Positions 1-64,000 of a stretch of DNA of 64,000 nt are shown piece after piece. The notes beneath the pieces are model-generated. The model was not told the origin of the DNA, ran no database searches, and saw nothing but the letters and a program-made list of their open reading frames with translations. How positions within the stretch are numbered: position 1 is the stretch's first letter; every line of letters begins with the position of its first letter. Made by a program: the position numbers and the translations under genes. The stretch is from Fusobacterium massiliense (lineage in GTDB: Bacteria; Fusobacteriota; Fusobacteriia; Fusobacteriales; Fusobacteriaceae): contig NZ_LT608324.1 of assembly GCF_900095705.1 (NCBI RefSeq), positions 62,001-126,000 on the forward strand, written 5' to 3'.

Positions 1-714
1 CCCCATTTTATCAACCTTTAATTGTACTCTTATTTTCCCATGTTTTCCCGACTGTCTTGCACTTTGTGGAAACTCTGGCTTTCTATTTCTGTCACTCCAG
101 TTCACTAAATAGCCCTTTTCAGATGTTCCCATCTTACTTCCAGATACTAATCCATTACTATAATTTACATTTTTTAATACTCTATCCACTACTTCTTCTG
201 TTTCTGAAGATGGACTGTATCCACCATTAGGATTTCCAGCAATTTTAGGTTTTGATTGAGAAATTTGCTTTTTTAAATCGGCAAGTGATGGTTTCTTTTT
301 TTCCACCTTTTCTTCTTTTGTTGTTTTTTCAATTTCTTTTTTTTCTTCTTTCTTTTTCTCTTCTTTTTTCTCAATTTCTATAGTCTTTTCTTCTTTAGAA
401 ATTTGCTTTTCTTCCTTAGGTTGTTTTTCTGTTTTCTTTTCATTAGTAACTTCTTTTTCATCAATTTCTTTTTCAGTTTCAGCTTGTTCACCTTTTTTTT
501 CTATGCTGGTTGCATCTAAATTTTGTTCTTTAGCATCTGCATTCTTTTCAGCTTTAAATTGAGTTGAAGCACCTGTTTCCATAGCAACTAAACCTATTTT
601 TATTTCATCTGCTTGGGTTAAACTTTCATCTTTTTTATACACAGTAAGAGCAAATATTATAGCCACATTTATAGCAATTGATAAAACTAAACAAATTAAA
701 TCATTTTTTTTCAT
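1..714 (-). CDS. tonB: TonB energy-transducing protein, C-terminus cut by window edge
   Basis: TonB passes proton-motive force from the inner-membrane ExbB/ExbD complex to outer-membrane receptors. The ATG at 714 begins MKKNDLICLVLSIAINVAII, a short cytoplasmic end and one membrane anchor (about residues 5-24). A long Lys/Glu-rich periplasmic linker follows (about residues 70-140). The start of the TonB C-terminal domain is visible near residue 210 with NRKPEFPQSARQSG and a following beta strand (KIRVQLKVDKMG). About 238 residues are present and the frame is open at base 1, so perhaps 50-70 residues lie outside. It starts 5 bases after the exbD stop and is the last visible gene of the exb group. 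Identification is firm; the receptors served cannot be told from the sequence. Confidence 0.9.
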   Translation of the reverse strand, partial: MKKNDLICLVLSIAINVAIIFALTVYKKDESLTQADEIKIGLVAMETGASTQFKAEKNADAKEQNLDATSIEKKGEQAETEKEIDEKEVTNEKKTEKQPKEEKQISKEEKTIEIEKKEEKKKEEKKEIEKTTKEEKVEKKKPSLADLKKQISQSKPKIAGNPNGGYSPSSETEEVVDRVLKNVNYSNGLVSGSKMGTSEKGYLVNWSDRNRKPEFPQSARQSGKHGKIRVQLKVDKMG

Positions 715-719
715 TTTTA

Positions 720-1160
720 TCACCCATTTTTTATTGTGGTATCAATATTTATAGCACTTGCTCCTGCTTCTTTAAGTAAACTCATTATTTCTACAATAAA
801 ACCATAATCTATACTCTTATCTGCTGATATTACTACATCTTTATTATCTGAAGCATTTAATTTGTCACTAACAAAATTTAAAAATTCTTCCAAAGTAACT
901 TGTTCTTGATTATTTTTTGCTCCATCATCATATTTCACATATATATTTTTATCTTTATCTATAAGGATTTGAACTTCTTTTAAAGTACTTTTAGTTTTAG
1001 CAACAGTTGACTTTGGTAAGTCTATTTTAAAGGCTGCTGTATCATCAAAAGTAGTCGCCAACATAAAAAATATTAAAAGAAGAAACACTACATCTATAAG
1101 TGGAGTTATCTCAAGAATAAGGTCTCCCCCACTTCTTCTTTTTATTCTATCTATTTTCAT
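720..1160 (-). CDS. exbD: ExbD biopolymer transport protein
   Basis: This is the second subunit of the inner-membrane proton-channel motor that energises TonB. The protein has 146 residues, the usual ExbD size, with a short basic N-terminus, one transmembrane helix (about 20-38) and a periplasmic domain. The helix carries the motif TPLIDVVFLLLIFFM, whose Asp23 matches the conserved membrane aspartate of ExbD/TolR/MotB. It lies 7 bases after exbB and 5 before tonB, so it is clearly co-transcribed and probably translationally coupled. TolR is the main alternative, but the adjacent TonB favours ExbD. Confidence 0.95.
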   Translation of the reverse strand: MKIDRIKRRSGGDLILEITPLIDVVFLLLIFFMLATTFDDTAAFKIDLPKSTVAKTKSTLKEVQILIDKDKNIYVKYDDGAKNNQEQVTLEEFLNFVSDKLNASDNKDVVISADKSIDYGFIVEIMSLLKEAGASAINIDTTIKNG

Positions 1161-1167
1161 ACTTTAC

Positions 1168-1779
1168 CTACTCTCTGAAATAATTTAATAACTCTGTTGA
1201 AGTTTTTTCTATATCACTTACTATCAAATCAATTCTTTTATTAAAATAGTTATAAAACATCATACAAGGAATGGCTACAATAAGCCCTCCTGCTGTTGTG
1301 TATAAAGCTTCAGAAATCCCTTTTGCAAGAACTGCTGCATCTCCTGTTCCATTTACTGATATTGAGTTAAAAGCAGTAATCATCCCTGTTACTGTTCCTA
1401 ATAAACCAAGTAAAGGAGATGTATGAGCTGCCATTGAAAGTAGCCACATATTTCTTTCTAATAATTTTATCTGTTCTATTGCTTTTTCCTTTCCTTTTTC
1501 TTCTAAAGCTGATAAACTTTCTTTATTTTCTTTATAACCATATACTAAAATATCTTTCAACACACTTGATGTCGATGATTTATTCGAGTTAAAATAAATT
1601 ATTGCCTCTTTAATTTTACCCTCTTTAATCATTTCTTTTACTTCAGATGGTAATTTTGTAAAATTACTTCTTTCTTTTAATATAAAATATGAAAATCTTT
1701 CTAAAACTGCATAAAGTCCAATTATCCCCATTAAAAGGATAACATACATCAGTGCTCCACCTGCATTAAGTATTTGCAT
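1168..1779 (-). CDS. exbB: ExbB/MotA-TolQ-family proton channel protein
   Basis: This is the pentameric scaffold of the ExbBD motor. The 203 residues show the family layout: an N-terminal membrane helix (about 7-27), a cytoplasmic charged stretch, then two helices near 113-135 and 155-180. The segment HTSPLLGLLGTVTGMITAF is the typical MotA/TolQ/ExbB proton-channel motif. The start ATG at 1779 has a purine-rich site (GGAAG) just upstream. It is preceded 21 bases away by a small secreted-protein gene and followed 7 bases later by exbD. TolQ is the alternative paralogue, but tonB downstream supports ExbB. Confidence 0.94.
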   Translation of the reverse strand: MQILNAGGALMYVILLMGIIGLYAVLERFSYFILKERSNFTKLPSEVKEMIKEGKIKEAIIYFNSNKSSTSSVLKDILVYGYKENKESLSALEEKGKEKAIEQIKLLERNMWLLSMAAHTSPLLGLLGTVTGMITAFNSISVNGTGDAAVLAKGISEALYTTAGGLIVAIPCMMFYNYFNKRIDLIVSDIEKTSTELLNYFRE

Positions 1780-1800
1780 TTCCTATCTTCCTTTCTTAAA

Positions 1801-2136
1801 CTAATTAAATAATTTATCCCAAAGTTTTTTGAAAAAAGATTTTTTTTCTACTCCTTCGGATAATTCTTCCACTAAATTTGCTGTATTTTCTTGATTGATT
1901 TTTATTTTATCTCCATTTTCTTTTAAATTTTCTCCAGAGATATTAACAGATGATGATTCTAAATTTTGATTTTTTAGTATCAATTCTTCTGTATCTATCT
2001 CTTTTACATCTAATTGTTGAGAATTTTCTGCAACAACTTCTTTACTAATTGTATTCTCTGTATTATTAAACGTTTCTTCTTCTGAATAAACTAACATACC
2101 TGATATTAAGAAAATAAAAACAAATAATTTTTTCAT
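1801..2136 (-). CDS. Small secreted or periplasmic protein, function unknown
   Basis: I do not recognise a family. The start is placed at the ATG at 2136 because GGGAGG sits just before it; a longer frame reaching 2154 adds six residues without a better site. The product of about 111 residues begins MKKLFVFIFLISGMLVYS, a good signal peptide cleaved near Ser18. The rest is low-complexity, rich in Glu, Asn and Lys, and ends in a short aromatic/basic tail (KKSFFKKLWDKLFN) that may form an amphipathic helix. It sits between the large TPR gene and exbB on the same strand, so a role with the envelope energising machinery is possible but is only inferred from position. Confidence 0.7.
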   Translation of the reverse strand: MKKLFVFIFLISGMLVYSEEETFNNTENTISKEVVAENSQQLDVKEIDTEELILKNQNLESSSVNISGENLKENGDKIKINQENTANLVEELSEGVEKKSFFKKLWDKLFN

Positions 2137-2183
2137 TTTTTCCTCCCTATCCAATTAAAACTAATTTCATATAGGTAAATAAA

Positions 2184-2290
2184 GTCTCTTGACAGCCGTA
2201 TGAGTTTACGAGCTCAATGAACACAGGCTCTTCGAACTAATACGGACGTCAGAGACTAATTTTCTATTTAATTTTTATACTTTCCTATAG
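2184..2290 (+). repeat. Dispersed palindromic repeat, copy 1
   Basis: The core (2184-2256) starts GTCTCTTGACAGCCGTATGA and ends ACGGACGTCAGAGAC, which pair as a long imperfect stem; the inner part is CGAGCTC...GCTCTTCG. The conserved tail ends TTTATACTTTCCTATAG and abuts the stop codon of the TPR gene at 2292. On the minus strand the stem is followed by ACTTTATTT, so it could act as a weak terminator or as a 3'-end stabiliser between the TPR and exb genes. Confidence 0.93.
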
Positions 2291-2291
2291 A

Positions 2292-5087
2292 TTAAAAATA
2301 ATCCTTAAACTTAGAAGCTCTTTGTTTATCTAACTTTTGAAGCTCCTTATAGTATTTATTTGCCTCTTTCATATTGTTTTCAACTAATCTATAATAAATT
2401 AATTTTTCTAGTGTGTAGTTATGTAAATCTTTATTATTTTTTACAGAATAAAGTTTTAAGAATAATTTTTTTGCTTCAGCTACGTTATCTTGTCTATCAT
2501 AAATTTCTGCAGCTTTTAATGTTGCATCAGTTGTAAAACTTCCATTCTTTGTATATAGCTTATTATATCCATTTAAAGCAGCTTTTAAATTATTTGAACT
2601 TTCATCAGCTTGAGCTATTCTATAAATCATATAATCTTCTTGTGGGGAATGCTGAGTATAATATTTTTTAGCTTTTGTCAAATCTTTTCTTTCAAAATAA
2701 TAATCTCCTAAATTTTTACTTGCATAATTTTTATACTTAGGATATTTTAATAGTTTTTCATACTGTCCTACAAGTTTAAAATCTTTTTTAGCTTCATAAT
2801 ATTGAGCTAGATAATAATCTCTTTCCTCATCTGCTAGTTCATTTATATATTTTTCTATATCCTTATATTCTTTGTTTTTTAATTTTAAACTAATAATTTT
2901 TATGTTATTATTTTCTTTTATGCTATTGTCATCTGTACTAGATTTTAATGTATTTAAAGTTTCAATAGCTTTTTCTGTATCATTATTTTCAGTATAAAAA
3001 TTAGCTGATAAATTAATTAAACTATTTTTTAAAGAACTATTAGGATAAGTTGCTAAGAAATTATTTTTTTCTTTTTCAAAAAGAGCTGTTTCTCCTTGTA
3101 AACTTAAAGTATTTATGTATCTATAGTATGCTTGCTCTCCATAAAATGTTTCTGCATAATTTCTATATACTTCTTTAAATAATTCTCCTGCTCTAGCATA
3201 ATTTTTTTCATTATAGTAGCTATCAGCTATCTGATATTTTCCATAAACTTCATAGCCATTTAATGTTGACATCTTAGAGTAATATGTTCTGGCTTCATTA
3301 TATTTACCCAATCTAAAGTAACTTAAGGCAATTTTATCCAACATTTCACTATAAATTGCTTTTTCTTTTTCCGGATTTATCTTAGATAAATAAGTTTCTC
3401 CTGCCGATATAGCTTCACTATATTTTGAAGCTAAGAAAAAATTTCTAACTCTATTTAAATAAACCTTTGTATTTAAGCTACCATCATTGCTTGCCAATAC
3501 CTTTTGAAATTGATTTTCTGCTTCATCATACTTTCCAGAACCTAATGCTGCTACACCTTTTAGATAATTCAAACTATTATCATCATTAACTCTTGATAAA
3601 TAAGAATCCATTTCTTCATACTTCTTTTGCTCTAAAAGTGTAGACATTAAACTAGAAATAATTTCAACATTAGTATATTCATCTAAATATTCCTTATAAA
3701 TTTCTTCTGCTCGAGAATAATTTCCAGTTTTATAATAAGCATCTCCTGTGTAAAGGTATATATCTTTTTTATACTCTGTATCATCAGGGTAAACTCTCTT
3801 ATATTGTGCAAATCTATTTGATAAATCGTCCATATCTAAAATTTGACTATCAAGCAAAATAACTCTAAATAAATTTTCTTTATCTGGAGATACTGCAAAA
3901 AGTCTTCCATAGTAATCTTTTGCTAATTTATAATTTCCAACTTGATAAGCCGAATTAGCTATTATTCTTATGATATTGTCTGTATCTGTTTGACTTACTA
4001 CAACTCTTCTAATTATCTCTCTATTTTCAATAATTTCATTAAATTTCTTCAACTTATAATTTATTGCAAATATATGATAAATAGATTGATTATAGTAATC
4101 AGTATCTTTTAAAGATTCAAATTTTTTCAATGCCTGTTGATACTCTTCTTTTTTATATAAAGAATAGGCTTGTCCATAAATCAATCTAGGGTTATTTGGG
4201 TCATCACTTTGAGAATAATACCTTAAAGCTCTGTCATAATTTTCCTTTGTAACATACAAATCTCCTATCATAATCATTGCAGTATTATACTCTTTTGTCC
4301 CTTTTATTTTATCCAAATAATAAGATACTTTTTCCTCGTCTTTTTTATTACTATATATTTCTATTAAGTATAAAATAGATTTTTTTGAATATTCACTAGC
4401 TTGTTCTTGATTAGCAAGAATATCAAAATATTGTATTGCTTCATCTGTCTTATTATTTTTATATAATGCAGAAGCCTTTAAAAACTCAACCATTTGTATA
4501 TTTTTCTTTGGCTCTTTTCTACTATACTCATTTAATGTTGCAAAAGCATTATCATAATCTTTTAAATTATACTTAACTATACCTAAATTTAAAATTGCCT
4601 CTTCATAATTATCAAATTTCTTATCAATTATCTCTGTAAATATCTTTTCTGCGGCTTCATTATTTTCTTTTGCTAAGAAATCTTGCCCCAAAGCAAATAA
4701 TGTTTTTTGATATGTTTTTTTACTTGATATCTCATTTAGATAAAATAAAGCTGAATCCGGATTATTTAAATATGCGTAAGTTCTTGCTAAATATGCCGCA
4801 TACTCTTCTTTTATACTCTTTTTTTCTTCAACTATATAAAGACTTTTAAATGTCTCTTCAGCCTTTTTATAATTTTTTTGTAAAAAATATAATTTTGCAA
4901 CTTTATCTTTCATATCTTTACTATATTTTGAAGCTGGATACCTCTCTAGAAATTCTTCAGAAGCTGACAAAGCCATTTTAAAATTTTGTTCTTTATAAAG
5001 ATTATCAATATATTTAAATTCTTCAAATTCTCCTGCTACAAGAGTTGAACTCAAAGCTAACATAAACAAAAGTATTTTCTTTTTCAT
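2292..5087 (-). CDS. Large TPR-repeat periplasmic or outer-membrane protein
   Basis: The 931-residue protein starts with a signal peptide (MKKKILLFMLALSSTLVAG, cut near residue 19). It then consists almost wholly of tetratricopeptide repeats from about residue 25 to the end, with recurring YxxAxxxYxK and ALxxFxxL patterns, for example around EEIYKEYLDEY and ALRYYSQSDDPNNP. It overlaps the upstream DUF116 gene by 4 bases (ATGA) and precedes, across a repeat element, the small secreted protein and exbB-exbD-tonB. That order suggests a scaffold linked to TonB/ExbBD energised envelope processes. TPR domains only show protein-protein contact, so the actual partner is unknown. Confidence 0.85.
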   Translation of the reverse strand: MKKKILLFMLALSSTLVAGEFEEFKYIDNLYKEQNFKMALSASEEFLERYPASKYSKDMKDKVAKLYFLQKNYKKAEETFKSLYIVEEKKSIKEEYAAYLARTYAYLNNPDSALFYLNEISSKKTYQKTLFALGQDFLAKENNEAAEKIFTEIIDKKFDNYEEAILNLGIVKYNLKDYDNAFATLNEYSRKEPKKNIQMVEFLKASALYKNNKTDEAIQYFDILANQEQASEYSKKSILYLIEIYSNKKDEEKVSYYLDKIKGTKEYNTAMIMIGDLYVTKENYDRALRYYSQSDDPNNPRLIYGQAYSLYKKEEYQQALKKFESLKDTDYYNQSIYHIFAINYKLKKFNEIIENREIIRRVVVSQTDTDNIIRIIANSAYQVGNYKLAKDYYGRLFAVSPDKENLFRVILLDSQILDMDDLSNRFAQYKRVYPDDTEYKKDIYLYTGDAYYKTGNYSRAEEIYKEYLDEYTNVEIISSLMSTLLEQKKYEEMDSYLSRVNDDNSLNYLKGVAALGSGKYDEAENQFQKVLASNDGSLNTKVYLNRVRNFFLASKYSEAISAGETYLSKINPEKEKAIYSEMLDKIALSYFRLGKYNEARTYYSKMSTLNGYEVYGKYQIADSYYNEKNYARAGELFKEVYRNYAETFYGEQAYYRYINTLSLQGETALFEKEKNNFLATYPNSSLKNSLINLSANFYTENNDTEKAIETLNTLKSSTDDNSIKENNNIKIISLKLKNKEYKDIEKYINELADEERDYYLAQYYEAKKDFKLVGQYEKLLKYPKYKNYASKNLGDYYFERKDLTKAKKYYTQHSPQEDYMIYRIAQADESSNNLKAALNGYNKLYTKNGSFTTDATLKAAEIYDRQDNVAEAKKLFLKLYSVKNNKDLHNYTLEKLIYYRLVENNMKEANKYYKELQKLDKQRASKFKDYF

Positions 5088-5632
5088 AATTTCTCCTGTT
5101 CTTCTATTTTTAATTCTCCTAAAATCCTATAGATATCCTCAATATATACAGTGGTATTAATACAAGGTTCTGATTTAATTTTATTAAATACTCCATAAAC
5201 TAAAAATGGAGCAGCATCTCTTATGCCACTTATCAAATCTCTTTTACATGCCACTGCTACAATGAGATCTGGCCTTAATTCTTTAACATATTTTCTTGCC
5301 AGCGTTCCACCAGTTGCAATTTTAATATCTATATTACTATATATTTTTTTTATATCTACAAAGTTTTTTATTACACATTTTCCACACAATCTACAATTTT
5401 CTATATTTGCTGTAACTTTAAATTCACAATCATATAACTGCAAACAATGAGGTAAAAGTATCAAAATTTTACCATTTCTTTTCTTTTTTATTTCTTTTAT
5501 TACATAATTATTATTAATCTCAAGAAATTTAAAACTTAAATAATTATTTAAGTTTTGTTTTTTCATTTTAGTGGTACTAATAAATGCTATATATATCAAA
5601 TATTTTATTATATTTACATAAAATTTTCTCAT
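5084..5632 (-). CDS. DUF116 family protein
   Basis: The 182 residues match the DUF116 pattern. They contain LPHCLQLYDC, then CRLCGKC at about 80-86, then TGGTLARKYVKELRPDLIVA, AVACKRDLISGI and EPCINTTVY. The conserved cysteines suggest metal or iron-sulfur binding, but no reaction is established for this family. A hydrophobic stretch at residues 8-20 may be a membrane anchor. The start at 5632 has AGGAGG 4-5 bases upstream. The gene overlaps the next one (TPR protein) by 4 bases, and it is the first gene after a good promoter at 5661-5689, so it leads the TPR/exb/tonB operon. Confidence 0.8.
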   Translation of the reverse strand: MRKFYVNIIKYLIYIAFISTTKMKKQNLNNYLSFKFLEINNNYVIKEIKKKRNGKILILLPHCLQLYDCEFKVTANIENCRLCGKCVIKNFVDIKKIYSNIDIKIATGGTLARKYVKELRPDLIVAVACKRDLISGIRDAAPFLVYGVFNKIKSEPCINTTVYIEDIYRILGELKIEEQEKL

Positions 5633-5660
5633 AATACCTCCTAAAAAAGTATTTAAAAAA

Positions 5661-5689
5661 ATTATAACATATTTAATATTTTATTACAA
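5661..5689 (-). promoter_or_regulatory. Sigma-70-type promoter for the DUF116 operon
   Basis: On the minus strand TTGTAA (5689-5684) is followed after exactly 17 bases by TATAAT (5666-5661). The DUF116 start codon lies about 30 bases downstream. This is a pattern match only. Confidence 0.6.
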
Positions 5690-5756
5690 TTTTAAGATTA
5701 ATTTTTTACCTAATTTTCAGTTTTAAAATTATATTTTTCTATAGAAAATTAAAAAA

Positions 5757-5866
5757 GTCTCTTGGCAGCCGTATGAGTTCTACGAGCTCAATGAATACAG
5801 GCTCTTCGAACTAATACGGACGCCAGAGACTAATTTTCTCTATTTATTTTTTATACTTTCCTATAC
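5757..5866 (+). repeat. Dispersed palindromic repeat, copy 2
   Basis: The core is 5757-5830 and the tail ends CTATAC at 5866. The stem differs from the common version by TTGGCAG on the left and CGCCAGAG on the right, a matched A-T to G-C change that keeps the pairing. It lies between the promoter of the DUF116 operon and the terminator of the fatty acid kinase gene. Apart from the promoter, repeat and terminator, the roughly 315-base gap 5633-5947 holds only AT-rich sequence. Confidence 0.93.
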
Positions 5867-5870
5867 AATA

Positions 5871-5918
5871 AAAAAAACTGCACTTTCAATCTTTCACAAA
5901 GATTTTATGTGCAGTTCT
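5871..5918 (-). terminator. Rho-independent terminator after the FakA-FakB fusion gene
   Basis: On the minus strand AACTGCAC pairs with GTGCAGTT (5916-5909 with 5883-5876), with an inner AATCTT/AAGATT stem, followed by a run of eight T. It lies about 30 bases after the stop at 5948. Confidence 0.88.
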
Positions 5919-5947
5919 TATTATTACTTTTTTTCTAACAAAAATAT

Positions 5948-8491
5948 TTATTTTATTTTTGATACAATTCCAATTCCAAAAACAGGCCCACTATGAGTCC
6001 CAATAGTAGCTCCTATTTCAAATCTTCCTTTGTATTCAATTCTTCTAAAAGTTTCAGCTGCCTTTTTCAAAGTATCTGTAACTTGTAATTCGTTATTAGT
6101 TCCTCCCCAAGCAGTGTAAAGATATGAACTATTTTTACTTTCATTTTTTATAATTTTTTCCATATAAGATATAGCTCCTCTTTCTCCAAAAGTTTTTGTT
6201 TCAAGAGTAACTTCTCCATCTTCAATTTTTAAAACAGGTTTTATTTTCAAGATACTTCCTATAATAGATGAGGCTTTCCCTATTCTTCCACCTTTTTCTA
6301 AATATGTCAAATCACTAACAGCAAAATAAACTTTAATCATATCTGTAAGTTCATATAATCTAGCTAAGATATCTTCCAATTTCATTCCAGATTTAACCAT
6401 TTTTGCTGCTTCTAATACTTGATGTGCTTGAGCAAAAGTAACTGATTTAGAATCAACTATTATGATATCTTTTTCTCTTTTTAACATTTCTTTTGCAACC
6501 TTAGCTGCTTGTTGAGTTCCACTCATTTTACTAGAAATATGGATAGAAATTATTTTTTCATAACCCTTATTAAATAATTCTTCATAGTAGTCTCTAAACT
6601 CAGCAGGAGAAGGTTGTGCAGTTTTTGGAATAACTTTTTCTGTAAGTAGTTTACGCCAAAATTCTTTTTTACTTAAATTTACTCCATCTCTATAGTTACT
6701 TTCTCCTATTCTCAACCTTATAGGGATAACTGTAACATCTAACCCTTCTATCATATCAGGTGTTAAATCTGAAGCTGAATCTGTTAAGATAGCTATTTTT
6801 GATAAACTAGGATCTCTTTGTTCAAAATATAAGTAATAAGAATAATTTTCTTGCTCTCCATTATATTCAAAAAACTTTCTAAATGTTTTTGTTTTTAATT
6901 CATTATTTGCTTCTGTTGTTGCTGTATTACCATACACAACAGTTAAACTAAGAGTGTTGTCAGTAGCATATTTTTCATATACTTTCTTTATTAAATCTTC
7001 AGTTTTTTCAGCTTTATCAAAAAAACTTCCATTTACTAAAGCAATGCTATCACCAATTTTAACTTCTATATCATTTATTTTTGTATCTCTAACTGCTTTT
7101 GTAATTTCTACAGAATTATTAAATGTTAATTGTCTTAACAATTTTTCTAAAGGTATACTTTTATTTTTTATAAAATAATATCCCTCTAGCATAGTTTTAC
7201 TTTCAATTACAATAATATCTCTTTCGTCTCTTTCGGCAGCCAACTTAGCACTTGAAATTATATTTTTATTATTAGGTAATATATAAATCGTCTTAGCTTT
7301 TATTTGCTTTAATCCATTTTCAATGTCTGACACAGATGGATTTTTTGTTTGTCCACCAATTAAAACAGCACTAGCTCCATCATTAATAAATAATTCTGCA
7401 AGTTTTTTATTATCAGCTATGGCATAAACTGCAATGTTTTTTTCTATATTGTTTTCTTCCAAGATAAAATTATCTTCTTTTACAGTTTCACTAGTTTCTT
7501 TAGTATTTACAGTATTATGAAGACCATTTAATTCTTTTTCATTTATCAAAACATGATTATGTTGAATCTCCATATTTTCAATTTTTATGTTATTTAAATT
7601 TCCTAAAGAACCAGCTATTTCAAGAGCTTGTCCAGGATTATTAGTATGGATATGAGTCTTTGTTTTCTTCTTAGTTTGAGCAACAACCATAGAATCTCCT
7701 AATTTCCCTATTCTAGCCTTATACTCATCTAAATCAAAGTCTCCAGATTCTATTATAAACTCTGTACAATACTTAAATTTTATCTCGTTTTTATTTATGT
7801 ATTCTAGTTTTTGTTTTCTATTAACTTGTGATTTAGCAATTCTTTCTAAATCTTTTAACATTTCTGGGTCTGTAACTGATTTTTCAAACCCTTCTAACAC
7901 ATAAAATATTCCTTTTCCTCCAGCATCAACAACCCCAGCTTCTTTTAATTTAGGTAGAAGGTTAGGAGTTTCTTCAACAGCTATACTTGCTGCATTTTTT
8001 AGATGCACTAAAAATGGAATAAAATCATCTTTAGGTCCATCATATTCAGCAGCTGCTTCAGCAACTTTTCTTATAACTGTAAGCATTGTCCCTTCAACTG
8101 GTTCATTAACAGCTTTATATGCTTTTTCTTTAGCTTCAGCAAAAGCTTTTGCAGCTGTTGAAATATCTATTTCTTCTTTATCTCTCACTACATTCAAAAA
8201 TCCTTGAACTATTTGTGATAATATTGTTCCTGAATTTCCTCTTGCCCCTAGAAGGACTGCTTCAGAAATTATATCTGCTAACTCCTCCATTTTAGGTTCA
8301 TTTTGTAATTTTATTAATTCATTTTCAACAGATTGCAATGTCATAGACATATTAGTACCAGTATCTCCATCAGGAACAGGATAAACATTCAAATCATTAA
8401 GTACATCTGCATATTTAGAAAGCCATCTGCTTGCTGCAATGAATAATTTTGTTAATCTCACAGGTGTCAAACTTTTTATTTCTATTTTCAT
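5948..8491 (-). CDS. Fused fatty acid kinase: FakA-type DhaL kinase plus DegV/FakB lipid-binding domain
   Basis: FakA phosphorylates a fatty acid held by FakB to make acyl-phosphate for phospholipid synthesis; here both seem to be in one 847-residue chain. Residues 1-200 are the DhaL/DAK2 kinase domain, with NVYPVPDGDTGTNMSMTL (about 35-52) giving the Mg-ATP aspartates and GARGNSGTILSQI near 93. The middle (200-550) is the YloV/FakA-type region with IHTNNPG near 283. From about residue 565 the DegV fold begins (SKIAILTDSASDLTPDMIEG), with KTAQPSP, HISSKMSGT and YLEKGGRIGKASS motifs. The start ATG at 8491 follows GGAGG. It lies 11 bases after the XRE-cupin gene. Most FakA and FakB are separate proteins, so the fusion is notable. 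Confidence 0.9.
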   Translation of the reverse strand: MKIEIKSLTPVRLTKLFIAASRWLSKYADVLNDLNVYPVPDGDTGTNMSMTLQSVENELIKLQNEPKMEELADIISEAVLLGARGNSGTILSQIVQGFLNVVRDKEEIDISTAAKAFAEAKEKAYKAVNEPVEGTMLTVIRKVAEAAAEYDGPKDDFIPFLVHLKNAASIAVEETPNLLPKLKEAGVVDAGGKGIFYVLEGFEKSVTDPEMLKDLERIAKSQVNRKQKLEYINKNEIKFKYCTEFIIESGDFDLDEYKARIGKLGDSMVVAQTKKKTKTHIHTNNPGQALEIAGSLGNLNNIKIENMEIQHNHVLINEKELNGLHNTVNTKETSETVKEDNFILEENNIEKNIAVYAIADNKKLAELFINDGASAVLIGGQTKNPSVSDIENGLKQIKAKTIYILPNNKNIISSAKLAAERDERDIIVIESKTMLEGYYFIKNKSIPLEKLLRQLTFNNSVEITKAVRDTKINDIEVKIGDSIALVNGSFFDKAEKTEDLIKKVYEKYATDNTLSLTVVYGNTATTEANNELKTKTFRKFFEYNGEQENYSYYLYFEQRDPSLSKIAILTDSASDLTPDMIEGLDVTVIPIRLRIGESNYRDGVNLSKKEFWRKLLTEKVIPKTAQPSPAEFRDYYEELFNKGYEKIISIHISSKMSGTQQAAKVAKEMLKREKDIIIVDSKSVTFAQAHQVLEAAKMVKSGMKLEDILARLYELTDMIKVYFAVSDLTYLEKGGRIGKASSIIGSILKIKPVLKIEDGEVTLETKTFGERGAISYMEKIIKNESKNSSYLYTAWGGTNNELQVTDTLKKAAETFRRIEYKGRFEIGATIGTHSGPVFGIGIVSKIK

Positions 8492-8502
8492 TATACCTCC
8501 AT

Positions 8503-9054
8503 TTAAAATGTTGGTGGACTAACCACCCACAGTGCTTTTACTTCTTTTTTTGAAACATTTTTAAATCTATGCTTTAAACTAGATTTAAAATACAAACTGT
8601 CCCCAGCACTCATTTTATATTTTTTATTTGCTACATAAACTTCTAATTCACCACTTACTATATAGATATATTCTTCTCCACCATGGCTATAAAATTCTCT
8701 ACCACTTTCTCCATCGATTCCTATTTCATAAATTATAGGTTCCATATTTTTTTCCTTGCTATTTGATAGTGGTATACACATTTTTATATTAGAGTCTTTG
8801 CTTTCTAAAAATTTCATATTTTCTTTTTTTATAAATTCGATATTCCTTATATCATCTTCTTCATCTTCTATAAGATAACTAATTCTAACATCAAGTGTAT
8901 GTGCTATCTTTTTTAAATTTTCTATTGATGGTGAAGCTTTTCCTTGTTCAATTTGTGATAAAAAACTTGCAGATAATTCCACTTTAGTTGCAAGTTCTCT
9001 AAGTGACATTCCTTTATCGTTCCTAGTTTTCTTTAATTTCTCACCTATTGTCAT
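8503..9054 (-). CDS. XRE-family regulator with C-terminal cupin domain
   Basis: The 183-residue predicted transcription factor has an N-terminal helix-turn-helix (about 5-60: LKKTRNDKGMSLRELATKVE, then SASFLSQIEQGKASPS), a linker, and a cupin sensor (about 110-180: SHGGEEYIYIVSGELEV and AGDSLYFKSSLKHRFKN). Such regulators commonly sense a small ligand through the cupin. It lies 3 bases after cinA and 11 before the fatty acid kinase fusion. It may therefore respond to, or control, fatty acid use; that target is inferred only from the neighbour. Confidence 0.92.
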   Translation of the reverse strand: MTIGEKLKKTRNDKGMSLRELATKVELSASFLSQIEQGKASPSIENLKKIAHTLDVRISYLIEDEEDDIRNIEFIKKENMKFLESKDSNIKMCIPLSNSKEKNMEPIIYEIGIDGESGREFYSHGGEEYIYIVSGELEVYVANKKYKMSAGDSLYFKSSLKHRFKNVSKKEVKALWVVSPPTF

Positions 9055-9057
9055 TTT

Positions 9058-10260
9058 TTATTTACCGTACCTTTTACTTAATATTTTTAATAAATTATAC
9101 AGTGCATGCATTGTTGCTCTCTGTCTTATTTTATTCCTATCTCCATTTAATTCCTTTCTAAAAATTTGTATATCATTCCCTACTTTTATTCCAATGTAGA
9201 CTAAGCCTACTGGTTTTTCTTTTGTTCCACCATCAGGTCCTGCAATTCCTGTTGTGGATATTGCTACTTCGGTATTTAACCCAAGCAACATTTCTCTTGC
9301 TACTTCTTCACTGACAGCTCCAAATTTTTCTAAGGTTTTAGCTTTTACTCCAAGTTTTTCTATTTTTGTTTCATTGCTATAGCAAACTATTCCCTCTTTA
9401 TAAGTTTCAGAAATTCCTGGAACTCCTATTAATTTACTTGCTATCATCCCACCTGTACAAGATTCAGCTGTTGAAATCAATAACTTATTATCTCTTAAAA
9501 TTTTACAAATAGAAGCTTCTATTCTATCTGTATCCTCTCCAATAATATAGTCAGATATTCTATTATATAATTTTTTTACAATTTTTTCCACATTCTTTTT
9601 ATTTTTACTATCTGTTTGTAGTCTAATCAAGGTTCCATAGTCTTTTACTAAAAATTCATAAAAAATTCCATCTTCTGTAAATAAATCTTTTACTTTATTT
9701 TCTAAAATACTTTCTCCTATACCGTATGTAATAATATCTTTAATATAAATTTGGCTTTTTAAATTATTTTCCTTAGCATAATATTTTAAAAATTTAGGAA
9801 ACATATTTTTTAACTCATTTGGAAATCCAGGAAAAGAAACTATACCATCGATATAAACTGCCGGAGCCATACCAACATCATTTGAAAACATTATTGCTCC
9901 CTCAGGTTTTTCTACTTCTTTTAAATTTGAACGAGTAATCTTAACTTTTTTATATTTTTTTAATAATTCATTTTTATCTTTCTCTTCAATAATTAGCTTT
10001 TTTTTCAAAAATTTTGCTATAGCATCTTTTGTGATATCATCATCTGTTGGCCCTAAGCCTCCAGTTGTTATAATAAGGTCTACATTTTTTCTCAAAAAAG
10101 TTAAAGATTTTTTTATTTCTCCAATAACATCTCTTGCAATGAGTTTATACTCTATTTCTATCCCATATTTATTTAACTCTTCAGCTATGTAAATACTGTT
10201 AGTGTCCACTGTAGCTCCATTTAACAATTCTGTTCCTACAAGTAATATTGCAGCTTTCAT
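9058..10260 (-). CDS. cinA: CinA-like competence/damage-inducible protein (nicotinamide nucleotide recycling)
   Basis: The 400 residues have both CinA domains. The N-terminal MoaB/MogA-like fold (about 1-170) contains LVGTELLNG and TTGGLGPTDDDITKDA. The C-terminal CinA domain (about 245-400) contains STAESCTGGMIASKL and STTGIAGPDGGTKEKPVG. Family members hydrolyse ADP-ribose and/or deamidate NMN. The ATG at 10260 is preceded by AAGGGGGAGAG. It begins an operon with the XRE-cupin gene 3 bases downstream. Confidence 0.93.
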   Translation of the reverse strand: MKAAILLVGTELLNGATVDTNSIYIAEELNKYGIEIEYKLIARDVIGEIKKSLTFLRKNVDLIITTGGLGPTDDDITKDAIAKFLKKKLIIEEKDKNELLKKYKKVKITRSNLKEVEKPEGAIMFSNDVGMAPAVYIDGIVSFPGFPNELKNMFPKFLKYYAKENNLKSQIYIKDIITYGIGESILENKVKDLFTEDGIFYEFLVKDYGTLIRLQTDSKNKKNVEKIVKKLYNRISDYIIGEDTDRIEASICKILRDNKLLISTAESCTGGMIASKLIGVPGISETYKEGIVCYSNETKIEKLGVKAKTLEKFGAVSEEVAREMLLGLNTEVAISTTGIAGPDGGTKEKPVGLVYIGIKVGNDIQIFRKELNGDRNKIRQRATMHALYNLLKILSKRYGK

Positions 10261-10293
10261 TTTTATTTACTCTCCCCCTTTTTCATAAATAAA

Positions 10294-10402
10294 GTCTCTT
10301 GACAGCCGTATGAGTTCTACGAGCTCAATAAACATAGGCTCTTCGAACTAATATGGACGCCAGAGACTAACTTTTATTATTTAATTTTATACTTTCCTAT
10401 AG
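10294..10402 (+). repeat. Dispersed palindromic repeat, copy 3
   Basis: The core is 10294-10367 and the tail ends CTTTCCTATAG at 10402. It sits between the end of pgpA and the start of cinA, both on the minus strand. Confidence 0.93.
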
Positions 10403-10421
10403 AGTAAAATAAGTCCTTAAG

Positions 10422-10928
10422 TTAAAAAAATCTTGTCCAAATAAAAACTAGAATAAAATTTCCTATAATTCCTGCTAAAAAATCATCTAAAACAACACCT
10501 ACACCATTTCCAAAACTTTGAGATTTATAAATAGGTCCTATCTTTGTTATATCTAGTATTCTAAAAATAATAAAAGCTAGTCCCATAGAAATCATCGTCT
10601 CTTTTACTCCAACTGGATTAATTAAAAATAATGTTGTTAGAAAACCTAAAACTTCATCTATAACTACAGACTGTGGGTCTTCTTTTTTAAATATTTCTTT
10701 TTCACATATATCAGCCACATAAACTGATATAGCAAAAAAAGTTACAAGGAAAATCAAATAAAAAGAATTATACAAAGTTATATTCATAAAAAATCTTTTT
10801 ATATATGTTAAAAAAATAAAAATTGGTATTCCACCTAAAGTTCCAAAAGTACCTGGCATAAATGGAATATCTCCTAAACCAAACCAAGTCCCTAAGTTTC
10901 TAATTAACTTATAATTTTTGTCAGACAT
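10422..10928 (-). CDS. pgpA: Phosphatidylglycerophosphatase A
   Basis: It dephosphorylates phosphatidylglycerophosphate to phosphatidylglycerol at the inner membrane. The 168-residue protein shows the family opening (GTWFGLGDIPFMPGTFGTLG, about 13-32), the motif VVIDEVLGFLTTLF near residue 83, and a hydrophobic C-terminus with DDFLAGIIGNF. Several membrane segments are present. It starts directly after the U32-family gene, as the last member of the lipoprotein-coaE-U32-pgpA set. Confidence 0.9.
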   Translation of the reverse strand: MSDKNYKLIRNLGTWFGLGDIPFMPGTFGTLGGIPIFIFLTYIKRFFMNITLYNSFYLIFLVTFFAISVYVADICEKEIFKKEDPQSVVIDEVLGFLTTLFLINPVGVKETMISMGLAFIIFRILDITKIGPIYKSQSFGNGVGVVLDDFLAGIIGNFILVFIWTRFF

Positions 10929-13124
10929 TTAATATACCCCTCTTTTATAATTATATTCTCTATAAACTCCTTTTTTTGTTTTTAATTGCTTTAAAATTTT
11001 AGAAATTTCTTCGATTTTTTCAGTCGTAAATTCAAGAACTACTATATCTACATTCATTTTTTCAATATCTTCCATTATATTTATAATATTTAATGCTTTT
11101 TCTAAAAATAGCTCTGTTCCATATTCATTTCTTTTAATGATAAAATTATCGTTTTCTTTATTAGTTATAGTTATATCTTCTGAATTATTTAAATCTACAT
11201 CAATAGTCATTCCTTTAAGCTTAGAATAGATTAAAAGAGCTTTTTTTAATCTAGTTTTTCCTAAAGTTCTAATTTTTGAAAAATTTATTTCAGGAGAAAT
11301 AATAAAACTTTCCAATTTATTTATATTTTCTAAAACTTTTATAGTATAGCTATTCACTATATTTAAATTCCAATTCAACATAACATCTGAGTTATTATTT
11401 TCTAATAATTCATAAAAATTAGATGCTAATTTATTATCTAAGTTATGTTTTTTTAAATTAGATTGTTTAGCTAAATCATAAGTCCTTCTGTAAATAGATT
11501 TTATTGAAAAATTATCTTGAACTTCTTTTAAATAATTTTCCTGCTCATCATTGCTAACTATACATCTTATTTCAAGTTTTTTAGGCTCATCTTTTTCAAT
11601 CTCTATATTGTAATAATTCTTTCCTAACTTCTTCAAATCATCATCTAAATTTCTTCTATAAAAAGAAATTAAACTTTCTCTAAATTTATCAACTATATTT
11701 CTTTTTAAAGTCTTCAATTCTGACAAGGGAATAAAGATATTTTTATCAATATCTAATTCAATGTTGTCGATTGAAAATTCACTATCTCCTATTTCAGATA
11801 ACTTACTAATAATATCTTCTTCAGTTGTAGCTCTTTTTTGTGCTAATTGTGGACTTATTTCTGATATTTCTTTTACTTCTAAAAGTTTATTTTCATATTC
11901 ATCTTTTATAAAAGCTAAAAGTTCAATTTTTTGCTCCAATTTTGCTAATATTTTGAAATTTATAGCTAATTTTTTATCAGATATTTTTAAATTTTTACTG
12001 ACAATATCATTTAATTTTTTGTTGTAATTTCTAAAAATATACTTCGTTCCTTCGGGATAATTTAATATAATTTTTTCATCTTTATAAGCAATTTTTCTTT
12101 CTTCATTCACAGATAGAACATTTATTCTTCCAATATATGTTCCCCCTAAACTCGTATAATCTTTTGAAACAAAAGTAATTCCATCTCCAGAAATAATTTC
12201 TGTGTCTAATAATATATTTTTTCCAACAACAGTTCCTATTTTTTCTCCCATATTGTAGGAAAAATTCCTATTCATAATATTTTTATTATCTCCATAAAAA
12301 AAGCCTTTTTCATAACCTCTATTAAATAACTTAGAAGTATTTTCTTCTGTTTTTATACCTTTAATTAGATTTCTAAAATAGCTTACTGTTTCAAAAACAT
12401 AATTAACATCTTTCATTCTACCCTCAAGTTTTATACTTTCAACTCCAATTTCTTTTAATTTTTGAATTTCATCAAAGCCATATAATTGGTCTTTAGGGCT
12501 TAAAAAATATGATTTTTCTCCACAACTTGTTTTATATTCTTTTCTACAAGGTTGAGCACACATTCCTCTATTTCCACTTCTTCCACCAACAAAACTACTC
12601 ATATAGCAGTTTCCAGAAACAGAAATACAAAGTGAACCAGAAACAAAAACCTCAAGTTCCATATCTGTATTTTCTCTGATAGTTTTTATTTCTTCAAAAC
12701 TCAATTCTCTAGGTAAAACTATTCTTTTAAAGCCAAGTTCTTTTAAATAATTTATTTCATGATAATTTCCTATTGTCATTTGAGTACTTCCATGAATTTC
12801 TATATTTGGAAAATTTTCATGTAAATACTTTGCATAACCTATATCTTGAACAATTATTGCATCTAGACCATGATTATATAAATCTTTTAATGTTGGATAT
12901 AAAAGCTCTATTTCTCTATTTGTCATAATAGTATTTAAAGTTAAAAAAATTCTACTTCCTCTTAGATGAGCATAATCAAGTGCTTCTTTTATTTCTTCTA
13001 CAGTAAAATTATCTGCATTTCTTCTTGCCCCAAACCCTTTTAACCCTAAATATATTTCATCAGCTGTGGCACTAATAGCCGAGTAAAATCTTTCCATATT
13101 TCCAGCTGGTGCTACAATTTTCAT
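10929..13124 (-). CDS. U32-family (YhbU/RlhA-like) protein
   Basis: The 731-residue member of the so-called peptidase U32 family begins MKIVAPAGNMERFYSAISAT. It carries the family signature region with clustered cysteines near residues 165-195 (SGSLCISVSGNCYMSS, then NRGMCAQPCRKEY). A further C-terminal half of about 350 residues resembles the DUF3656 extension found in RlhA, which hydroxylates 23S rRNA. Prephenate-dependent RNA hydroxylation is therefore a plausible role, and protease activity is doubtful for this family. The ATG overlaps the end of coaE by 4 bases. Confidence 0.85.
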   Translation of the reverse strand: MKIVAPAGNMERFYSAISATADEIYLGLKGFGARRNADNFTVEEIKEALDYAHLRGSRIFLTLNTIMTNREIELLYPTLKDLYNHGLDAIIVQDIGYAKYLHENFPNIEIHGSTQMTIGNYHEINYLKELGFKRIVLPRELSFEEIKTIRENTDMELEVFVSGSLCISVSGNCYMSSFVGGRSGNRGMCAQPCRKEYKTSCGEKSYFLSPKDQLYGFDEIQKLKEIGVESIKLEGRMKDVNYVFETVSYFRNLIKGIKTEENTSKLFNRGYEKGFFYGDNKNIMNRNFSYNMGEKIGTVVGKNILLDTEIISGDGITFVSKDYTSLGGTYIGRINVLSVNEERKIAYKDEKIILNYPEGTKYIFRNYNKKLNDIVSKNLKISDKKLAINFKILAKLEQKIELLAFIKDEYENKLLEVKEISEISPQLAQKRATTEEDIISKLSEIGDSEFSIDNIELDIDKNIFIPLSELKTLKRNIVDKFRESLISFYRRNLDDDLKKLGKNYYNIEIEKDEPKKLEIRCIVSNDEQENYLKEVQDNFSIKSIYRRTYDLAKQSNLKKHNLDNKLASNFYELLENNNSDVMLNWNLNIVNSYTIKVLENINKLESFIISPEINFSKIRTLGKTRLKKALLIYSKLKGMTIDVDLNNSEDITITNKENDNFIIKRNEYGTELFLEKALNIINIMEDIEKMNVDIVVLEFTTEKIEEISKILKQLKTKKGVYREYNYKRGVY

Positions 13125-13705
13125 ATACTTTCACAAACCCTTTCTATTTTTTCATATAACTCTTCAAGAGAACCGTTATTCTCTATTACAATGTCTGCTT
13201 TTTTTATTCTTTCTTTATTCGTTATTTGAGAATTGATAATATTCGTTGCCAAAGTTTTATCTATTTTATCCCTTTCAATTATTCTTTCTATCTGAATTTT
13301 ATGGTCAGAAATAACAACTAATATTTTATCACATAAACTGTCTATTCCACTTTCAAAAAGTAAGGGCACATCAAAAATAAGAATTTTATTTTCTTTATTA
13401 TTCTCTTTAGCCTTTTTATAAAATTCAAAAACTTCTGGGTGAATAATATCATTTAATAGCTTTAATTTACTTTTATCATTAAATACTATTTCTTTCATTT
13501 TTTTTCTATCTAAAGAAAAATTATTATCCAAAATATTTGAACCAAATTTTTCCACTATTTTATTTTTTATATTATCTTCGTTAGTTAAATCTTTAGCAAT
13601 CTTATCTGCATCAAAAATTTGATATCCTTTTTCTTTCAAATACTTAGACACAGTACTTTTACCACTTGCTATTCCTCCAGTTAATCCTATTATCACATCA
13701 TTCAC
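13121..13705 (-). CDS. coaE: Dephospho-CoA kinase
   Basis: It performs the last step of coenzyme A synthesis, phosphorylating the 3'-OH of dephospho-CoA. The 194 residues have the P-loop GLTGGIASGKS at the N-terminus, FDADKIAKDL, and IFDVPLLFESG near 108, all typical of CoaE. No in-frame ATG exists at the start. A GTG at 13705 directly follows the stop of the lipoprotein gene, and a second GTG at 13696 gives the usual CoaE opening and has AGGTG 5 bases before it, so 13696 may be the true start. The gene overlaps the U32-family gene by 4 bases. Confidence 0.93.
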   Translation of the reverse strand: MNDVIIGLTGGIASGKSTVSKYLKEKGYQIFDADKIAKDLTNEDNIKNKIVEKFGSNILDNNFSLDRKKMKEIVFNDKSKLKLLNDIIHPEVFEFYKKAKENNKENKILIFDVPLLFESGIDSLCDKILVVISDHKIQIERIIERDKIDKTLATNIINSQITNKERIKKADIVIENNGSLEELYEKIERVCESI

Positions 13706-14743
13706 CTATCTTTTATACACTGGTAAATTTTTAAAATCAGAATCTATATAATTTAAAATCTCTTTCTTTATGTCTGATATCATCTTTTTCTTTGATGGTA
13801 CAGGTTTTTCAGTTTCATCTTTAGGAATTTTATTTGTTACTTTTCCAGAAATAACATAGTAAGTTTTCCATTTTTCTTCATATTCTTTTTCAAATGTTTT
13901 TTCTCCACTAAAAATAACTTCTCTACTAATATTAGAAATTAATTTATACTTTAATTTTATTCTTATATCGGTTGAATTAGTAAATCTATTTTCTATATAG
14001 TTTACTACATCTACAACTTCTTTTCCATTATTATCTTTTGATACAACTCTATTTTGCCTAGGAAAACTTTGCATATTTACCTTGGCTGGATTATAATTCA
14101 ATAGTTCTAAATTTATTTCCAAGTCTAAGTCTGGATTTTTATTAGAATATTTAAAATTATTATTTTTTAATTCAGTGGTAATATTATCTTCAATTTCTTT
14201 ATTTAAAAGATAATCATCTCCATTTATTCTATAGATATATGTTTTCTCAATGTTTTTATCCAATCTATCTAGCTCATTTTTTACTTTATTATCTTGAGGG
14301 TTGTACACAAAAATTTTTTTATATTTTCTATATTTAGCAACCTTTTCTTTATAAGTATTTTCTTTGCTTTTTCCTGCTTCTTCAAATAATTTATTAGCTA
14401 TGATTTTCCCATTTTTTTCATGCTTTTCAACATCTACTTCAATAGAAAATAATTTATCTTTTATTTTATTAGGCAAGTCTAAATACAATTTTTCTAACAA
14501 GAATAAATTTTGCATATCATTTTTTTCACTATAGTAAATCTTTCCTTTATTAAAAATTTCTTGATAACTTTTCACTAAATTTTCATTATCTATTTTTTCT
14601 CTAATAGGCTCATCAAGTAATGATAAAGCTTCATAATATTCATTTTTTGTGGCACTTCTATTAGCTGAATTTATTGTCATTTGTGTACAAGACACTAAAA
14701 ATATCATACTTAAAAACATTAAAATTATTTTTTTATAACTCAT
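13706..14743 (-). CDS. Lipoprotein of unknown function
   Basis: The 345-residue protein starts MSYKKIILMFLSMIFLVSC, a lipoprotein signal with lipobox LVSC and modified Cys19. The mature part is Lys/Glu/Asn-rich with possible helical repeats up to about residue 160 (SLLDEPIREKI, LYLDLPNKIKDKL). A beta-rich region follows to the end. No family was recognised. It is the first gene of the set leading into coaE, which begins at the next base. Confidence 0.75.
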   Translation of the reverse strand: MSYKKIILMFLSMIFLVSCTQMTINSANRSATKNEYYEALSLLDEPIREKIDNENLVKSYQEIFNKGKIYYSEKNDMQNLFLLEKLYLDLPNKIKDKLFSIEVDVEKHEKNGKIIANKLFEEAGKSKENTYKEKVAKYRKYKKIFVYNPQDNKVKNELDRLDKNIEKTYIYRINGDDYLLNKEIEDNITTELKNNNFKYSNKNPDLDLEINLELLNYNPAKVNMQSFPRQNRVVSKDNNGKEVVDVVNYIENRFTNSTDIRIKLKYKLISNISREVIFSGEKTFEKEYEEKWKTYYVISGKVTNKIPKDETEKPVPSKKKMISDIKKEILNYIDSDFKNLPVYKR

Positions 14744-14910
14744 GTTAGCTCCCTAATATATTTTTATACTATAAATTAATTTACCATATTTTACAATATA
14801 TATCAAATTTTATTATCGTAATAAAAATCTTTTTTATAATATTGAAAATAAAATTTAAAAATGATATTATAAAACAAATATAATATTTTTTTAATTTTGG
14901 GGGTGTTTTT

Positions 14911-15240
14911 ATGAAACAACGAAATATTGCCATGGCTATTATCTTTTCATTTTTAACTTGTGGAATTTATTTTATTATTTGGTTATGGTGCTTAAATAAT
15001 GAATTAAGAACAGCAAACAATAAAAATTTAAACTCAGGAACTAATTTTTTATTGTCTTTTATAACTTGTGGAATTTATTCTCTTGTTTGGATGTATAAAT
15101 TAGGTGATGAAGTTGAAGATGCTGGTGGTAAAAACGAAGGAGTTGTTTACTTAATTTTATCTTTATTTGGTTTCATGTTAATATCTGTTGCATTAGCTCA
15201 ACATCAAGTGAATAAAATATGCCAAAAAAATCAAAATTAA
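14911..15240 (+). CDS. DUF4234-type small membrane protein
   Basis: The 109-residue protein begins MKQRNIAMAIIFSFLTCGIY and contains two similar hydrophobic segments, each ending TCGIY (about 13-27 and 48-62), followed by a third near 79-95. The spacing fits DUF4234 family proteins, which have no established function. GGGGGTG lies 6 bases before the ATG. The stop codon region overlaps the next gene by 22 bases, indicating co-translation. Confidence 0.75.
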   Translation: MKQRNIAMAIIFSFLTCGIYFIIWLWCLNNELRTANNKNLNSGTNFLLSFITCGIYSLVWMYKLGDEVEDAGGKNEGVVYLILSLFGFMLISVALAQHQVNKICQKNQN

Positions 15241-15596
15241 TATTAATTTTCATAGGGATAGCTTTAATTAGTTTTTTTGTAAATATAAAATTTAAAGGGC
15301 ATAGTATTTGCCTATTCTATAATATTTTTGGACTACCTTGCCCCAGTTGTGGAATGACTAGATCTTATTTACATCTGTTCCATTTAGATTTTAAAGGAGC
15401 TTTTCATTTTCACCCTTTATTTTGGGCTGTTCCCTTTTTATTAATATTTTATAAAAACAAAAAGATTTTTTATACTATTAGTGCAATTTTTATAGTAGTT
15501 TGGATAGTTAGACTTTTTTTGTTTTTTCCAACTACTCCACCTTTGGATTTTAATGATAACGCAATTTTTCCTAGAATTTATAGAATGTTTAAATAA
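15219..15596 (+). CDS. DUF2752 family membrane protein
   Basis: The 125 residues start MPKKSKLILIFIGIALISFF, giving one membrane helix, followed by the DUF2752 signature FGLPCPSCGMTRSYLHLFHL (about 38-57) and two more helices to residue 110. The CPxCGxTR motif is highly conserved in the family, but its role is unknown. It overlaps the DUF4234-like gene by 22 bases in a different frame and has little Shine-Dalgarno signal, so translational coupling is likely. Confidence 0.8.
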   Translation: MPKKSKLILIFIGIALISFFVNIKFKGHSICLFYNIFGLPCPSCGMTRSYLHLFHLDFKGAFHFHPLFWAVPFLLIFYKNKKIFYTISAIFIVVWIVRLFLFFPTTPPLDFNDNAIFPRIYRMFK

Positions 15597-15616
15597 TTTT
15601 ATTAATACAAAAAAAT

Positions 15617-15668
15617 AACCCCTGATATCCGTATAAAACTCATACAGCTATCAAGGGTATTTTTTTAT
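15617..15668 (+). terminator. Repeat-derived Rho-independent terminator
   Basis: ACCCCTGATATCCGTAT pairs with ATACAGCTATCAAGGGT and is followed by seven T. The stem is recognisably the outer stem of the dispersed repeat with its inner part missing. It sits 20 bases after the DUF2752 stop, in the right direction to end that transcript. Confidence 0.8.
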
Positions 15669-15669
15669 T

Positions 15670-15773
15670 ATATGGAAAAGTATAAATTAAATATATTTTT
15701 TTGTCTCTGACGTCCATATTAATAAAAAAAGCCTGTGTTCATTGAGCTCATAGAACTCATACTGTCAAGAGAC
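15670..15773 (-). repeat. Dispersed palindromic repeat, copy 4 (reverse orientation)
   Basis: It reads as the reverse complement: a TATGGAAAAGTATAAA tail (15670 on), then the core GTCTCTGACGTCCATATT (from 15713) to CTGTCAAGAGAC at 15773, followed by seven bases of mostly T. It lies directly after the short hairpin and between converging genes. Confidence 0.9.
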
Positions 15774-15777
15774 TTTT

Positions 15778-17124
15778 TTATTTCAATGCAAAATGTAAAA
15801 CAAATAATACAAACATTGCCCATACACTTGGGGTAATGTCTTTTACATTTTTTGTAAAGATTTTTGAAAAAACATACACTATAAAACCTGCAGCAATACC
15901 ATCAGGAATAGAGTATCCAACTATCATTATCATTATTGTTACAAACCCAGCTGAAGCAGCTGTAAAATCGTGCCAATCTATACTTGAAAGTTGTGTTGCC
16001 ATAAGTATTCCAACACATATAAGAGATGGTGCAATAACAGGTTCAAAAGACATTCCATTTATCATTATTGGGGAAGCTATTGCAACAAGTGGTGTAAAAA
16101 TTGAAGCTATTAAAAACCAAATACCAGTTACTATTGCTGTAACTCCTGTTCTTCCTCCAGCAGCTACTCCACTTGTAGATTCTGTTAATGTTGTAACTGT
16201 AGAAGTTCCTAGTACAGCTCCTAAAACTGTTCCTATAGCATCTGAAAATAACATTTTTTTCATTTCATAATTTTTACCAGTTTTTGATGTTATTTTATTT
16301 GTAATTGCAACTAAAGTTCCAGCAGTATCAAAGAAATCTACAAAGAAGAATGTAAAAATTAGAAAAATTGATTTAGGTTTTGCCACCAAACTTTTTAAAC
16401 CTATAAAAAAATCTCCGAAATGATTTAAAGAAGTATTTACTTTTATAATTTCATTTGAAAACTTAGGCATTCCTTCAACACCAAAATTACCTAATACTAT
16501 ACCAACAATAGCAGTAATTAAAAGACCAAAAAACACAGCTGCATCTATTTTTCTACTCATTAAAATTATAGTAATAAGTAAACCAAAAACTGCAAGAAGC
16601 ACAGTAGGATTTCTAAAATTTCCCAATGTTATAAGTGTTGCCGGATGTGATACTGCTATTCCAGCTTTAACAAGTCCTATTAGTGCTATAAAAAAACCTG
16701 TCCCAGCTCCTATACTCTGTTTTAAATTTTCTGGAATAGAATTTATAATTTTATCTCTTATTCCTGTTGCAGAAAGCAAAAGAAACAAACTTCCTGATAC
16801 AAAGACCATTGCTAAAGCTTCTTGATAAGAATAACCATATAACTTTACAACTATAAAAGTAAAAAATGAATTTGAACCCATTCCTGGAGCTAAACCTAGT
16901 GGAGCATTTGCAATAAGTCCCATTACAAAACATGCAATAGCTGATGAAATTGCTGTTGCTAAAAACACTGAATTAAAATCCATTCCAGCTGAACTTAATA
17001 TAATAGTATTCACTCCTAAAATATAAGCCATAGTCAAAAAATTTGTTGTTCCTGCTATTATTTCTTTTTTGAAATTAGTTTCATATTCTTCAAATTGAAA
17101 ATAACCTCTTAATTTTTCTATCAT
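15778..17124 (-). CDS. NCS2-family purine permease (AzgA/PbuG-like)
   Basis: It is an inner-membrane proton-coupled importer of purine bases such as adenine, guanine or hypoxanthine. The 448-residue protein has roughly 12-14 membrane segments. Family motifs include GTTNFLTMAYILGVN, APLGLAPGMGSNSFF and the region GTSTVTTLTESTSGVAAGGR. The start at 17124 is chosen because AGGGGGAGGA lies just before it; a longer frame to 17226 would add 34 residues of poor quality and cover the promoter. It diverges from the DUF1576 gene. The exact base transported cannot be read off. Confidence 0.9.
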   Translation of the reverse strand: MIEKLRGYFQFEEYETNFKKEIIAGTTNFLTMAYILGVNTIILSSAGMDFNSVFLATAISSAIACFVMGLIANAPLGLAPGMGSNSFFTFIVVKLYGYSYQEALAMVFVSGSLFLLLSATGIRDKIINSIPENLKQSIGAGTGFFIALIGLVKAGIAVSHPATLITLGNFRNPTVLLAVFGLLITIILMSRKIDAAVFFGLLITAIVGIVLGNFGVEGMPKFSNEIIKVNTSLNHFGDFFIGLKSLVAKPKSIFLIFTFFFVDFFDTAGTLVAITNKITSKTGKNYEMKKMLFSDAIGTVLGAVLGTSTVTTLTESTSGVAAGGRTGVTAIVTGIWFLIASIFTPLVAIASPIMINGMSFEPVIAPSLICVGILMATQLSSIDWHDFTAASAGFVTIMIMIVGYSIPDGIAAGFIVYVFSKIFTKNVKDITPSVWAMFVLFVLHFALK

Positions 17125-17158
17125 TTCCTCCCCCTTAAAAATCTTATAACTTTTATAC

Positions 17159-17187
17159 ATTATAAATAATAGGCTAATATAAATCAA
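17159..17187 (-). promoter_or_regulatory. Promoter of the purine permease gene
   Basis: On the minus strand TTGATT (17187-17182) and TATAAT (17164-17159) are separated by 17 bases, about 35 bases before the start codon. No purine riboswitch motif is visible in the short leader. Confidence 0.65.
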
Positions 17188-17189
17188 GT

Positions 17190-17222
17190 TTTTATTTTTT
17201 ATTTTATATTCTTTCCTATAGA
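17190..17222 (+). repeat. Possible solo tail of the dispersed repeat
   Basis: The sequence TTTATTTTATATTCTTTCCTATAG resembles the conserved tail that normally follows the palindrome, but no palindromic core is present. It may be the relic of a decayed copy between the two divergent promoters. Confidence 0.4.
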
Positions 17223-17237
17223 ACAAGAAATTATTAT

Positions 17238-17266
17238 TTGCTATGATACTTAAAATAAGATATAAT
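17238..17266 (+). promoter_or_regulatory. Promoter of the DUF1576/Nudix operon
   Basis: TTGCTA (17238-17243) and TATAAT (17261-17266) are separated by 17 bases, 28 bases before the start codon of the DUF1576 gene. Confidence 0.65.
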
Positions 17267-17293
17267 TAATAATCAAAATTTTAGAGGTGAGTA

Positions 17294-18649
17294 ATGGACA
17301 ATTTAAATGAGGATAGAATAAAAAATATAGAGATACTTACTGTAACTCTTTCTATAATAATTTTATTCTTTTTCGCTTCATATATTATAGGTGAAAGAGA
17401 AAATGTGTTTTTAGGTCTATTTAATATAATAACATCTCCAGCAATATTAATAACAGATTTTATTCAAGTTGGAGGAATAGGGGCAGCTTTTTTAAATGCT
17501 CTCTTAATTTTTCTTTTTAATTATTTTTTAATAAAAATTTTTAAAGTAAAAATTACAGGTATGGTTATTGCCATGTTTTTCACTGTTTTTGGATTTTCTT
17601 TCTTTGGAAAAAATATCTTAAATATTTTGCCTTTTTATTTAGGTGGAATTTTATATAGTATTTATACTTCAACAGAGTTTTCAGAAAATATAGTTCCTGT
17701 AGCTTTTTCAAGTGCTCTAGCTCCCTTTGTAAGTAGTGTTGCTTTCTATGGAGAAGTTACTTATGAAACTTCTTATATTAATGCAGTCTTAATAGGAGTA
17801 TTGATAGGATTTATAGTCGTTCCTCTAGCAAAAAGTTTATACGATTTTCACGAAGGTTATGATTTATATAATCTAGGATTTACTGCTGGAATTTTAGGTT
17901 CTGTTATAATTGGAGTTTTAAAAATGTATCATTTTGAAATTATTCCTCAGTATGTTGTATCCACTGAATACGATGAACCATTAAAAATAATATGTTCACT
18001 TACTTTTCTATCTTTAATTATCATAGGTTTTTTTATAAATAACAGTTCATTTTCCGGCTTCTTTAATTTATTAAAAGATGATGGATATAAATCAGATTTT
18101 ACTAAAAAATATGGTTACGGACTAACATTTATAAATATGGGATTAATGGGACTTACTGGAATGCTTTATGTTATTTTCACAAAGCAAACTTTTAATGGCC
18201 CTATACTTGCCGGATTATTTACAGTTGTTGGTTTCTCTGCTTATGGAAAAACTTGGTTTAATACTATTCCCATTTTAGTTGGAGTTACTCTTGCTAGTTT
18301 GGGTTCTAAGGGAACAGACTTTACAATAGCATTATCAGGACTCTTTGGTACATCTCTAGCTCCTATTTCCGGTACTTTTGGACCAGTTGCTGGAATTATA
18401 GCTGGTTGGCTTCATTTAGCCGTAGTTCAAAATGTTGGCTTAGTACATGGTGGACTTAATCTTTATAACAATGGTTTTTCTGCGGGTATAGTAGCTGGAT
18501 TCTTATTACCAATTTTTAATATGATTACAGACAATAAAAATTTAAGAAAGATAAATACTCAAAAAAGACATATGAAATTTTTAAAAGCTGTTCAAAACAC
18601 TATCGAGAAAAAACTCGAAGAAGAACAAAAGAAAGAGGAGGAAATATAA
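17294..18649 (+). CDS. DUF1576 multi-pass membrane protein
   Basis: The 451 residues contain about ten to twelve hydrophobic segments between 15 and 420. Two internally similar halves each hold a glycine-rich stretch, such as DLYNLGFTAGILGSVIIG and NLYNNGFSAGIVAGFLLP, which is the DUF1576 pattern. The duplicated N-[GL]-F-[TS]-A-G-I signature suggests a transporter or channel fold with inverted or direct repeats, but no substrate is known. A charged coiled tail rich in Glu/Lys ends the protein. AGAGGTGAG lies just before the ATG. The Nudix gene starts 1 base after the stop, so the two are co-expressed. Confidence 0.83.
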   Translation: MDNLNEDRIKNIEILTVTLSIIILFFFASYIIGERENVFLGLFNIITSPAILITDFIQVGGIGAAFLNALLIFLFNYFLIKIFKVKITGMVIAMFFTVFGFSFFGKNILNILPFYLGGILYSIYTSTEFSENIVPVAFSSALAPFVSSVAFYGEVTYETSYINAVLIGVLIGFIVVPLAKSLYDFHEGYDLYNLGFTAGILGSVIIGVLKMYHFEIIPQYVVSTEYDEPLKIICSLTFLSLIIIGFFINNSSFSGFFNLLKDDGYKSDFTKKYGYGLTFINMGLMGLTGMLYVIFTKQTFNGPILAGLFTVVGFSAYGKTWFNTIPILVGVTLASLGSKGTDFTIALSGLFGTSLAPISGTFGPVAGIIAGWLHLAVVQNVGLVHGGLNLYNNGFSAGIVAGFLLPIFNMITDNKNLRKINTQKRHMKFLKAVQNTIEKKLEEEQKKEEEI

Positions 18650-18650
18650 A

Positions 18651-19175
18651 ATGAAAGTACTTGATATAAAAGAATTAAACTTTTTAAAAGTAGGTGTAGA
18701 TATAGACCCGTTAACAAATCATAAATTAGAATATTTAGAAAAACAAAATGCAATCTCTGCTCTTCTTTTAAATCATTCTGAAACTAAAATATTATTAGTT
18801 AATCAGTATAGAGCAGGTGTGCACAATTTTATCTATGAAGTTCCAGCTGGAATTATCGAAGTAGGGGAAAGTCCTCTTTCTACACTTGAAAGAGAAATTA
18901 GAGAAGAAACTGGATATTCTAAAGAAGATTATGATATTATTTATGATTCAAAAACTGGTTTTTTAGTTTCTCCAGGATATACTTCTGAAAAAATCTATAC
19001 TTATATAATTAAACTTAAATCTGATGACATATTACCAAAAGAATTAATATTAGATGAAACAGAAGCTTTAGAGACAAGATGGTTTCCTATTGAAGATGTA
19101 CCTAAACTTACTCTTGATATGAAAACTATATTTTCTTTAAATCTTTATAAAATAATGAACAAACTCTCTCGATAG
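18651..19175 (+). CDS. Nudix hydrolase, ADP-ribose pyrophosphatase type
   Basis: It probably cleaves ADP-ribose or a related nucleoside diphosphate. The 174 residues have an exact Nudix box starting at Gly67 (GIIEVGE) and ending REIREETG at 81-88. The flanking layout (NQYRAG before the box and SPGYTSEK after it) is typical of the NudF/ADPRase group. GAGGAGG lies 10 bases before the start. The last four codons and the stop (ctc tct cga tag) fall inside a dispersed repeat copy, so the C-terminus has been shaped by that element. Confidence 0.9.
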   Translation: MKVLDIKELNFLKVGVDIDPLTNHKLEYLEKQNAISALLLNHSETKILLVNQYRAGVHNFIYEVPAGIIEVGESPLSTLEREIREETGYSKEDYDIIYDSKTGFLVSPGYTSEKIYTYIIKLKSDDILPKELILDETEALETRWFPIEDVPKLTLDMKTIFSLNLYKIMNKLSR

Positions 19176-19246
19176 CCGTATGAGTTCTACGAACTCATAC
19201 GGCTGTCAAGAGACCAATTTTTATATTAAATTTATACTTTCCTATA
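19164..19246 (+). repeat. Dispersed palindromic repeat, copy 5 (short, near-perfect hairpin)
   Basis: The left arm CTCTCGATAGCCGTATGAGTT is followed by CTACG and the near-exact inverse AACTCATACGGCTGTCAAGAG, then the usual tail ending CCTATAA. The inner part of the common repeat is missing and both arms derive from the left arm. It includes the stop of the Nudix gene and ends 4 bases before the stop of the TPR gene, so it probably terminates both converging transcripts. Confidence 0.9.
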
Positions 19247-19249
19247 AAA

Positions 19250-21547
19250 TTAAGAAAATCTAGTTAAGGAAAGTATGCCCTTTTCTATTTTATTTATTTC
19301 TTCTTGCATATCATCATTTAAAGTTCCTTGTTCTTCTATTGATTCTCTAGCAAATTTTAAATATTCTTCAGCTTTCTCTTTATCTCCAATACCAATATAA
19401 CAGAATGCTAATTCTAAATCTTCTCCATCTACTACATCTTCTTCATCCAGTGATATTTGTCTTGATTCTAAAAGAATTTCAATAGCTTCTTCATATCTTT
19501 CTAGTCTTCTTAGACATATTCCAATATAATATAAATACCAACCGTCTTTATTTAAAGAATTAGCTTTTCTAAATGATTCTAATGCTTCTTCATATTTTTC
19601 TAAATCTAGTAAAAGTTCTCCTCTCATTCCATAAATCCAAGCATCATTTCTTCCAAGCTCAATTGCTCTCTCAAAATGTTCCAAGGCTTCTTCTGGATTA
19701 GGTTCTTCAAGTGTTCCATAAAGCCAACCTATTTCAGAATTTACAAAAATTTTTTGTTCTGTATCGTCATCTTCAATCATAGTTAAAGATTTTTGTAACC
19801 TTTCAATTCCTTCTTCTGTCTTACCACTTCTACCTAGATTTAATCCTATTTCTGTATTAAGCCATTCATCAGCTCTACCAAGTTTTTCAGCCTTTAATAA
19901 AAATTCAATAGCATCTTCATAGTTTTCCATTGCATCATAAAGCCAACCAAGTTCTGTCAATGTGAATGAATCCTCACTATCCATTTCATAGGCAACTAAA
20001 TAATTTTCAATGGCTTTTTCATATTCTTCTAATTCAGCATAACACATTCCTATTTCAACATTTATCCAAGCATCATTTCTTCCTAATTCTTTAGCTTTTT
20101 TATGATATTCAAGTGCTTTTTCATAATTACCTAATTGACGATGACAACAACCAAGGTGACTATTAATATAGGCCTCTTCCTTATTTTCATCATCTAAATT
20201 TAAAGCATCTTCATATTTTTTTATAGCTTCTTTATATTTTCTTAGTTTTTCTAGACAATAACCATATTCTTCATTTATCCAAGCATCATTTCTACCAAGT
20301 CTTACTGCTCTCTTAATATATTTTAAACTTTCTTCATATTTATCTAGAGCATCGTAGCACCAAGCTATATCTGATAAAAGATAAATATCATTTTTATCAA
20401 GTTTTTCAGCTTTTAAATAGAATTCTAATGCCTTTTCTTTATCATCTTTCTCCTTATAACAATGCCCTATCTCAATAAGTAGCCAAGCATCATTTCTACC
20501 CCATTTTTTAGCTTGTGAAAATGCTTCAATAGCTTCATCATAGTTTGCTAAATGTCTTTTACACCACCCAAGTTGACTATAAATATATGCAGTGTCCTTA
20601 TCTTCTGATTCTGCCTCTAATGCACGATTAATTTTTACTATTGCTTCTTCAAACCTTTTTAGTTTAGATAAACAATAACCATATTCTGTATTTATCCAAG
20701 CATCATTTTCCCCTAGTTCTTCAAGTCTTTCTAAATACTTTAATGCTTTTTCAAATTCGCCCAAAGAGTTATATAACCAAGCTAAATCTGACATTATAAA
20801 AATATCATCTTCTTTTAATTCAAGAACTTTTAAATAGTATTCTATTGCTTCTTCCTTTTTATCCATATTTTTATAACACATACCTATTCTTATAAAAATC
20901 CAAGCATCAGCTCTACCTAATTCTATGGCTTTAAAGTAACTTTCTAAGGCTTCTTCTTGTCTTCCTTGTTCTGCTAAACAGTATCCTAACTCAGAGTATA
21001 ACCACTCACCATTTTGACTCTTATTTATCATATTTTTTAAAAGTTCTTCTGCCTCTGTATAATGCCCATATCTATCATATAACCAAGCTAAAGTTGAATC
21101 TACATTAGTTTCTCCTTCATCATCTCTAACATATTTTTTAGCTTCAAGTGCATATTCCATGGCTTTCTCATGATTTCCATTTTCATCTTCAACTCTTGAT
21201 AAAGATATATATGTTTCTATCAATAGAGTACAAGTAAAATCGTCCTCTGGATTTAACTTATTGGCTTTTAACAAATATTTTTCTGCATTTTTAAAATCAT
21301 CTAAAAAATAGTATGAATAAGCTATTCTACAATTCCAACGAGGATTATTAGCTTCTTCAAACTCTATTCCCTTTAATACTTCTAGAGCTTTTTCATATTG
21401 TTGAGTATTATTGTAGGCTCTACCTAGCTCACTTATTAATTCTGCATTTAATTGCTCAACTGGTAAGGCTTCTATCATATCAATTATTTCTTCATGTTTA
21501 TCTAAATCATACAAACTTTCTATTTTTTGTAATATTTCTTCTTTCAA
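19250..21547 (-). CDS. TPR-repeat protein with GRNDAW super-repeat
   Basis: The 765-residue protein is built entirely of tetratricopeptide repeats with no signal peptide, so it is probably cytoplasmic. The motif GRNDAWI (or GRADAWI, GENDAWI) returns about every 68-70 residues and alternates with a unit containing (L/I)SDLAWLY-type sequence; the true unit is therefore a double TPR. The protein is strongly acidic. The start is a TTG at 21547 with AGAGGTG five bases before it; the next Met is about 23 residues in. It is likely a protein-interaction scaffold with unknown partners. A decayed fragment of a related gene lies directly upstream. Confidence 0.85.
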   Translation of the reverse strand: MKEEILQKIESLYDLDKHEEIIDMIEALPVEQLNAELISELGRAYNNTQQYEKALEVLKGIEFEEANNPRWNCRIAYSYYFLDDFKNAEKYLLKANKLNPEDDFTCTLLIETYISLSRVEDENGNHEKAMEYALEAKKYVRDDEGETNVDSTLAWLYDRYGHYTEAEELLKNMINKSQNGEWLYSELGYCLAEQGRQEEALESYFKAIELGRADAWIFIRIGMCYKNMDKKEEAIEYYLKVLELKEDDIFIMSDLAWLYNSLGEFEKALKYLERLEELGENDAWINTEYGYCLSKLKRFEEAIVKINRALEAESEDKDTAYIYSQLGWCKRHLANYDEAIEAFSQAKKWGRNDAWLLIEIGHCYKEKDDKEKALEFYLKAEKLDKNDIYLLSDIAWCYDALDKYEESLKYIKRAVRLGRNDAWINEEYGYCLEKLRKYKEAIKKYEDALNLDDENKEEAYINSHLGCCHRQLGNYEKALEYHKKAKELGRNDAWINVEIGMCYAELEEYEKAIENYLVAYEMDSEDSFTLTELGWLYDAMENYEDAIEFLLKAEKLGRADEWLNTEIGLNLGRSGKTEEGIERLQKSLTMIEDDDTEQKIFVNSEIGWLYGTLEEPNPEEALEHFERAIELGRNDAWIYGMRGELLLDLEKYEEALESFRKANSLNKDGWYLYYIGICLRRLERYEEAIEILLESRQISLDEEDVVDGEDLELAFCYIGIGDKEKAEEYLKFARESIEEQGTLNDDMQEEINKIEKGILSLTRFS

Positions 21548-21550
21548 TTT

Positions 21551-21760
21551 TCACCTCTTATTTTAATGCTTTTTCAGCTTTATCATAATATTGGAACACA
21601 TTCATATAAGTTTATCCTAATGATGCCTAAATAACATCATTTTTATTATTAGCTTTTACTTCATCTTAAAAATATTTTAAAGCTCCTTCTTTTCCTTTAG
21701 TTCTCCAAATATGCACATATATCCAGTTGTCATTTCATTTTAAATCCTTTGCTATAAAAT
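21551..21760 (-). pseudogene. Decayed TPR gene remnant
   Basis: Read on the minus strand in one frame, this stretch encodes NDNWIYVHIWRTKGKEGALK, YF, stop, DEVKANNKNDVI, stop, ASLG, stop, TYMNVFQYYDKAEKALK, stop. These pieces match the DAWI...YxxAxxxL TPR pattern of the intact neighbour, but the frame is broken by several stops and it has no start codon. It is most likely the end of an old tandem copy of the TPR gene downstream of it. Confidence 0.7.
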
Positions 21761-22642
21761 ATCCAAATACGAAAAAATTTTCCCCTTATTTTTCCATGCA
21801 ACAATTTTTTCTAAATTTACATTTTTTGTTGACTGCATTATACTCTTCTTTATATCTGGGTTAGTTTTTACAAGTAAATCTAGCAACTCTTTTGTTTCTC
21901 TTCTTTTACTAGATGTTTTCCCCGCAGCAACAGTACAACCACAATTCATTGGAGAAATTCCATTATATTTTATCCAATTTTTTATAGATTTTTCTTCTAC
22001 ATAGTAAAGTGGTCTTATTAATTCCATTTCAAAATTATCTGCTTTTAGTTTAGGCAACATAGTTTCAATCTTCGCCATATAAAACATACTCATAAGTGTA
22101 GTTTCAACAACATCATCAAAATGATGACCTAAAGCTAATTTATTACAACCTAAAGAAGCCGCTTTTGTATACAAACTTCCTCTTCTCATCTTAGCACACA
22201 TATAACAAGGATATTCTTTTGCTATTTTTTCTGCAATTTGAAAAACATTATCTTGATAAATTTCTCCTGGTATTCCTAAATTCTTTAGATTAGTTTCTAA
22301 TTTTTTTAAATTTTCACCATTAAAACCAGGGTTCATCGAAATAAAAACTACCTCAAATTTTGTTTTACTTGCTCTTTTTAATTCTTGAAATAATTTTGCT
22401 AGGAGTAAACTGTCTTTCCCACCAGAAATAGCAACAGCAACTTTGTCTCCATCATTAATCATAGAAAATTCTTTTAATGCATGAATAAAAGGACTCCATA
22501 ATTCTGAACGAAATTTTTTTTGTATACTTTTTTCTATTTCAACAATTGGTTTTAATGGGACTTCTGGAATTATAGCCTCACATACAATTTTCCCAATACT
22601 ATTTGACATATCTATTAAATTTTCTTTGCTAGTGTTTCCCAT
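21752..22642 (-). CDS. TtcA-like tRNA sulfurtransferase family protein
   Basis: It is an adenine-nucleotide alpha-hydrolase of the TtcA/TilS fold, probably thiolating a tRNA base. The 296 residues contain the PP-loop VAISGGKDSLLLAKLF near residue 68, the CxxC pair in YPCYMCAKMRRGSLY, LGHHFDDVVETTLMSMFYM, and a late Cys pair in MNCGCTVA. These fit the iron-sulfur cysteines of TtcA-type enzymes, though the length and N-terminus differ enough that the exact substrate is uncertain. The ATG at 22642 has no adjacent ribosome site; AAGGAGG lies 41 bases upstream beyond a hairpin. Confidence 0.82.
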   Translation of the reverse strand: MGNTSKENLIDMSNSIGKIVCEAIIPEVPLKPIVEIEKSIQKKFRSELWSPFIHALKEFSMINDGDKVAVAISGGKDSLLLAKLFQELKRASKTKFEVVFISMNPGFNGENLKKLETNLKNLGIPGEIYQDNVFQIAEKIAKEYPCYMCAKMRRGSLYTKAASLGCNKLALGHHFDDVVETTLMSMFYMAKIETMLPKLKADNFEMELIRPLYYVEEKSIKNWIKYNGISPMNCGCTVAAGKTSSKRRETKELLDLLVKTNPDIKKSIMQSTKNVNLEKIVAWKNKGKIFSYLDIL

Positions 22643-22690
22643 ATTTAATCAAAAAAGTTATTTTATTTTCAATAACTTTCTATCCTCCTT
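22643..22690 (-). promoter_or_regulatory. Ribosome site separated from the TtcA-like start by a hairpin
   Basis: On the minus strand AAGGAGG (22690-22684) is followed by AAAGTTATT, an 8-base loop and AATAACTTT (22679-22654), then 11 bases and the ATG. Folding the 9-bp stem would leave about 15 unpaired bases between ribosome site and start. There is an in-frame TGA upstream of the ATG, so no earlier start is possible. Confidence 0.55.
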
Positions 22691-22714
22691 AAAAATTGTT
22701 TCCTTATAAATAAA

Positions 22715-22823
22715 GTCTCTTGACAGCCGTATGAGTTCTACAAACTCAATGAACACAGGCTCTTCGAACTAATACGGACGTCAGAAACTAATTTTCATTT
22801 TTTAATTTTATACTTTCCTATAG
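22715..22823 (+). repeat. Dispersed palindromic repeat, copy 6
   Basis: Core 22715-22788; tail to CCTATAG at 22823. It is the first of two copies in tandem. The gap 22691-22953 contains nothing else recognisable. Confidence 0.93.
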
Positions 22824-22832
22824 ATTAAAAAA

Positions 22833-22941
22833 GTCTCTTAACAGCCGTATAAGTTCTACAAGCTCAATAAATACATGTTCTTCGAATTAATACGGATATC
22901 AGAGACTAATTTTTGTTATTTTATTTTATACTTTCCTATAG
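22833..22941 (+). repeat. Dispersed palindromic repeat, copy 7 (tandem with copy 6)
   Basis: Core 22833-22906; tail ends CCTATAG at 22941. It follows copy 6 after 9 bases in the same orientation and is more diverged (for example AATACATGTTC for AACACAGGCTC). Confidence 0.92.
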
Positions 22942-22953
22942 AATAAAAATTTT

Positions 22954-23778
22954 TTATAAATATTTTTCAGTATAATTTTTTTTGAATACAGCTATATCTT
23001 CATCATCTTTTTCAATTGCTAATTTTAAATGATTATAGAAAATATCTATAATCCCATCAAATTCTCCTAAGCCAGTTAAGATAACATCATTCACTTTAAA
23101 TCCATTTTCTTCTAGTTCATTTTTATAATCAATAGCCATATCATTTTTTGCATGTTCTCCTGCAACAAACATAAATGGAGCTAAACGAACTCCCTCAATT
23201 CCTGCTTTTTTTAACTTTCTTATTAGTGTATCCATAAGAGGATAAGCTTTTGTGCAAACAACAAAAACATTTTCATGACCATGGTCATCAAAAATATATT
23301 CTATCATACTATAACTAGTTGCTAGTGGAGAATCTGTTCCATGACAAACAAAAACAAGAGCTTCTTTTTTATTCTTTGGTACATATACCTCTTCTAAAGC
23401 TTCCACACATTTCTTATAATCGTCAATATAATACAATAAAGGTTTTCCTATTTTTATACTTTTAAATTTATCCGAATATTTATTTAATTCATTTAATAAA
23501 TTTTCATATTCAACACCCGGAATAATATTTGAAGTTTGAACAATTATTTCATCATAACCCTTTTCTATTATTTCCTCAATAGCTTTTAGTGGAGTGGGAA
23601 CTATTACTCCTCTATCTTTTAGTTTTTTTAATACAATTCTTGAAGTATAAGCAGTAAACAAATCGTAATCTTTAAATTCCTCTGCAAATTTTTTATTCAT
23701 TTTATCTATAGTTAATTTTCTTGTATCATCATGAGTTGTCCCAAAATGAACTATAAACAATGCTTTTTTATTAGACAT
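22954..23778 (-). CDS. cbiK: Sirohydrochlorin cobaltochelatase
   Basis: It inserts cobalt into sirohydrochlorin in the anaerobic (early cobalt) route to cobalamin. The 274 residues match the CbiK family: ALFIVHFGTTHDDTRKLTID at the N-terminus, VQTSNIIPGVEYE, FVCHGTDSPLATSYS near 145 and FVAGEHAKNDMAIDYKNE near 205. The two histidines (HGT and EHAKND) are the likely metal ligands. No signal peptide is visible, so it is cytoplasmic. It stands alone here with its own promoter. Its presence fits with the B12-dependent ethanolamine pathway later in the window. Confidence 0.9.
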   Translation of the reverse strand: MSNKKALFIVHFGTTHDDTRKLTIDKMNKKFAEEFKDYDLFTAYTSRIVLKKLKDRGVIVPTPLKAIEEIIEKGYDEIIVQTSNIIPGVEYENLLNELNKYSDKFKSIKIGKPLLYYIDDYKKCVEALEEVYVPKNKKEALVFVCHGTDSPLATSYSMIEYIFDDHGHENVFVVCTKAYPLMDTLIRKLKKAGIEGVRLAPFMFVAGEHAKNDMAIDYKNELEENGFKVNDVILTGLGEFDGIIDIFYNHLKLAIEKDDEDIAVFKKNYTEKYL

Positions 23779-23822
23779 AATTCCTCCTAAATTATTTTGT
23801 TTAGCAAAATATATTTATATGT

Positions 23823-23851
23823 ATTATATATTATTTAAAGGCACTTAGCAA
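23823..23851 (-). promoter_or_regulatory. Promoter of cbiK
   Basis: On the minus strand TTGCTA (23851-23846), 17 bases, then TATAAT (23828-23823), about 45 bases before the ATG. No cobalamin riboswitch is visible in the short leader. Confidence 0.6.
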
Positions 23852-23857
23852 GAATTA

Positions 23858-25249
23858 TTATTTTTTACTTTTTATACTCATATAAGTTTCTATTTCATCT
23901 GCTGTTCTTGGAAATTTTTCTCCTAAAATTCTACTTTCTCCATTTTCTTCAATTAGTATGTCTCTTTCCATTCTAATTCCACCAAAATCCATATATTTTT
24001 CAATTTCATCATAATTTAAAAATTCTTCATGTAATTTTTCTTTTTTCCATTTCTCAAAAAGTTCTGGTATAAAATAAATTCCTGGTTCAATAGTAAATAT
24101 ATTTCCAACTTCCAATTTTTTAGCAAGTCTCAATGAAGAAAGTCCAAATTGAGATGATTTTTTTTCACCATCTTCATAACCAACATTAACTTCACCAAAA
24201 TTTTCCATATCGTGAACAGTCATTCCCATCATATGCCCTAACCCATGTGGCATAAATAAAGCATGTGCTCCAACTTTAACAGCTTCCTCCACATCACCTT
24301 TCATTAGTCCTAGCTTTTTCATATTTTCTGTTAGAACTTTACAAGCCTTTAAATGCAGTTCTTTATATGTTATTCCAGCTCTACAATTATTTTTAGCTGT
24401 TTCAAACATATCATTAACAATATTATGAACAATTTTTTGTCTTTCACTAAATTTTCCACTAACAGGAAAAGTAGTCGTCATATCTCCACAATAGCCTTCA
24501 TCATTCAAGGCTCCACAATCTAATAAAACCATATCTCCATCTTTTAAAGTTTCTAAATGATTGTGATTATGTAAAATTTGCCCATTCTTTGTCAAAATAG
24601 TTTGGAATGAGTAGTAAGCATTATACTTTTTAGGCATCTTCTCAACTTCTGCAACCAATTCATATTCTTTCATTCCAGCTTTTACTTTTTCCATAGCAGT
24701 TAAGTGCATTTCAGCTGTAATATTTACTGCTTTTTCTATTTCTTCTATTTCAAATTTATCTTTAATGTTTCTTTGTTTTATAATAGCTTTTACCAAATCA
24801 AAAGATGTATAATTATCAAATTCTAATGGATTTATATCTAAAATTGAACTCAAATACATTATATTATCTGCTTTATATTGATTAGTAAATCTAATATTTT
24901 CTCTATTTTTTAAATAGCTCTTTAGCTCTTCTTTTTCAATAAATTTATCTACTCCAACTTCCTTAGCTATGTCTTTTAAATACTTTTGTTTTCCCATCCA
25001 AATTATGTCTGATATAGTATAGTCATTTCCAAAAATAATATCTACATTATTATCAATATCTATAACTCCAACAAGGCCATTATGATTAAGACCGAAGTAA
25101 TATCTGAATGTTGCATCTTGAATAAATGGATATGTATTATCCTCACAGTCTAAAGGTGAAAAATTATTTCCCATAATTACAATAAGTCCACTCTTAAAAT
25201 TTTCTTTTAATTTTTTTCTTCTATTTTCATAAAATATTTTCTCGAACAT
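23858..25249 (-). CDS. M24-family Xaa-Pro aminopeptidase
   Basis: It removes N-terminal residues preceding proline, using a dinuclear metal centre. The 463 residues contain an N-terminal aminopeptidase-P domain (1-165) and the M24 pita-bread domain. Candidate metal ligands are visible in MVLLDCGALNDEGYCGDMTTT (about 235-255), FMPHGLGHMMGMTVHD (about 330), FTIEPGIYF (about 385) and GGIRMERDILI near 430. The length is normal for the PepP/PepQ group. The ATG lacks an adjacent ribosome site; a strong GGGAGGAGG lies beyond a long hairpin. Confidence 0.9.
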   Translation of the reverse strand: MFEKIFYENRRKKLKENFKSGLIVIMGNNFSPLDCEDNTYPFIQDATFRYYFGLNHNGLVGVIDIDNNVDIIFGNDYTISDIIWMGKQKYLKDIAKEVGVDKFIEKEELKSYLKNRENIRFTNQYKADNIMYLSSILDINPLEFDNYTSFDLVKAIIKQRNIKDKFEIEEIEKAVNITAEMHLTAMEKVKAGMKEYELVAEVEKMPKKYNAYYSFQTILTKNGQILHNHNHLETLKDGDMVLLDCGALNDEGYCGDMTTTFPVSGKFSERQKIVHNIVNDMFETAKNNCRAGITYKELHLKACKVLTENMKKLGLMKGDVEEAVKVGAHALFMPHGLGHMMGMTVHDMENFGEVNVGYEDGEKKSSQFGLSSLRLAKKLEVGNIFTIEPGIYFIPELFEKWKKEKLHEEFLNYDEIEKYMDFGGIRMERDILIEENGESRILGEKFPRTADEIETYMSIKSKK

Positions 25250-25320
25250 TATAAATTTATAGGAGTTATTGTCTTCTTATTTAAAGAAATTTACAACAAC
25301 TCCTATGTCCTCCTCCCATA
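25250..25320 (-). promoter_or_regulatory. Leader hairpin between ribosome site and aminopeptidase start
   Basis: On the minus strand GGGAGGAGG (near 25310-25318) is followed by ATAGGAGTTGTTGT, an inner TTTCTT/AAGAAG pair and ACAATAACTCCTAT (25306-25259), then about 9 bases and the ATG. The 14-pair outer stem has one G-T pair. Folded, the ribosome site would sit about 11 bases from the start. Confidence 0.6.
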
Positions 25321-25330
25321 ATAGCAATTT

Positions 25331-25398
25331 ATATAGCCGTATGAGTTCTTCGAGCTCAATAAACACAGACTCTTCGAACTAATACGAATATCAGAGAC
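25331..25398 (+). repeat. Dispersed palindromic repeat, copy 8 (truncated)
   Basis: It begins at ATAGCCGTATGAGTTC, lacking the GTCTCTTGAC end, and runs to ATATCAGAGAC. The usual tail is reduced to TATTTTTCAGTATTCTATTG. It lies between the aminopeptidase leader and the end of the ABC transporter operon. Confidence 0.85.
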
Positions 25399-25418
25399 TA
25401 TTTTTCAGTATTCTATTG

Positions 25419-26390
25419 TTATTCTTTAATAAAATTTAATTCTTTAGCTCTATGACAGGCAAAGAAATGATTTTCTCCAACTTTTTCAAGTGCAGGAGAT
25501 TTTTCAGAACAAATTTTTTCAGCATAAATACATCTTTTTGCAAATCTACACCCTACACCAGGATTTATAGGAGAAGTTATTTCCCCTTCAAGTTTTATTC
25601 TTTCCATTTTTTTCTTTATATTTATTGTAGGTATTGCAGATAATAATGCTTTAGTATATGGGTGAATAGGATTTCTAAAAAGTTCTTTTGACGGAGCTTT
25701 TTCAACTAATTCTCCTAAATACATAACTGCTATATCGTTTGAAAAATGTTTTACTACCGATAAATCATGTGTTATAAACATATATGTAAGTCCAAATTTT
25801 TCTTGTAAATCTTTCATTAAATTTAAAACTTGTGCTTGAATAGATACATCAAGAGCTGATACAGGTTCATCACAAACAATAAATTTTGGATTTAAAGCTA
25901 AAGCTCTAGCTATCCCTATTCTTTGTCTTCTTCCCCCATCAAGTTCGTGTGGATATGTATTAACAAGTCTTTCACTTAGTCCCACTGTATCCATAAGTTC
26001 CTTAACTCTTGCATTTAACTCTTGTTTATTTTTACATTTTTTATGAATAATAAGTGGTTCTGCTATTATTTCACTTACTGTCATTCTTGGGTTTAACGAA
26101 GCAAATGGGTCTTGAAATATTATTTGCATTTCTTCTCTCAATTTCTTCATTTCTGACTTTGAATATTCTCTTATATTTTTACCTTCAAATATTATTTCTC
26201 CATCTGTTGCTTCTAAAAGTCTAAGAATAACTCTTCCTGTTGTAGATTTCCCACAACCAGATTCTCCAACTACTCCTAAAGTTTTTCCTTCTTCAATAGT
26301 AAAATTAATTCCATCTACTGCATGTAATTGTCCTTTTGGAGTCTGAAAATATTTCTTTAAATTTTTTACTTCTAATAGTACATTACTCAT
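25419..26390 (-). CDS. Peptide ABC transporter ATP-binding protein (OppF/DppF type)
   Basis: It is one of two ATPases driving a peptide-type importer. The 323 residues show Walker A GESGCGKST (about 40-48), Q-loop QDPFASLNPRMT, signature LDGGRRQRIGIARAL, Walker B FIVCDEPVSALD, and the C-terminal oligopeptide-transporter extension with a Cys-containing motif (PGVGCRFAKRCIYAEKIC). That extension binds an iron-sulfur cluster in some members. It overlaps the partner ATPase gene by 8 bases and is the last gene of the SBP-B-C-D-F set. Confidence 0.92.
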   Translation of the reverse strand: MSNVLLEVKNLKKYFQTPKGQLHAVDGINFTIEEGKTLGVVGESGCGKSTTGRVILRLLEATDGEIIFEGKNIREYSKSEMKKLREEMQIIFQDPFASLNPRMTVSEIIAEPLIIHKKCKNKQELNARVKELMDTVGLSERLVNTYPHELDGGRRQRIGIARALALNPKFIVCDEPVSALDVSIQAQVLNLMKDLQEKFGLTYMFITHDLSVVKHFSNDIAVMYLGELVEKAPSKELFRNPIHPYTKALLSAIPTINIKKKMERIKLEGEITSPINPGVGCRFAKRCIYAEKICSEKSPALEKVGENHFFACHRAKELNFIKE

Positions 26391-27390
26391 TTTCTTCCTC
26401 CCAATTTTCTCTGAATTTTACTAAATTTTCTGCTATCAAGCATCTTACATTATGTCCTTTTGATATTTCTGTTGTCAATGGAGCTTGTTTTGAACATAAC
26501 TCAACTGCATGTGGACATCTTGGATTAAATTTACAACCAGAAGGTAAATTAGTTGGATCTGGCATAAGTCCTCTTATAGGAACTAATCTAGTTTTTTCTT
26601 CATCTAAACTTGGGATAGAACCAAACAATCCTAAAGTATATGGGTGTTTTGGATTTTCAAACACATCTTCAAGACTTCCATATTCAACGATTTCTCCTGC
26701 ATACATTATTGCTACCTTATCACATACTTGAGCTACAACACCAAGATCGTGAGTTATAAGCAACATTGAAGTTTTAAATTTATTTTTTAAATCTGTCATC
26801 AAATCTAATACTTGAGCTTGAATAGTAACATCAAGAGCTGTTGTAGGTTCATCAGCAATCAAAAGTTTTGGATTACAAGCAAGAGCTATAGCTATAACAA
26901 CCCTTTGTTTCATTCCACCTGAAAATTGATGTGGAAAATCATTTTTTCTAGCTCCTGGTATACCAACAAGTTCTAGCATTTCTGCTGCTTTATCCATAGC
27001 TTCTTCTTTTGTTATACGTTCATGAATTTCAATAACTTCAGCTATTTGTTCTCCAACAGTCATAACTGGATTCAATGATGTCATTGGATCTTGGAATATC
27101 ATTGAAATATCATTACCTCTTATTTTTCTTATTTCTTCTTCAGGAATTTCTAGAATGCTCTTTCCATTGAATATTATTTTTCCATTTTTTATTCTTCCAG
27201 TAGGTCCAGCTATAAGTTTCATAATTCCTAAAGCTGTTGTAGTTTTCCCAGCTCCTGTTTCTCCAACAAGACCTAAAGTTTCTCCCTCTGCAATTTCTAT
27301 ATTAATTCCATTAACAGCATGAACCGTTTCAGAATTTTTAACATATTGTATCTCTAAATCTCTAATTTCTAAAAGATTTTTATTTTCCAT
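26383..27390 (-). CDS. Peptide ABC transporter ATP-binding protein (OppD/DppD type)
   Basis: It pairs with the OppF-type subunit. The 335 residues have Walker A GETGAGKTT, Q-loop QDPMTSLNPVMT, signature FSGGMKQRVVIAIAL, Walker B LLIADEPTTALD, and the C-terminal SGCKFNPRCPHA...C Cys region. The ATG follows GGAGGCG. It lies 18 bases after the second permease gene. Confidence 0.92.
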   Translation of the reverse strand: MENKNLLEIRDLEIQYVKNSETVHAVNGINIEIAEGETLGLVGETGAGKTTTALGIMKLIAGPTGRIKNGKIIFNGKSILEIPEEEIRKIRGNDISMIFQDPMTSLNPVMTVGEQIAEVIEIHERITKEEAMDKAAEMLELVGIPGARKNDFPHQFSGGMKQRVVIAIALACNPKLLIADEPTTALDVTIQAQVLDLMTDLKNKFKTSMLLITHDLGVVAQVCDKVAIMYAGEIVEYGSLEDVFENPKHPYTLGLFGSIPSLDEEKTRLVPIRGLMPDPTNLPSGCKFNPRCPHAVELCSKQAPLTTEISKGHNVRCLIAENLVKFRENWEEENE

Positions 27391-27408
27391 CGTTTCGCCT
27401 CCTAATAA

Positions 27409-28275
27409 TTATTGTTTCAATCTAGGGTCAAGAGCATCTCTTAATCCATCTCCCAATAGGTTAAGTGATAAAATTGTTACCATTATTGCTACACCAGGGA
27501 AAGTTGTTACCCACCAAGCATATCTTAGGTATTGTCTACCTCCAGATAGCATAGAACCCCATTCAGGTGCTGGTGGTTGTATTCCTAGACCAATAAAACT
27601 TAGTCCTGCCGTAGATAATATTGCTCCTGCAACTCCTAAAGTTCCTTGTACAATAACAGGTGCTAAAGAGTTAGGTATTATATGTTTTAAAATTATTCTT
27701 GTGTTACTAGCTCCAATTGCTCTAGCTGCCTCTATAAACTCTTGATCTCTTATAGATAACACCGATGCTCTTACAATACGAGCAAAATTTGGAACATAGG
27801 ATACACTTATTGAAATCATAAGATTTAACATACTTGGACCTAATGCTGAAACTATTGCTATTGCCAATAATATACTAGGTACAGCTAAAAATATATCCAT
27901 AATTCTCATAATAACATTATCTATTAATCCACCGAAAAAACCAGATATTGCCCCTAATATTCCACCTACAATTATCGAAATTGCTATTGCTAAAATCCCA
28001 ACCTTTAGTGAAACTCTAGCTCCATGAATAAGTCTTGCAAATATATCTCTTCCAAATTCATCTGTTCCTAACCAATGTTTTGCATTAGGTGGCATAAGTC
28101 TTTCAGCCAGATTTTGTTTTATTACAATATTGTCATAATTTGCTATTACATCAGCAAATAGTGCTAATATAACTAATATTATAAGTATAATTAGCCCCAA
28201 CATTGCCATCTTATTTTTTTTAAGCATTCTTGTTACTTCTGCCCACTGCCCTTGTTTTTTAGTATTTGTACTCAT
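27409..28275 (-). CDS. Peptide ABC transporter permease (OppC/DppC type)
   Basis: The 288-residue inner-membrane permease has an N-terminal cytoplasmic stretch, a first helix at about 25-45, the typical LAERLMPPNAKHWLGTDEFG motif, and a BPD_transp_1 domain with five helices. The EAA loop is visible as EAARAIGASNTRIILKHIIP. It ends with LNLLGDGLRDALDPRLKQ, the normal DppC end. Confidence 0.92.
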   Translation of the reverse strand: MSTNTKKQGQWAEVTRMLKKNKMAMLGLIILIILVILALFADVIANYDNIVIKQNLAERLMPPNAKHWLGTDEFGRDIFARLIHGARVSLKVGILAIAISIIVGGILGAISGFFGGLIDNVIMRIMDIFLAVPSILLAIAIVSALGPSMLNLMISISVSYVPNFARIVRASVLSIRDQEFIEAARAIGASNTRIILKHIIPNSLAPVIVQGTLGVAGAILSTAGLSFIGLGIQPPAPEWGSMLSGGRQYLRYAWWVTTFPGVAIMVTILSLNLLGDGLRDALDPRLKQ

Positions 28276-28284
28276 CTCAACCTC

Positions 28285-29211
28285 CTACTTATACTGTGAT
28301 TTTATTCTTGGATCAACAAAAGCATATAATAAATCTACTAATAGATTTACCACACTATACACTAGAGCCAAAAATACAACAGAAGCCAACACAGTAGGTG
28401 TATCTTTTTGTCTTATAGCTTCAACCATAAGTCTTCCAACACCAGGCCAAGAATATACTGATTCAGTTAGAACTGCTCCTCCTAAAAGTCCACCAAATTG
28501 TAATCCTACAACTGTAATTATGGGAATTAAAGCATTTTTTAAAGCATGTTTATTTATAACTTTCTTTTCTGCAACTCCTTTTGCTCTTGCAGTTCTTATA
28601 TAGTCTTGTCTTATAACTTCAAGCATAGAAGACCTTGTCATTCTTGTTACTATTGCTGCAGAACCTACACCTAAAGTAAGAGCTGGCAGTATTACACTTG
28701 ATAATCCATCAAATCCACCAGACGGCAACATTCCTAATTTAACAGAAAAAGTTAAAATTAACATAAGTCCTAACCAAAATACTGGCATAGAAACTCCTAA
28801 TAATGCCAATACCATACTAAAACTATCCATAAAAGAATATTGTTTTGTTGCTGAAATTATTCCAACTGGAATTCCAATCAATATTGAAATTATTATTCCT
28901 AATACAGCTAATACTACTGTATTTGGAAATCTAGCAAATATTTCAGCAAAAACTTCTCTTCCAGTTGTATAAGATTTTCCAAAATCACCCATTAAGGCAT
29001 TTTTTACAAATCTAAAATATTGTATAAAGAAAGGATCGTTTAATCCCATTTTTTCTCTTAATGCTAACACCGCTTCTTTAGGAGCACTTTCTCCTAAAAT
29101 TAACTGTGCTGGATCACCAGGTGTTAGATACATAATAGCAAATACTAATAATGTTACTCCAAGCATTACAGGTATTAAAAGAAGTAACCTTTTTAAAATA
29201 TATTTGTGCAT
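28285..29211 (-). CDS. Peptide ABC transporter permease (OppB/DppB type)
   Basis: The 308 residues start with MHKYILKRLLLLIPVMLGVT, the classic DppB opening. The periplasmic loop contains LTPGDPAQLILGESAP, and the EAA loop is YIRTARAKGVAEKKVINKHALKNAL. There are six predicted helices. It forms the channel with the OppC-type subunit. It is separated from the binding-protein gene by a repeat copy and a terminator-like hairpin, so its expression may be lower than that of the binding protein. Confidence 0.92.
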   Translation of the reverse strand: MHKYILKRLLLLIPVMLGVTLLVFAIMYLTPGDPAQLILGESAPKEAVLALREKMGLNDPFFIQYFRFVKNALMGDFGKSYTTGREVFAEIFARFPNTVVLAVLGIIISILIGIPVGIISATKQYSFMDSFSMVLALLGVSMPVFWLGLMLILTFSVKLGMLPSGGFDGLSSVILPALTLGVGSAAIVTRMTRSSMLEVIRQDYIRTARAKGVAEKKVINKHALKNALIPIITVVGLQFGGLLGGAVLTESVYSWPGVGRLMVEAIRQKDTPTVLASVVFLALVYSVVNLLVDLLYAFVDPRIKSQYK

Positions 29212-29258
29212 TTCATCACCGTCCCAAAATTAAAGTTTAACAATACATAATAAATAAA

Positions 29259-29366
29259 GCTTTTTGACAACCATATGAGTTCTACAAGCTCAATGAACAC
29301 AGGCTCTTCGAACTAATACTGATGTAGAAATTAATTTTCTCTATTTATTTTTATACTTTCTTATAG
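29259..29366 (+). repeat. Dispersed palindromic repeat, copy 9 (diverged)
   Basis: The core begins GCTTTTTGACAACCATATGA and ends CTGATGTAGAAATT, with the tail ending CTTATAG at 29366. Both arms have lost several matches. It sits inside the ABC operon, between the binding-protein gene and the first permease gene. Confidence 0.88.
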
Positions 29367-29382
29367 AATAAACAAAAATACA

Positions 29383-29478
29383 AAAAGCTGTTGCAGATTA
29401 GTGTAGCAAATACTAAATTTGTTTATTTTCAAACAAATATAACAGACTTGCTATAAATCTTGATTTGCAACAGCTTTC
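29383..29478 (-). terminator. Long hairpin terminator or attenuator after the binding-protein gene
   Basis: On the minus strand AAAGCTGTTGCA pairs with TGCAACAGCTTT, with inner GTTTG/CAAAC pairing, followed by TTTGTATTTTTG. It lies about 20 bases after the stop at 29498. Partial termination here would give more binding protein than permease. Confidence 0.75.
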
Positions 29479-29497
29479 ATATTTATAATATTACTAC

Positions 29498-31018
29498 TTA
29501 TTCACCTTTAGTTACACCATATATTCTATGTGCTTGAGCTGCATCTAATTTGAAGTTTTTAACTTCTTTTTTAGTTACAACATTTTGTAAAGGATAAACA
29601 ACTATATACATAGGTAAATCTTTTCTTATTATTTCTTGAATCTTTTTGTATATATCTTTTCTCTTTTCAGGATCTAATTCAGTTTTTCCTGCTTCTAATA
29701 ATTTATCAACTTCTGCATTTGAATAGAAAGATCTATTTCCAGCTGATCCCATAGTAGTAGAACTTGTTAATTCAAACATTCCATAGTCTGGGTCTCTTGT
29801 AACAGTTCCCCAACCTAATAAATACATTTCATGGTCTCCTCTAGCTGTTCCATCTAAGAATGCTCCCCATTCAACAGTTTCGATAGTTAAATCTATCCCA
29901 ATTTGTTTCAATTGGTCTTGAAGTATAACTGCTGTATCTCTTCTTACAGGGTTATCATTTACCCATATTTTAGCTTTAAATCCATTTGGATAACCAGCTT
30001 CAGCAAGTAACGCTTTTGCTTTTTCTATATTTTGAGTATATTTTTCAACATCAGAATATCCCCAAACATTTGGAGTTAATATTGAATTTCCTGCTTGTCC
30101 AGCTCCTAAAAATACTGTATCTATTATAGGTTTTTGATCTATTGCATAAGATATAGCTTCTCTTACTTTTAAATTGTCATAAGGAGCTTTTTTCATATTA
30201 AACCCTAAATAAGTTATAGATACTTGAGGACCTTCTATAAAATTAAATGCTTCATTATCTTTTAATTTTGTTTTATCCATTCCTTGAATATCATATATAA
30301 CATCAAGTTCTCCAGTTTCTAATCCAATAGTTCTATTTGTTTCTTCAACTATATTTCTAAATACTAAATTTTTTATAGGAGCTGCACCTTTCCAATAATC
30401 AGGGAAAGCTTCTAAAGTAATTCTATCTCCACTTTGCCATGAAACAAATTTATATGGCCCTGTACCTACTGGATTTTGTGCAAATTTATCTCCAGCTTCT
30501 GTTGTTGCTTTTTCACTTAATATTGCTAAAGTTGAGTGTGATAAGTTATTTAAAATTGCTGCCATAGGTTTTTCAGTTGTTACTTTTACAGTGTAATCGT
30601 CAATAACTTCAACTCCATTTACTCCAGCTAAAATGTGACTAACTTCTGGTGATTTTAAAGCTCTTTCTAATGAGAACTTAACATCAGATGCTTTCATTTC
30701 ATCTCCATTATGGAATTTAACTCCTTGTCTTAAATGGAAAATTATAGTTTTATCATCTGGTCTTTCCCATGATTCTGCTAACATTGGTTGAGGAACTCCA
30801 TCATCATCAAGATACATTAATGTATCAAAAATTTGTACTCTAACTCTTGCTGATGGGTTGTCATTTGATGCATGAGGGTCTAGAGACTTAGCATCTGCTC
30901 CTTGAGCAACAACTAAAGTATCTTTTCCTCCATCTGCAGCTTTATCATTTCCTCCACAAGCTACAAGAAATAACATACTAAAAATCATAACTGCTAATAA
31001 ATAAAATTTCTTTTTCAT
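29498..31018 (-). CDS. Peptide-type ABC transporter substrate-binding lipoprotein (family 5)
   Basis: The 506-residue protein starts MKKKFYLLAVMIFSMLFLVA followed by Cys21, a lipoprotein signal. The SBP_bac_5 fold is clear from QGADAKSLDPHASNDNPSAR, TIIFHLRQGVKFHNGDEMKA, VGTGPYKFVSW and AISYAIDQKPIIDTVFLGAG. It delivers peptides (or a related ligand such as glutathione or nickel chelate) to the permease. The ATG follows AAGGAGG. It is the first gene of the five-gene importer set and lies 65 bases after minE. Confidence 0.93.
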   Translation of the reverse strand: MKKKFYLLAVMIFSMLFLVACGGNDKAADGGKDTLVVAQGADAKSLDPHASNDNPSARVRVQIFDTLMYLDDDGVPQPMLAESWERPDDKTIIFHLRQGVKFHNGDEMKASDVKFSLERALKSPEVSHILAGVNGVEVIDDYTVKVTTEKPMAAILNNLSHSTLAILSEKATTEAGDKFAQNPVGTGPYKFVSWQSGDRITLEAFPDYWKGAAPIKNLVFRNIVEETNRTIGLETGELDVIYDIQGMDKTKLKDNEAFNFIEGPQVSITYLGFNMKKAPYDNLKVREAISYAIDQKPIIDTVFLGAGQAGNSILTPNVWGYSDVEKYTQNIEKAKALLAEAGYPNGFKAKIWVNDNPVRRDTAVILQDQLKQIGIDLTIETVEWGAFLDGTARGDHEMYLLGWGTVTRDPDYGMFELTSSTTMGSAGNRSFYSNAEVDKLLEAGKTELDPEKRKDIYKKIQEIIRKDLPMYIVVYPLQNVVTKKEVKNFKLDAAQAHRIYGVTKGE

Positions 31019-31083
31019 ACTTTCCTCCTTAAAATAGTTTCTATAAAATTTTGTATTTTAACTTATACCAGTCAAAAAACTTT

Positions 31084-31356
31084 TTACTTATTTTTTGTTT
31101 TAGCTTTCGGTTTTGAAATAGGAATATTAGCAACAAGAGCCACTTTTCTTGGATCATCTTCATATGAAGAAACTTCTATATTTAATTTTGATTTATCTAT
31201 TTCTACATACTTAGATAAAACTTTTAGAATATCATTTTTCATATTTTCTAGAACTCCAGATGGTAACATTGCTCTATCTTGAATCAAAACAAATTTTAAT
31301 CTATTTTTTGCATCATCTTTTGAATTCTCTTTTTTAAAAAAATTAAATAGTCCCAT
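31084..31356 (-). CDS. minE: MinE cell-division topological factor
   Basis: It stimulates MinD ATPase and drives Min oscillation. The 90 residues begin [20 protein letters not shown], the membrane-targeting and MinD-binding part, followed by [20 protein letters not shown] and the C-terminal dimerisation strands ([20 protein letters not shown]). It lies 2 bases after minD, in the order minC-minD-minE. Confidence 0.95.
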
Positions 31357-31358
31357 TT

Positions 31359-32156
31359 TTATCCCCTTTTGAAGACAAATTTTATTTTATCAATGAATCC
31401 CATTTTCACATTCAAATCTAAGAATGGAACTTCTTTGCCTTCTATTCTTTCTACAATATTTTTATATGCTTTTGCTGCAAGAGTATCTCCTTTATATACT
31501 AGAGGTTCCCCTTTATTTGTTGATATAACTATTGATTCATCATCAGGAACTACTCCAAGTAATTTTATTGCTAATATGTCAAGCATATCCTCTACACCTA
31601 GCATATTCCCTTCTTTTACCATTTCCATTCTAATTCTATTTACAATTAATTTTGGATCTTTTATTCCAGACGCTTCTAATAATCCTATAATTCTATCAGC
31701 GTCTCTTGTAGCTGATATTTCTGGTGTTGTTACCACAATTGCTTCATCTGCTGCAACTATTGCATTTTTAAATCCTTGCTCTATTCCAGCTGGACAGTCA
31801 ATTAAAATAAAATCAAAATCCTTCTTTAATTCTGATACTAATTTTTTCATTTGTTCTGGACTAACATCATTTTTATCTCTTATTTGAGCTGCTGGTATTA
31901 ATGAAAGATTAGTACATCTTTTATCTTTTATCAACGCTTGAGCTACTCTACATCTTCCTTCAATAACATCAACCAAATCATAAACTATTCTATTTTCTAG
32001 TCCCATTACAACATCAAGGTTTCTTAATCCTATATCCGTATCAATCAATAAAACTTTATGCCCACTTTCAGCAAGCCCAGCTCCTAAATTTGCTGTTGTA
32101 GTTGTTTTACCAACTCCACCTTTTCCTGATGTAATTACTATTACTCTTGCACTCAT
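31359..32156 (-). CDS. minD: MinD septum-site-determining ATPase
   Basis: The 265-residue membrane-associated ATPase recruits MinC to cell poles. The deviant Walker A is [20 protein letters not shown] at residues 6-25, with [16 protein letters not shown] as switch region. The C-terminal amphipathic helix ([15 protein letters not shown]) serves for membrane binding. It is 1 base after minC and 2 before minE. Confidence 0.97.
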
Positions 32157-32157
32157 T

Positions 32158-32805
32158 CTATACCCACTCCTCGATTATTATTTCTTGATTTTTTATCTGT
32201 GCAAATTTAAATTTACTTTTTTTATCAACTCTGTTTGAATCCAATATTTCTTTTTGAATATTATTTATAGTTTTCATTCCGATAGTCACTTGTATCGGAT
32301 TGAAAAACATCGCTCCAACAAAAGCTTTTTCATCACCACCTAAGCCTGCATAAACAGTCCCATTTAGGTGCCCTATAACAATAATATTTCCCTTAGCTCT
32401 TACAATAGAGGCTGGATTTACATCTCCTATTATTACAACATTACCATCATAATCAATTTTAGCACCTGATCTTAGTGTTCCCTTGTGAAAATATGTATTC
32501 CCTTCCTCAACTAAAGATTTTGGAATTTCAAAATTTATATCTTCATCTGAATTTATCTTTTCAGAGAAAACATAGGATATTATTATATCACTATTTCCTG
32601 TTATAATTCCAATCAAAGTATTTTCTTCATCATTAGTTAAAGATCTCCCACTAAATTCTATTGCTAATCTACTACTACCTATAAATGCTCTAGCTTCTAT
32701 TATTTTAGTTTTTAAAATTTCTGAAAGTTCCAAAAAATCTATTTCTGAATCTAAATTAATAATAAGTCTATCTTTTTTCCCTTTTATAACTACCTGACTG
32801 CTCAT
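32158..32805 (-). CDS. minC: MinC septum-site-determining inhibitor
   Basis: It inhibits FtsZ assembly away from midcell. The 215 residues have an N-terminal MinC_N domain (1-95) and the C-terminal beta-helix from about 105: FHKGTLRSGAKIDYDGNVVI, GDVNPASIVRAKGNIIVIGH and YAGLGGDEKAFV, all family hallmarks. The first gene of minCDE; TTAGGAGA precedes the ATG. Confidence 0.95.
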   Translation of the reverse strand: MSSQVVIKGKKDRLIINLDSEIDFLELSEILKTKIIEARAFIGSSRLAIEFSGRSLTNDEENTLIGIITGNSDIIISYVFSEKINSDEDINFEIPKSLVEEGNTYFHKGTLRSGAKIDYDGNVVIIGDVNPASIVRAKGNIIVIGHLNGTVYAGLGGDEKAFVGAMFFNPIQVTIGMKTINNIQKEILDSNRVDKKSKFKFAQIKNQEIIIEEWV

Positions 32806-32822
32806 AATTTCTCCTAAAATAA

Positions 32823-32919
32823 AACTCCTCGACAGCCTTATTAGTTCTACGACATAGGCTCTTCAAACTAATACGGACGTCAGGTCTAATTTTTTATTTA
32901 ATTTTATACTTTCATATAG
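32823..32919 (+). repeat. Dispersed palindromic repeat, copy 10 (internally deleted)
   Basis: It starts CTCCTCGACAGCCTTATTAG, lacks the central GAGCTCAATGAA segment, and continues ACATAGGCTCTTCAAACTAA to GACGTCAGGTC, with the tail ending CATATAG. It lies between fabK and minC. Confidence 0.87.
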
Positions 32920-32920
32920 A

Positions 32921-32962
32921 ATAAAAAAATGTTATACCTTCAAACGAAAGTATAACATATAA
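32921..32962 (-). terminator. Terminator of fabK
   Basis: On the minus strand ATGTTATAC, a 12-base loop, GTATAACAT and then seven T. It lies about 30 bases after the fabK stop. Confidence 0.88.
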
Positions 32963-32987
32963 TACAAAGTATTTCAATTATTTTATT

Positions 32988-33944
32988 TTATATTCCCCAA
33001 TTGTCAACTTTTCTTTTTAAAACTTCTGTTTCAACTTTTAAGTCACAAATTAAATATTCTAGAATTTCTTTTGTTGTTCTTTCTTCATTAACCATTGCTG
33101 CAACTTGTCCAGCCATAACACTTCCGTTTTCTACATCTCCTTCAATAACAGCATTTCTTAAACTTCCTCTTCCTAATTCTTCTATTTTCTCCTTAGGAGC
33201 TCCATTTTTTTCTAATTCTAACATTTCTTTTGCTAACTTAGTTTCGATTACTCTAACAGGATGTCCTGTGAAATTCCCAGTTGTAACTGTTGATCTATCT
33301 TTAGCTTTTAATATAGCATTTTTATAATTTTGATGTATCAAACATTCTTTTGCAGTTAAGAAAATAGTTCCACATTGTACAGCTTCTGCTCCCATAGATA
33401 AGGCAGCTAAAAATTGTTTCCCACTAGCAATTCCTCCAGCAGCTATAACTGGAATATTTACTGCATTTACTATTTGAGGTAATAATGCCATAGTTGTTAT
33501 AGTCCCAACATGACCTCCACTTTCCATTCCTTCAACTATAATAGCATCTGCTCCTATTTTTTCCATTCTTTCTGCAAGTTTAACTGTTGGAATAACTGGT
33601 ATAACTTTTATATTCGCAGCTTTTAATCTGTCCATAAAAGCTCCTGGATTCCCAGCTCCTGTAGTTATAACTTTAACTCCTTCTTCAATACAAACGTTTA
33701 TTTGTTCTTCAACATCTGGTCTCATAAGCATAAGATTAACACCAAAAGGATTAGATGTTATTGCTTTAGCTTTTCTTATATTTTCTCTTAATAAATCTGG
33801 TTCCATTCCTCCACCAGCAATAATTCCAAGTCCTCCATCTCTCGAAACAGCTCCTGCTAGTTCCCCACCAGATATCCATGCCATTGCACCTTGAAATATT
33901 GGATATTTAATTCCTAGAATTTCACAAACTCTATTATTTTTCAT
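32988..33944 (-). CDS. fabK: FabK-type enoyl-ACP reductase II (nitronate monooxygenase fold)
   Basis: This FMN-dependent enzyme carries out the last step of fatty acid elongation in many bacteria lacking FabI. The 318 residues start [20 protein letters not shown], then [20 protein letters not shown], and include [17 protein letters not shown] and [20 protein letters not shown] for flavin binding. [17 protein letters not shown] in the last third is characteristic of FabK rather than other nitronate monooxygenases. It is a single gene with its own terminator. Its main neighbour downstream is minC. Confidence 0.88.
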
Positions 33945-33998
33945 CGAAAATTTCCTCCATATTTAATTTCAAATTTTATTTTTATTATTTAATATAAA

Positions 33999-34095
33999 GA
34001 TACCCCTAGAGAAAATGCATATACCATACATCTTAGTGCTGCTTCCTTCCAGACCTGACACGGTTCAACGACAATATATCATAAACCCTAAGGGC
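33999..34095 (-). ncRNA. ffs: Signal recognition particle RNA, small bacterial (4.5S) type
   Basis: The minus strand contains GTGTCAGGTCTGGAAGGAAG followed by CAGCAC, the universal SRP RNA apical loop that binds Ffh. The ends pair over about 10 bases: GCCCTTAGGG (5' end near 34095) with CTCTAGGGGT (34011-34002), including G-U pairs. A U-rich stretch follows. The length of about 97 bases fits the 4.5S type. Confidence 0.93.
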
Positions 34096-34100
34096 AACCT

Positions 34101-34129
34101 ATAATATCATCTTTATAAATTTTTGTCAA
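34101..34129 (-). promoter_or_regulatory. Promoter of the 4.5S RNA
   Basis: On the minus strand TTGACA (34129-34124), 17 bases, TATTAT (34106-34101), placing the transcript start at about 34095, which coincides with the first paired base of the RNA. Confidence 0.75.
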
Positions 34130-34151
34130 ATTTTTTATATTTAGCAATATT

Positions 34152-35618
34152 TTAAAACTTTTCTAAAATTTTATCTTTAATCTTGTCTTGCATTTTATTT
34201 TTCAATGAAGAATTTTCTCCATTAATAATAGAATCTAATACCTCCATAATATCAGTTTTTATAGCTAATACTCTAGTCTCTGTATCATAGCTGTAACTTA
34301 CACTTCCTCTATTTAATTCTTCTAATATAGAAACAAGAAGTTCTTTTGTTATATCATCTTCTATTTTCATTGTTTCTACTATTTTTTCAGTATTTAATTT
34401 CATATTCTTTAAATTAATACTACCATTTATTGCTAAATAATTCCCATTTGTAGTTAAAAATTGTGTAAGCATAGCTTCTCCTGATTCTAAATTCTCATTA
34501 CCTAAATCTTGTAAATTAGCTTCCGGTATATTTAAATTAGTTTCAGTGATTTCTTTATCAAAATTTATAAAACCTTTAAACTCTCCGATAGTATCTCCTT
34601 TTTCACCGAATAATTTAAATTCAGTATTATTTTTATCTTTAGATAATCTTGTTGAGAAATTTTTAACTTCTCCATTAAAATTAATTCCATAAACATTAGA
34701 GCTAACACTTATACTATCAAAAAATAATTCCCATTTATCTTCATCAGCAACTTTTGAATCTTCAATTTTTCTCAATCTTATTTCTTCTAAAATATCTCTA
34801 TATTTTAAAGATAAATTATATATTTTTTGCTCATAAATTAAATTTAAATACATATTGATATAGCCGTCTAAATCAAATAAAACAAGTTTATTTTTATCTA
34901 AGAAGCCCCTTACCACTCCATCTAATTCCTCAACTTTTCCTTCAGGCTTTGTTAAGTCGTTTATATTTAAATTTTTTACAATTTTTTTAGATGACTTTCC
35001 TATGCTAGAAATTTCATCTATTACATCAGAAATCTTTAATTTTTTTTCATCGCTCTCTTTTATATTTTTAATACTTTCTTTTATTTTATCAAGTTCTATT
35101 TCTTCTTCTATTTTTTTAGTTTTTAAATTTTTCTCTAAAACTTCTTTAACATTTAAATGATTTTTTTCTATTTTATTTAAATATAATTCTTTTAACTCTG
35201 TTAAAACTTTTTCTCTTTTAAGTTTTTCTTCAGCTTCTGTAACTCTATTTTGAAATACCTTAGCTTTTTCATCATCATTATATTCATACTTATCATCTTT
35301 AAAAAATTTAATTCCATTAACTTCACTGTCATCAAAAGTAACTATTTTTTTATCAAAGTCTATACTATAGTATCCTTTTACTTCAGAAATATAAATAAAG
35401 TTTTCATCTTTATGCAAATTACTTGCTATCTCAACATCTTTCAGAATAATATAGCTATCTAGATAATTTAAATCAAGACTTCCTATTTTAACAGGTGCTC
35501 GATTAGCTTCTGTCATTTTTCTCTCTAAATATTCTTTCAAGATAAAATCTCTTGCAAAAAATAGTAAGACCAAAATTATAAGTATAAAACCTATTAAAAT
35601 TCCAAAAATTTTTTTCAT
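34152..35618 (-). CDS. AsmA-like or TIGR03545-like membrane-anchored protein
   Basis: The start is set at the ATG at 35618, which follows GGGGTAGGGAAG; a longer frame to 35642 overlaps the upstream stop. The product of about 488 residues begins MKKIFGILIGFILIILVLLF, a single N-terminal membrane anchor. APVKIGSLDLNYLDSYIILK and further beta-rich segments follow, with a Lys/Glu coiled stretch at about 110-220 (EEKLKREKVLTELKELYLNK). The pattern resembles AsmA-like bridge or lipid-transfer proteins of the Gram-negative envelope. Function is inferred from pattern only. Confidence 0.65.
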   Translation of the reverse strand: MKKIFGILIGFILIILVLLFFARDFILKEYLERKMTEANRAPVKIGSLDLNYLDSYIILKDVEIASNLHKDENFIYISEVKGYYSIDFDKKIVTFDDSEVNGIKFFKDDKYEYNDDEKAKVFQNRVTEAEEKLKREKVLTELKELYLNKIEKNHLNVKEVLEKNLKTKKIEEEIELDKIKESIKNIKESDEKKLKISDVIDEISSIGKSSKKIVKNLNINDLTKPEGKVEELDGVVRGFLDKNKLVLFDLDGYINMYLNLIYEQKIYNLSLKYRDILEEIRLRKIEDSKVADEDKWELFFDSISVSSNVYGINFNGEVKNFSTRLSKDKNNTEFKLFGEKGDTIGEFKGFINFDKEITETNLNIPEANLQDLGNENLESGEAMLTQFLTTNGNYLAINGSINLKNMKLNTEKIVETMKIEDDITKELLVSILEELNRGSVSYSYDTETRVLAIKTDIMEVLDSIINGENSSLKNKMQDKIKDKILEKF

Positions 35619-35634
35619 CTTCCCTACCCCATAT

Positions 35635-36360
35635 CTAAACATATTTTTTTACTATTAATTTATTTTTATTTTTCTTAGTAAGTCCATTTTCTTCCTCTAT
35701 TTTAAACTTACCATATTTTTTTATAATGATAACATCTCCTATTTCAATCTTTCTATCTTTTTCTCTTTCAACTTCATAATTTATTTGAACATTTCCTAAA
35801 TCTATATGTTGAACAGATAAATTTCTTGATAAATTTGTAAGTTCTGCAACTAAACTATCTATTCTAAGTGAAGATAAAGTTATATTTAAAACTTGAAATT
35901 CACTCTTTGGAATTTCATTTTCTTCTATTTCTAAAATTTCAACCGGAGAAGAATTTATTTTCGTTAAATTTTCCTCTAAAAATGAAAACATATTTTCCAT
36001 TATTATTCCATAACACATTTCATCTTTCACCACTAAATCTCCCATTATTTCTCTTTTTATACCTAAAGATAATATGTTTCCCAAATAATGTTTATGTTCT
36101 AACTTAATAAATTTTGATTTTTTTATTATTTTAAAATATTTTACTGGAAAATTTAAATACTCTTCTGGAAAATCCTTCGGATAGAATGCTATAACTTTTT
36201 TTTCGCTGTCCTCATTCAGACCTTTCAACGAATAATTTATTTTTGCTTTTTGTATTTTATTTATTTCATTCAATGAAAAAAATTCATTACTATAAACCAC
36301 TGTGTCTATTTTTTCCATAAGTTTTATATAATTTTCTATTTTTTCATTTTTTTCTATCAT
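35635..36360 (-). CDS. S4-domain RNA-binding protein, YlmH-like
   Basis: The start is placed at 36360 (MIEKNEKIENYIKLMEKIDT) because TTTGGAG lies 7 bases before it. The product of about 241 residues has an N-terminal region containing FYPKDFPEEYLNFPVKYFKI, a middle part with HKHYLGNILSLGIKREIMGD, and a C-terminal S4 domain from about 160 (LSSLRIDSLVAELTNLSRNL). This order is that of YlmH, a division-associated, ribosome-linked RNA-binding protein in Firmicutes. The AsmA-like gene follows at once. Confidence 0.82.
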   Translation of the reverse strand: MIEKNEKIENYIKLMEKIDTVVYSNEFFSLNEINKIQKAKINYSLKGLNEDSEKKVIAFYPKDFPEEYLNFPVKYFKIIKKSKFIKLEHKHYLGNILSLGIKREIMGDLVVKDEMCYGIIMENMFSFLEENLTKINSSPVEILEIEENEIPKSEFQVLNITLSSLRIDSLVAELTNLSRNLSVQHIDLGNVQINYEVEREKDRKIEIGDVIIIKKYGKFKIEEENGLTKKNKNKLIVKKYV

Positions 36361-36437
36361 TAAAAGCTCCAAATTTTTATTTTAGTTTTATATAGTATTT
36401 TATAATAATTTTTAAATTTTTTCTACTTTTTTTTAAT

Positions 36438-36500
36438 AAAGTATCTCATCAGTTAAATTTTAATAAATACGAGTTCTTCAAAGAATTATATCTCTCTATC
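36438..36500 (+). repeat. Possible decayed repeat copy
   Basis: AATAAAGTATCTCATCAG, then AATAAATACGAGTTCTTCAA and ATATCTCTC keep the order of the common repeat but with many changes and gaps. It lies 20 bases from an intact reversed copy. Confidence 0.35.
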
Positions 36501-36521
36501 ATAATTTTTCCTTTTTTTATT

Positions 36522-36627
36522 CTATAGGAAAGTATAAATTTAAATGCTTATTAGTCTCTGACGTCCGTATTAGTTGGAAGAGCCTATGTTCATTGAGCTC
36601 GTAGAACTCATACGGCTGTCAAGAGAC
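36522..36627 (-). repeat. Dispersed palindromic repeat, copy 11 (reverse orientation)
   Basis: CTATAGGAAAGTATAAATTT tail, then the core GTCTCTGACGTCCGTATTAG to GGCTGTCAAGAGAC and seven T. It lies in the 344-base gap between the YlmH-like gene and glmS. The rest of the gap holds a glmS terminator, a decayed repeat and AT-rich sequence. Confidence 0.93.
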
Positions 36628-36654
36628 TTTTTTAAAATTTATATTTCTTTACAT

Positions 36655-36693
36655 AAAAAGAAGTTGCTTTAATCTATAAAACAACTTCTTTTA
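36655..36693 (-). terminator. Terminator of glmS
   Basis: On the minus strand AAAAGAAGTTG pairs with CAACTTCTTTT, followed by TATGT. It starts 12 bases after the glmS stop. Confidence 0.82.
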
Positions 36694-36704
36694 TTCATTT
36701 TATT

Positions 36705-38528
36705 TTATTCCACTGTTACTGATTTTGCTAAATTTCTTGGTTTATCTACGTCTAAACCTTTTTCTAAAGATGTATAGTATGCTAAATATTGTAGTACAAC
36801 TACAGCTAACACAGGACTTAGCAATTCTCCACTATCTTTTATAACAACACTGTCGTCTGCAACTTCAGGAAGCAAACTTCCTTCTTTACAAACTCCTATT
36901 ATATATGCTCCTCTGGCTTTAACTTCTTTTAAATTTGAAGCTACTTTTTCATCCATTTCTAAATTTGTTGATATTCCCACAACCATAACATTTTTTTCTA
37001 TAAGTGCTATACTTCCATGTTTTAATTCTCCAGCTGGTAAAGCCTCTGTATGAATGTAGTTAACCTCCTTCATTTTCAAGCTTCCCTCTCTGGCAACCTT
37101 TTCATCTATACCTCTACCTAAGTAAAATCCATTTTTTATATCTTTTACTTTTTTAGCAATTTCATGAATTTTATTTTTATCCAATATTAGATCTTTAATA
37201 TTTTTATTTAATAAAGTTATATCCGAAATATACTTTTGATAACTATTTTCTCCTAATTTTCCTAATTTACTTCCCATATATAGAGCTAATAAGTACATTA
37301 CTAACACTTGTGAACTATATGCTTTTGTTGAAGCAACTGAAATTTCTGGTCCAGCCAAAGTATAAATCACATTATCTGCTTCTCTTGTTATTGTTGAGCC
37401 TAAGACATTTGATATAGCTAAAGTCCTTGCTCCTTTTTCTTTAGCATATTTCATAGACATTAAAGTGTCTATTGTTTCTCCAGATTGACTCACAAATATA
37501 GCCAAAGTTTTATTAGTTATAATAGGATCACTGTATCTAAATTCTGATGCAATATCTGTGTATACATCTATCCCCATTATTTTTTTCATAAAGTATTGCC
37601 CCTGTAAACCAGCATAATAAGCCGTTCCACAAGCAACTATATATATTCTATCTATATTGTGAAAATTTATTTCTTCTAATTGTTCATCAAAATTTACATT
37701 TTTTTCTTTATCTATATAGACATTTAATGTTTTATCTATAATTTCTGGTTGTTCTTCTATTTCTTTTATCATAAAATGGTCATATCCACCTTTAGTAGCT
37801 TGTTCAAAATCCCATTCTACTTTTTTAACTTCTCTTTCAATTTTTTCTTCATTTTTATCATAGACCGTTACTTTATTTTTTTCTATTAATGCAACATCTC
37901 CGTCTTCAAGATAGATAATATCTCTTGTATATTTTAATATTGCTGAAACATCCGAAGCAATAAAATTTTGTTCTTTCCCAAGTCCGACAATTAAAGGACT
38001 ATGACTTCTTGAACATATCATTTTATCAGGAAAATCTTTATGAATAATAGCAAATGCATAAGTCCCTCTTATTCTCTTTAAAACTTTCTTAAAAGTAGAA
38101 TATAAATCTCCATCAAATAATTTTGAATATAATTGAGCTACAACTTCTGTATCTGTGTCTGAACTAAATTTTACTCCTTGATCTTGTAATTCCTTTTTTA
38201 TTTCAGCATAGTTTTCAATAATTCCATTATGAACAACAGCAACATCTCCGTTTTCACTATAATGAGGATGTGAGTTTCTATCAGTTGGTACTCCATGAGT
38301 TGCCCATCTAGTATGTCCTATACCTAAAAAAGATGAATAATTAGTCCCTTTCATATGGTTTTTTAAATTTTCTAATTTACCTTCTTTTTTTTCAATATGA
38401 ATACCATCTTTAGTTACAAAAGCTATTCCTGCTGAATCATAACCTCTGTATTCCAACTTTTCCAATCCCTCTAATAAAATCTCTACTGCTTTTGAATTGC
38501 TTCCTGAATAACCTACTATTCCACACAT
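36705..38528 (-). CDS. glmS: Glutamine-fructose-6-phosphate aminotransferase
   Basis: It makes glucosamine-6-phosphate, the first committed step to cell-wall amino sugars. The 607 residues begin MCGIVGYSGSNSKAVEILLE, with Cys2 the glutaminase nucleophile. The N-terminal domain includes GYDSAGIAF and GHTRWATHG. The two SIS (isomerase) domains contain CGTAYYAGLQGQYFMKK near 300, SQSGETIDTLMS near 350 and LGRGIDEKVAREGSLKMKE. It ends in KSVTVE as in the family. AGGAGG lies seven T before the ATG. The leader contains a glmS ribozyme, so expression is expected to fall when the product accumulates. Confidence 0.97.
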   Translation of the reverse strand: MCGIVGYSGSNSKAVEILLEGLEKLEYRGYDSAGIAFVTKDGIHIEKKEGKLENLKNHMKGTNYSSFLGIGHTRWATHGVPTDRNSHPHYSENGDVAVVHNGIIENYAEIKKELQDQGVKFSSDTDTEVVAQLYSKLFDGDLYSTFKKVLKRIRGTYAFAIIHKDFPDKMICSRSHSPLIVGLGKEQNFIASDVSAILKYTRDIIYLEDGDVALIEKNKVTVYDKNEEKIEREVKKVEWDFEQATKGGYDHFMIKEIEEQPEIIDKTLNVYIDKEKNVNFDEQLEEINFHNIDRIYIVACGTAYYAGLQGQYFMKKIMGIDVYTDIASEFRYSDPIITNKTLAIFVSQSGETIDTLMSMKYAKEKGARTLAISNVLGSTITREADNVIYTLAGPEISVASTKAYSSQVLVMYLLALYMGSKLGKLGENSYQKYISDITLLNKNIKDLILDKNKIHEIAKKVKDIKNGFYLGRGIDEKVAREGSLKMKEVNYIHTEALPAGELKHGSIALIEKNVMVVGISTNLEMDEKVASNLKEVKARGAYIIGVCKEGSLLPEVADDSVVIKDSGELLSPVLAVVVLQYLAYYTSLEKGLDVDKPRNLAKSVTVE

Positions 38529-38535
38529 AAAAAAA

Positions 38536-38570
38536 CCTCCTATAAATTTTTTGCATACAAAAATAGGAGA
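38536..38570 (-). promoter_or_regulatory. Hairpin covering the glmS ribosome site
   Basis: On the minus strand CTCCTAT (38569-38563) pairs perfectly with ATAGGAG (38543-38537), with inner TTTTG/CAAAA, hiding the AGGAGG ribosome site. The same TCTCCTA segment can instead pair with TAGGAGATT at 38722-38714, upstream of the ribozyme cleavage site. Confidence 0.6.
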
Positions 38571-38571
38571 C

Positions 38572-38703
38572 TGTTACGACTATCTTTTTGTCGGGCAAAT
38601 TACTTTGCTTTTTTGTAGATAATGGTTGTAACCACCTTTGGAATATCCGCCGAATTTTCGATAATTCCAATCCTCGTCAACTTAAAAATTAAGTTCTGGC
38701 GCT
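38572..38703 (-). ncRNA. glmS ribozyme riboswitch
   Basis: The minus strand from the cleavage site reads A|GCGCCAGAAC (between 38703 and 38702). It continues with TTTAAGTTGACGAGG, TTATCGA, ATTCGGCGGAT and a GGTTACAACC hairpin. These are the conserved core elements of the glucosamine-6-phosphate-activated self-cleaving glmS ribozyme. The GCAAA/TTTGC hairpin matches the P4.1 position. It lies directly upstream of glmS, as expected. The 3' boundary is approximate. Confidence 0.93.
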
Positions 38704-38728
38704 ATTTTACATGAATCTCCTAGTTTTA

Positions 38729-38757
38729 ATTATATTATATTTTAAGTATTTTAGCAA
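38729..38757 (-). promoter_or_regulatory. Promoter of glmS
   Basis: On the minus strand TTGCTA (38757-38752), 17 bases, TATAAT (38734-38729). The start of transcription would fall near 38722-38724, leaving a leader of about 20 bases before the ribozyme cleavage site. Confidence 0.7.
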
Positions 38758-38822
38758 GTTTTAATAGTTTTTTTAATAATCAAAATTTTCTAATCTTTAA
38801 AAAAATTTTTTTATAAATACTA

Positions 38823-38851
38823 TTGACATTTTTTTTATTCTGTGGTATATA
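38823..38851 (+). promoter_or_regulatory. Promoter of clpB
   Basis: TTGACA (38823-38828), 17 bases, TATATA (38846-38851), followed 13 bases later by the CIRCE operator. The clpB leader is then about 290 bases long. Confidence 0.7.
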
Positions 38852-38864
38852 TTATTTAAAGTTA

Positions 38865-38891
38865 TTAGCAGTCATCTTAAAAGAGTGCTAA
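38865..38891 (+). promoter_or_regulatory. CIRCE operator (HrcA binding site)
   Basis: TTAGCAGTC, nine bases, GAGTGCTAA. The consensus is TTAGCACTC-N9-GAGTGCTAA, so only one base of the left arm differs. Its position just after a promoter and before clpB means that the HrcA repressor should control this heat-shock gene. Confidence 0.88.
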
Positions 38892-38929
38892 TACTTGCCC
38901 TCTATTTTAAATTTTTATAAAGAAAGAAC

Positions 38930-38953
38930 GGGCTAGAGTAAGTACTCTAGCTC
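38930..38953 (+). promoter_or_regulatory. Leader hairpin in the clpB 5' region
   Basis: GGCTAGAGTA and TACTCTAGC(T) form a 9-10 bp stem with a short loop, followed 15 bases later by runs of T. It could be an attenuator, or a 5' stabiliser of the long clpB leader. Confidence 0.45.
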
Positions 38954-38998
38954 TAAACCTTTCAATTTTTTTAGAGTTAATTTTTTTAATTGAATAAA

Positions 38999-39106
38999 GT
39001 CTCTTGACAGCCGTATAAGTTCACGAGCTTAATAAACATAGGCTCTTTGGACTAATACGGACGTCAAAGATTAATTTTCATTATTTAATTTTAGACTTTC
39101 CTATAA
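38999..39106 (+). repeat. Dispersed palindromic repeat, copy 12
   Basis: Core 38999-39071 with changes (CACGAGCTTAATAAACAT), tail ending CCTATAA. It lies within the clpB leader, between the CIRCE-controlled promoter and the ribosome site. The 622-base gap 38529-39150 is otherwise filled by the glmS ribozyme, two promoters and the CIRCE site. Confidence 0.92.
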
Positions 39107-39111
39107 AGTAA

Positions 39112-41727
<2,616 letters not shown>

Positions 41728-41757
41728 ATTTGTTTTTCATAGCACTCCTTTTATATA

Positions 41758-41800
41758 TGAAGAAAGTGTGAGTTTTATCTACTCACACTTTCTTTAGTTT
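41758..41800. terminator. Bidirectional terminator between clpB and mcrC
   Basis: AGAAAGTGTGAG, a 9-base loop and CTCACACTTTCT are flanked by T on the plus side (TTTAGTTTT) and by T on the minus side (TTCATATATAAAA). It serves the converging clpB and mcrC transcripts. On the minus strand it would follow the mcrC stop directly. Confidence 0.85.
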
Positions 41801-43116
41801 TATTCAATCATATTTTTTAATTCATTTAAACTTTCCTCAATATTAACTAAATCAATGAAAAATATATTTACTTTAACTCCATCGTTACTTTCAAAATATC
41901 TAGTTTCTATCATATCTTTAGTTTTAGGATAAATTAAGTATACTTCTGGGATAATCCCATCTTTTTCATATTTTTTTGCATAGGCATACATTTGATACAT
42001 ATCCCCTGAAGAAATTCCATAATTTTTTATACTCTCAGGTATAAGTCTTTTCCATTTTGTATCTAAGATAACAATTTTATTCTCTTTCCTTAATACTATA
42101 TCTGGTCTTAAACTAAATATAGGTCTAAAATTATTATTATTTTTTTCATTAAATAAATGATATCCCTTATCTTGAATTGATACTTCCCAATTATCTGACA
42201 AAAATTTTCCCCTAACTTGTTGTGCTATATAATTTTCAAAAATTTTTTCCATTGGAAAAAGTATAGCTTTTGATGAAACTTTACCTGAAAAACTTGCAAA
42301 GCTTTTATTAAATAGAAAAACTTTAGACCATCTCATTAAATTTGTATAGTCTTTTGTATTCCTATCTATTGAAACTTTAGAGAAATCTTTTTCATAATTA
42401 GTTGATGCTTCCACCAATTCAAAAGCTATAAGGAGTTGCCTTATTTCTTTAGAATTTTGAGAACTGCTTGTTAATTTTTGTAGTTTTAATAATGTAGCTT
42501 TTACCAATCTATTTTCAGCTCTATCAACTAAAAATTCATCATAAGACATATAGAATTTTTCCTTATGTGCTAAATTCATTTTTATATGTTGACTTACTTG
42601 TAACTTTCCTTTATAGAATTTTATATTATCTTCTTTTGTTACATAGGCTGATTTTAAACCATTTTTTACAAGAATTCTAACATCATTTAAATACAAATTA
42701 ATAAAGATTTCATACAGATTCATTTTACTAATTTTTAAATCGGTATTTTTAAAGTTTTTACCTAAAAAATCTTTCAAACTTTTTAACATCTTTAGAAAAA
42801 TTGCTTTTGTTTTGTTATTTTCTTCATCATCAGTAAAATCTATCTTTGGTAATATCTCTATTTTATATCCACTCTTAAGTTGAATTAAACCTACATAATT
42901 ATTAACTTTTACTACTGTTCCAAGATTTCTATCTTTAGTTTTATATACTTTCATAAAGTCCATTACATCTGTTTCTTCTTCTGAACCAACAAATTCTTCT
43001 ATAAAACTAATTAATTCTTTAAAATCCTTTTCTGGTAGATACTTATTTCCTTCATTCTCATAACCTTTCTTAGAAACAATATTTTGAAATTCTTTTAATT
43101 GAATAATTCTATCCAT
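41800..43116 (-). CDS. mcrC: McrC-type nuclease subunit of a modified-DNA restriction system
   Basis: McrC works with the McrB GTPase to cleave DNA carrying methylcytosine. The 438 residues show the McrC family order: an N-terminal beta-rich domain (GTVVKVNNYVGLIQLKSGYK), a middle helical part (DEFLVDRAENRLVKATLLKL), and the C-terminal PD-(D/E)xK nuclease. Nuclease residues are in FSLRPDIVLRKENK and VILDTKWKRL (about residues 330-355). The start codon shares one base with the mcrB stop (TAATG), so the two are coupled. Confidence 0.9.
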   Translation of the reverse strand: MDRIIQLKEFQNIVSKKGYENEGNKYLPEKDFKELISFIEEFVGSEEETDVMDFMKVYKTKDRNLGTVVKVNNYVGLIQLKSGYKIEILPKIDFTDDEENNKTKAIFLKMLKSLKDFLGKNFKNTDLKISKMNLYEIFINLYLNDVRILVKNGLKSAYVTKEDNIKFYKGKLQVSQHIKMNLAHKEKFYMSYDEFLVDRAENRLVKATLLKLQKLTSSSQNSKEIRQLLIAFELVEASTNYEKDFSKVSIDRNTKDYTNLMRWSKVFLFNKSFASFSGKVSSKAILFPMEKIFENYIAQQVRGKFLSDNWEVSIQDKGYHLFNEKNNNNFRPIFSLRPDIVLRKENKIVILDTKWKRLIPESIKNYGISSGDMYQMYAYAKKYEKDGIIPEVYLIYPKTKDMIETRYFESNDGVKVNIFFIDLVNIEESLNELKNMIE

Positions 43117-45422
43117 TATTCATCACTTATTTTTTTACTTAAATCTTTTTTTTGTGAAATATTTTTATAAGCCATAATATTTTTAAAGTTATCATAATTT
43201 ATAGTATATTTTTTCTCTGGAATATCTATATCGACTATATTATCTTCAAAAATATCTTCAGGTATAGAGACTGCTGAAATAAACTGCTCATCTTCATCTT
43301 TTGCATTATCTCCTAGAACAATTCTAATTTTTTCATAATCTTCATAGAAATACTCTTGTAACAAAGGAATAACTGATTTCTTAAATATATTTTCTAGTTT
43401 ATCTATGTTATTATTTTCCTTCAATTCTAAGAATACTGCATGTCCTATTGTATGTTCTCTATCATAAAGATATTTTATTCTCTCGTTGATAACTTTTAAC
43501 ATAGCTCCTATATTTACTTTTGTTCCTTTATCTTCAACAAAAATATCTTCTAGTAAATGATAATCAGGTAACATTTCTTCAAACTTAAATCTTCTTCTTA
43601 AAGCTGTATCTATTAAGGCAATAGATCTATCAGCTGTATTCATTGTTCCTATGATATAGACATTGTCAGGAACTGTAAATTCTTCTTTTGAATATGGTAA
43701 TTTTGTAGAGATACATTCTTCTTTTCCAGCTCTCTTAGTAGTTTCTATTAATGTTATTAATTCTCCAAATATTTTTGAGATATTACCTCTATTGATTTCA
43801 TCAATAATGAAAACATAGGGATCTTTATTTTCTTTAATGACTATTTTTGATAGTTCTTCTTGGTTCTTTTCTTTAGCTAGTTTAATAATATCTTCTACTT
43901 TCATATTTGGTACTCTAGCTACCGTTCTACGATGTAACATTTTTTCTTTATTAATATTTTTTATATTTTCATCAATATTTTTTGCTAGCCATTTAACATT
44001 TCTAGTTGTAGTATCTCTTTCTTCTTTATCTAAAGTATAACCTTTATCATCTGTTACAACTGCAATACCATTTATTCTTGTACGTGAACCATCTGTTGTG
44101 ATAATAATATCCCCTTTTTTTACTTCTTCAACAAAGCCTACTGCTCCAGCATCATCAAAATTCCAATCAATTCTCACATGATTATTATTAAAACACTCTT
44201 CTCTTACTTGACCTCTTACTGTAACCTTCCATACTATTGCTTCTAATGGTATATCATTATCATTATCATTGTTAGTTTCTATAATTGCTTTTCTTGCATT
44301 ATCACAGAATTTTTTAAAAATACCATCTACAACATCATATTTTATATCATTTTCTATTTTTATATTAGTTTTTGATTCTTTATTATTTTCTTTTTCATCC
44401 TCTGATTCATCATCTTCATCTGAAACAACAGGTCTTATTCCTTCAATGAATTCTTCATAACCATAAGATTGATGAAAAGTTATAAGCTCTATTCTATTTT
44501 TTTTCTTTAATTCATTATATTTTTCCATTATTTCAGAATAATCTGTCAATTCTTTCTCAGATTCAGTTTTACAAATTTCAACTGCTCTTTTTGCTGTTGT
44601 ATATGTTTTTCCTGTTCCAGGAGGTCCATAAAAAATTACATTTTTATCAAATTCTTTTTTAGAAAATTTTCCCATAATTTTCTCTTCATCTTCCTCATTT
44701 AAATTTTTACTGCTTATCAATTCATTTGTTTTTTTTTCCATAACATATTTATAATATGGAATTAACTCTTCTATAGCTTTCTTTATCTCTTTTTCGTAAT
44801 CTTCATTCCCTTTTGTAGGACTTTGTTCTATATAAATTGAAGGCTGTACTTTAGTTAATTGTTTTGATTCAAGTTCTTTTATTATTGTTGATTTATCTTT
44901 ATATTTATCTTTATATTTTTTATCTTTTAAATTATCTGGAGTTCCTTCTTCATTACTTCCTGAAGCATAAACTATATTTTCATTCTCAGGAAGATTCAAA
45001 TATGAATGATATTGCTTCATTATAGAATCATCAGCTTTATCATTTTTTATCTCAAGACATATACGATATCTTACCTTATCTTCATTTTTTTCCACAAAAA
45101 TCGAGATACTTATAGGACTATCTTTATATTTTTCACATTTCATTTGTAACCATAAATAATTTTTTATTTTAGTATTACTCCCATCTAACCATTTTATTAT
45201 TTCTGTAGAAAATTTACATGAATCATTTAGCTTTGCTATCTTTTTTAATTCTTTACATATGTTTGAACCTTTTTCTCTCAAATCCTTATATTTTCTTTTT
45301 TCGTCTTCTGTTAAACCTTCTTTTTCTGGGTCTTTATACTCTTTTCCAGCATTTTTATTTAAAAATTCCAATATTTCTTTATAATTAATTTCTTCATAAT
45401 TAATTTTTTTATCATCAGCCAT
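43116..45422 (-). CDS. mcrB: McrB-type AAA+ GTPase with inserted EVE-like domain
   Basis: This is the NTP-driven motor and DNA-recognition subunit. The start is the ATG at 45422 (MADDKKINYEEI) after GGGGGA; a TTG start 15 bases earlier is less likely. Of about 768 residues, 1-220 resemble the MrcB_N (DUF3578) DNA-binding region (WLDGSNTKIKNYLWLQMKCE). The AAA domain has Walker A GPPGTGKT at about 266-273, Walker B FIIDEINRG at about 537-545 and GTMNTADRSIALIDTALRRR near 590. Residues about 394-497 form an insert (EAIVWKVTVRGQVREECFNN; GDIIITTDGSRTRINGIAVV), which looks like an EVE/PUA-like modified-base reader. Simple repeats (KDKYKDK; NDNDND) lie in linkers. Confidence 0.9.
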   Translation of the reverse strand: MADDKKINYEEINYKEILEFLNKNAGKEYKDPEKEGLTEDEKRKYKDLREKGSNICKELKKIAKLNDSCKFSTEIIKWLDGSNTKIKNYLWLQMKCEKYKDSPISISIFVEKNEDKVRYRICLEIKNDKADDSIMKQYHSYLNLPENENIVYASGSNEEGTPDNLKDKKYKDKYKDKSTIIKELESKQLTKVQPSIYIEQSPTKGNEDYEKEIKKAIEELIPYYKYVMEKKTNELISSKNLNEEDEEKIMGKFSKKEFDKNVIFYGPPGTGKTYTTAKRAVEICKTESEKELTDYSEIMEKYNELKKKNRIELITFHQSYGYEEFIEGIRPVVSDEDDESEDEKENNKESKTNIKIENDIKYDVVDGIFKKFCDNARKAIIETNNDNDNDIPLEAIVWKVTVRGQVREECFNNNHVRIDWNFDDAGAVGFVEEVKKGDIIITTDGSRTRINGIAVVTDDKGYTLDKEERDTTTRNVKWLAKNIDENIKNINKEKMLHRRTVARVPNMKVEDIIKLAKEKNQEELSKIVIKENKDPYVFIIDEINRGNISKIFGELITLIETTKRAGKEECISTKLPYSKEEFTVPDNVYIIGTMNTADRSIALIDTALRRRFKFEEMLPDYHLLEDIFVEDKGTKVNIGAMLKVINERIKYLYDREHTIGHAVFLELKENNNIDKLENIFKKSVIPLLQEYFYEDYEKIRIVLGDNAKDEDEQFISAVSIPEDIFEDNIVDIDIPEKKYTINYDNFKNIMAYKNISQKKDLSKKISDE

Positions 45423-45582
45423 TTTTATTTCCCCCAAAAAATTATTTTTATATAAATATTTGTTAAACTTATAAAATGTTACAAAAAAAGTAATTGTAGA
45501 CTGTTTTAATTTGTAATATATTTCACTATATACTATCTTATAATCTTATTTTAGAATATAGAATAATATATAATTTATTTTT

Positions 45583-47010
45583 CTATTCTTTTATATAAGA
45601 GTAAATAGTTCTGAATACTTGCCCTGTTGCACCTTTTTGTGTGTAGTAAGGGTTTGAACCACTAGCCCAAGCTGTACCAGCTATATCTAAATGTATCCAT
45701 TTTTTACCTTCTATAAATTCTTCTAAGAATTTAGCTGCATTTATAGAACCACCATATCTAACACCTGTATTTTGCATATCAGCATAAGAAGATTTTAAAT
45801 TTCTTTTATATAAATCGAACATAGGCATTTGCCAAAAATATTCATTCCATTTTTCTGAGGAATCTATTAGTTTTCTTGCGATTTTATCATCGTTAGAGAA
45901 AACTCCAGTGACATCTTCTCCAAGTCCTATCATAATAGCACCTGTTAAAGTTGCTACATCTATTATTTCATCTACTTTTTCATGTTTAGCTATATATGTT
46001 AAAGCATCTGCTAAAGTTAATCTTCCTTCAGCATCTGTATTTGTTACTTCTATTGTTTTTCCATTCATAGCTGTTAGTATATCTCCAGGTCTATAAGCAT
46101 TAGGTCCTATTGAATTTTCACAAGCTGCTACAACACAAGTAACATTTTTCTTAACTTTCATCTTAGCTAAAGAACACATAGACCCAATAACTGTAGCTGC
46201 TCCTCCCATATCGCATCTCATAGTCAACATTCCGTCAGTAGGTTTTAATGAAAGTCCTCCTGTATCATAAGTAAGACCTTTTCCAACCAATCCGTAAGTA
46301 TACTTTGATTTTGCTTCACCTTTATATCTCATAACAATTACATAAGGTCTGTGATGTGCAGCTCTTGCAACTGAAAGATAAGAATTCATTCCTAATTTTT
46401 TTGCTTTCTTTTCATCATAAATTTCAACTTCAAAACCATATTCTCTTCCTAGATCAACAGCTTTATCTGCTAGAGCTTTCGGAGTTAAAACTTCAGCCTG
46501 TTCATTTACTAAATCTCTAACTATATTAGATATTTTTGAAAGTTCATATCCTTCAATAAGTTTAGGAACTTTTTTATCTGTTAAATAACTAACTTCTAAA
46601 AACTTTTCTTTTTTTTGTGAAAAATATTTATCAAATTTATAGTTTATATGTTCCACAACTTCAGCAACAACATCCATGTTATCTAATTCTTTATCAAGAA
46701 AAGCTACAAAGACTTTTCCTGTAATATCTTTTAATCCATCATAAAGGTATTGTCTTATATTTTTATTATTTAATTTATTTTTTTCTCCCAAACCAATAAT
46801 TCTTAAATCCAATAGTTTTTTATCATTCACTAATGTCATTGAAATTTTTTCAGAACTCTTAGCTGTAAAATTATTTTTTTTAATAATTTCTTCTGCTAAC
46901 TTTTTACTATTCTTATCTAAAAAATTTGGCAAGTTAATTTTATCAGAAGTACTTATAAGAACATATTTATCATAAGTATCTTCATAAATTTTAGTACACT
47001 TAAAACTCAT
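45583..47010 (-). CDS. pepA: M17 leucyl aminopeptidase
   Basis: It is a hexameric zinc or manganese aminopeptidase of the cytoplasm. The 475 residues have an N-terminal macro-like domain (1-160) and a catalytic domain with LVGKGLTYDTGGLSLKP (metal-binding Lys and Asp), MRCDMGGAATVIGSM, and the M17 hallmark NTDAEGRLTLADALTY. The C-terminal stretch WIHLDIAGTAWASGSN is also typical. AGGAGAG lies before the ATG. It is a single gene with its own promoter. Confidence 0.95.
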   Translation of the reverse strand: MSFKCTKIYEDTYDKYVLISTSDKINLPNFLDKNSKKLAEEIIKKNNFTAKSSEKISMTLVNDKKLLDLRIIGLGEKNKLNNKNIRQYLYDGLKDITGKVFVAFLDKELDNMDVVAEVVEHINYKFDKYFSQKKEKFLEVSYLTDKKVPKLIEGYELSKISNIVRDLVNEQAEVLTPKALADKAVDLGREYGFEVEIYDEKKAKKLGMNSYLSVARAAHHRPYVIVMRYKGEAKSKYTYGLVGKGLTYDTGGLSLKPTDGMLTMRCDMGGAATVIGSMCSLAKMKVKKNVTCVVAACENSIGPNAYRPGDILTAMNGKTIEVTNTDAEGRLTLADALTYIAKHEKVDEIIDVATLTGAIMIGLGEDVTGVFSNDDKIARKLIDSSEKWNEYFWQMPMFDLYKRNLKSSYADMQNTGVRYGGSINAAKFLEEFIEGKKWIHLDIAGTAWASGSNPYYTQKGATGQVFRTIYSYIKE

Positions 47011-47043
47011 TTTTATCTCTCCTCCTAAAAATACTATATTTTT

Positions 47044-47072
47044 AGAATATCATTTTATTTCTAATATTTCAA
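47044..47072 (-). promoter_or_regulatory. Promoter of the leucyl aminopeptidase gene
   Basis: On the minus strand TTGAAA (47072-47067), 17 bases, TATTCT (47049-47044), 33 bases before the ATG. Confidence 0.55.
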
Positions 47073-47255
47073 CTTTTATTTTTTTTATTTTTCAATTTCC
47101 AAAAAAATAATCTGATTTCAAACCACTTATTAAACAATAAAAAACTTTTTATGTATTTTTATAAAAATTAGTATTTTTTTTCTTAAAAATGTGATAGAAT
47201 AAAATATTACCAAACAATTATATAAGTTTTTTATTAAAAATAAAAGGTGATAGTA

Positions 47256-47987
47256 ATGATAGCTGCTTTTTTTGATATTGATGGGACAATTTATAGAAAT
47301 GCTCTACTTATTGAACATTTTAAAAAAATGATTAAATATGAACTTTTTGATGATCTAAATTACAAATTGAGAGTAGAAGAAGCCTATACTCGTTGGGACA
47401 CTAGAAGAGGAGAATACGATACTTATCTACTTGATTTAACTCAACTTTATGTTAAAGCAATAAAAGGTTTACCCATAAAGTACAACGATTTTATTTCTGA
47501 CCAAGTTTTACTTTTGAAAGGAAATAAAGTTTATTCATACACAAGAGAAATGATTAAGTGGCATAAACTGCAAGGACATAAGGTTTTTTTTATTTCAGGA
47601 AGTCCATCTTTTTTAGTTTCTAGAATGGCAGAAAAATTTGAAGCAGATGATTACTGTGGTTCTATTTATGAAATAGATGAAAAAACTAATACTTTCTCTG
47701 GAGAAATTACTAAACCTATGTGGGATTCATTCCATAAAAGAGAAGCTATTGAAAATTTTATAAAAAAATATGATATAGATTTGTCTAAAAGTTATGCTTA
47801 CGGAGATACAAATGGAGACTTTTCTATGTTATCTTTAGTAGGTTTTCCTAGAGCAATTAATCCAAGCAAAGAATTAATAAATCGAATAAAAAATGACGAT
47901 ATTCTTAAAGATAAAACTGATATAATTATTGAAAGAAAAAATGTTATTTATAAATTAAAATCTAATATAGAATTAATAGAATTTTAG
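47256..47987 (+). CDS. HAD-IB family phosphatase (SerB-like)
   Basis: The start is the ATG at 47256, five bases after AAAGGTG; an earlier GTG belongs to that ribosome site. The 243 residues contain HAD motif I AAFFDIDGTIYRN at the N-terminus, motif II FFISGSPSFLVSRMAEKF (about 115), and the motif III/IV region SKSYAYGDTNGDFSMLSLVG (about 185-205). This is the layout of phosphoserine-phosphatase-like HAD-IB enzymes such as PgpC or SerB-related proteins. The substrate is unknown. The Rrf2 gene follows 16 bases later. Confidence 0.85.
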   Translation: MIAAFFDIDGTIYRNALLIEHFKKMIKYELFDDLNYKLRVEEAYTRWDTRRGEYDTYLLDLTQLYVKAIKGLPIKYNDFISDQVLLLKGNKVYSYTREMIKWHKLQGHKVFFISGSPSFLVSRMAEKFEADDYCGSIYEIDEKTNTFSGEITKPMWDSFHKREAIENFIKKYDIDLSKSYAYGDTNGDFSMLSLVGFPRAINPSKELINRIKNDDILKDKTDIIIERKNVIYKLKSNIELIEF

Positions 47988-48003
47988 AAAAAGGAGATAA
48001 AAA

Positions 48004-48426
48004 ATGAAAATAAAGAACGAAGTCAGATATGCTCTACAAATAATTTATTATCTTACTTTACACAGAGATAAGGAAATAATTTCATCAAGCGAGATATCAG
48101 AAGAAGAACAAATACCAAGATTATTTTGTCTTAGAATAATTAAAAAATTAGAAAAAGCTGGAGTTGTAAAGATATTTAGAGGTGCTAAAGGAGGATATGT
48201 ACTAACTAGAGATCCTAAAAGACTTACTTTTAGAGATATCATAGAAATTATTGATGATGATATAGTTTTACAACCTTGTATAGATAGTACTACAATATGC
48301 TCAACTAGGGGAAATGATTGTGCAATAAGAATAGCACTTAAAGAAATTCAAGATGCTTTACTTGCTGATTTTGACGAAATCAACTTTTATGATTTAGCTG
48401 AAAAAACTCTTTCTCAAACTGAATAA
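48004..48426 (+). CDS. Rrf2-family transcriptional regulator
   Basis: The 140-residue protein begins MKIKNEVRYALQIIYYLTLH and has a winged helix (about 10-80) ending in RIIKKLEKAGVVKIFRGAKG and GYVLTRDPKRLTFRDIIEII, the family pattern. Three cysteines (PCIDSTTICSTRGNDCAI, spaced C-x6-C-x6-C) follow, as in iron-sulfur-sensing members such as IscR or NsrR. Cluster binding is therefore plausible. AAGGAG precedes the ATG. It is the second gene of a two-gene operon with the HAD phosphatase and ends at a strong terminator. Confidence 0.88.
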   Translation: MKIKNEVRYALQIIYYLTLHRDKEIISSSEISEEEQIPRLFCLRIIKKLEKAGVVKIFRGAKGGYVLTRDPKRLTFRDIIEIIDDDIVLQPCIDSTTICSTRGNDCAIRIALKEIQDALLADFDEINFYDLAEKTLSQTE

Positions 48427-48433
48427 ATTTTAA

Positions 48434-48484
48434 TTAGAGAATTTTTTACTGGAATTAACAGTAAATTAAAATTCTCTTTTTTTA
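48434..48484 (+). terminator. Terminator after the Rrf2 gene
   Basis: AGAGAATTTT pairs with AAAATTCTCT, with an inner TTACTG/CAGTAA stem, and is followed by seven T. A reversed repeat copy follows directly. Confidence 0.9.
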
Positions 48485-48485
48485 C

Positions 48486-48592
48486 TCTATAGGAAAGTAT
48501 AAACTTAAATGCTTATTAGTCTCTGACGTCCATATTAGTTCGAAGAGCCTGTGTTTATTGAGCTCGCAGAACTCATACGGCTGTCAAGAGAC
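48486..48592 (-). repeat. Dispersed palindromic repeat, copy 13 (reverse orientation)
   Basis: TCTATAGGAAAGTATAAACT tail, core GTCTCTGACGTCCATATTAG to GGCTGTCAAGAGAC, followed by seven T. It is placed between two plus-strand genes, so the T run again follows the end of the upstream gene. The 313-base gap 48427-48739 otherwise holds a terminator and a promoter. Confidence 0.93.
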
Positions 48593-48670
48593 TTTTTTTA
48601 TCACAAAACAAATAATTTATAAATTAATATTAATTATTTTTTATGTTTTATTTAAATACTTTTTATACTA

Positions 48671-48699
48671 TTGACTTACTAATCAAACAGATATATAAT
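48671..48699 (+). promoter_or_regulatory. Promoter of the threonine ammonia-lyase gene
   Basis: TTGACT (48671-48676), 17 bases, TATAAT (48694-48699), about 40 bases before the ATG. No T-box or attenuator is visible. Confidence 0.7.
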
Positions 48700-48739
48700 T
48701 AAAATATAGGAAATTATAAACTGTAATTAGGAGGATATT

Positions 48740-49954
48740 ATGAAAAAAGTAAATGAGTTTTTAGAAGCGAGAGAAAAATTATCAAAAGTACTTTTAAATA
48801 CAAACCTTATATTTAGTTCAGTATTTTCACAAGAAACAGGCAATAATGTATATATTAAACCTGAAAACTTACAAAAAACAGGTTCTTTTAAAATAAGGGG
48901 AGCATACAACAAAATTTCAAAATTAAATAACGAAGAAAAAAAGAAAGGTGTTATAGCTTCTTCAGCAGGTAATCATGCTCAAGGTGTAGCTTATGCTGCT
49001 AAAGAACTAGGAATTAAAGCTACTATAGTTATGCCTAAAACAACACCTTTAATTAAAGTTGAATCTACAAAACAATATGGAGCTGAGGTAATTCTTTATG
49101 GTGATGTATATGATGATGCTTATAAAAAAGCTAAAGAATTAGAGAAAGAAAATGGTTATATTTTTATTCATCCTTTTAACGATGAAGATGTATTATTTGG
49201 TCAAGGTACTATTGCATTAGAAATATTGGATGAATTACCTCTTACAGATATTATTTTAGTTCCTATTGGTGGTGGAGGTTTAATATCAGGAATAGCATAT
49301 GCTGCAAAACAAATAAAACCAGATATTAAAATTATAGGAGTTGAACCTGAAGGAGCTGCTTCAGCAAAGAAATCTATTGCAGAAAATAAAGTTATTGAAC
49401 TAGCAGAAGCTAATACAATTGCTGATGGAACTGCTGTAAAGAAAATAGGAGATATAAATTTTAAATACATAAAAGAGTATGTTGATGATATTATAACTGT
49501 ATCCGATTATGAATTGATGGAAGCATTCTTATTACTAGTAGAAAAACATAAGATTATTGCAGAAAATTCTGGAATATTATCAGTTGCAGCTTTAAAAAAA
49601 TTAAATCTAAAGGGTAAAAATATTGTAAGTGTTTTAAGTGGTGGAAATATCGATGTCTTAATGATTTCTTCTATGATAAATAAAGGTCTTATTAGAAGAG
49701 ATAGAATTTTTAATTTTTCTGTAAACATTTCAGATAAACCTGGTGAATTAGCAAAAGTATCTGAACTAATAGCAAAAGTTGGAGCCAATGTAATCAAATT
49801 AGAACATAATCAATTTAAAAATTTAGCAAGATTTAGAGATGTAGAATTACAAGTAACTGTTGAAACCAATGGTTCTGAACATATTAAAAAACTTATTGAA
49901 CTTTTTGAAAAACACGGATATGAAATTATAAAATTAAAATCAAAAATAATATAA
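48740..49954 (+). CDS. ilvA: Threonine ammonia-lyase with ACT domain
   Basis: This PLP enzyme converts threonine to 2-oxobutyrate and ammonia. The 404 residues have the PLP lysine in KPENLQKTGSFKIRGAYNKI (Lys near 52), SSAGNHAQGVAYAAKELG, and the glycine loop VPIGGGGLISGIAYA. A C-terminal ACT domain (about 330-404: VNISDKPGELAKVSELIAKV) is the probable allosteric site. The single ACT domain and length of about 400 fit the short (catabolic TdcB or IlvA-like) form. AGGAGG precedes the ATG. Confidence 0.92.
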   Translation: MKKVNEFLEAREKLSKVLLNTNLIFSSVFSQETGNNVYIKPENLQKTGSFKIRGAYNKISKLNNEEKKKGVIASSAGNHAQGVAYAAKELGIKATIVMPKTTPLIKVESTKQYGAEVILYGDVYDDAYKKAKELEKENGYIFIHPFNDEDVLFGQGTIALEILDELPLTDIILVPIGGGGLISGIAYAAKQIKPDIKIIGVEPEGAASAKKSIAENKVIELAEANTIADGTAVKKIGDINFKYIKEYVDDIITVSDYELMEAFLLLVEKHKIIAENSGILSVAALKKLNLKGKNIVSVLSGGNIDVLMISSMINKGLIRRDRIFNFSVNISDKPGELAKVSELIAKVGANVIKLEHNQFKNLARFRDVELQVTVETNGSEHIKKLIELFEKHGYEIIKLKSKII

Positions 49955-49968
49955 ATTTACTAAATAAA

Positions 49969-50042
49969 CTCTACAGATATATGAAATTTACAGACTCAAT
50001 AAATACAGATATCCCTCAATATTTAATTTATCCTTTTCTATA
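49969..50042 (+). repeat. Decayed dispersed repeat copy 14
   Basis: CTCTACAGATATATGAAATT, ACAGACTCAATAAATACAGA, TATCCCTCAATATTTAATTT and CTTTTCTATAC keep the order of the repeat with deletions. It lies right after the threonine ammonia-lyase gene and before an intact copy. Confidence 0.6.
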
Positions 50043-50054
50043 CAAACAAATAAA

Positions 50055-50155
50055 GTCTATTGACAGCCATGAGTTCTACGAGCTCAATGAACACAGGTTT
50101 TTCGAACTACAGTCGTCAGATACTAGTTTTTCTACTTTAATTTTATAGTTTTTAG
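50055..50155 (+). repeat. Dispersed palindromic repeat, copy 15 (diverged)
   Basis: GTCTATTGACAGCCATGAGTTC through ACGAGCTCAATGAACACAGG to ACAGTCGTCAGATAC; the tail is weak (TTTTATAGTTTTTAGAAG). It sits between converging ilvA and trxA. Confidence 0.85.
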
Positions 50156-50161
50156 AAGAAT

Positions 50162-50196
50162 AAAAACCAGCAGAAAATTCTGCTGGTTCTTATATT
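50162..50196 (-). terminator. Terminator of trxA
   Basis: On the minus strand AACCAGCAGAA, a short loop, TTCTGCTGGTT and then TTTATTC. It lies 17 bases after the trxA stop. Confidence 0.88.
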
Positions 50197-50212
50197 TTTA
50201 TTCAGAAGTTTA

Positions 50213-50521
50213 TTATTTAGCAAATAAAGCTTTTACTTCATCTTTTTGGATTAATCCAATTGATTTATCAATAACTTCTCCATTTCTAAAAACTAATAAA
50301 GTAGGAACGCTCATAATTTTGAATTGAGCTGCTAATTCTTCTTGTTCATCTATATCTACTTTAACTATTTTTTTATTTGGATCTTCAGTAACAACTTCTT
50401 CTAAAACTGGTACTAAACTTTTGCAAGGTCCACACCAATTTGCTCCGAAATCTACTACTACAATTCCTTTTGCTTCTAAAACTTCTTCTTTAAAATTTTC
50501 TTTTGTTCCTTTAACTATCAT
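50213..50521 (-). CDS. trxA: Thioredoxin
   Basis: It is a 102-residue cytoplasmic disulfide reductase. The active site ANWCGPCKSLVPVLEEV has the canonical WCGPCK (Cys at about 31 and 34). It also has the cis-proline in KIMSVPTLLVFRNGEVIDKS. AGGAGG lies before the ATG. It follows the eut-linked alcohol dehydrogenase gene after 74 bases without an obvious strong terminator between them, so partial read-through from the eut operon is possible. Confidence 0.96.
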   Translation of the reverse strand: MIVKGTKENFKEEVLEAKGIVVVDFGANWCGPCKSLVPVLEEVVTEDPNKKIVKVDIDEQEELAAQFKIMSVPTLLVFRNGEVIDKSIGLIQKDEVKALFAK

Positions 50522-50595
50522 TTTATAACCTCCTAATTATTTATTTCATAAAGATTATAATTTATATACTACAAATTATCAGTGATAATGTCACA

Positions 50596-51711
50596 TTATT
50601 CTCCATAATAAACTTTTAAAAGAAGTCTTACATAGTCTTCATCAGATAAAGCATTTGGATTATATGCAGTACAGATATCTTTTTTAATATCTGCTAACAT
50701 ATTAGGAATTTCTCTTTTGTAATCTTCAAAATCTATTCCATAATCTTTTAAACACTTTTCAATATTCAATTTTTCTTTTAAAATTCTTACAAAACTTAAT
50801 AAAGATGACTTACCTTCTTCAATAGTGTCAGCTGGTAATCCTAATTCTCTCGAAATTTCAAAATACTTTCTGTCTGCATGAGTATTTATTTCAATTATAT
50901 AAGGCATTAAAATTGCATTTGCTCTACCGTGAGCTAAATGAAATTTTGCACCAACTGTATGAGCTATACTATGATTTATTCCTAATGATGAGTTATCAAA
51001 AGCCATTCCTGCTAAGCAAGATGCAAATTGAACATTTTCTCTAGGAGCTAATATTTTTCTATCATTGTAATGAGTTACAAGATTTTCAAATATTAATTTT
51101 ATTGATTTCATAGCAAGTGAACTAGAAAAAGGATTAGCATTTCTAGAAACATAAGCTTCTAAAGCGTGAGTCAATACGTCCATTCCTGTATCTGCAACAA
51201 CTTTTGCAGGTAGCCCACTTAAAAATTCTGTATTTAAAAGAGCAATATCAGGTAACATAATATCTGCTGCTAAAGCTATTTTTCTATCCCCTTTTGTAAC
51301 AACACTATATGAAGTTACTTCTGAACCTGTACCACTTGTTGTTGGAATAGCTATAAAGAATACTCTTTTTTCAACATTTAATTTTTTATATAATTCATAT
51401 CCAAAATAAAGTATAGCTTTACAAGCATCTATTGGAGAACCTCCCCCTAGTGCAATAATACAATCAGGTTCAAGTTCTACAAAGTCTTTTAATCCATTTT
51501 CAACAGTTTCCATACTTGGATTAGGTTCTACTTTACTAAAAATCTTTACTTCAACATTATTTGGTAAATTTTTAGTAACTAATTCTGTAAGTTTTAGCTG
51601 AACCATAACATCGTCTGTTACTATCATAATTCTTTTGTAGCCTAAAGTTTTTAAATAGTTTAATGAGTCTTCACCAAACAAAATTTTAGGTTGCAGTCTA
51701 AATTCTTTCAT
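50596..51711 (-). CDS. Iron-containing alcohol dehydrogenase, EutG/PduQ-like
   Basis: It most likely reduces acetaldehyde to ethanol with NADH, which would regenerate NAD for the aldehyde dehydrogenase. The 371 residues have the family motifs CIIALGGGSPIDACKAILYF, FFIAIPTTSGTGSEVTSYSV, GMDVLTHALEAYVSRNANPF and the metal-binding histidines in HSIAHTVGAKFHLAHGRANA. It is the last gene of the eut cluster, 19 bases after a HAD phosphatase gene. Position and family support the EutG assignment; other short-chain alcohols remain possible. Confidence 0.88.
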   Translation of the reverse strand: MKEFRLQPKILFGEDSLNYLKTLGYKRIMIVTDDVMVQLKLTELVTKNLPNNVEVKIFSKVEPNPSMETVENGLKDFVELEPDCIIALGGGSPIDACKAILYFGYELYKKLNVEKRVFFIAIPTTSGTGSEVTSYSVVTKGDRKIALAADIMLPDIALLNTEFLSGLPAKVVADTGMDVLTHALEAYVSRNANPFSSSLAMKSIKLIFENLVTHYNDRKILAPRENVQFASCLAGMAFDNSSLGINHSIAHTVGAKFHLAHGRANAILMPYIIEINTHADRKYFEISRELGLPADTIEEGKSSLLSFVRILKEKLNIEKCLKDYGIDFEDYKREIPNMLADIKKDICTAYNPNALSDEDYVRLLLKVYYGE

Positions 51712-51730
51712 TTTTTCCCCCTGCTTTGAG

Positions 51731-52873
51731 TTAGTTATTATTTGGATCTAGCAATCCAGTTTGAGCATTTCTTTTTTGGATTAATGCTCTACTATCTTTA
51801 GCTACATCATCTAATTTCCCTTCTCTTTTCATAAGTAATAATACTTTTGTATCTTTATATTCAGATAACATATTAAAATCTCCTGAACTATCCCCAGCAA
51901 CTAAAATTGGAGCTTTTCCATTATGTTTAGGTTTTAAGTAAGTTTCAATTATTTGAACTTTTCCTTTAGTTTGAGTTTGAGGATATCCAGATTTATATTC
52001 AGCACGGTATTCATCTCCGTTCATTTCCAATCTCATTCCATATACACTACCGTCTTCTAAATTATATCCATAAGTTTTATCAGTAGCAAAAACTTCAACT
52101 ATATCTTGTAATGAAGCTGAAATTATATAAACTTTTATTCCATTAGCTTTTAATTCTCTAAATAAGTTAGCTGTTTCAGGTTGAGTTCTAAGTCCACTTT
52201 TATATGAATGGCTAACTTTTCCAGCTTTTCCTGTTAAAACATCACTTGATTCAAGTGTATATTTTCCCAATTTATTTCCTATTCCAAAATCATTAGCTTC
52301 TTTTGCAAGTGCTTTAACTTCACTTACTTTCATTCCTTCAAATAAGTATAATACCCATGGATAAGAAACATCATGAGAAAAACTTCCGCCTATAGCTTCA
52401 TATAAGAAAGCTAATTTCCCTCTAAAATCTTTAAATTCTTCTGTTGCTTTTATTTGTTCTAAGCTCATTTTTTTATTTTTAATATAATTATTATAAATAA
52501 AAGTATAATCTTTATCTAGGTCTGAACCGATTTTCTCTATATTGATTGCTTGACCATTTACATTTTTATAATCATCAGAAAAATTATCTAAAGGAATGTC
52601 TTTTCTTATTGCTTTAGAAAATTGTTCTGGAGTCATTTTAAATCTCAAATTATCTATTTGATATCTAAAAAGATTTTCTTGTGTATCTTGATAAATAGAC
52701 GTGTAATCCCAATCAAATACAGCATAATTTCCTTGGTTTTTACTTTCTGATATAACTTTATCTAACACCACTCTGTTTTGAGGAACCCATCTACCTTCGT
52801 CAAGATTTGCCATTGCTCCTACTGATAAAGCTAAAAATAAAGATATTTTTGTTATGTTTTTTAAAAAATTCAC
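51731..52873 (-). CDS. Secreted HAD-family phosphatase in the eut cluster
   Basis: The start is a GTG at 52873, with GGAGGCACA in front. The 380 residues begin with a signal peptide (MNFLKNITKISLFLALSVGA, cut near 22). HAD motif I AVFDWDYTSIYQDT (Asp54, Asp56) and a late motif ILVAGDSSGDFNMLSEYKD follow. The DWD-x-T form is shared with phosphorylcholine-phosphatase-like HAD enzymes. It is a paralogue of the gene just before it, but exported to the periplasm. In the eut context it could release ethanolamine from phosphoethanolamine; that is inference. Confidence 0.82.
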   Translation of the reverse strand: MNFLKNITKISLFLALSVGAMANLDEGRWVPQNRVVLDKVISESKNQGNYAVFDWDYTSIYQDTQENLFRYQIDNLRFKMTPEQFSKAIRKDIPLDNFSDDYKNVNGQAINIEKIGSDLDKDYTFIYNNYIKNKKMSLEQIKATEEFKDFRGKLAFLYEAIGGSFSHDVSYPWVLYLFEGMKVSEVKALAKEANDFGIGNKLGKYTLESSDVLTGKAGKVSHSYKSGLRTQPETANLFRELKANGIKVYIISASLQDIVEVFATDKTYGYNLEDGSVYGMRLEMNGDEYRAEYKSGYPQTQTKGKVQIIETYLKPKHNGKAPILVAGDSSGDFNMLSEYKDTKVLLLMKREGKLDDVAKDSRALIQKRNAQTGLLDPNNN

Positions 52874-52881
52874 TGTGCCTC

Positions 52882-53997
52882 CTAATAATTAGGAAAATTT
52901 TCCGGTCTTAATAATCCAGTAGAACTGTCACTATACTGTAACAATGTTTTACCATTATTAACCAAGTTATCTAATTTTCCTTCTCTTTTCATAAGTAATA
53001 TTTTTTGTGTTTCTTTATATTCAGTTAGCATATTTTCATCACCCTCAGCATCTCCAGCAACTAATATAGGAGCTTTTCCATCATATCTATCTCTTATATA
53101 CTTATTTATTGCTGTAACTTTTCCAACTCTCTGAGTTAAAGGGTAATTTTCTTCGTATTCATCTATTATTTTATTGCTTTTTCCTGAATTTTTTACTCTC
53201 ATAGCATGTATATTTTTTATATCTAAATTATAACCATATGATGAGTCTGTAGCAAAAACTTCTATTACTTCTTGCATTGAAGCTGAGACTATGTGAACTT
53301 CTATTTCATTTCTTCTTAGCTCACAAAATAAATCTGCAATTTCTGGCCTTATTCTAAGTCCATTTTCATATTCAGTCCTAATTTTTCCACTTTCCCCTGT
53401 TAATATATCACTTGACTCAATATATAACTTTCCAAGTTTATCTCCAAGGGCATAGTCATTAGAATTTTTTGTTATAATTTTTAATTCTTCTTGACTAAAA
53501 CCTGTAAAAAGGAAAAATTCCCATAAACAAGTTGCTTTATTTGAAAAACTATCAGCCACAGCATTATGTAAAAAGTGCATTTTTGCTACAAAATCTTTAT
53601 ATTCTTCTGTAAGTATTATTTCTTGAAAATTTCTCTTTTCTTTTAGAATATAATTTTCATATAAAAAGTCATATCTAGCTCTTAAATCTTTTGCAAGTCT
53701 TTCTATATTTAAAATTTCACCGTTTAAATTTTTATACACCATAGAAAATTTTTCAATAGGAATATCTTTTCTTATTAACCTTTCAAATTCCGATGGTTCA
53801 ATTTTGTACAGTAATTTTTTTGTTTGGTAGTTAAATAAATTTTTTTGAGTATCTCCCTGTATAGAAGTATTATCCCAATCAAATACAACATAATTGCCTT
53901 GATTTTTATTTTCTTCTATTAGTTTAATTAACTCTTCTCTATTTTTTTTATTCCATCTACCTTCTGAAAGCCTTACTTCTGATTTTTTTAGACTCAT
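52882..53997 (-). CDS. Cytoplasmic HAD-family phosphatase, paralogue of the next gene
   Basis: The 371 residues begin MSLKKSEVRLSEGRWNKKNR and have no signal peptide. HAD motif I is VVFDWDNTSIQGDT (Asp40, Asp42), motif II VHIVSASMQEVIEVFATDSS, and the last motif ILVAGDAEGDENMLTEYKE. Nearly the whole length aligns with the downstream secreted protein (SEGRW/DEGRW, ENKNQGNYVVFDWD, MKREGKLDNL), so they are a tandem duplicate pair that differ in location. It lies 22 bases after eutQ on the same strand. The substrate is not known. Confidence 0.82.
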   Translation of the reverse strand: MSLKKSEVRLSEGRWNKKNREELIKLIEENKNQGNYVVFDWDNTSIQGDTQKNLFNYQTKKLLYKIEPSEFERLIRKDIPIEKFSMVYKNLNGEILNIERLAKDLRARYDFLYENYILKEKRNFQEIILTEEYKDFVAKMHFLHNAVADSFSNKATCLWEFFLFTGFSQEELKIITKNSNDYALGDKLGKLYIESSDILTGESGKIRTEYENGLRIRPEIADLFCELRRNEIEVHIVSASMQEVIEVFATDSSYGYNLDIKNIHAMRVKNSGKSNKIIDEYEENYPLTQRVGKVTAINKYIRDRYDGKAPILVAGDAEGDENMLTEYKETQKILLMKREGKLDNLVNNGKTLLQYSDSSTGLLRPENFPNY

Positions 53998-54019
53998 ATA
54001 TGGTCACTCCTATTTTAGA

Positions 54020-54463
54020 TTATAGTTCAGACCAGTTTGCTGGATATACAAAATACATGAATTTTGCATATTTTGGAGCACTAAATTGAATTTTAGAACC
54101 TTTTGGTATTAAAATAACATCCCCAGCTTCTCCTACAACTTTTCTTCCGTCGATAAGAATTTCTAGTCTTCCTTCGATTATATAATCTACTTCATCATAA
54201 GTCAATGTCCATGGGAAAGTACTTTCTGTCATTTCCATAAGTCCAGCACCTAATCTTGGGCTTTCTTCTAATGTGAATAAATCTGTTGTAGTAACTTGGT
54301 CATTAGGATTTCCTGTATCCATCTTAACTCTTTTTGTCATTTTATTTAATTTTACTACTCCAACTCCACTTTTATCCATTTGTTTATATTCTTCTTCAGA
54401 ATTTTTTCCTAATTCTTCTTTTATAACTTTTCTTATTAATTCTTCTAATAATTCTTTATCCAT
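54020..54463 (-). CDS. eutQ: EutQ-like ethanolamine-utilisation cupin protein
   Basis: The 147 residues have an N-terminal amphipathic helix (MDKELLEELIRKVIKEELGK) resembling a microcompartment targeting peptide. A C-terminal cupin follows (about 65-147): WTLTYDEVDYIIEGRLEILI and GDVILIPKGSKIQFSAPKYA. EutQ has been reported to have acetate kinase activity in enteric bacteria; whether this short form does is unclear. It lies 15 bases after eutH. Confidence 0.9.
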   Translation of the reverse strand: MDKELLEELIRKVIKEELGKNSEEEYKQMDKSGVGVVKLNKMTKRVKMDTGNPNDQVTTTDLFTLEESPRLGAGLMEMTESTFPWTLTYDEVDYIIEGRLEILIDGRKVVGEAGDVILIPKGSKIQFSAPKYAKFMYFVYPANWSEL

Positions 54464-54478
54464 TTTTTCACCTTAATT

Positions 54479-55558
54479 CTATTTAGATTTTTTAGTAAAT
54501 AATACTTTAGCTATAATTATTGCTAAAATTCCTCCAGATAATTTTCCAGCTATCATCGGAGCTATCATAGCTTTATCAACTCCACCAGTAAATCCTAAGT
54601 GATCTCCAAATACAAATGCTGCACAAACAGCGAAAGCGACGTTTATTACTTTACCGTTAGCATCCATATCTTTCATCATACCAAACATAGGAATATTATT
54701 TGCTAATGATGCAACAAGTCCAGCTGCTCCTATTTCATTCATTCCTAATTTTTCTCCTACTTTCTCAAGTGGTTTTTTGAATACTTTTGTAATAAAATGT
54801 ACTAGTGGGAAAGCTCCTGCCAATACTATTGCTATTGACCAAATTATTCCCATACCTTCTCCAATTGGTGCCATTCCTGGTATAATAACTATTCCTGTTA
54901 AGTTTTCGATTATTGCTGCAGCAAGTCCTATAGTTATAACAACAACAACTCCTGTTCCAAAATATGTAAATCCTGTTGTCATTTTTTCAGGAATTAACCA
55001 TAATCCAATTATTATTAATACAGCAAAAATTATAATTGGTACTAAGTTTCTAACTACAGTAAGTAATGGGAAACCAGCCACTAATCCTCCAACTAAACAA
55101 CCAAATGGAATAGCTACCATTCCAGCAAGAACCCCTTTTGCTAAGAAAGGTCTATCTTCTTTTTCAATAATTCCTAATGCTACTGGTATTGTGAATACTA
55201 CAGTTGCTCCCATCATTGATCCTAATATAAGTCCTGCAAATTTACCAACCATTGGATCTTGAGCCAAGCTCATTGCTAAAGGATACCCTCCCATGTCATT
55301 TGCTAATAAAGTTGTAGCAAACATTGCTGGGTCAGCACCTAATGCAGAATATACAGGTCCAACTACTGGTCTTAAGATATTAGCTAAAACTGGAGCTAAA
55401 GAAACTATTCCAACCATTGATAAAGCCAAAGCTCCCATAGCCATAATTCCTTCTTCAAATTTTTCTCCATAACCAAATTTATTTCCTAAGCATTTATCTA
55501 TAGCTCCAACTGCCATAAAAAATACCATTATATAAATAATAATTTCATTTATTCCCAT
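54479..55558 (-). CDS. eutH: EutH ethanolamine transporter
   Basis: The 359-residue inner-membrane carrier has about ten to eleven hydrophobic segments and starts MGINEIIIYIMVFFMAVGAI. Family sequence includes LANDMGGYPLAMSLAQDPMV, GATVVFTIPVALGIIEKEDR and the C-terminal FVFGDHLGFTGGVDKAMIAP. It brings in ethanolamine when the external level is low. The start codon shares a base with the stop of the preceding 103-residue gene. Confidence 0.94.
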   Translation of the reverse strand: MGINEIIIYIMVFFMAVGAIDKCLGNKFGYGEKFEEGIMAMGALALSMVGIVSLAPVLANILRPVVGPVYSALGADPAMFATTLLANDMGGYPLAMSLAQDPMVGKFAGLILGSMMGATVVFTIPVALGIIEKEDRPFLAKGVLAGMVAIPFGCLVGGLVAGFPLLTVVRNLVPIIIFAVLIIIGLWLIPEKMTTGFTYFGTGVVVVITIGLAAAIIENLTGIVIIPGMAPIGEGMGIIWSIAIVLAGAFPLVHFITKVFKKPLEKVGEKLGMNEIGAAGLVASLANNIPMFGMMKDMDANGKVINVAFAVCAAFVFGDHLGFTGGVDKAMIAPMIAGKLSGGILAIIIAKVLFTKKSK

Positions 55559-55869
55559 TATCTAAGTACCTCTCTTATAATTTTTGTAATTTTATTTATC
55601 ATTTGTTCATCTTGTATAGAATAATCTTTCTTTAATATATTTTCAATTAACTTTGCAGTTTCTGAAAAATCATCCGAAGATTTTGAGCATCCACAAGATG
55701 AAATAGCAGGTTTTTCTGTACAAGCTTCTTTACCATAAACAACTTCGATATTGTTTTCTCTTACATAATCTTTTAGTGCTGATGATAAAAATGCTTTTTC
55801 TTCTACATAAATTTTCCCGCTAGAAATTTGTTCTTCTACATCTTTTAATGTTATAAATTTCTTTGACAT
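55558..55869 (-). CDS. Small eut-operon protein with EutT N-terminus-like module and cysteine cluster
   Basis: The 103-residue protein is not named in the standard eut set. Residues 8-48 (TLKDVEEQISSGKIYVEEKA, FLSSALKDYVRENNIEVV) resemble the N-terminal module of EutT in this operon (KGTLLTPSAKQFLTEKGIEL). A cysteine group follows (EACTEKPAISSCGCSKSS, about 50-65), then a C-terminal amphipathic helix (MINKITKIIREVLR) like a shell-targeting peptide. It may be a metal-carrying accessory to EutT or a cargo adaptor; both are inference. It starts 8 bases after eutN and overlaps the eutH start by one base. Confidence 0.72.
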   Translation of the reverse strand: MSKKFITLKDVEEQISSGKIYVEEKAFLSSALKDYVRENNIEVVYGKEACTEKPAISSCGCSKSSDDFSETAKLIENILKKDYSIQDEQMINKITKIIREVLR

Positions 55870-55877
55870 ATTACCAC

Positions 55878-56126
55878 CTATTCTTCATCCATTCCATCAA
55901 TAATTCCAATGATTGCTGCATCTACTGGTCTATCTTGCATTTTATAAATTGTTCTGGCTGCTCCTCCAGTTGCAACTATAACTTTTTCTCCTATTCCAGC
56001 TCCAACAGCATCAAAAGCTACCATTTTACCATTTGTTTCAGTTTTTACTATTAAAAATTTAAGTCCTTCTAAACCATCATATTTTTTTGTTGCCCAAACA
56101 TTCCCAATAACTTCACCAATTATCAT
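55878..56126 (-). CDS. eutN: EutN/CcmL-type microcompartment vertex protein
   Basis: The 82-residue pentameric BMV protein caps the vertices of the shell. It begins MIIGEVIGNVWATKKYDGLE, then LKFLIVKTETNG, VAFDAVGAGIGEKVIVATGG and ARTIYKMQDRPVDAAIIGII, a complete match to the EutN/CcmL domain. It lies 3 bases after the TIGR02536 gene and 8 bases before the small Cys protein. Confidence 0.96.
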   Translation of the reverse strand: MIIGEVIGNVWATKKYDGLEGLKFLIVKTETNGKMVAFDAVGAGIGEKVIVATGGAARTIYKMQDRPVDAAIIGIIDGMDEE

Positions 56127-56129
56127 ATT

Positions 56130-56723
56130 CTACCTCTTTGATATCTCTATATTTTTTTCTTTTGCATATTCCATTGCTGAACTTGTTACTATGGTATTAT
56201 CTAATACCACTTTTCTTATTCCTTTTTCTTCTAACTTTTTTAAATTAGCTAAATCAAGTAATTTTGAATTGAAAACTTCTTCCTTTTTTAATATAGAATT
56301 TAGATAAAAATCTTTTGTTTCAACTTTTATTCCATAAGACTTTATTTGTGAAATATAGCTTTCATATTTTTTTAGCAACAATGTAGGAATATTTTCATAT
56401 TTGGAAAACTCAATTCCCTCTTTTATGATGACTATTTCTTTATTATTTAAAAGAGCTTTTATAATTTTTTCTTCATAACTGTCATCATAAACTGCATTAG
56501 AGATATTAAACAAATTTTTTAAACTTAATTGTGATACTATAACTGTGTGTGCTTCTTCAATAAAATTAAATTTTTGACTTAAAAATTCTCTTATTTCTTC
56601 ATCTTCTCCAAGAAAACAAATGTCTTTTTTTGCTTCTAACTCTCCTGAATTACTTGATAAAACTTTTCTTAATTCTTTTTTTATTAATTCAACTATGTAT
56701 TCTTCATTAAAGTTATTTTCCAT
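56130..56723 (-). CDS. TIGR02536-like ethanolamine-utilisation protein
   Basis: The 197-residue protein is of a type seen only in eut clusters and has no known activity. It begins with an amphipathic stretch (FNEEYIVELIKKELRKVLSS) resembling a microcompartment targeting helix. A mixed alpha/beta region follows (HTVIVSQLSLKNLFNIS; KEIVIIKEGIEF). The end carries the module VVLDNTIVTSSAMEYAKEKN, like that in EutT and the 103-residue protein. It lies 11 bases after eutT and 3 before eutN. Confidence 0.78.
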   Translation of the reverse strand: MENNFNEEYIVELIKKELRKVLSSNSGELEAKKDICFLGEDEEIREFLSQKFNFIEEAHTVIVSQLSLKNLFNISNAVYDDSYEEKIIKALLNNKEIVIIKEGIEFSKYENIPTLLLKKYESYISQIKSYGIKVETKDFYLNSILKKEEVFNSKLLDLANLKKLEEKGIRKVVLDNTIVTSSAMEYAKEKNIEISKR

Positions 56724-56734
56724 AATTTACCCCT

Positions 56735-57520
56735 TTATCTCAAATCATAGTTTCCATTATTTATTTTCAATATTACTAGATATATAACATCACTCAATAT
56801 ATTGAATGCTTCTAGTAAATCTTTTCTGTTAACCTTATAGTCTTCAACCAAATAATTAATAGCTTCAACTTCTAGTTCTCTAGCTAAGAATCTTAATTTA
56901 TTCAATTTATGAATAGCTAAATCACTTTCTAGGCTTACTTCTAATAAATGCCCTTTTTTAAAGTAATCTTTTGGGTTTTCTAAAATTTCTTTAATATCTC
57001 TAATTGTTTTTGAATCTAATAAAACTTGATTTTCTAAAATTTTATCTAATTTTTCTGCTACAATGATATTTTGTAGAAATTTTATTATACTCTCCATATC
57101 TTTTACAAACTTTTCATTAGGAAATGATAGCACTAATTCTTTTGTAGTTAATAATAAATCTGCTAAGAAAGTATCCATCTTACCTCTAAATCTAATTTGT
57201 TTACTATTTTTAGCAACTAGAACATTACCATCAATTTGAGTCATATATTCTGGTTTTTCAAAGTAATATTCTCCATTTTTACCTACATATTTAGGCTTTT
57301 CAAAAATTTCTTTAACTTCTTCTTTTTCAGAAACTACTTCTTTATTTTTTGTTGTAGAAGTGTTTGAAGTAGAAATTTCTCCTTTTATTATTAGCTCTAT
57401 CCCTTTTTCAGTTAAGAATTGTTTAGCTGAAGGTGTTAAAAGAGTTCCCTTTTCAACTTCAAATGTATCAAAAGGCTCTTTTCTATATTTAATTTTTAGA
57501 ATGTCTTCTGATAAAACCAT
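56735..57520 (-). CDS. eutT: EutT-like corrinoid adenosyltransferase
   Basis: It adenosylates cob(I)alamin to the coenzyme used by ethanolamine ammonia-lyase. The 261 residues begin MVLSEDILKIKYRKEPFDTF, with the EutT N-terminal module TLLTPSAKQFLTEKGIEL (about 26-43). The adenosyltransferase domain runs from about 90 (KPEYMTQIDGNVLVAKNSKQ) to the helix bundle ending SDVIYLVILKINNGNYDLR. There is no cysteine in the whole protein, so it lacks the H-x11-CC-x2-C metal motif of enteric EutT. This fits the metal-independent EutT class described in Firmicutes. A repeat copy separates it from eutE. Confidence 0.88.
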   Translation of the reverse strand: MVLSEDILKIKYRKEPFDTFEVEKGTLLTPSAKQFLTEKGIELIIKGEISTSNTSTTKNKEVVSEKEEVKEIFEKPKYVGKNGEYYFEKPEYMTQIDGNVLVAKNSKQIRFRGKMDTFLADLLLTTKELVLSFPNEKFVKDMESIIKFLQNIIVAEKLDKILENQVLLDSKTIRDIKEILENPKDYFKKGHLLEVSLESDLAIHKLNKLRFLARELEVEAINYLVEDYKVNRKDLLEAFNILSDVIYLVILKINNGNYDLR

Positions 57521-57558
57521 TTTCCCTCCACATTAGATATCCCCTCTTATCTTTTTAT

Positions 57559-57667
57559 CTATAGGAAAGTATAAATTTAAAAAGTAAAAATTAATCCCTG
57601 ACGTCCGTATTAGTTTGAAGAGCCTATGTTCATTGAGCTCGTAAAACTCATACGGCTGCCAAGGGAC
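57559..57667 (-). repeat. Dispersed palindromic repeat, copy 16 (reverse orientation, inside eut operon)
   Basis: CTATAGGAAAGTATAAATTT tail, core ATCCCTGACGTCCGTATTAG to GCTGCCAAGGGAC. Both arms have changed together (GTCCCT with AGGGAT in place of GTCTCT with AGAGAC), keeping the stem. It lies between eutE and eutT. Confidence 0.93.
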
Positions 57668-57700
57668 TTTATTTTTAAAGCTGGGAATATATTCTTAATT

Positions 57701-59140
57701 TTATTTTCTGTACTCAGCTATAATTCTTCTAATCATATCTTCTACATCTGAATTTGTTGTAGTTGAAGATGAGTAATCAACAGTTTTTTTGAAATCTGAT
57801 AATTCTCTAACTCCTGTTGCAACTCTTCTGATATTAATTAGGTTCATTGGAGTTACATTATCAGAAGTTGAACTTCCTCCAACTGCTCCACAACCTAAAG
57901 TAAATGCTGGTGCTAGATTTGTTGTAGCTCCAACTCCTCCTAGTGATCCTCCTACATTTACTAACATTCTTGAAACTGGTTTCTTTAATGCAAATTCTCT
58001 TATAATATTTTTATCTTCAGAGTGTATAATTAAAGTATGTCCTTCTCCTTCATTTTCAAGTAATTCTATTGCTCTTTCACATGCTTTTTCTGCATTTTCT
58101 TCAACATAGAAAGCTAAAATTGTTGTTAATTTTTCTCTTGAATATGGATTTGCTTTTGATACAGTATTTTGTTCTGACAATAATACTTTAACATTTGAAG
58201 GAATATTTAATCCTGCTAATTTTGCTAATGTTTGAGCATCTTTTCCAACTATTTGCGGATTCATTGTTCCATTAGCTCTTAATATAAATCTTCCTAACTT
58301 ATCACTTTCTTCTTTAGACAAGAAGAATCCTCCTTGCTTTCTAAATTCTTCCATTACAGCTTCTTTATTGCAAGGTTCTACTATTACTGATTGTTCAGAT
58401 GCACAAATAACTCCGTTATCAAATGTCTTACTTTCAATAATTTTTCTTACTGCTTCTTTTACATTAGCAGTTTTTTCTATAAATGCTGGTCCATTTCCTG
58501 GTCCAACTCCGATAGCTGGTCTTCCTGAACTATATGCAGCTCTTACCATAGCTTCTCCACCAGTTGCAAGTATTATAGAAGTATCTTTTGATCTCATTAA
58601 TTCATTTGTTCCTTCTAATGTAGGGATTTCAATAACTCCTATTAACCCTTCTGGTGCTCCAGCAGCATATGCTGCCTTTTGTAATAATTTAACTGTATCT
58701 ATAACACAATTTTTTGCATTAGGGTGTGGACTTACTATAACAGCATTTCCAGCTTTTAATGAAATTAATGTTTTATAGATAGCTGTAGATGTAGGGTTAG
58801 TTGATGGTGTTAAAGCTGCAACTATTCCCATAGGAACTCCTACTTCAGTAACTGTTTCAGTTTCATTTAAAATTCCAACAGTTTTCATATCTTTTATGTA
58901 ATCATAAAGAAATTCTGTTGCAAATTTATTTTTAATTACTTTATCTTCCCATTTTCCGAAACCTGTTTCTTCATGAGCTTTTTTTGCTAAATCAACATAG
59001 TGATTTTTCATTTCTTGTACTATTGCATATACTATTTTATCTATTTGTTCTTGTGTGAAACTAGCGTATATTTTTTGAGCTGTTTTAGCTGCTTTTACTA
59101 AGTCTCTCACTTGTTGGATTGATAACAAATCTTTATCCAT
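57701..59140 (-). CDS. eutE: EutE acetaldehyde dehydrogenase (CoA-acylating)
   Basis: It converts acetaldehyde, CoA and NAD to acetyl-CoA inside the shell. The 479 residues show ALTPSTNPTSTAIYKTLISL near 112, LATGGEAMVRAAYSSGRPAI near 192, GVGPGNGPAFIE, and the catalytic cysteine in FDNGVICASEQSVIV at about 245. At the very end is an amphipathic helix (SDVEDMIRRIIAEYRK) after a Ser/Thr linker, like microcompartment targeting peptides. GGAGG lies before the ATG. A stable hairpin separates it from eutM. Confidence 0.94.
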   Translation of the reverse strand: MDKDLLSIQQVRDLVKAAKTAQKIYASFTQEQIDKIVYAIVQEMKNHYVDLAKKAHEETGFGKWEDKVIKNKFATEFLYDYIKDMKTVGILNETETVTEVGVPMGIVAALTPSTNPTSTAIYKTLISLKAGNAVIVSPHPNAKNCVIDTVKLLQKAAYAAGAPEGLIGVIEIPTLEGTNELMRSKDTSIILATGGEAMVRAAYSSGRPAIGVGPGNGPAFIEKTANVKEAVRKIIESKTFDNGVICASEQSVIVEPCNKEAVMEEFRKQGGFFLSKEESDKLGRFILRANGTMNPQIVGKDAQTLAKLAGLNIPSNVKVLLSEQNTVSKANPYSREKLTTILAFYVEENAEKACERAIELLENEGEGHTLIIHSEDKNIIREFALKKPVSRMLVNVGGSLGGVGATTNLAPAFTLGCGAVGGSSTSDNVTPMNLINIRRVATGVRELSDFKKTVDYSSSTTTNSDVEDMIRRIIAEYRK

Positions 59141-59171
59141 TTTATGATCCTCCGTTCTTACTTCTAACTAT

Positions 59172-59206
59172 TCAAAATAAGGGTGACCCTCTGTCACCCT
59201 TATTTA
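59172..59206 (-). terminator. Intra-operon hairpin after eutM
   Basis: On the minus strand AATAAGGGTGAC, loop AGAGG and GTCACCCTTATT, then TTGAATAG. It follows the eutM stop by 12 bases and lacks a long T run. It could stop part of the transcripts or protect the eutM message, since shell protein is needed in great excess. Confidence 0.65.
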
Positions 59207-59217
59207 ATTTTAAACTA

Positions 59218-59502
59218 TTATTTGTCGAATTTTGGTAATATTACTTCAACTTCTGAGTGAGGTCTAGGGATTACATGTACAGATATTAATTCTCCAACTC
59301 TATCTGCTGCTGCTGCTCCTGCATCAGTTGCAGCTTTTACAGCTCCAACGTCTCCTCTTACCATAACAGTTACAAGTCCTCCACCTACTAATTCTTTTCC
59401 TACTAATGTTACGTTAGCTGCTTTTACCATTGCGTCAGCTGCTTCTACTGCTGCTACTAATCCTTTAGTTTCTATCATTCCTAATGCGTTTAATGTTGAC
59501 AT
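59218..59502 (-). CDS. eutM: EutM-type microcompartment shell protein
   Basis: It is the major hexagonal BMC shell tile. The start is placed at the ATG at 59502 ([20 protein letters not shown]), since GGAG is about 11 bases away; an in-frame ATG at 59511 lies too close to it. About 94 residues carry one BMC domain: [40 protein letters not shown] and [18 protein letters not shown], an almost canonical EutM/PduA. It lies between the long-tailed shell protein and eutE. Confidence 0.95.
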
Positions 59503-59531
59503 ATTATTCATCTCTCCTTTTAAATTAAATA

Positions 59532-59996
59532 TTATTTTTTACTTTTATTTTTTACTTTTTTATTTTTACTAACTTTTAAAATCTCATTGATTTCTTCTAT
59601 TTCTTCTTCAATTGATTTTAAATCTTTTTCTTCAACTTCTTCTTTAACTTCAATCTTAATTTCAGGCTCTGCTTCTACAACAGGAGTTTCATCCTTTTTT
59701 TCAACTTCAGTTTTTTCAGAAGGAGTTGGTATTCTATTAATAATTTTTTCAACAGAATCATCGGGTCTAGGTATAACATGACTTCCTATATATACACCTA
59801 AATTTTTTGTTGCTGTTACCGCTGCTTCTACTGCTGCTTTTACAGCTGCCACATCTCCCTCAATTTCAATACATACAAGTCCACCTTTTGTGTGAACTTT
59901 GTTTATAAGTTCAACTTGAGCCGTTTTTAAAGCCACATCAGCTGCTTCAATAGCACCAACCATACCCTTTGTTTCAACTAGTCCAAGTGCTTTCAT
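59532..59996 (-). CDS. BMC shell protein with long charged C-terminal tail
   Basis: The 154 residues start with a full BMC domain (1-90): [40 protein letters not shown] and [20 protein letters not shown] 60-residue low-complexity tail follows. It is first acidic (Glu-rich, about 95-138) and ends strongly basic ([14 protein letters not shown]). The position between eutL and eutM matches the slot of EutK-like proteins, but the tail is not the helix-turn-helix of enteric EutK. A linker role, such as binding cargo or nucleic acid, is possible. It lies 10 bases after eutL. Confidence 0.88.
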
Positions 59997-60006
59997 TTTT
60001 TACTCC

Positions 60007-60660
60007 TTAGATTTTTGTAGGATTTGCTGCTACAAATTTAACAGCATCTGCGAATGCTTCACAAGCTGCCTTACATGCTGATTGACTTCCTGTTAAAAGT
60101 CCTCCTCCAAAGTTTGTTTCAGAAGGTGGTCCAAAGAAAGCAGCAAGTCTAACATCTGCAGCTTTTAATGCAGCATCTAATGCATACATTGCTTCTAAAG
60201 GTGGAGCTATTAAGTATGCTAAAGCTTCTCCTTCTTCTATTCCTGCAGTTTTTGATAAGTAACTTCCTGTTCTTGATACACAATGTGCATAGTAAGGAAT
60301 TGTATTATCTTCGTTTGCACTGTAGAAACATCCTCCATTTTCAATAAAGTCTACAGCAGCATTTAATCCACTTTTTACTTCAGCTGGATTAGGTCCTGCT
60401 ATAATTCCTATAACTTCCCCAGCTAATTTTGTATTTGCATTAGCTGCTCCTCCATAGAATGATCTTCCATATACAACTACAACTTCTGCCATTTTTGTTG
60501 CTTCATCTAATGCAGTGTAAGTAACATCATCACTGTCAGCTGTTATAATTCCTATACTTCTGTATCCATTAGGAAGATTTAATTCTTCTGCCATTTTAGC
60601 ATCAACATTTGGTATTAACTTTACAGATAATACACTTGCTCTTAAAGCGTCGTTTATCAT
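60007..60660 (-). CDS. eutL: EutL trimeric microcompartment shell protein
   Basis: It is a double-BMC trimer with a gated central pore. The start is the ATG at 60660 (MINDALRASVLSVKLIPNVD) after GGAGG; a GTG 12 bases upstream is part of that ribosome site. The 217 residues include EEGEALAYLIAPPLEAMYAL and FFGPPSETNFGGGLLTGSQS, which are EutL hallmarks. A 70-base gap with a hairpin separates it from eutC. Confidence 0.95.
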   Translation of the reverse strand: MINDALRASVLSVKLIPNVDAKMAEELNLPNGYRSIGIITADSDDVTYTALDEATKMAEVVVVYGRSFYGGAANANTKLAGEVIGIIAGPNPAEVKSGLNAAVDFIENGGCFYSANEDNTIPYYAHCVSRTGSYLSKTAGIEEGEALAYLIAPPLEAMYALDAALKAADVRLAAFFGPPSETNFGGGLLTGSQSACKAACEAFADAVKFVAANPTKI

Positions 60661-60675
60661 TTTTACCTCCACACT

Positions 60676-60744
60676 TTTTAATTTTATTTAATATCTAGTA
60701 AAAGTAAGTAAATTACATACTAATAAACTACTTTTACTGTAAAA
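60676..60744 (-). other. Intercistronic hairpin between eutC and eutL
   Basis: On the minus strand AGTAAAAGTA, about 22 bases, TACTTTTACT. No T run follows; a ribosome site for eutL does. It may be an RNA-processing or stabilising element. Confidence 0.5.
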
Positions 60745-61632
60745 TTACAATTTTAAATCTTGTCCACTTGCTTTTGCATCTAGTACTTTTTTAATTATGT
60801 GTGCAATATGGGCTCCTGCTTCTGCAGCTGGTGTTCCTTTAATATGAATATTTGAAACAACTGTTCTTTTTGCTTCAGGAATTCCTACATATCCTTTGTA
60901 AGTTATGTAAGCACTCATACTTTCTGCAGTTGCTAATCCAGGTCTTTCTCCTATTAATACACAAGTAACTTCTGCTCCTACAACTTCAGAAACATCATCT
61001 GCTATACCAACTCTTGCAAGTTTTGCAAAGAATGGAGTTCCTACAGAAATTCCATAAGATTTTAATCCATTTAATAAAGCTGGTAAACAGTCTTCAATAT
61101 TAGCTTCTATTGCTGTAGAACTTAATCCATCCGCAACAAATACTTGTACTGTAGGATTTTGTACACATTTTTCTTTTAATGTTTTAACAGCTTCTTCATC
61201 TAATCTTCTTCCTAAATCAGGTCTTGTGATATATTGATCTTTATCTTCACATCTTGATTTTACTGTGAATAAATTATTAGCTTGTAAAAATTCTTCACTT
61301 ACATTTGTTAAAACAGCGTCTTGAGCTGCAGCGTGGTCTGCTCTTAATCTTAACAAAGTATGAGTTGTATATCTTGATCCAGCTCTAGAAATGGCTAATC
61401 TTGCTGGAGTTTTTCTTTTATACTTTAATAACTCTTCCCTATTTGCTACATTTTTTAATTCTATAACTTCTCTTAAATCTTCTTTTGTAATGTCATCAAT
61501 GATTCCATCTTCTATATGACTTTCAGAAGATTTTTTAGCTTCTGCTGGTGCTGATGCTTTTACTTGTCCTTCAGCCGACATTTCTTTTAATACTTTTCCT
61601 ATAATTTCTTTTAGTTCTAATTCAGAAACCAT
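60745..61632 (-). CDS. eutC: Ethanolamine ammonia-lyase small subunit
   Basis: With EutB it binds adenosylcobalamin and splits ethanolamine to acetaldehyde and ammonia. The 295 residues begin with a helix ([20 protein letters not shown]) that fits a shell-targeting peptide, then an Ala/Glu linker. The EutC domain follows: [60 protein letters not shown] and [20 protein letters not shown]. It lies 11 bases after eutB. Confidence 0.96.
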
Positions 61633-61643
61633 TTTTCTCCTCC

Positions 61644-63011
61644 TTATTTAAGAAATACTGAAGGATCTCCAGCCTTCTCAGTTAATTTTCCATCTTCTGT
61701 CATAAATCCATATTTTACTAGCCATTCATGGAATGGTTTTATAGGTTTTTTACCAAATAATTCTCTTAAGCTTTGGTTATCGTGGAAACCTGTTGTTTGA
61801 TAGTTCAACATTATATCGTCTCCAGCTGGAATTCCCATGAAATAGTTACATCCTGCTGCTGTTAATAATGTTGCAAGAACTTCAACGTCACTTTGGTCTG
61901 CTTTCATGTGGTTAGTATAACATACGTCAACTCCCATTGGTAATCCATGTAGTTTTCCCATGAAGTGATCTTCAAGTCCAGCTCTTATAACTTGTTTACT
62001 ATCATATAAGTATTCAGGTCCTATAAATCCAACAACTGTATTTACTAGGAATGGTTGGAATCTTTTTGCAAATCCATAACATCTAGCTTCCATAGTAACT
62101 TGGTCTGCTCCATTGTGAGCATCTGAAGATAATTCTGAACCTTGTCCTGTTTCAAAATACATTACATTTGGTCCAGCAGCTGTACCTTGTTTTAAAGCTA
62201 GTTGTCTTGCTTCTTCTATCATAGTTCCTGTTATTCCGAAAGCTTCATTTCCTTTTTGAGAACCTGCTATACTTTGGAATATTAAGTCTACTTTAGCACC
62301 TCTTCTTATTGCTTCCATTTGTGTAGTAACGTGAGCCAATACACAAGTTTGAGTTGGTATTTCATAGTCTGTTTTGATTTTATGGAATCTTTCCATAACT
62401 GCCATAACACTATCAACACTATCATCAACTGGGTTTAATCCTAAAACAGCATCTCCCATTCCATATGTTAATCCTTCTAATGTAGATATCATTATTCCAT
62501 CAGGATCGTCTGTTGTATGGTTAGGTTGTAATCTTACTGCTAGAGTATCGTATCCACCAATTGTTGTATTACAGTGAGCATGTACTTCAATTTTTTTAGC
62601 TGCTACGATTAAGTCCATGTTAGACATTAATTTTGCAACTGCTGCGATCATTTCAGATGTTAATCCTCTTCTGATCCAGTTAATTTTTTCAGGAGTAGCT
62701 TCTTCACTTAAAAGCCATTCTCTTAATTCAGAAACTGTCCAATCTTTAATTTCATCATAAATTTGTAGATTTAAGTCATCAATTATAATTCTTGTAACTT
62801 CATCTTCCTCATATGGAACTGCAGGATTTTCTTTTAAATCTTTTAAAGTAACTTTTGATAAAACTACTTTTGCTGCAACTCTCTCTTTCGCTGAACTAGC
62901 TGCAATACCAGCAAGTGCATCTCCAGATTTTCTTTCATTTGCTTTTGCCATTACTTCTTTTAAAGAAGAAAAATTGTAAACATGGTCAAATAGCTTTACA
63001 CTTAATATCAT
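61644..63011 (-). CDS. eutB: Ethanolamine ammonia-lyase large subunit
   Basis: It is the catalytic barrel of the lyase. The 455 residues match EutB throughout: [20 protein letters not shown] at the start, [20 protein letters not shown] near 147, [20 protein letters not shown] near 187, [20 protein letters not shown] near 284 and ECR-like [20 protein letters not shown] after it. The C-terminus includes [28 protein letters not shown] and AGAGGTGAAAG region precedes the ATG. It lies 23 bases after eutA. Confidence 0.97.
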
Positions 63012-63034
63012 ACTTTCACCTCTTATATTTTTTA

Positions 63035-64000
63035 CTATTTATAGTTTTTTAACACCAGTGTTTTTACAACAACTGGTAGCACACTACCCATACCCAAAGG
63101 TTTCCCAACATCAATGTAATCTCCATCGTTTACGCTTATGCTATCTACACAGACAACGTCAGTTTTACCATTTGTATTCAACATTAAACATTGACCCAAA
63201 ACCTTACCAATATCTTTTTCAACTACTACAATAAGTCTTGGAACACTTTTAAATACTTGTGTTATAGCGTCTGCTAAACCAACTATTTTTTTGTATTTCA
63301 TATTGCTGTCTCCAACAATACCAATAGCAACATCTTGTCTTCCTTCGTTATTTCTAAACCAATCCAATCTTTGTTCTAGTCTTTCTTTGAACTCGAATAA
63401 ATTTTCTTCATCTTCTTTACTCATTTTTATAACCGGAATATTTTTGATTGGAAGAATGTCTTCATTAGTATAAGTTATAGTACTTCCACTTATTTCAGTA
63501 GTATAATTTCCAGCTCCTACAACAGTTGCTCCTATAGTTTCTCCAACTTTTACGAACTTAACTCCTGCTGTTTCAAAAGCTTTCTTTATTTCTTTTCCAA
63601 GTACTATTCCTATATCTCCATACTTGAATTCATCACCACTATAATCATTATAAACTAGATCAGCTACTCCCCCAGAAAAACTTACATAATCAAGTTCATT
63701 GTTTCTTGTATGAAAATCTTTGTAAGTTATCAACAAATCATAATTATCAGTTTTTGTTTTATAAGAAACTGATTGTAATAGAATATCTGCAACTTCTTTA
63801 CATAATTTAACTATTTCATTTTTATCACATTTAGAACCAACTTTAATATTAAGTCCTAATCTCGAAATAAGTTTTGTAAATTTATCACTTATATAATCAA
63901 TAGTCATTGTAGCAGTATTGATTTTTATAAGTCTTCCACCTACGTCTAAACAAGTTGTATCCATTACCTTTCCTCTGTCAAAGTAACAGATATTAGTTGT
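63035..64000 (-). CDS. eutA: EutA reactivating factor for ethanolamine ammonia-lyase, N-terminus beyond window
   Basis: EutA removes damaged cobalamin from the lyase. A Met codon at 63964 starts a 309-residue frame, but the same frame is open to the window edge and encodes [12 protein letters not shown] just before it. This matches the internal EutA segment preceding the conserved CLDVGGRL motif. The gene is therefore cut by the edge, and about 320 C-terminal residues of an expected 450-480 are present. Further features are [40 protein letters not shown] and the end [20 protein letters not shown]. It leads into eutB. Confidence 0.92.

What the first reader, a model, noticed from the sequence alone, without database searches (positions are those of the whole stretch)
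38536..38722. Possible Shine-Dalgarno switch joined to the glmS ribozyme
TCTCCTA just after the ribozyme can pair with the glmS ribosome site (CTCCTAT with ATAGGAG, seven pairs plus an inner TTTTG/CAAAA). The same TCTCCTA can instead pair with TAGGAGATT located upstream of the cleavage site, near the predicted transcript start (nine pairs including one G-U). Before cleavage the 5' end could hold the blocker and leave the ribosome site free. After self-cleavage that 5' piece is lost and the blocker could close the site. The usual model for glmS relies on RNA decay after cleavage, so this would be an added layer.
Basis: partly seen in the sequence, partly recalled or inferred. Interest (0 to 1): 0.62.

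Follow-up and report, generated by a model that had tools for sequence, protein, structure and literature searches.

The report
Ribozyme self-cleavage switch hiding ribosome site
In Fusobacteriota, the self-cutting RNA that controls the gene glmS carries a conserved, co-evolving pair of rival helices: before cutting, the RNA's own starting tip holds back a blocker, and after cutting that tip is lost and the blocker can close the gene's ribosome site, a layer of control this ribozyme was thought not to have.

Summary
The three segments are present as described. On the minus strand the 5' tip UAGGAGAUU (38722-38714) and the glmS ribosome site AUAGGAGG (38543-38536) both complement one strand, AGUCUCCUAU (38572-38563), just after the ribozyme; the two helices share seven bases and exclude each other. 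In 41 non-redundant leaders of two families most tips differ in sequence, yet each matches its own 3' strand: -12.8 versus -7.3 kcal/mol when partners are swapped (z -13.7). The same strand also matches the Shine-Dalgarno (SD) region (z -4.6); it pairs with the SD in 38 of 41 folds, against 20.5 expected for shuffled strands. A rough Firmicutes sample shows no tip helix, except Anaerococcus. New here: in 15 of 41, the window included, a U-tract follows the SD (0 of 42 other window genes), so the closing hairpin also resembles a terminator. Best reading: a cleavage-gated expression platform added to RNA decay. A 2026 paper sought a glmS platform and found none, but examined sequence after the ribozyme, not the pre-cleavage tip. 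Direction and function are inferred; nothing was tested at the bench. Some Leptotrichiaceae lack the SD helix, so the tip helix may have a second role.

The parts
38729..38757 (-). promoter-like site TTGCTA-17-TATAAT; predicted transcript start about 38725-38721
   Evidence: consensus scan, 10 of 12; start not mapped
38714..38722 (-). 5' tip strand UAGGAGAUU of helix P0; resembles the SD; lost on cleavage
   Evidence: covariation
38702..38703 (-). inferred cleavage site, A38703 | G38702 of AGCGCC
   Evidence: position of AGCGCC and established knowledge of glmS ribozymes; not tested
38568..38714 (-). glmS ribozyme (RF00234)
   Evidence: 79.6 bits, cut-off 37
38628..38632 (-). 5' strand GUUAC of a P3.1-like pseudoknot helix
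   Evidence: covarying helix, columns 114-118 x 177-181
38573..38577 (-). 3' strand GUAAC of the same helix, directly before the P0 3' strand
38564..38572 (-). AGUCUCCUA, P0 3' strand; with 38563 also the blocker of the SD
38549..38562 (-). inner stem UUUUG/CAAAA (38562-38558 x 38553-38549) of the SD-closing hairpin
   Evidence: fold of the 3' tail
38536..38543 (-). glmS ribosome site AUAGGAGG, 3' arm of the closing hairpin (helix B)
38529..38535 (-). U7 tract between SD and start codon; terminator-like position
   Evidence: geometry present here and in 15 of 41 leaders; strict terminator scan negative
36705..38528 (-). glmS coding sequence, 607 aa
   Evidence: TIGR01135, 779 bits, cut-off 418

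Best explanation
The glmS ribozyme of Fusobacteriota is joined to a cleavage-gated expression platform. In uncleaved RNA the SD-like 5' tip pairs with the strand just after the ribozyme (helix P0), so that strand cannot reach the glmS SD and GlmS is made. When glucosamine-6-phosphate is plentiful the ribozyme cuts between the tip and its core; the tip, about 20 bases, is no longer tethered and is displaced, the freed strand pairs with the SD (helix B), and translation stops. In lineages with a U-tract, including this one, a nascent RNA that is already cut could also terminate there. RNA decay through the new 5'-OH end would act besides. Shown here: both helices, their overlap, conservation and covariation, and dependence on the species' own tip in folding models. 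Inferred: cleavage, direction, displacement and the effect on expression.
For: P0 own -12.8 vs swapped -7.3 kcal/mol, z -13.7, 41 leaders; ungapped nine-base count z 8.9. Helix B own vs swapped z -4.6, vs shuffled letters summed z -11.3; SD paired to the P0 3' strand in 38 of 41 folds vs 20.5 for shuffles. Modelled SD access 0.21 cleaved, 0.40 uncleaved with own tip, 0.23 swapped tips, 0.22 shuffled. The direction fits negative feedback by GlcN6P. Same design in Fusobacterium vincentii.
Against: No bench data. The energy model is crude (ribozyme replaced by a hairpin), and in about half of the leaders P0 does not clearly win at equilibrium. Helix B is weak or absent in L142, L145, L162, L164, where P0 persists. 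Swapped strands also close the SD in 34.3 of 41, so much of B rests on a shared CUCC-like motif.
Confidence: 0.68

Rival explanations
1. P0 is a structural part of the ribozyme (a closing helix next to the P3.1-like helix that helps it fold) or a cap that shields the 5' end from nucleases; pairing of its 3' strand with the SD is a by-product.
For: P0 is more widely kept than helix B (L142, L145, L162, L164); its 3' strand directly follows the P3.1-like strand; the transcript is predicted to begin at the P0 strand; RNase J, a 5'-end-dependent enzyme in other bacteria, is present.
Against: A purely structural helix would not need SD-complementary sequence, yet 38 of 41 have it against 20.5 for shuffles, and the SD flank covaries with the blocker (z -4.6).
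Confidence: 0.2
2. The closing hairpin acts mainly as an intrinsic terminator and P0 as its antiterminator; the switch is transcriptional rather than translational.
For: U-tract of at least 5 directly after the SD in 15 of 41 leaders, U7 here, against 0 of 42 other SD-bearing window genes; hairpin arm ends at the tract; glmS cleavage is reported to be fast and co-transcriptional (PMC11476745); attenuation may be over-represented in Fusobacteria (PMC2258182).
Against: 26 of 41 leaders lack the tract although the hairpin is kept; the strict scan calls no terminator here; the stem is short and A-U rich; controls come from one genome only.
Confidence: 0.25
3. Ordinary glmS ribozyme acting by RNA decay only; the matches are chance purine/pyrimidine complementarity in A+T-rich DNA.
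For: The usual model (PMC11477304; PMC9495366). Two other window genes have nearly as strong SD pairings. The whole leader is not unusually stable.
Against: Swap and shuffle controls; the same kind of analysis on 23 Firmicutes leaders gives no signal (z -0.94, p 0.18), so the method does not produce the signal by itself.
Confidence: 0.04

Closest known systems
glmS ribozyme (RF00234), B. subtilis model: GlcN6P-dependent cleavage, then RNase J1 decay
   Same: Same ribozyme family, same gene, same inferred sign (GlcN6P lowers GlmS); RNase J present in the family.
   Different: Adds a helix between the pre-cleavage tip and the post-ribozyme strand and a rival SD helix; neither is in the Rfam consensus structure, and reviews describe decay only.
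Translational and terminator-type riboswitch expression platforms
   Same: Two mutually exclusive helices share a strand and decide SD access (and perhaps termination).
   Different: The alternative pairing is not inside the aptamer but in the leader that is cut off; the switch would be thrown irreversibly by catalysis, not by reversible ligand binding.
c-di-GMP-II riboswitch with group I self-splicing ribozyme (C. difficile)
   Same: Ligand-dependent ribozyme action changes ribosome-site availability (PMC11477304).
   Different: Splicing creates a ribosome-binding site there; here cleavage would hide one, by loss of a competing strand.
Engineered hammerhead and twister SD-masking aptazymes
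   Same: Self-cleavage alters SD access in an mRNA leader (PMC5052635).
   Different: Those are engineered, and the ribozyme itself masks the SD until it is cut; the inferred sign here is opposite.

Membership tests
glmS ribozyme RF00234 | covariance-model score above the curated cut-off | tested here: met
   79.6 bits, cut-off 37, full length 1-167
glmS ribozyme RF00234 | located in the leader of a glmS gene | tested here: met
   TIGR01135 hit over its cut-off directly downstream
glmS ribozyme RF00234 | GlcN6P-dependent self-cleavage before GCGCC | not testable with these tools
   core AGCGCC and invariant core columns present
RNase J decay pathway of glmS mRNA | RNase J encoded in the genome | tested here: met
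   637 bits, cut-off 400, in this genome; a match in all 61 family genomes, 58 over the cut-off
translational riboswitch expression platform | mutually exclusive helices sharing one strand, one of them hiding the SD | tested here: met
   overlap 38570-38564; 38 of 41 relatives pair the SD to the P0 3' strand
translational riboswitch expression platform | both helices conserved by covariation | tested here: met
   P0 z -13.7, helix B z -4.6; B not met in some Leptotrichiaceae
translational riboswitch expression platform | ligand (here cleavage) changes SD access and expression | not testable with these tools
   modelled only
intrinsic terminator / transcription attenuator | stable hairpin followed directly by a U-tract | tested here: inconclusive
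   U7 directly after the hairpin arm, but the strict consensus scan finds none

The most novel reading that the evidence does not exclude
A natural expression platform thrown by self-cleavage: the cut removes the antisequestor strand, so one catalytic event closes the ribosome site and, in U-tract lineages, also terminates transcription, besides exposing the RNA to decay. The same design would hold across Fusobacteriota and in Anaerococcus.
Probability: 0.4. Interest if true: 0.85.

Novelty: new variant of a known kind. Interest (0 to 1): 0.74.

Why it matters
glmS is the textbook riboswitch without an expression platform, and a 2026 covariation study looked for one and saw none (PMC13273304). 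A conserved, co-evolving platform that uses the sequence lost on cleavage would show how a one-way ribozyme cut can be turned into a structural switch. It would give Fusobacteriota a way to silence cleaved mRNA before decay, and it can be tested directly. It also suggests that the upstream flanks of other self-cleaving ribozymes should be included in covariation searches.

Tried and rejected
RNAalifold on a MAFFT alignment did not find P0, because MAFFT puts the tip strands out of register between genera (visible); the swap tests avoid this. The first P0 scan missed L100, L145 and L164 through wrong segment limits, corrected; a few registers there (L107, L124) are still off, which weakens the statistics rather than helping them. 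Absence of RNase J as the reason for the switch: rejected, RNase J and Y are present. A leader ORF (AUGUAA after the SD look-alike) as the main function: rejected, present in few species. P0 as a general glmS feature: not supported in 23 Firmicutes leaders, apart from Anaerococcus (GAGG/CCUC in the same place), but tail limits there were rough. The whole leader is not unusually stable (z -1.1), although its minimum-energy fold contains P0. The conserved motif GAACATTGAAAATTAAATA was checked in four genomes and left unexplained.

Full report
What was claimed and what is there. The window carries a glmS ribozyme on the minus strand (RF00234, 38714-38568, 79.6 bits) upstream of glmS (38528-36705). 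The tip UAGGAGAUU (38722-38714) can form nine pairs, one G-U, with AGUCUCCUA (38572-38564). UCUCCUAU (38570-38563) can form eight pairs, one U-G, with AUAGGAGG (38543-38536), with an inner UUUUG/CAAAA stem. Seven bases are shared, so the helices exclude each other. From the predicted start the full leader folds with the tip helix formed; the 3' tail alone folds with the SD closed.

Which organisms. The window's GlmS is 85% identical to that of Fusobacterium vincentii. One relative's contig (G011 C2, 704,842 bases) has exactly the length of a Cetobacterium somerae record, so the family is Fusobacteriaceae by inference. 53 of 61 family genomes and 81 of 98 phylum genomes have a glmS ribozyme. 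Leaders were taken from 81 places and reduced to 41 that differ by more than about 20%.

The tip helix ('P0') is real. In most leaders the tip strand ends about 8-12 bases before the ribozyme core and its partner begins right after a conserved GUAAC-like motif. That motif pairs with GUUAC in the consensus fold, which I read as the known P3.1 pseudoknot. The sequences differ widely between genera but match within each leader. Own pairs average -12.8 kcal/mol, swapped pairs -7.3 (z -13.7, no permutation of 20,000 as good). An ungapped nine-base version gives 7.97 pairs against 6.83 (z 8.9). Fusobacterium vincentii has AUAGGGGAUU against AGUCUCCUGU, ten pairs with G-U wobbles, read by eye.

The rival SD helix is real in most. 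The P0 3' strand pairs with the SD region better than other species' strands do (z -4.6, although the SD hardly varies) and far better than its own shuffled letters (summed z -11.3). In 38 of 41 minimum-energy folds the SD is paired to that strand; 20.5 are expected from shuffles, 34.3 from swapped strands. Long inserts between blocker and SD fold on themselves and leave the SD helix in place (L084, L089, L132). L091 shows covariation outside the SD itself: UUAGUAUA against UAUACUAG. Helix B is weak or missing in L142, L145, L162 and L164.

Model of the switch. With the ribozyme replaced by a small hairpin, mean SD access is 0.21 in cleaved RNA, 0.40 in uncleaved RNA with the own tip, 0.23 with tips of other genera and 0.22 with shuffled tips. 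A version with longer tails gave 0.18 and 0.50, and for the window 0.01 and 0.67 (0.01 and 0.37). The loop energies are crude, so these numbers show specificity and direction, not amplitude. In the cell the tip and its partner are made before the SD, which favours P0 first. After cleavage the tip is a short separate strand competing with a hairpin within the same molecule; that it leaves is an inference.

A second output. Between SD and start codon 15 of 41 glmS leaders have at least five U in a row, the window seven. None of 42 other SD-bearing genes in the window does (where glmS itself is the single positive of 43). The hairpin's 3' arm ends at or next to the tract. So the closing hairpin is also terminator-like in several genera, though a strict scan does not call it, and other genera have no tract. 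Published work allows fast, co-transcriptional glmS cleavage (described in PMC11476745) and suggests that attenuation may be over-represented in Fusobacteria (PMC2258182).

Decay is still possible.

Controls outside. In 23 Firmicutes leaders the same kind of swap test gives z -0.94, p 0.18. Anaerococcus leaders carry GAGG/CCUC in the same places, with little variation to test. The Firmicutes sample came from GlmS similarity, its tail limits are rough, and B. subtilis was not tested.

Literature. Reviews describe decay only. Barrick and Breaker 2007 set glmS apart from riboswitches with expression platforms (PMC2258182). A June 2026 paper says that its authors looked for glmS variants with a platform and found no covarying overlap (PMC13273304). 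It analysed 30-100 bases after the ribozyme, and it prints the accession RF00083, whereas glmS is RF00234 here. No held paper reports a tip helix, but the main glmS survey (McCown 2011) and the mRNA decay paper (Collins 2007) are not held, so a mention there cannot be excluded.

Verdict. Observation confirmed. The conserved two-helix architecture is well supported. The switching mechanism is the best reading at about 0.68, with a structural role for P0 and a transcriptional output as the main alternatives; these overlap with it and do not exclude it.

Noticed in passing
window 38865-38891 (+): TTAGCAGTC-N9-GAGTGCTAA upstream of clpB (39154-41727), one mismatch from the CIRCE heat-shock operator as I recall it.
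   Followed up: no
window 38998-39072 (+): Long hairpin in the clpB 5' untranslated region, -32.2 kcal/mol, z -7.9 against shuffles, with no Rfam match; could be a thermosensor or an unlisted structured RNA.
   Followed up: partly
glmS leaders of relatives, e.g. L090, L092, L110, L120; also L033 (Negativicutes): Conserved motif GAACATTGAAAATTAAATA between blocker and SD in several genera; in two genomes searched (G003, G010) the only exact match is at glmS. Role unknown.
   Followed up: partly
window 38712-38707 (-); L093, L098, L102, L108, L118, L126, L180: A start-stop AUGUAA follows the SD look-alike of the 5' tip in some species; a ribosome binding the tip could interfere with the switch.
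   Followed up: no
L085 with L134 (G039), L086 with L135 (G038); also G087, G088, G090: Some genomes carry two glmS ribozymes; in G038 and G039 both copies precede a glmS-like start and have a tip helix.
   Followed up: partly
L164, L145: Shortened glmS leaders (in L164 126 bases from core to start codon) that seem to lack much of the P3/P4 part but keep a tip helix, placed close to the SD.
   Followed up: no
L004, L005: Alkalithermobacter glmS leaders have an SD-closing hairpin (CTCCTTAAAT/ATTTAGGGAG in L004) but a local hairpin just before the cleavage site in place of the tip helix.
   Followed up: no
NZ_CP084075.1 (L180): A 2.1-Mb Fusobacterium vincentii record filed as plasmid pSB055A in PLSDB that looks like the chromosome.
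   Followed up: no
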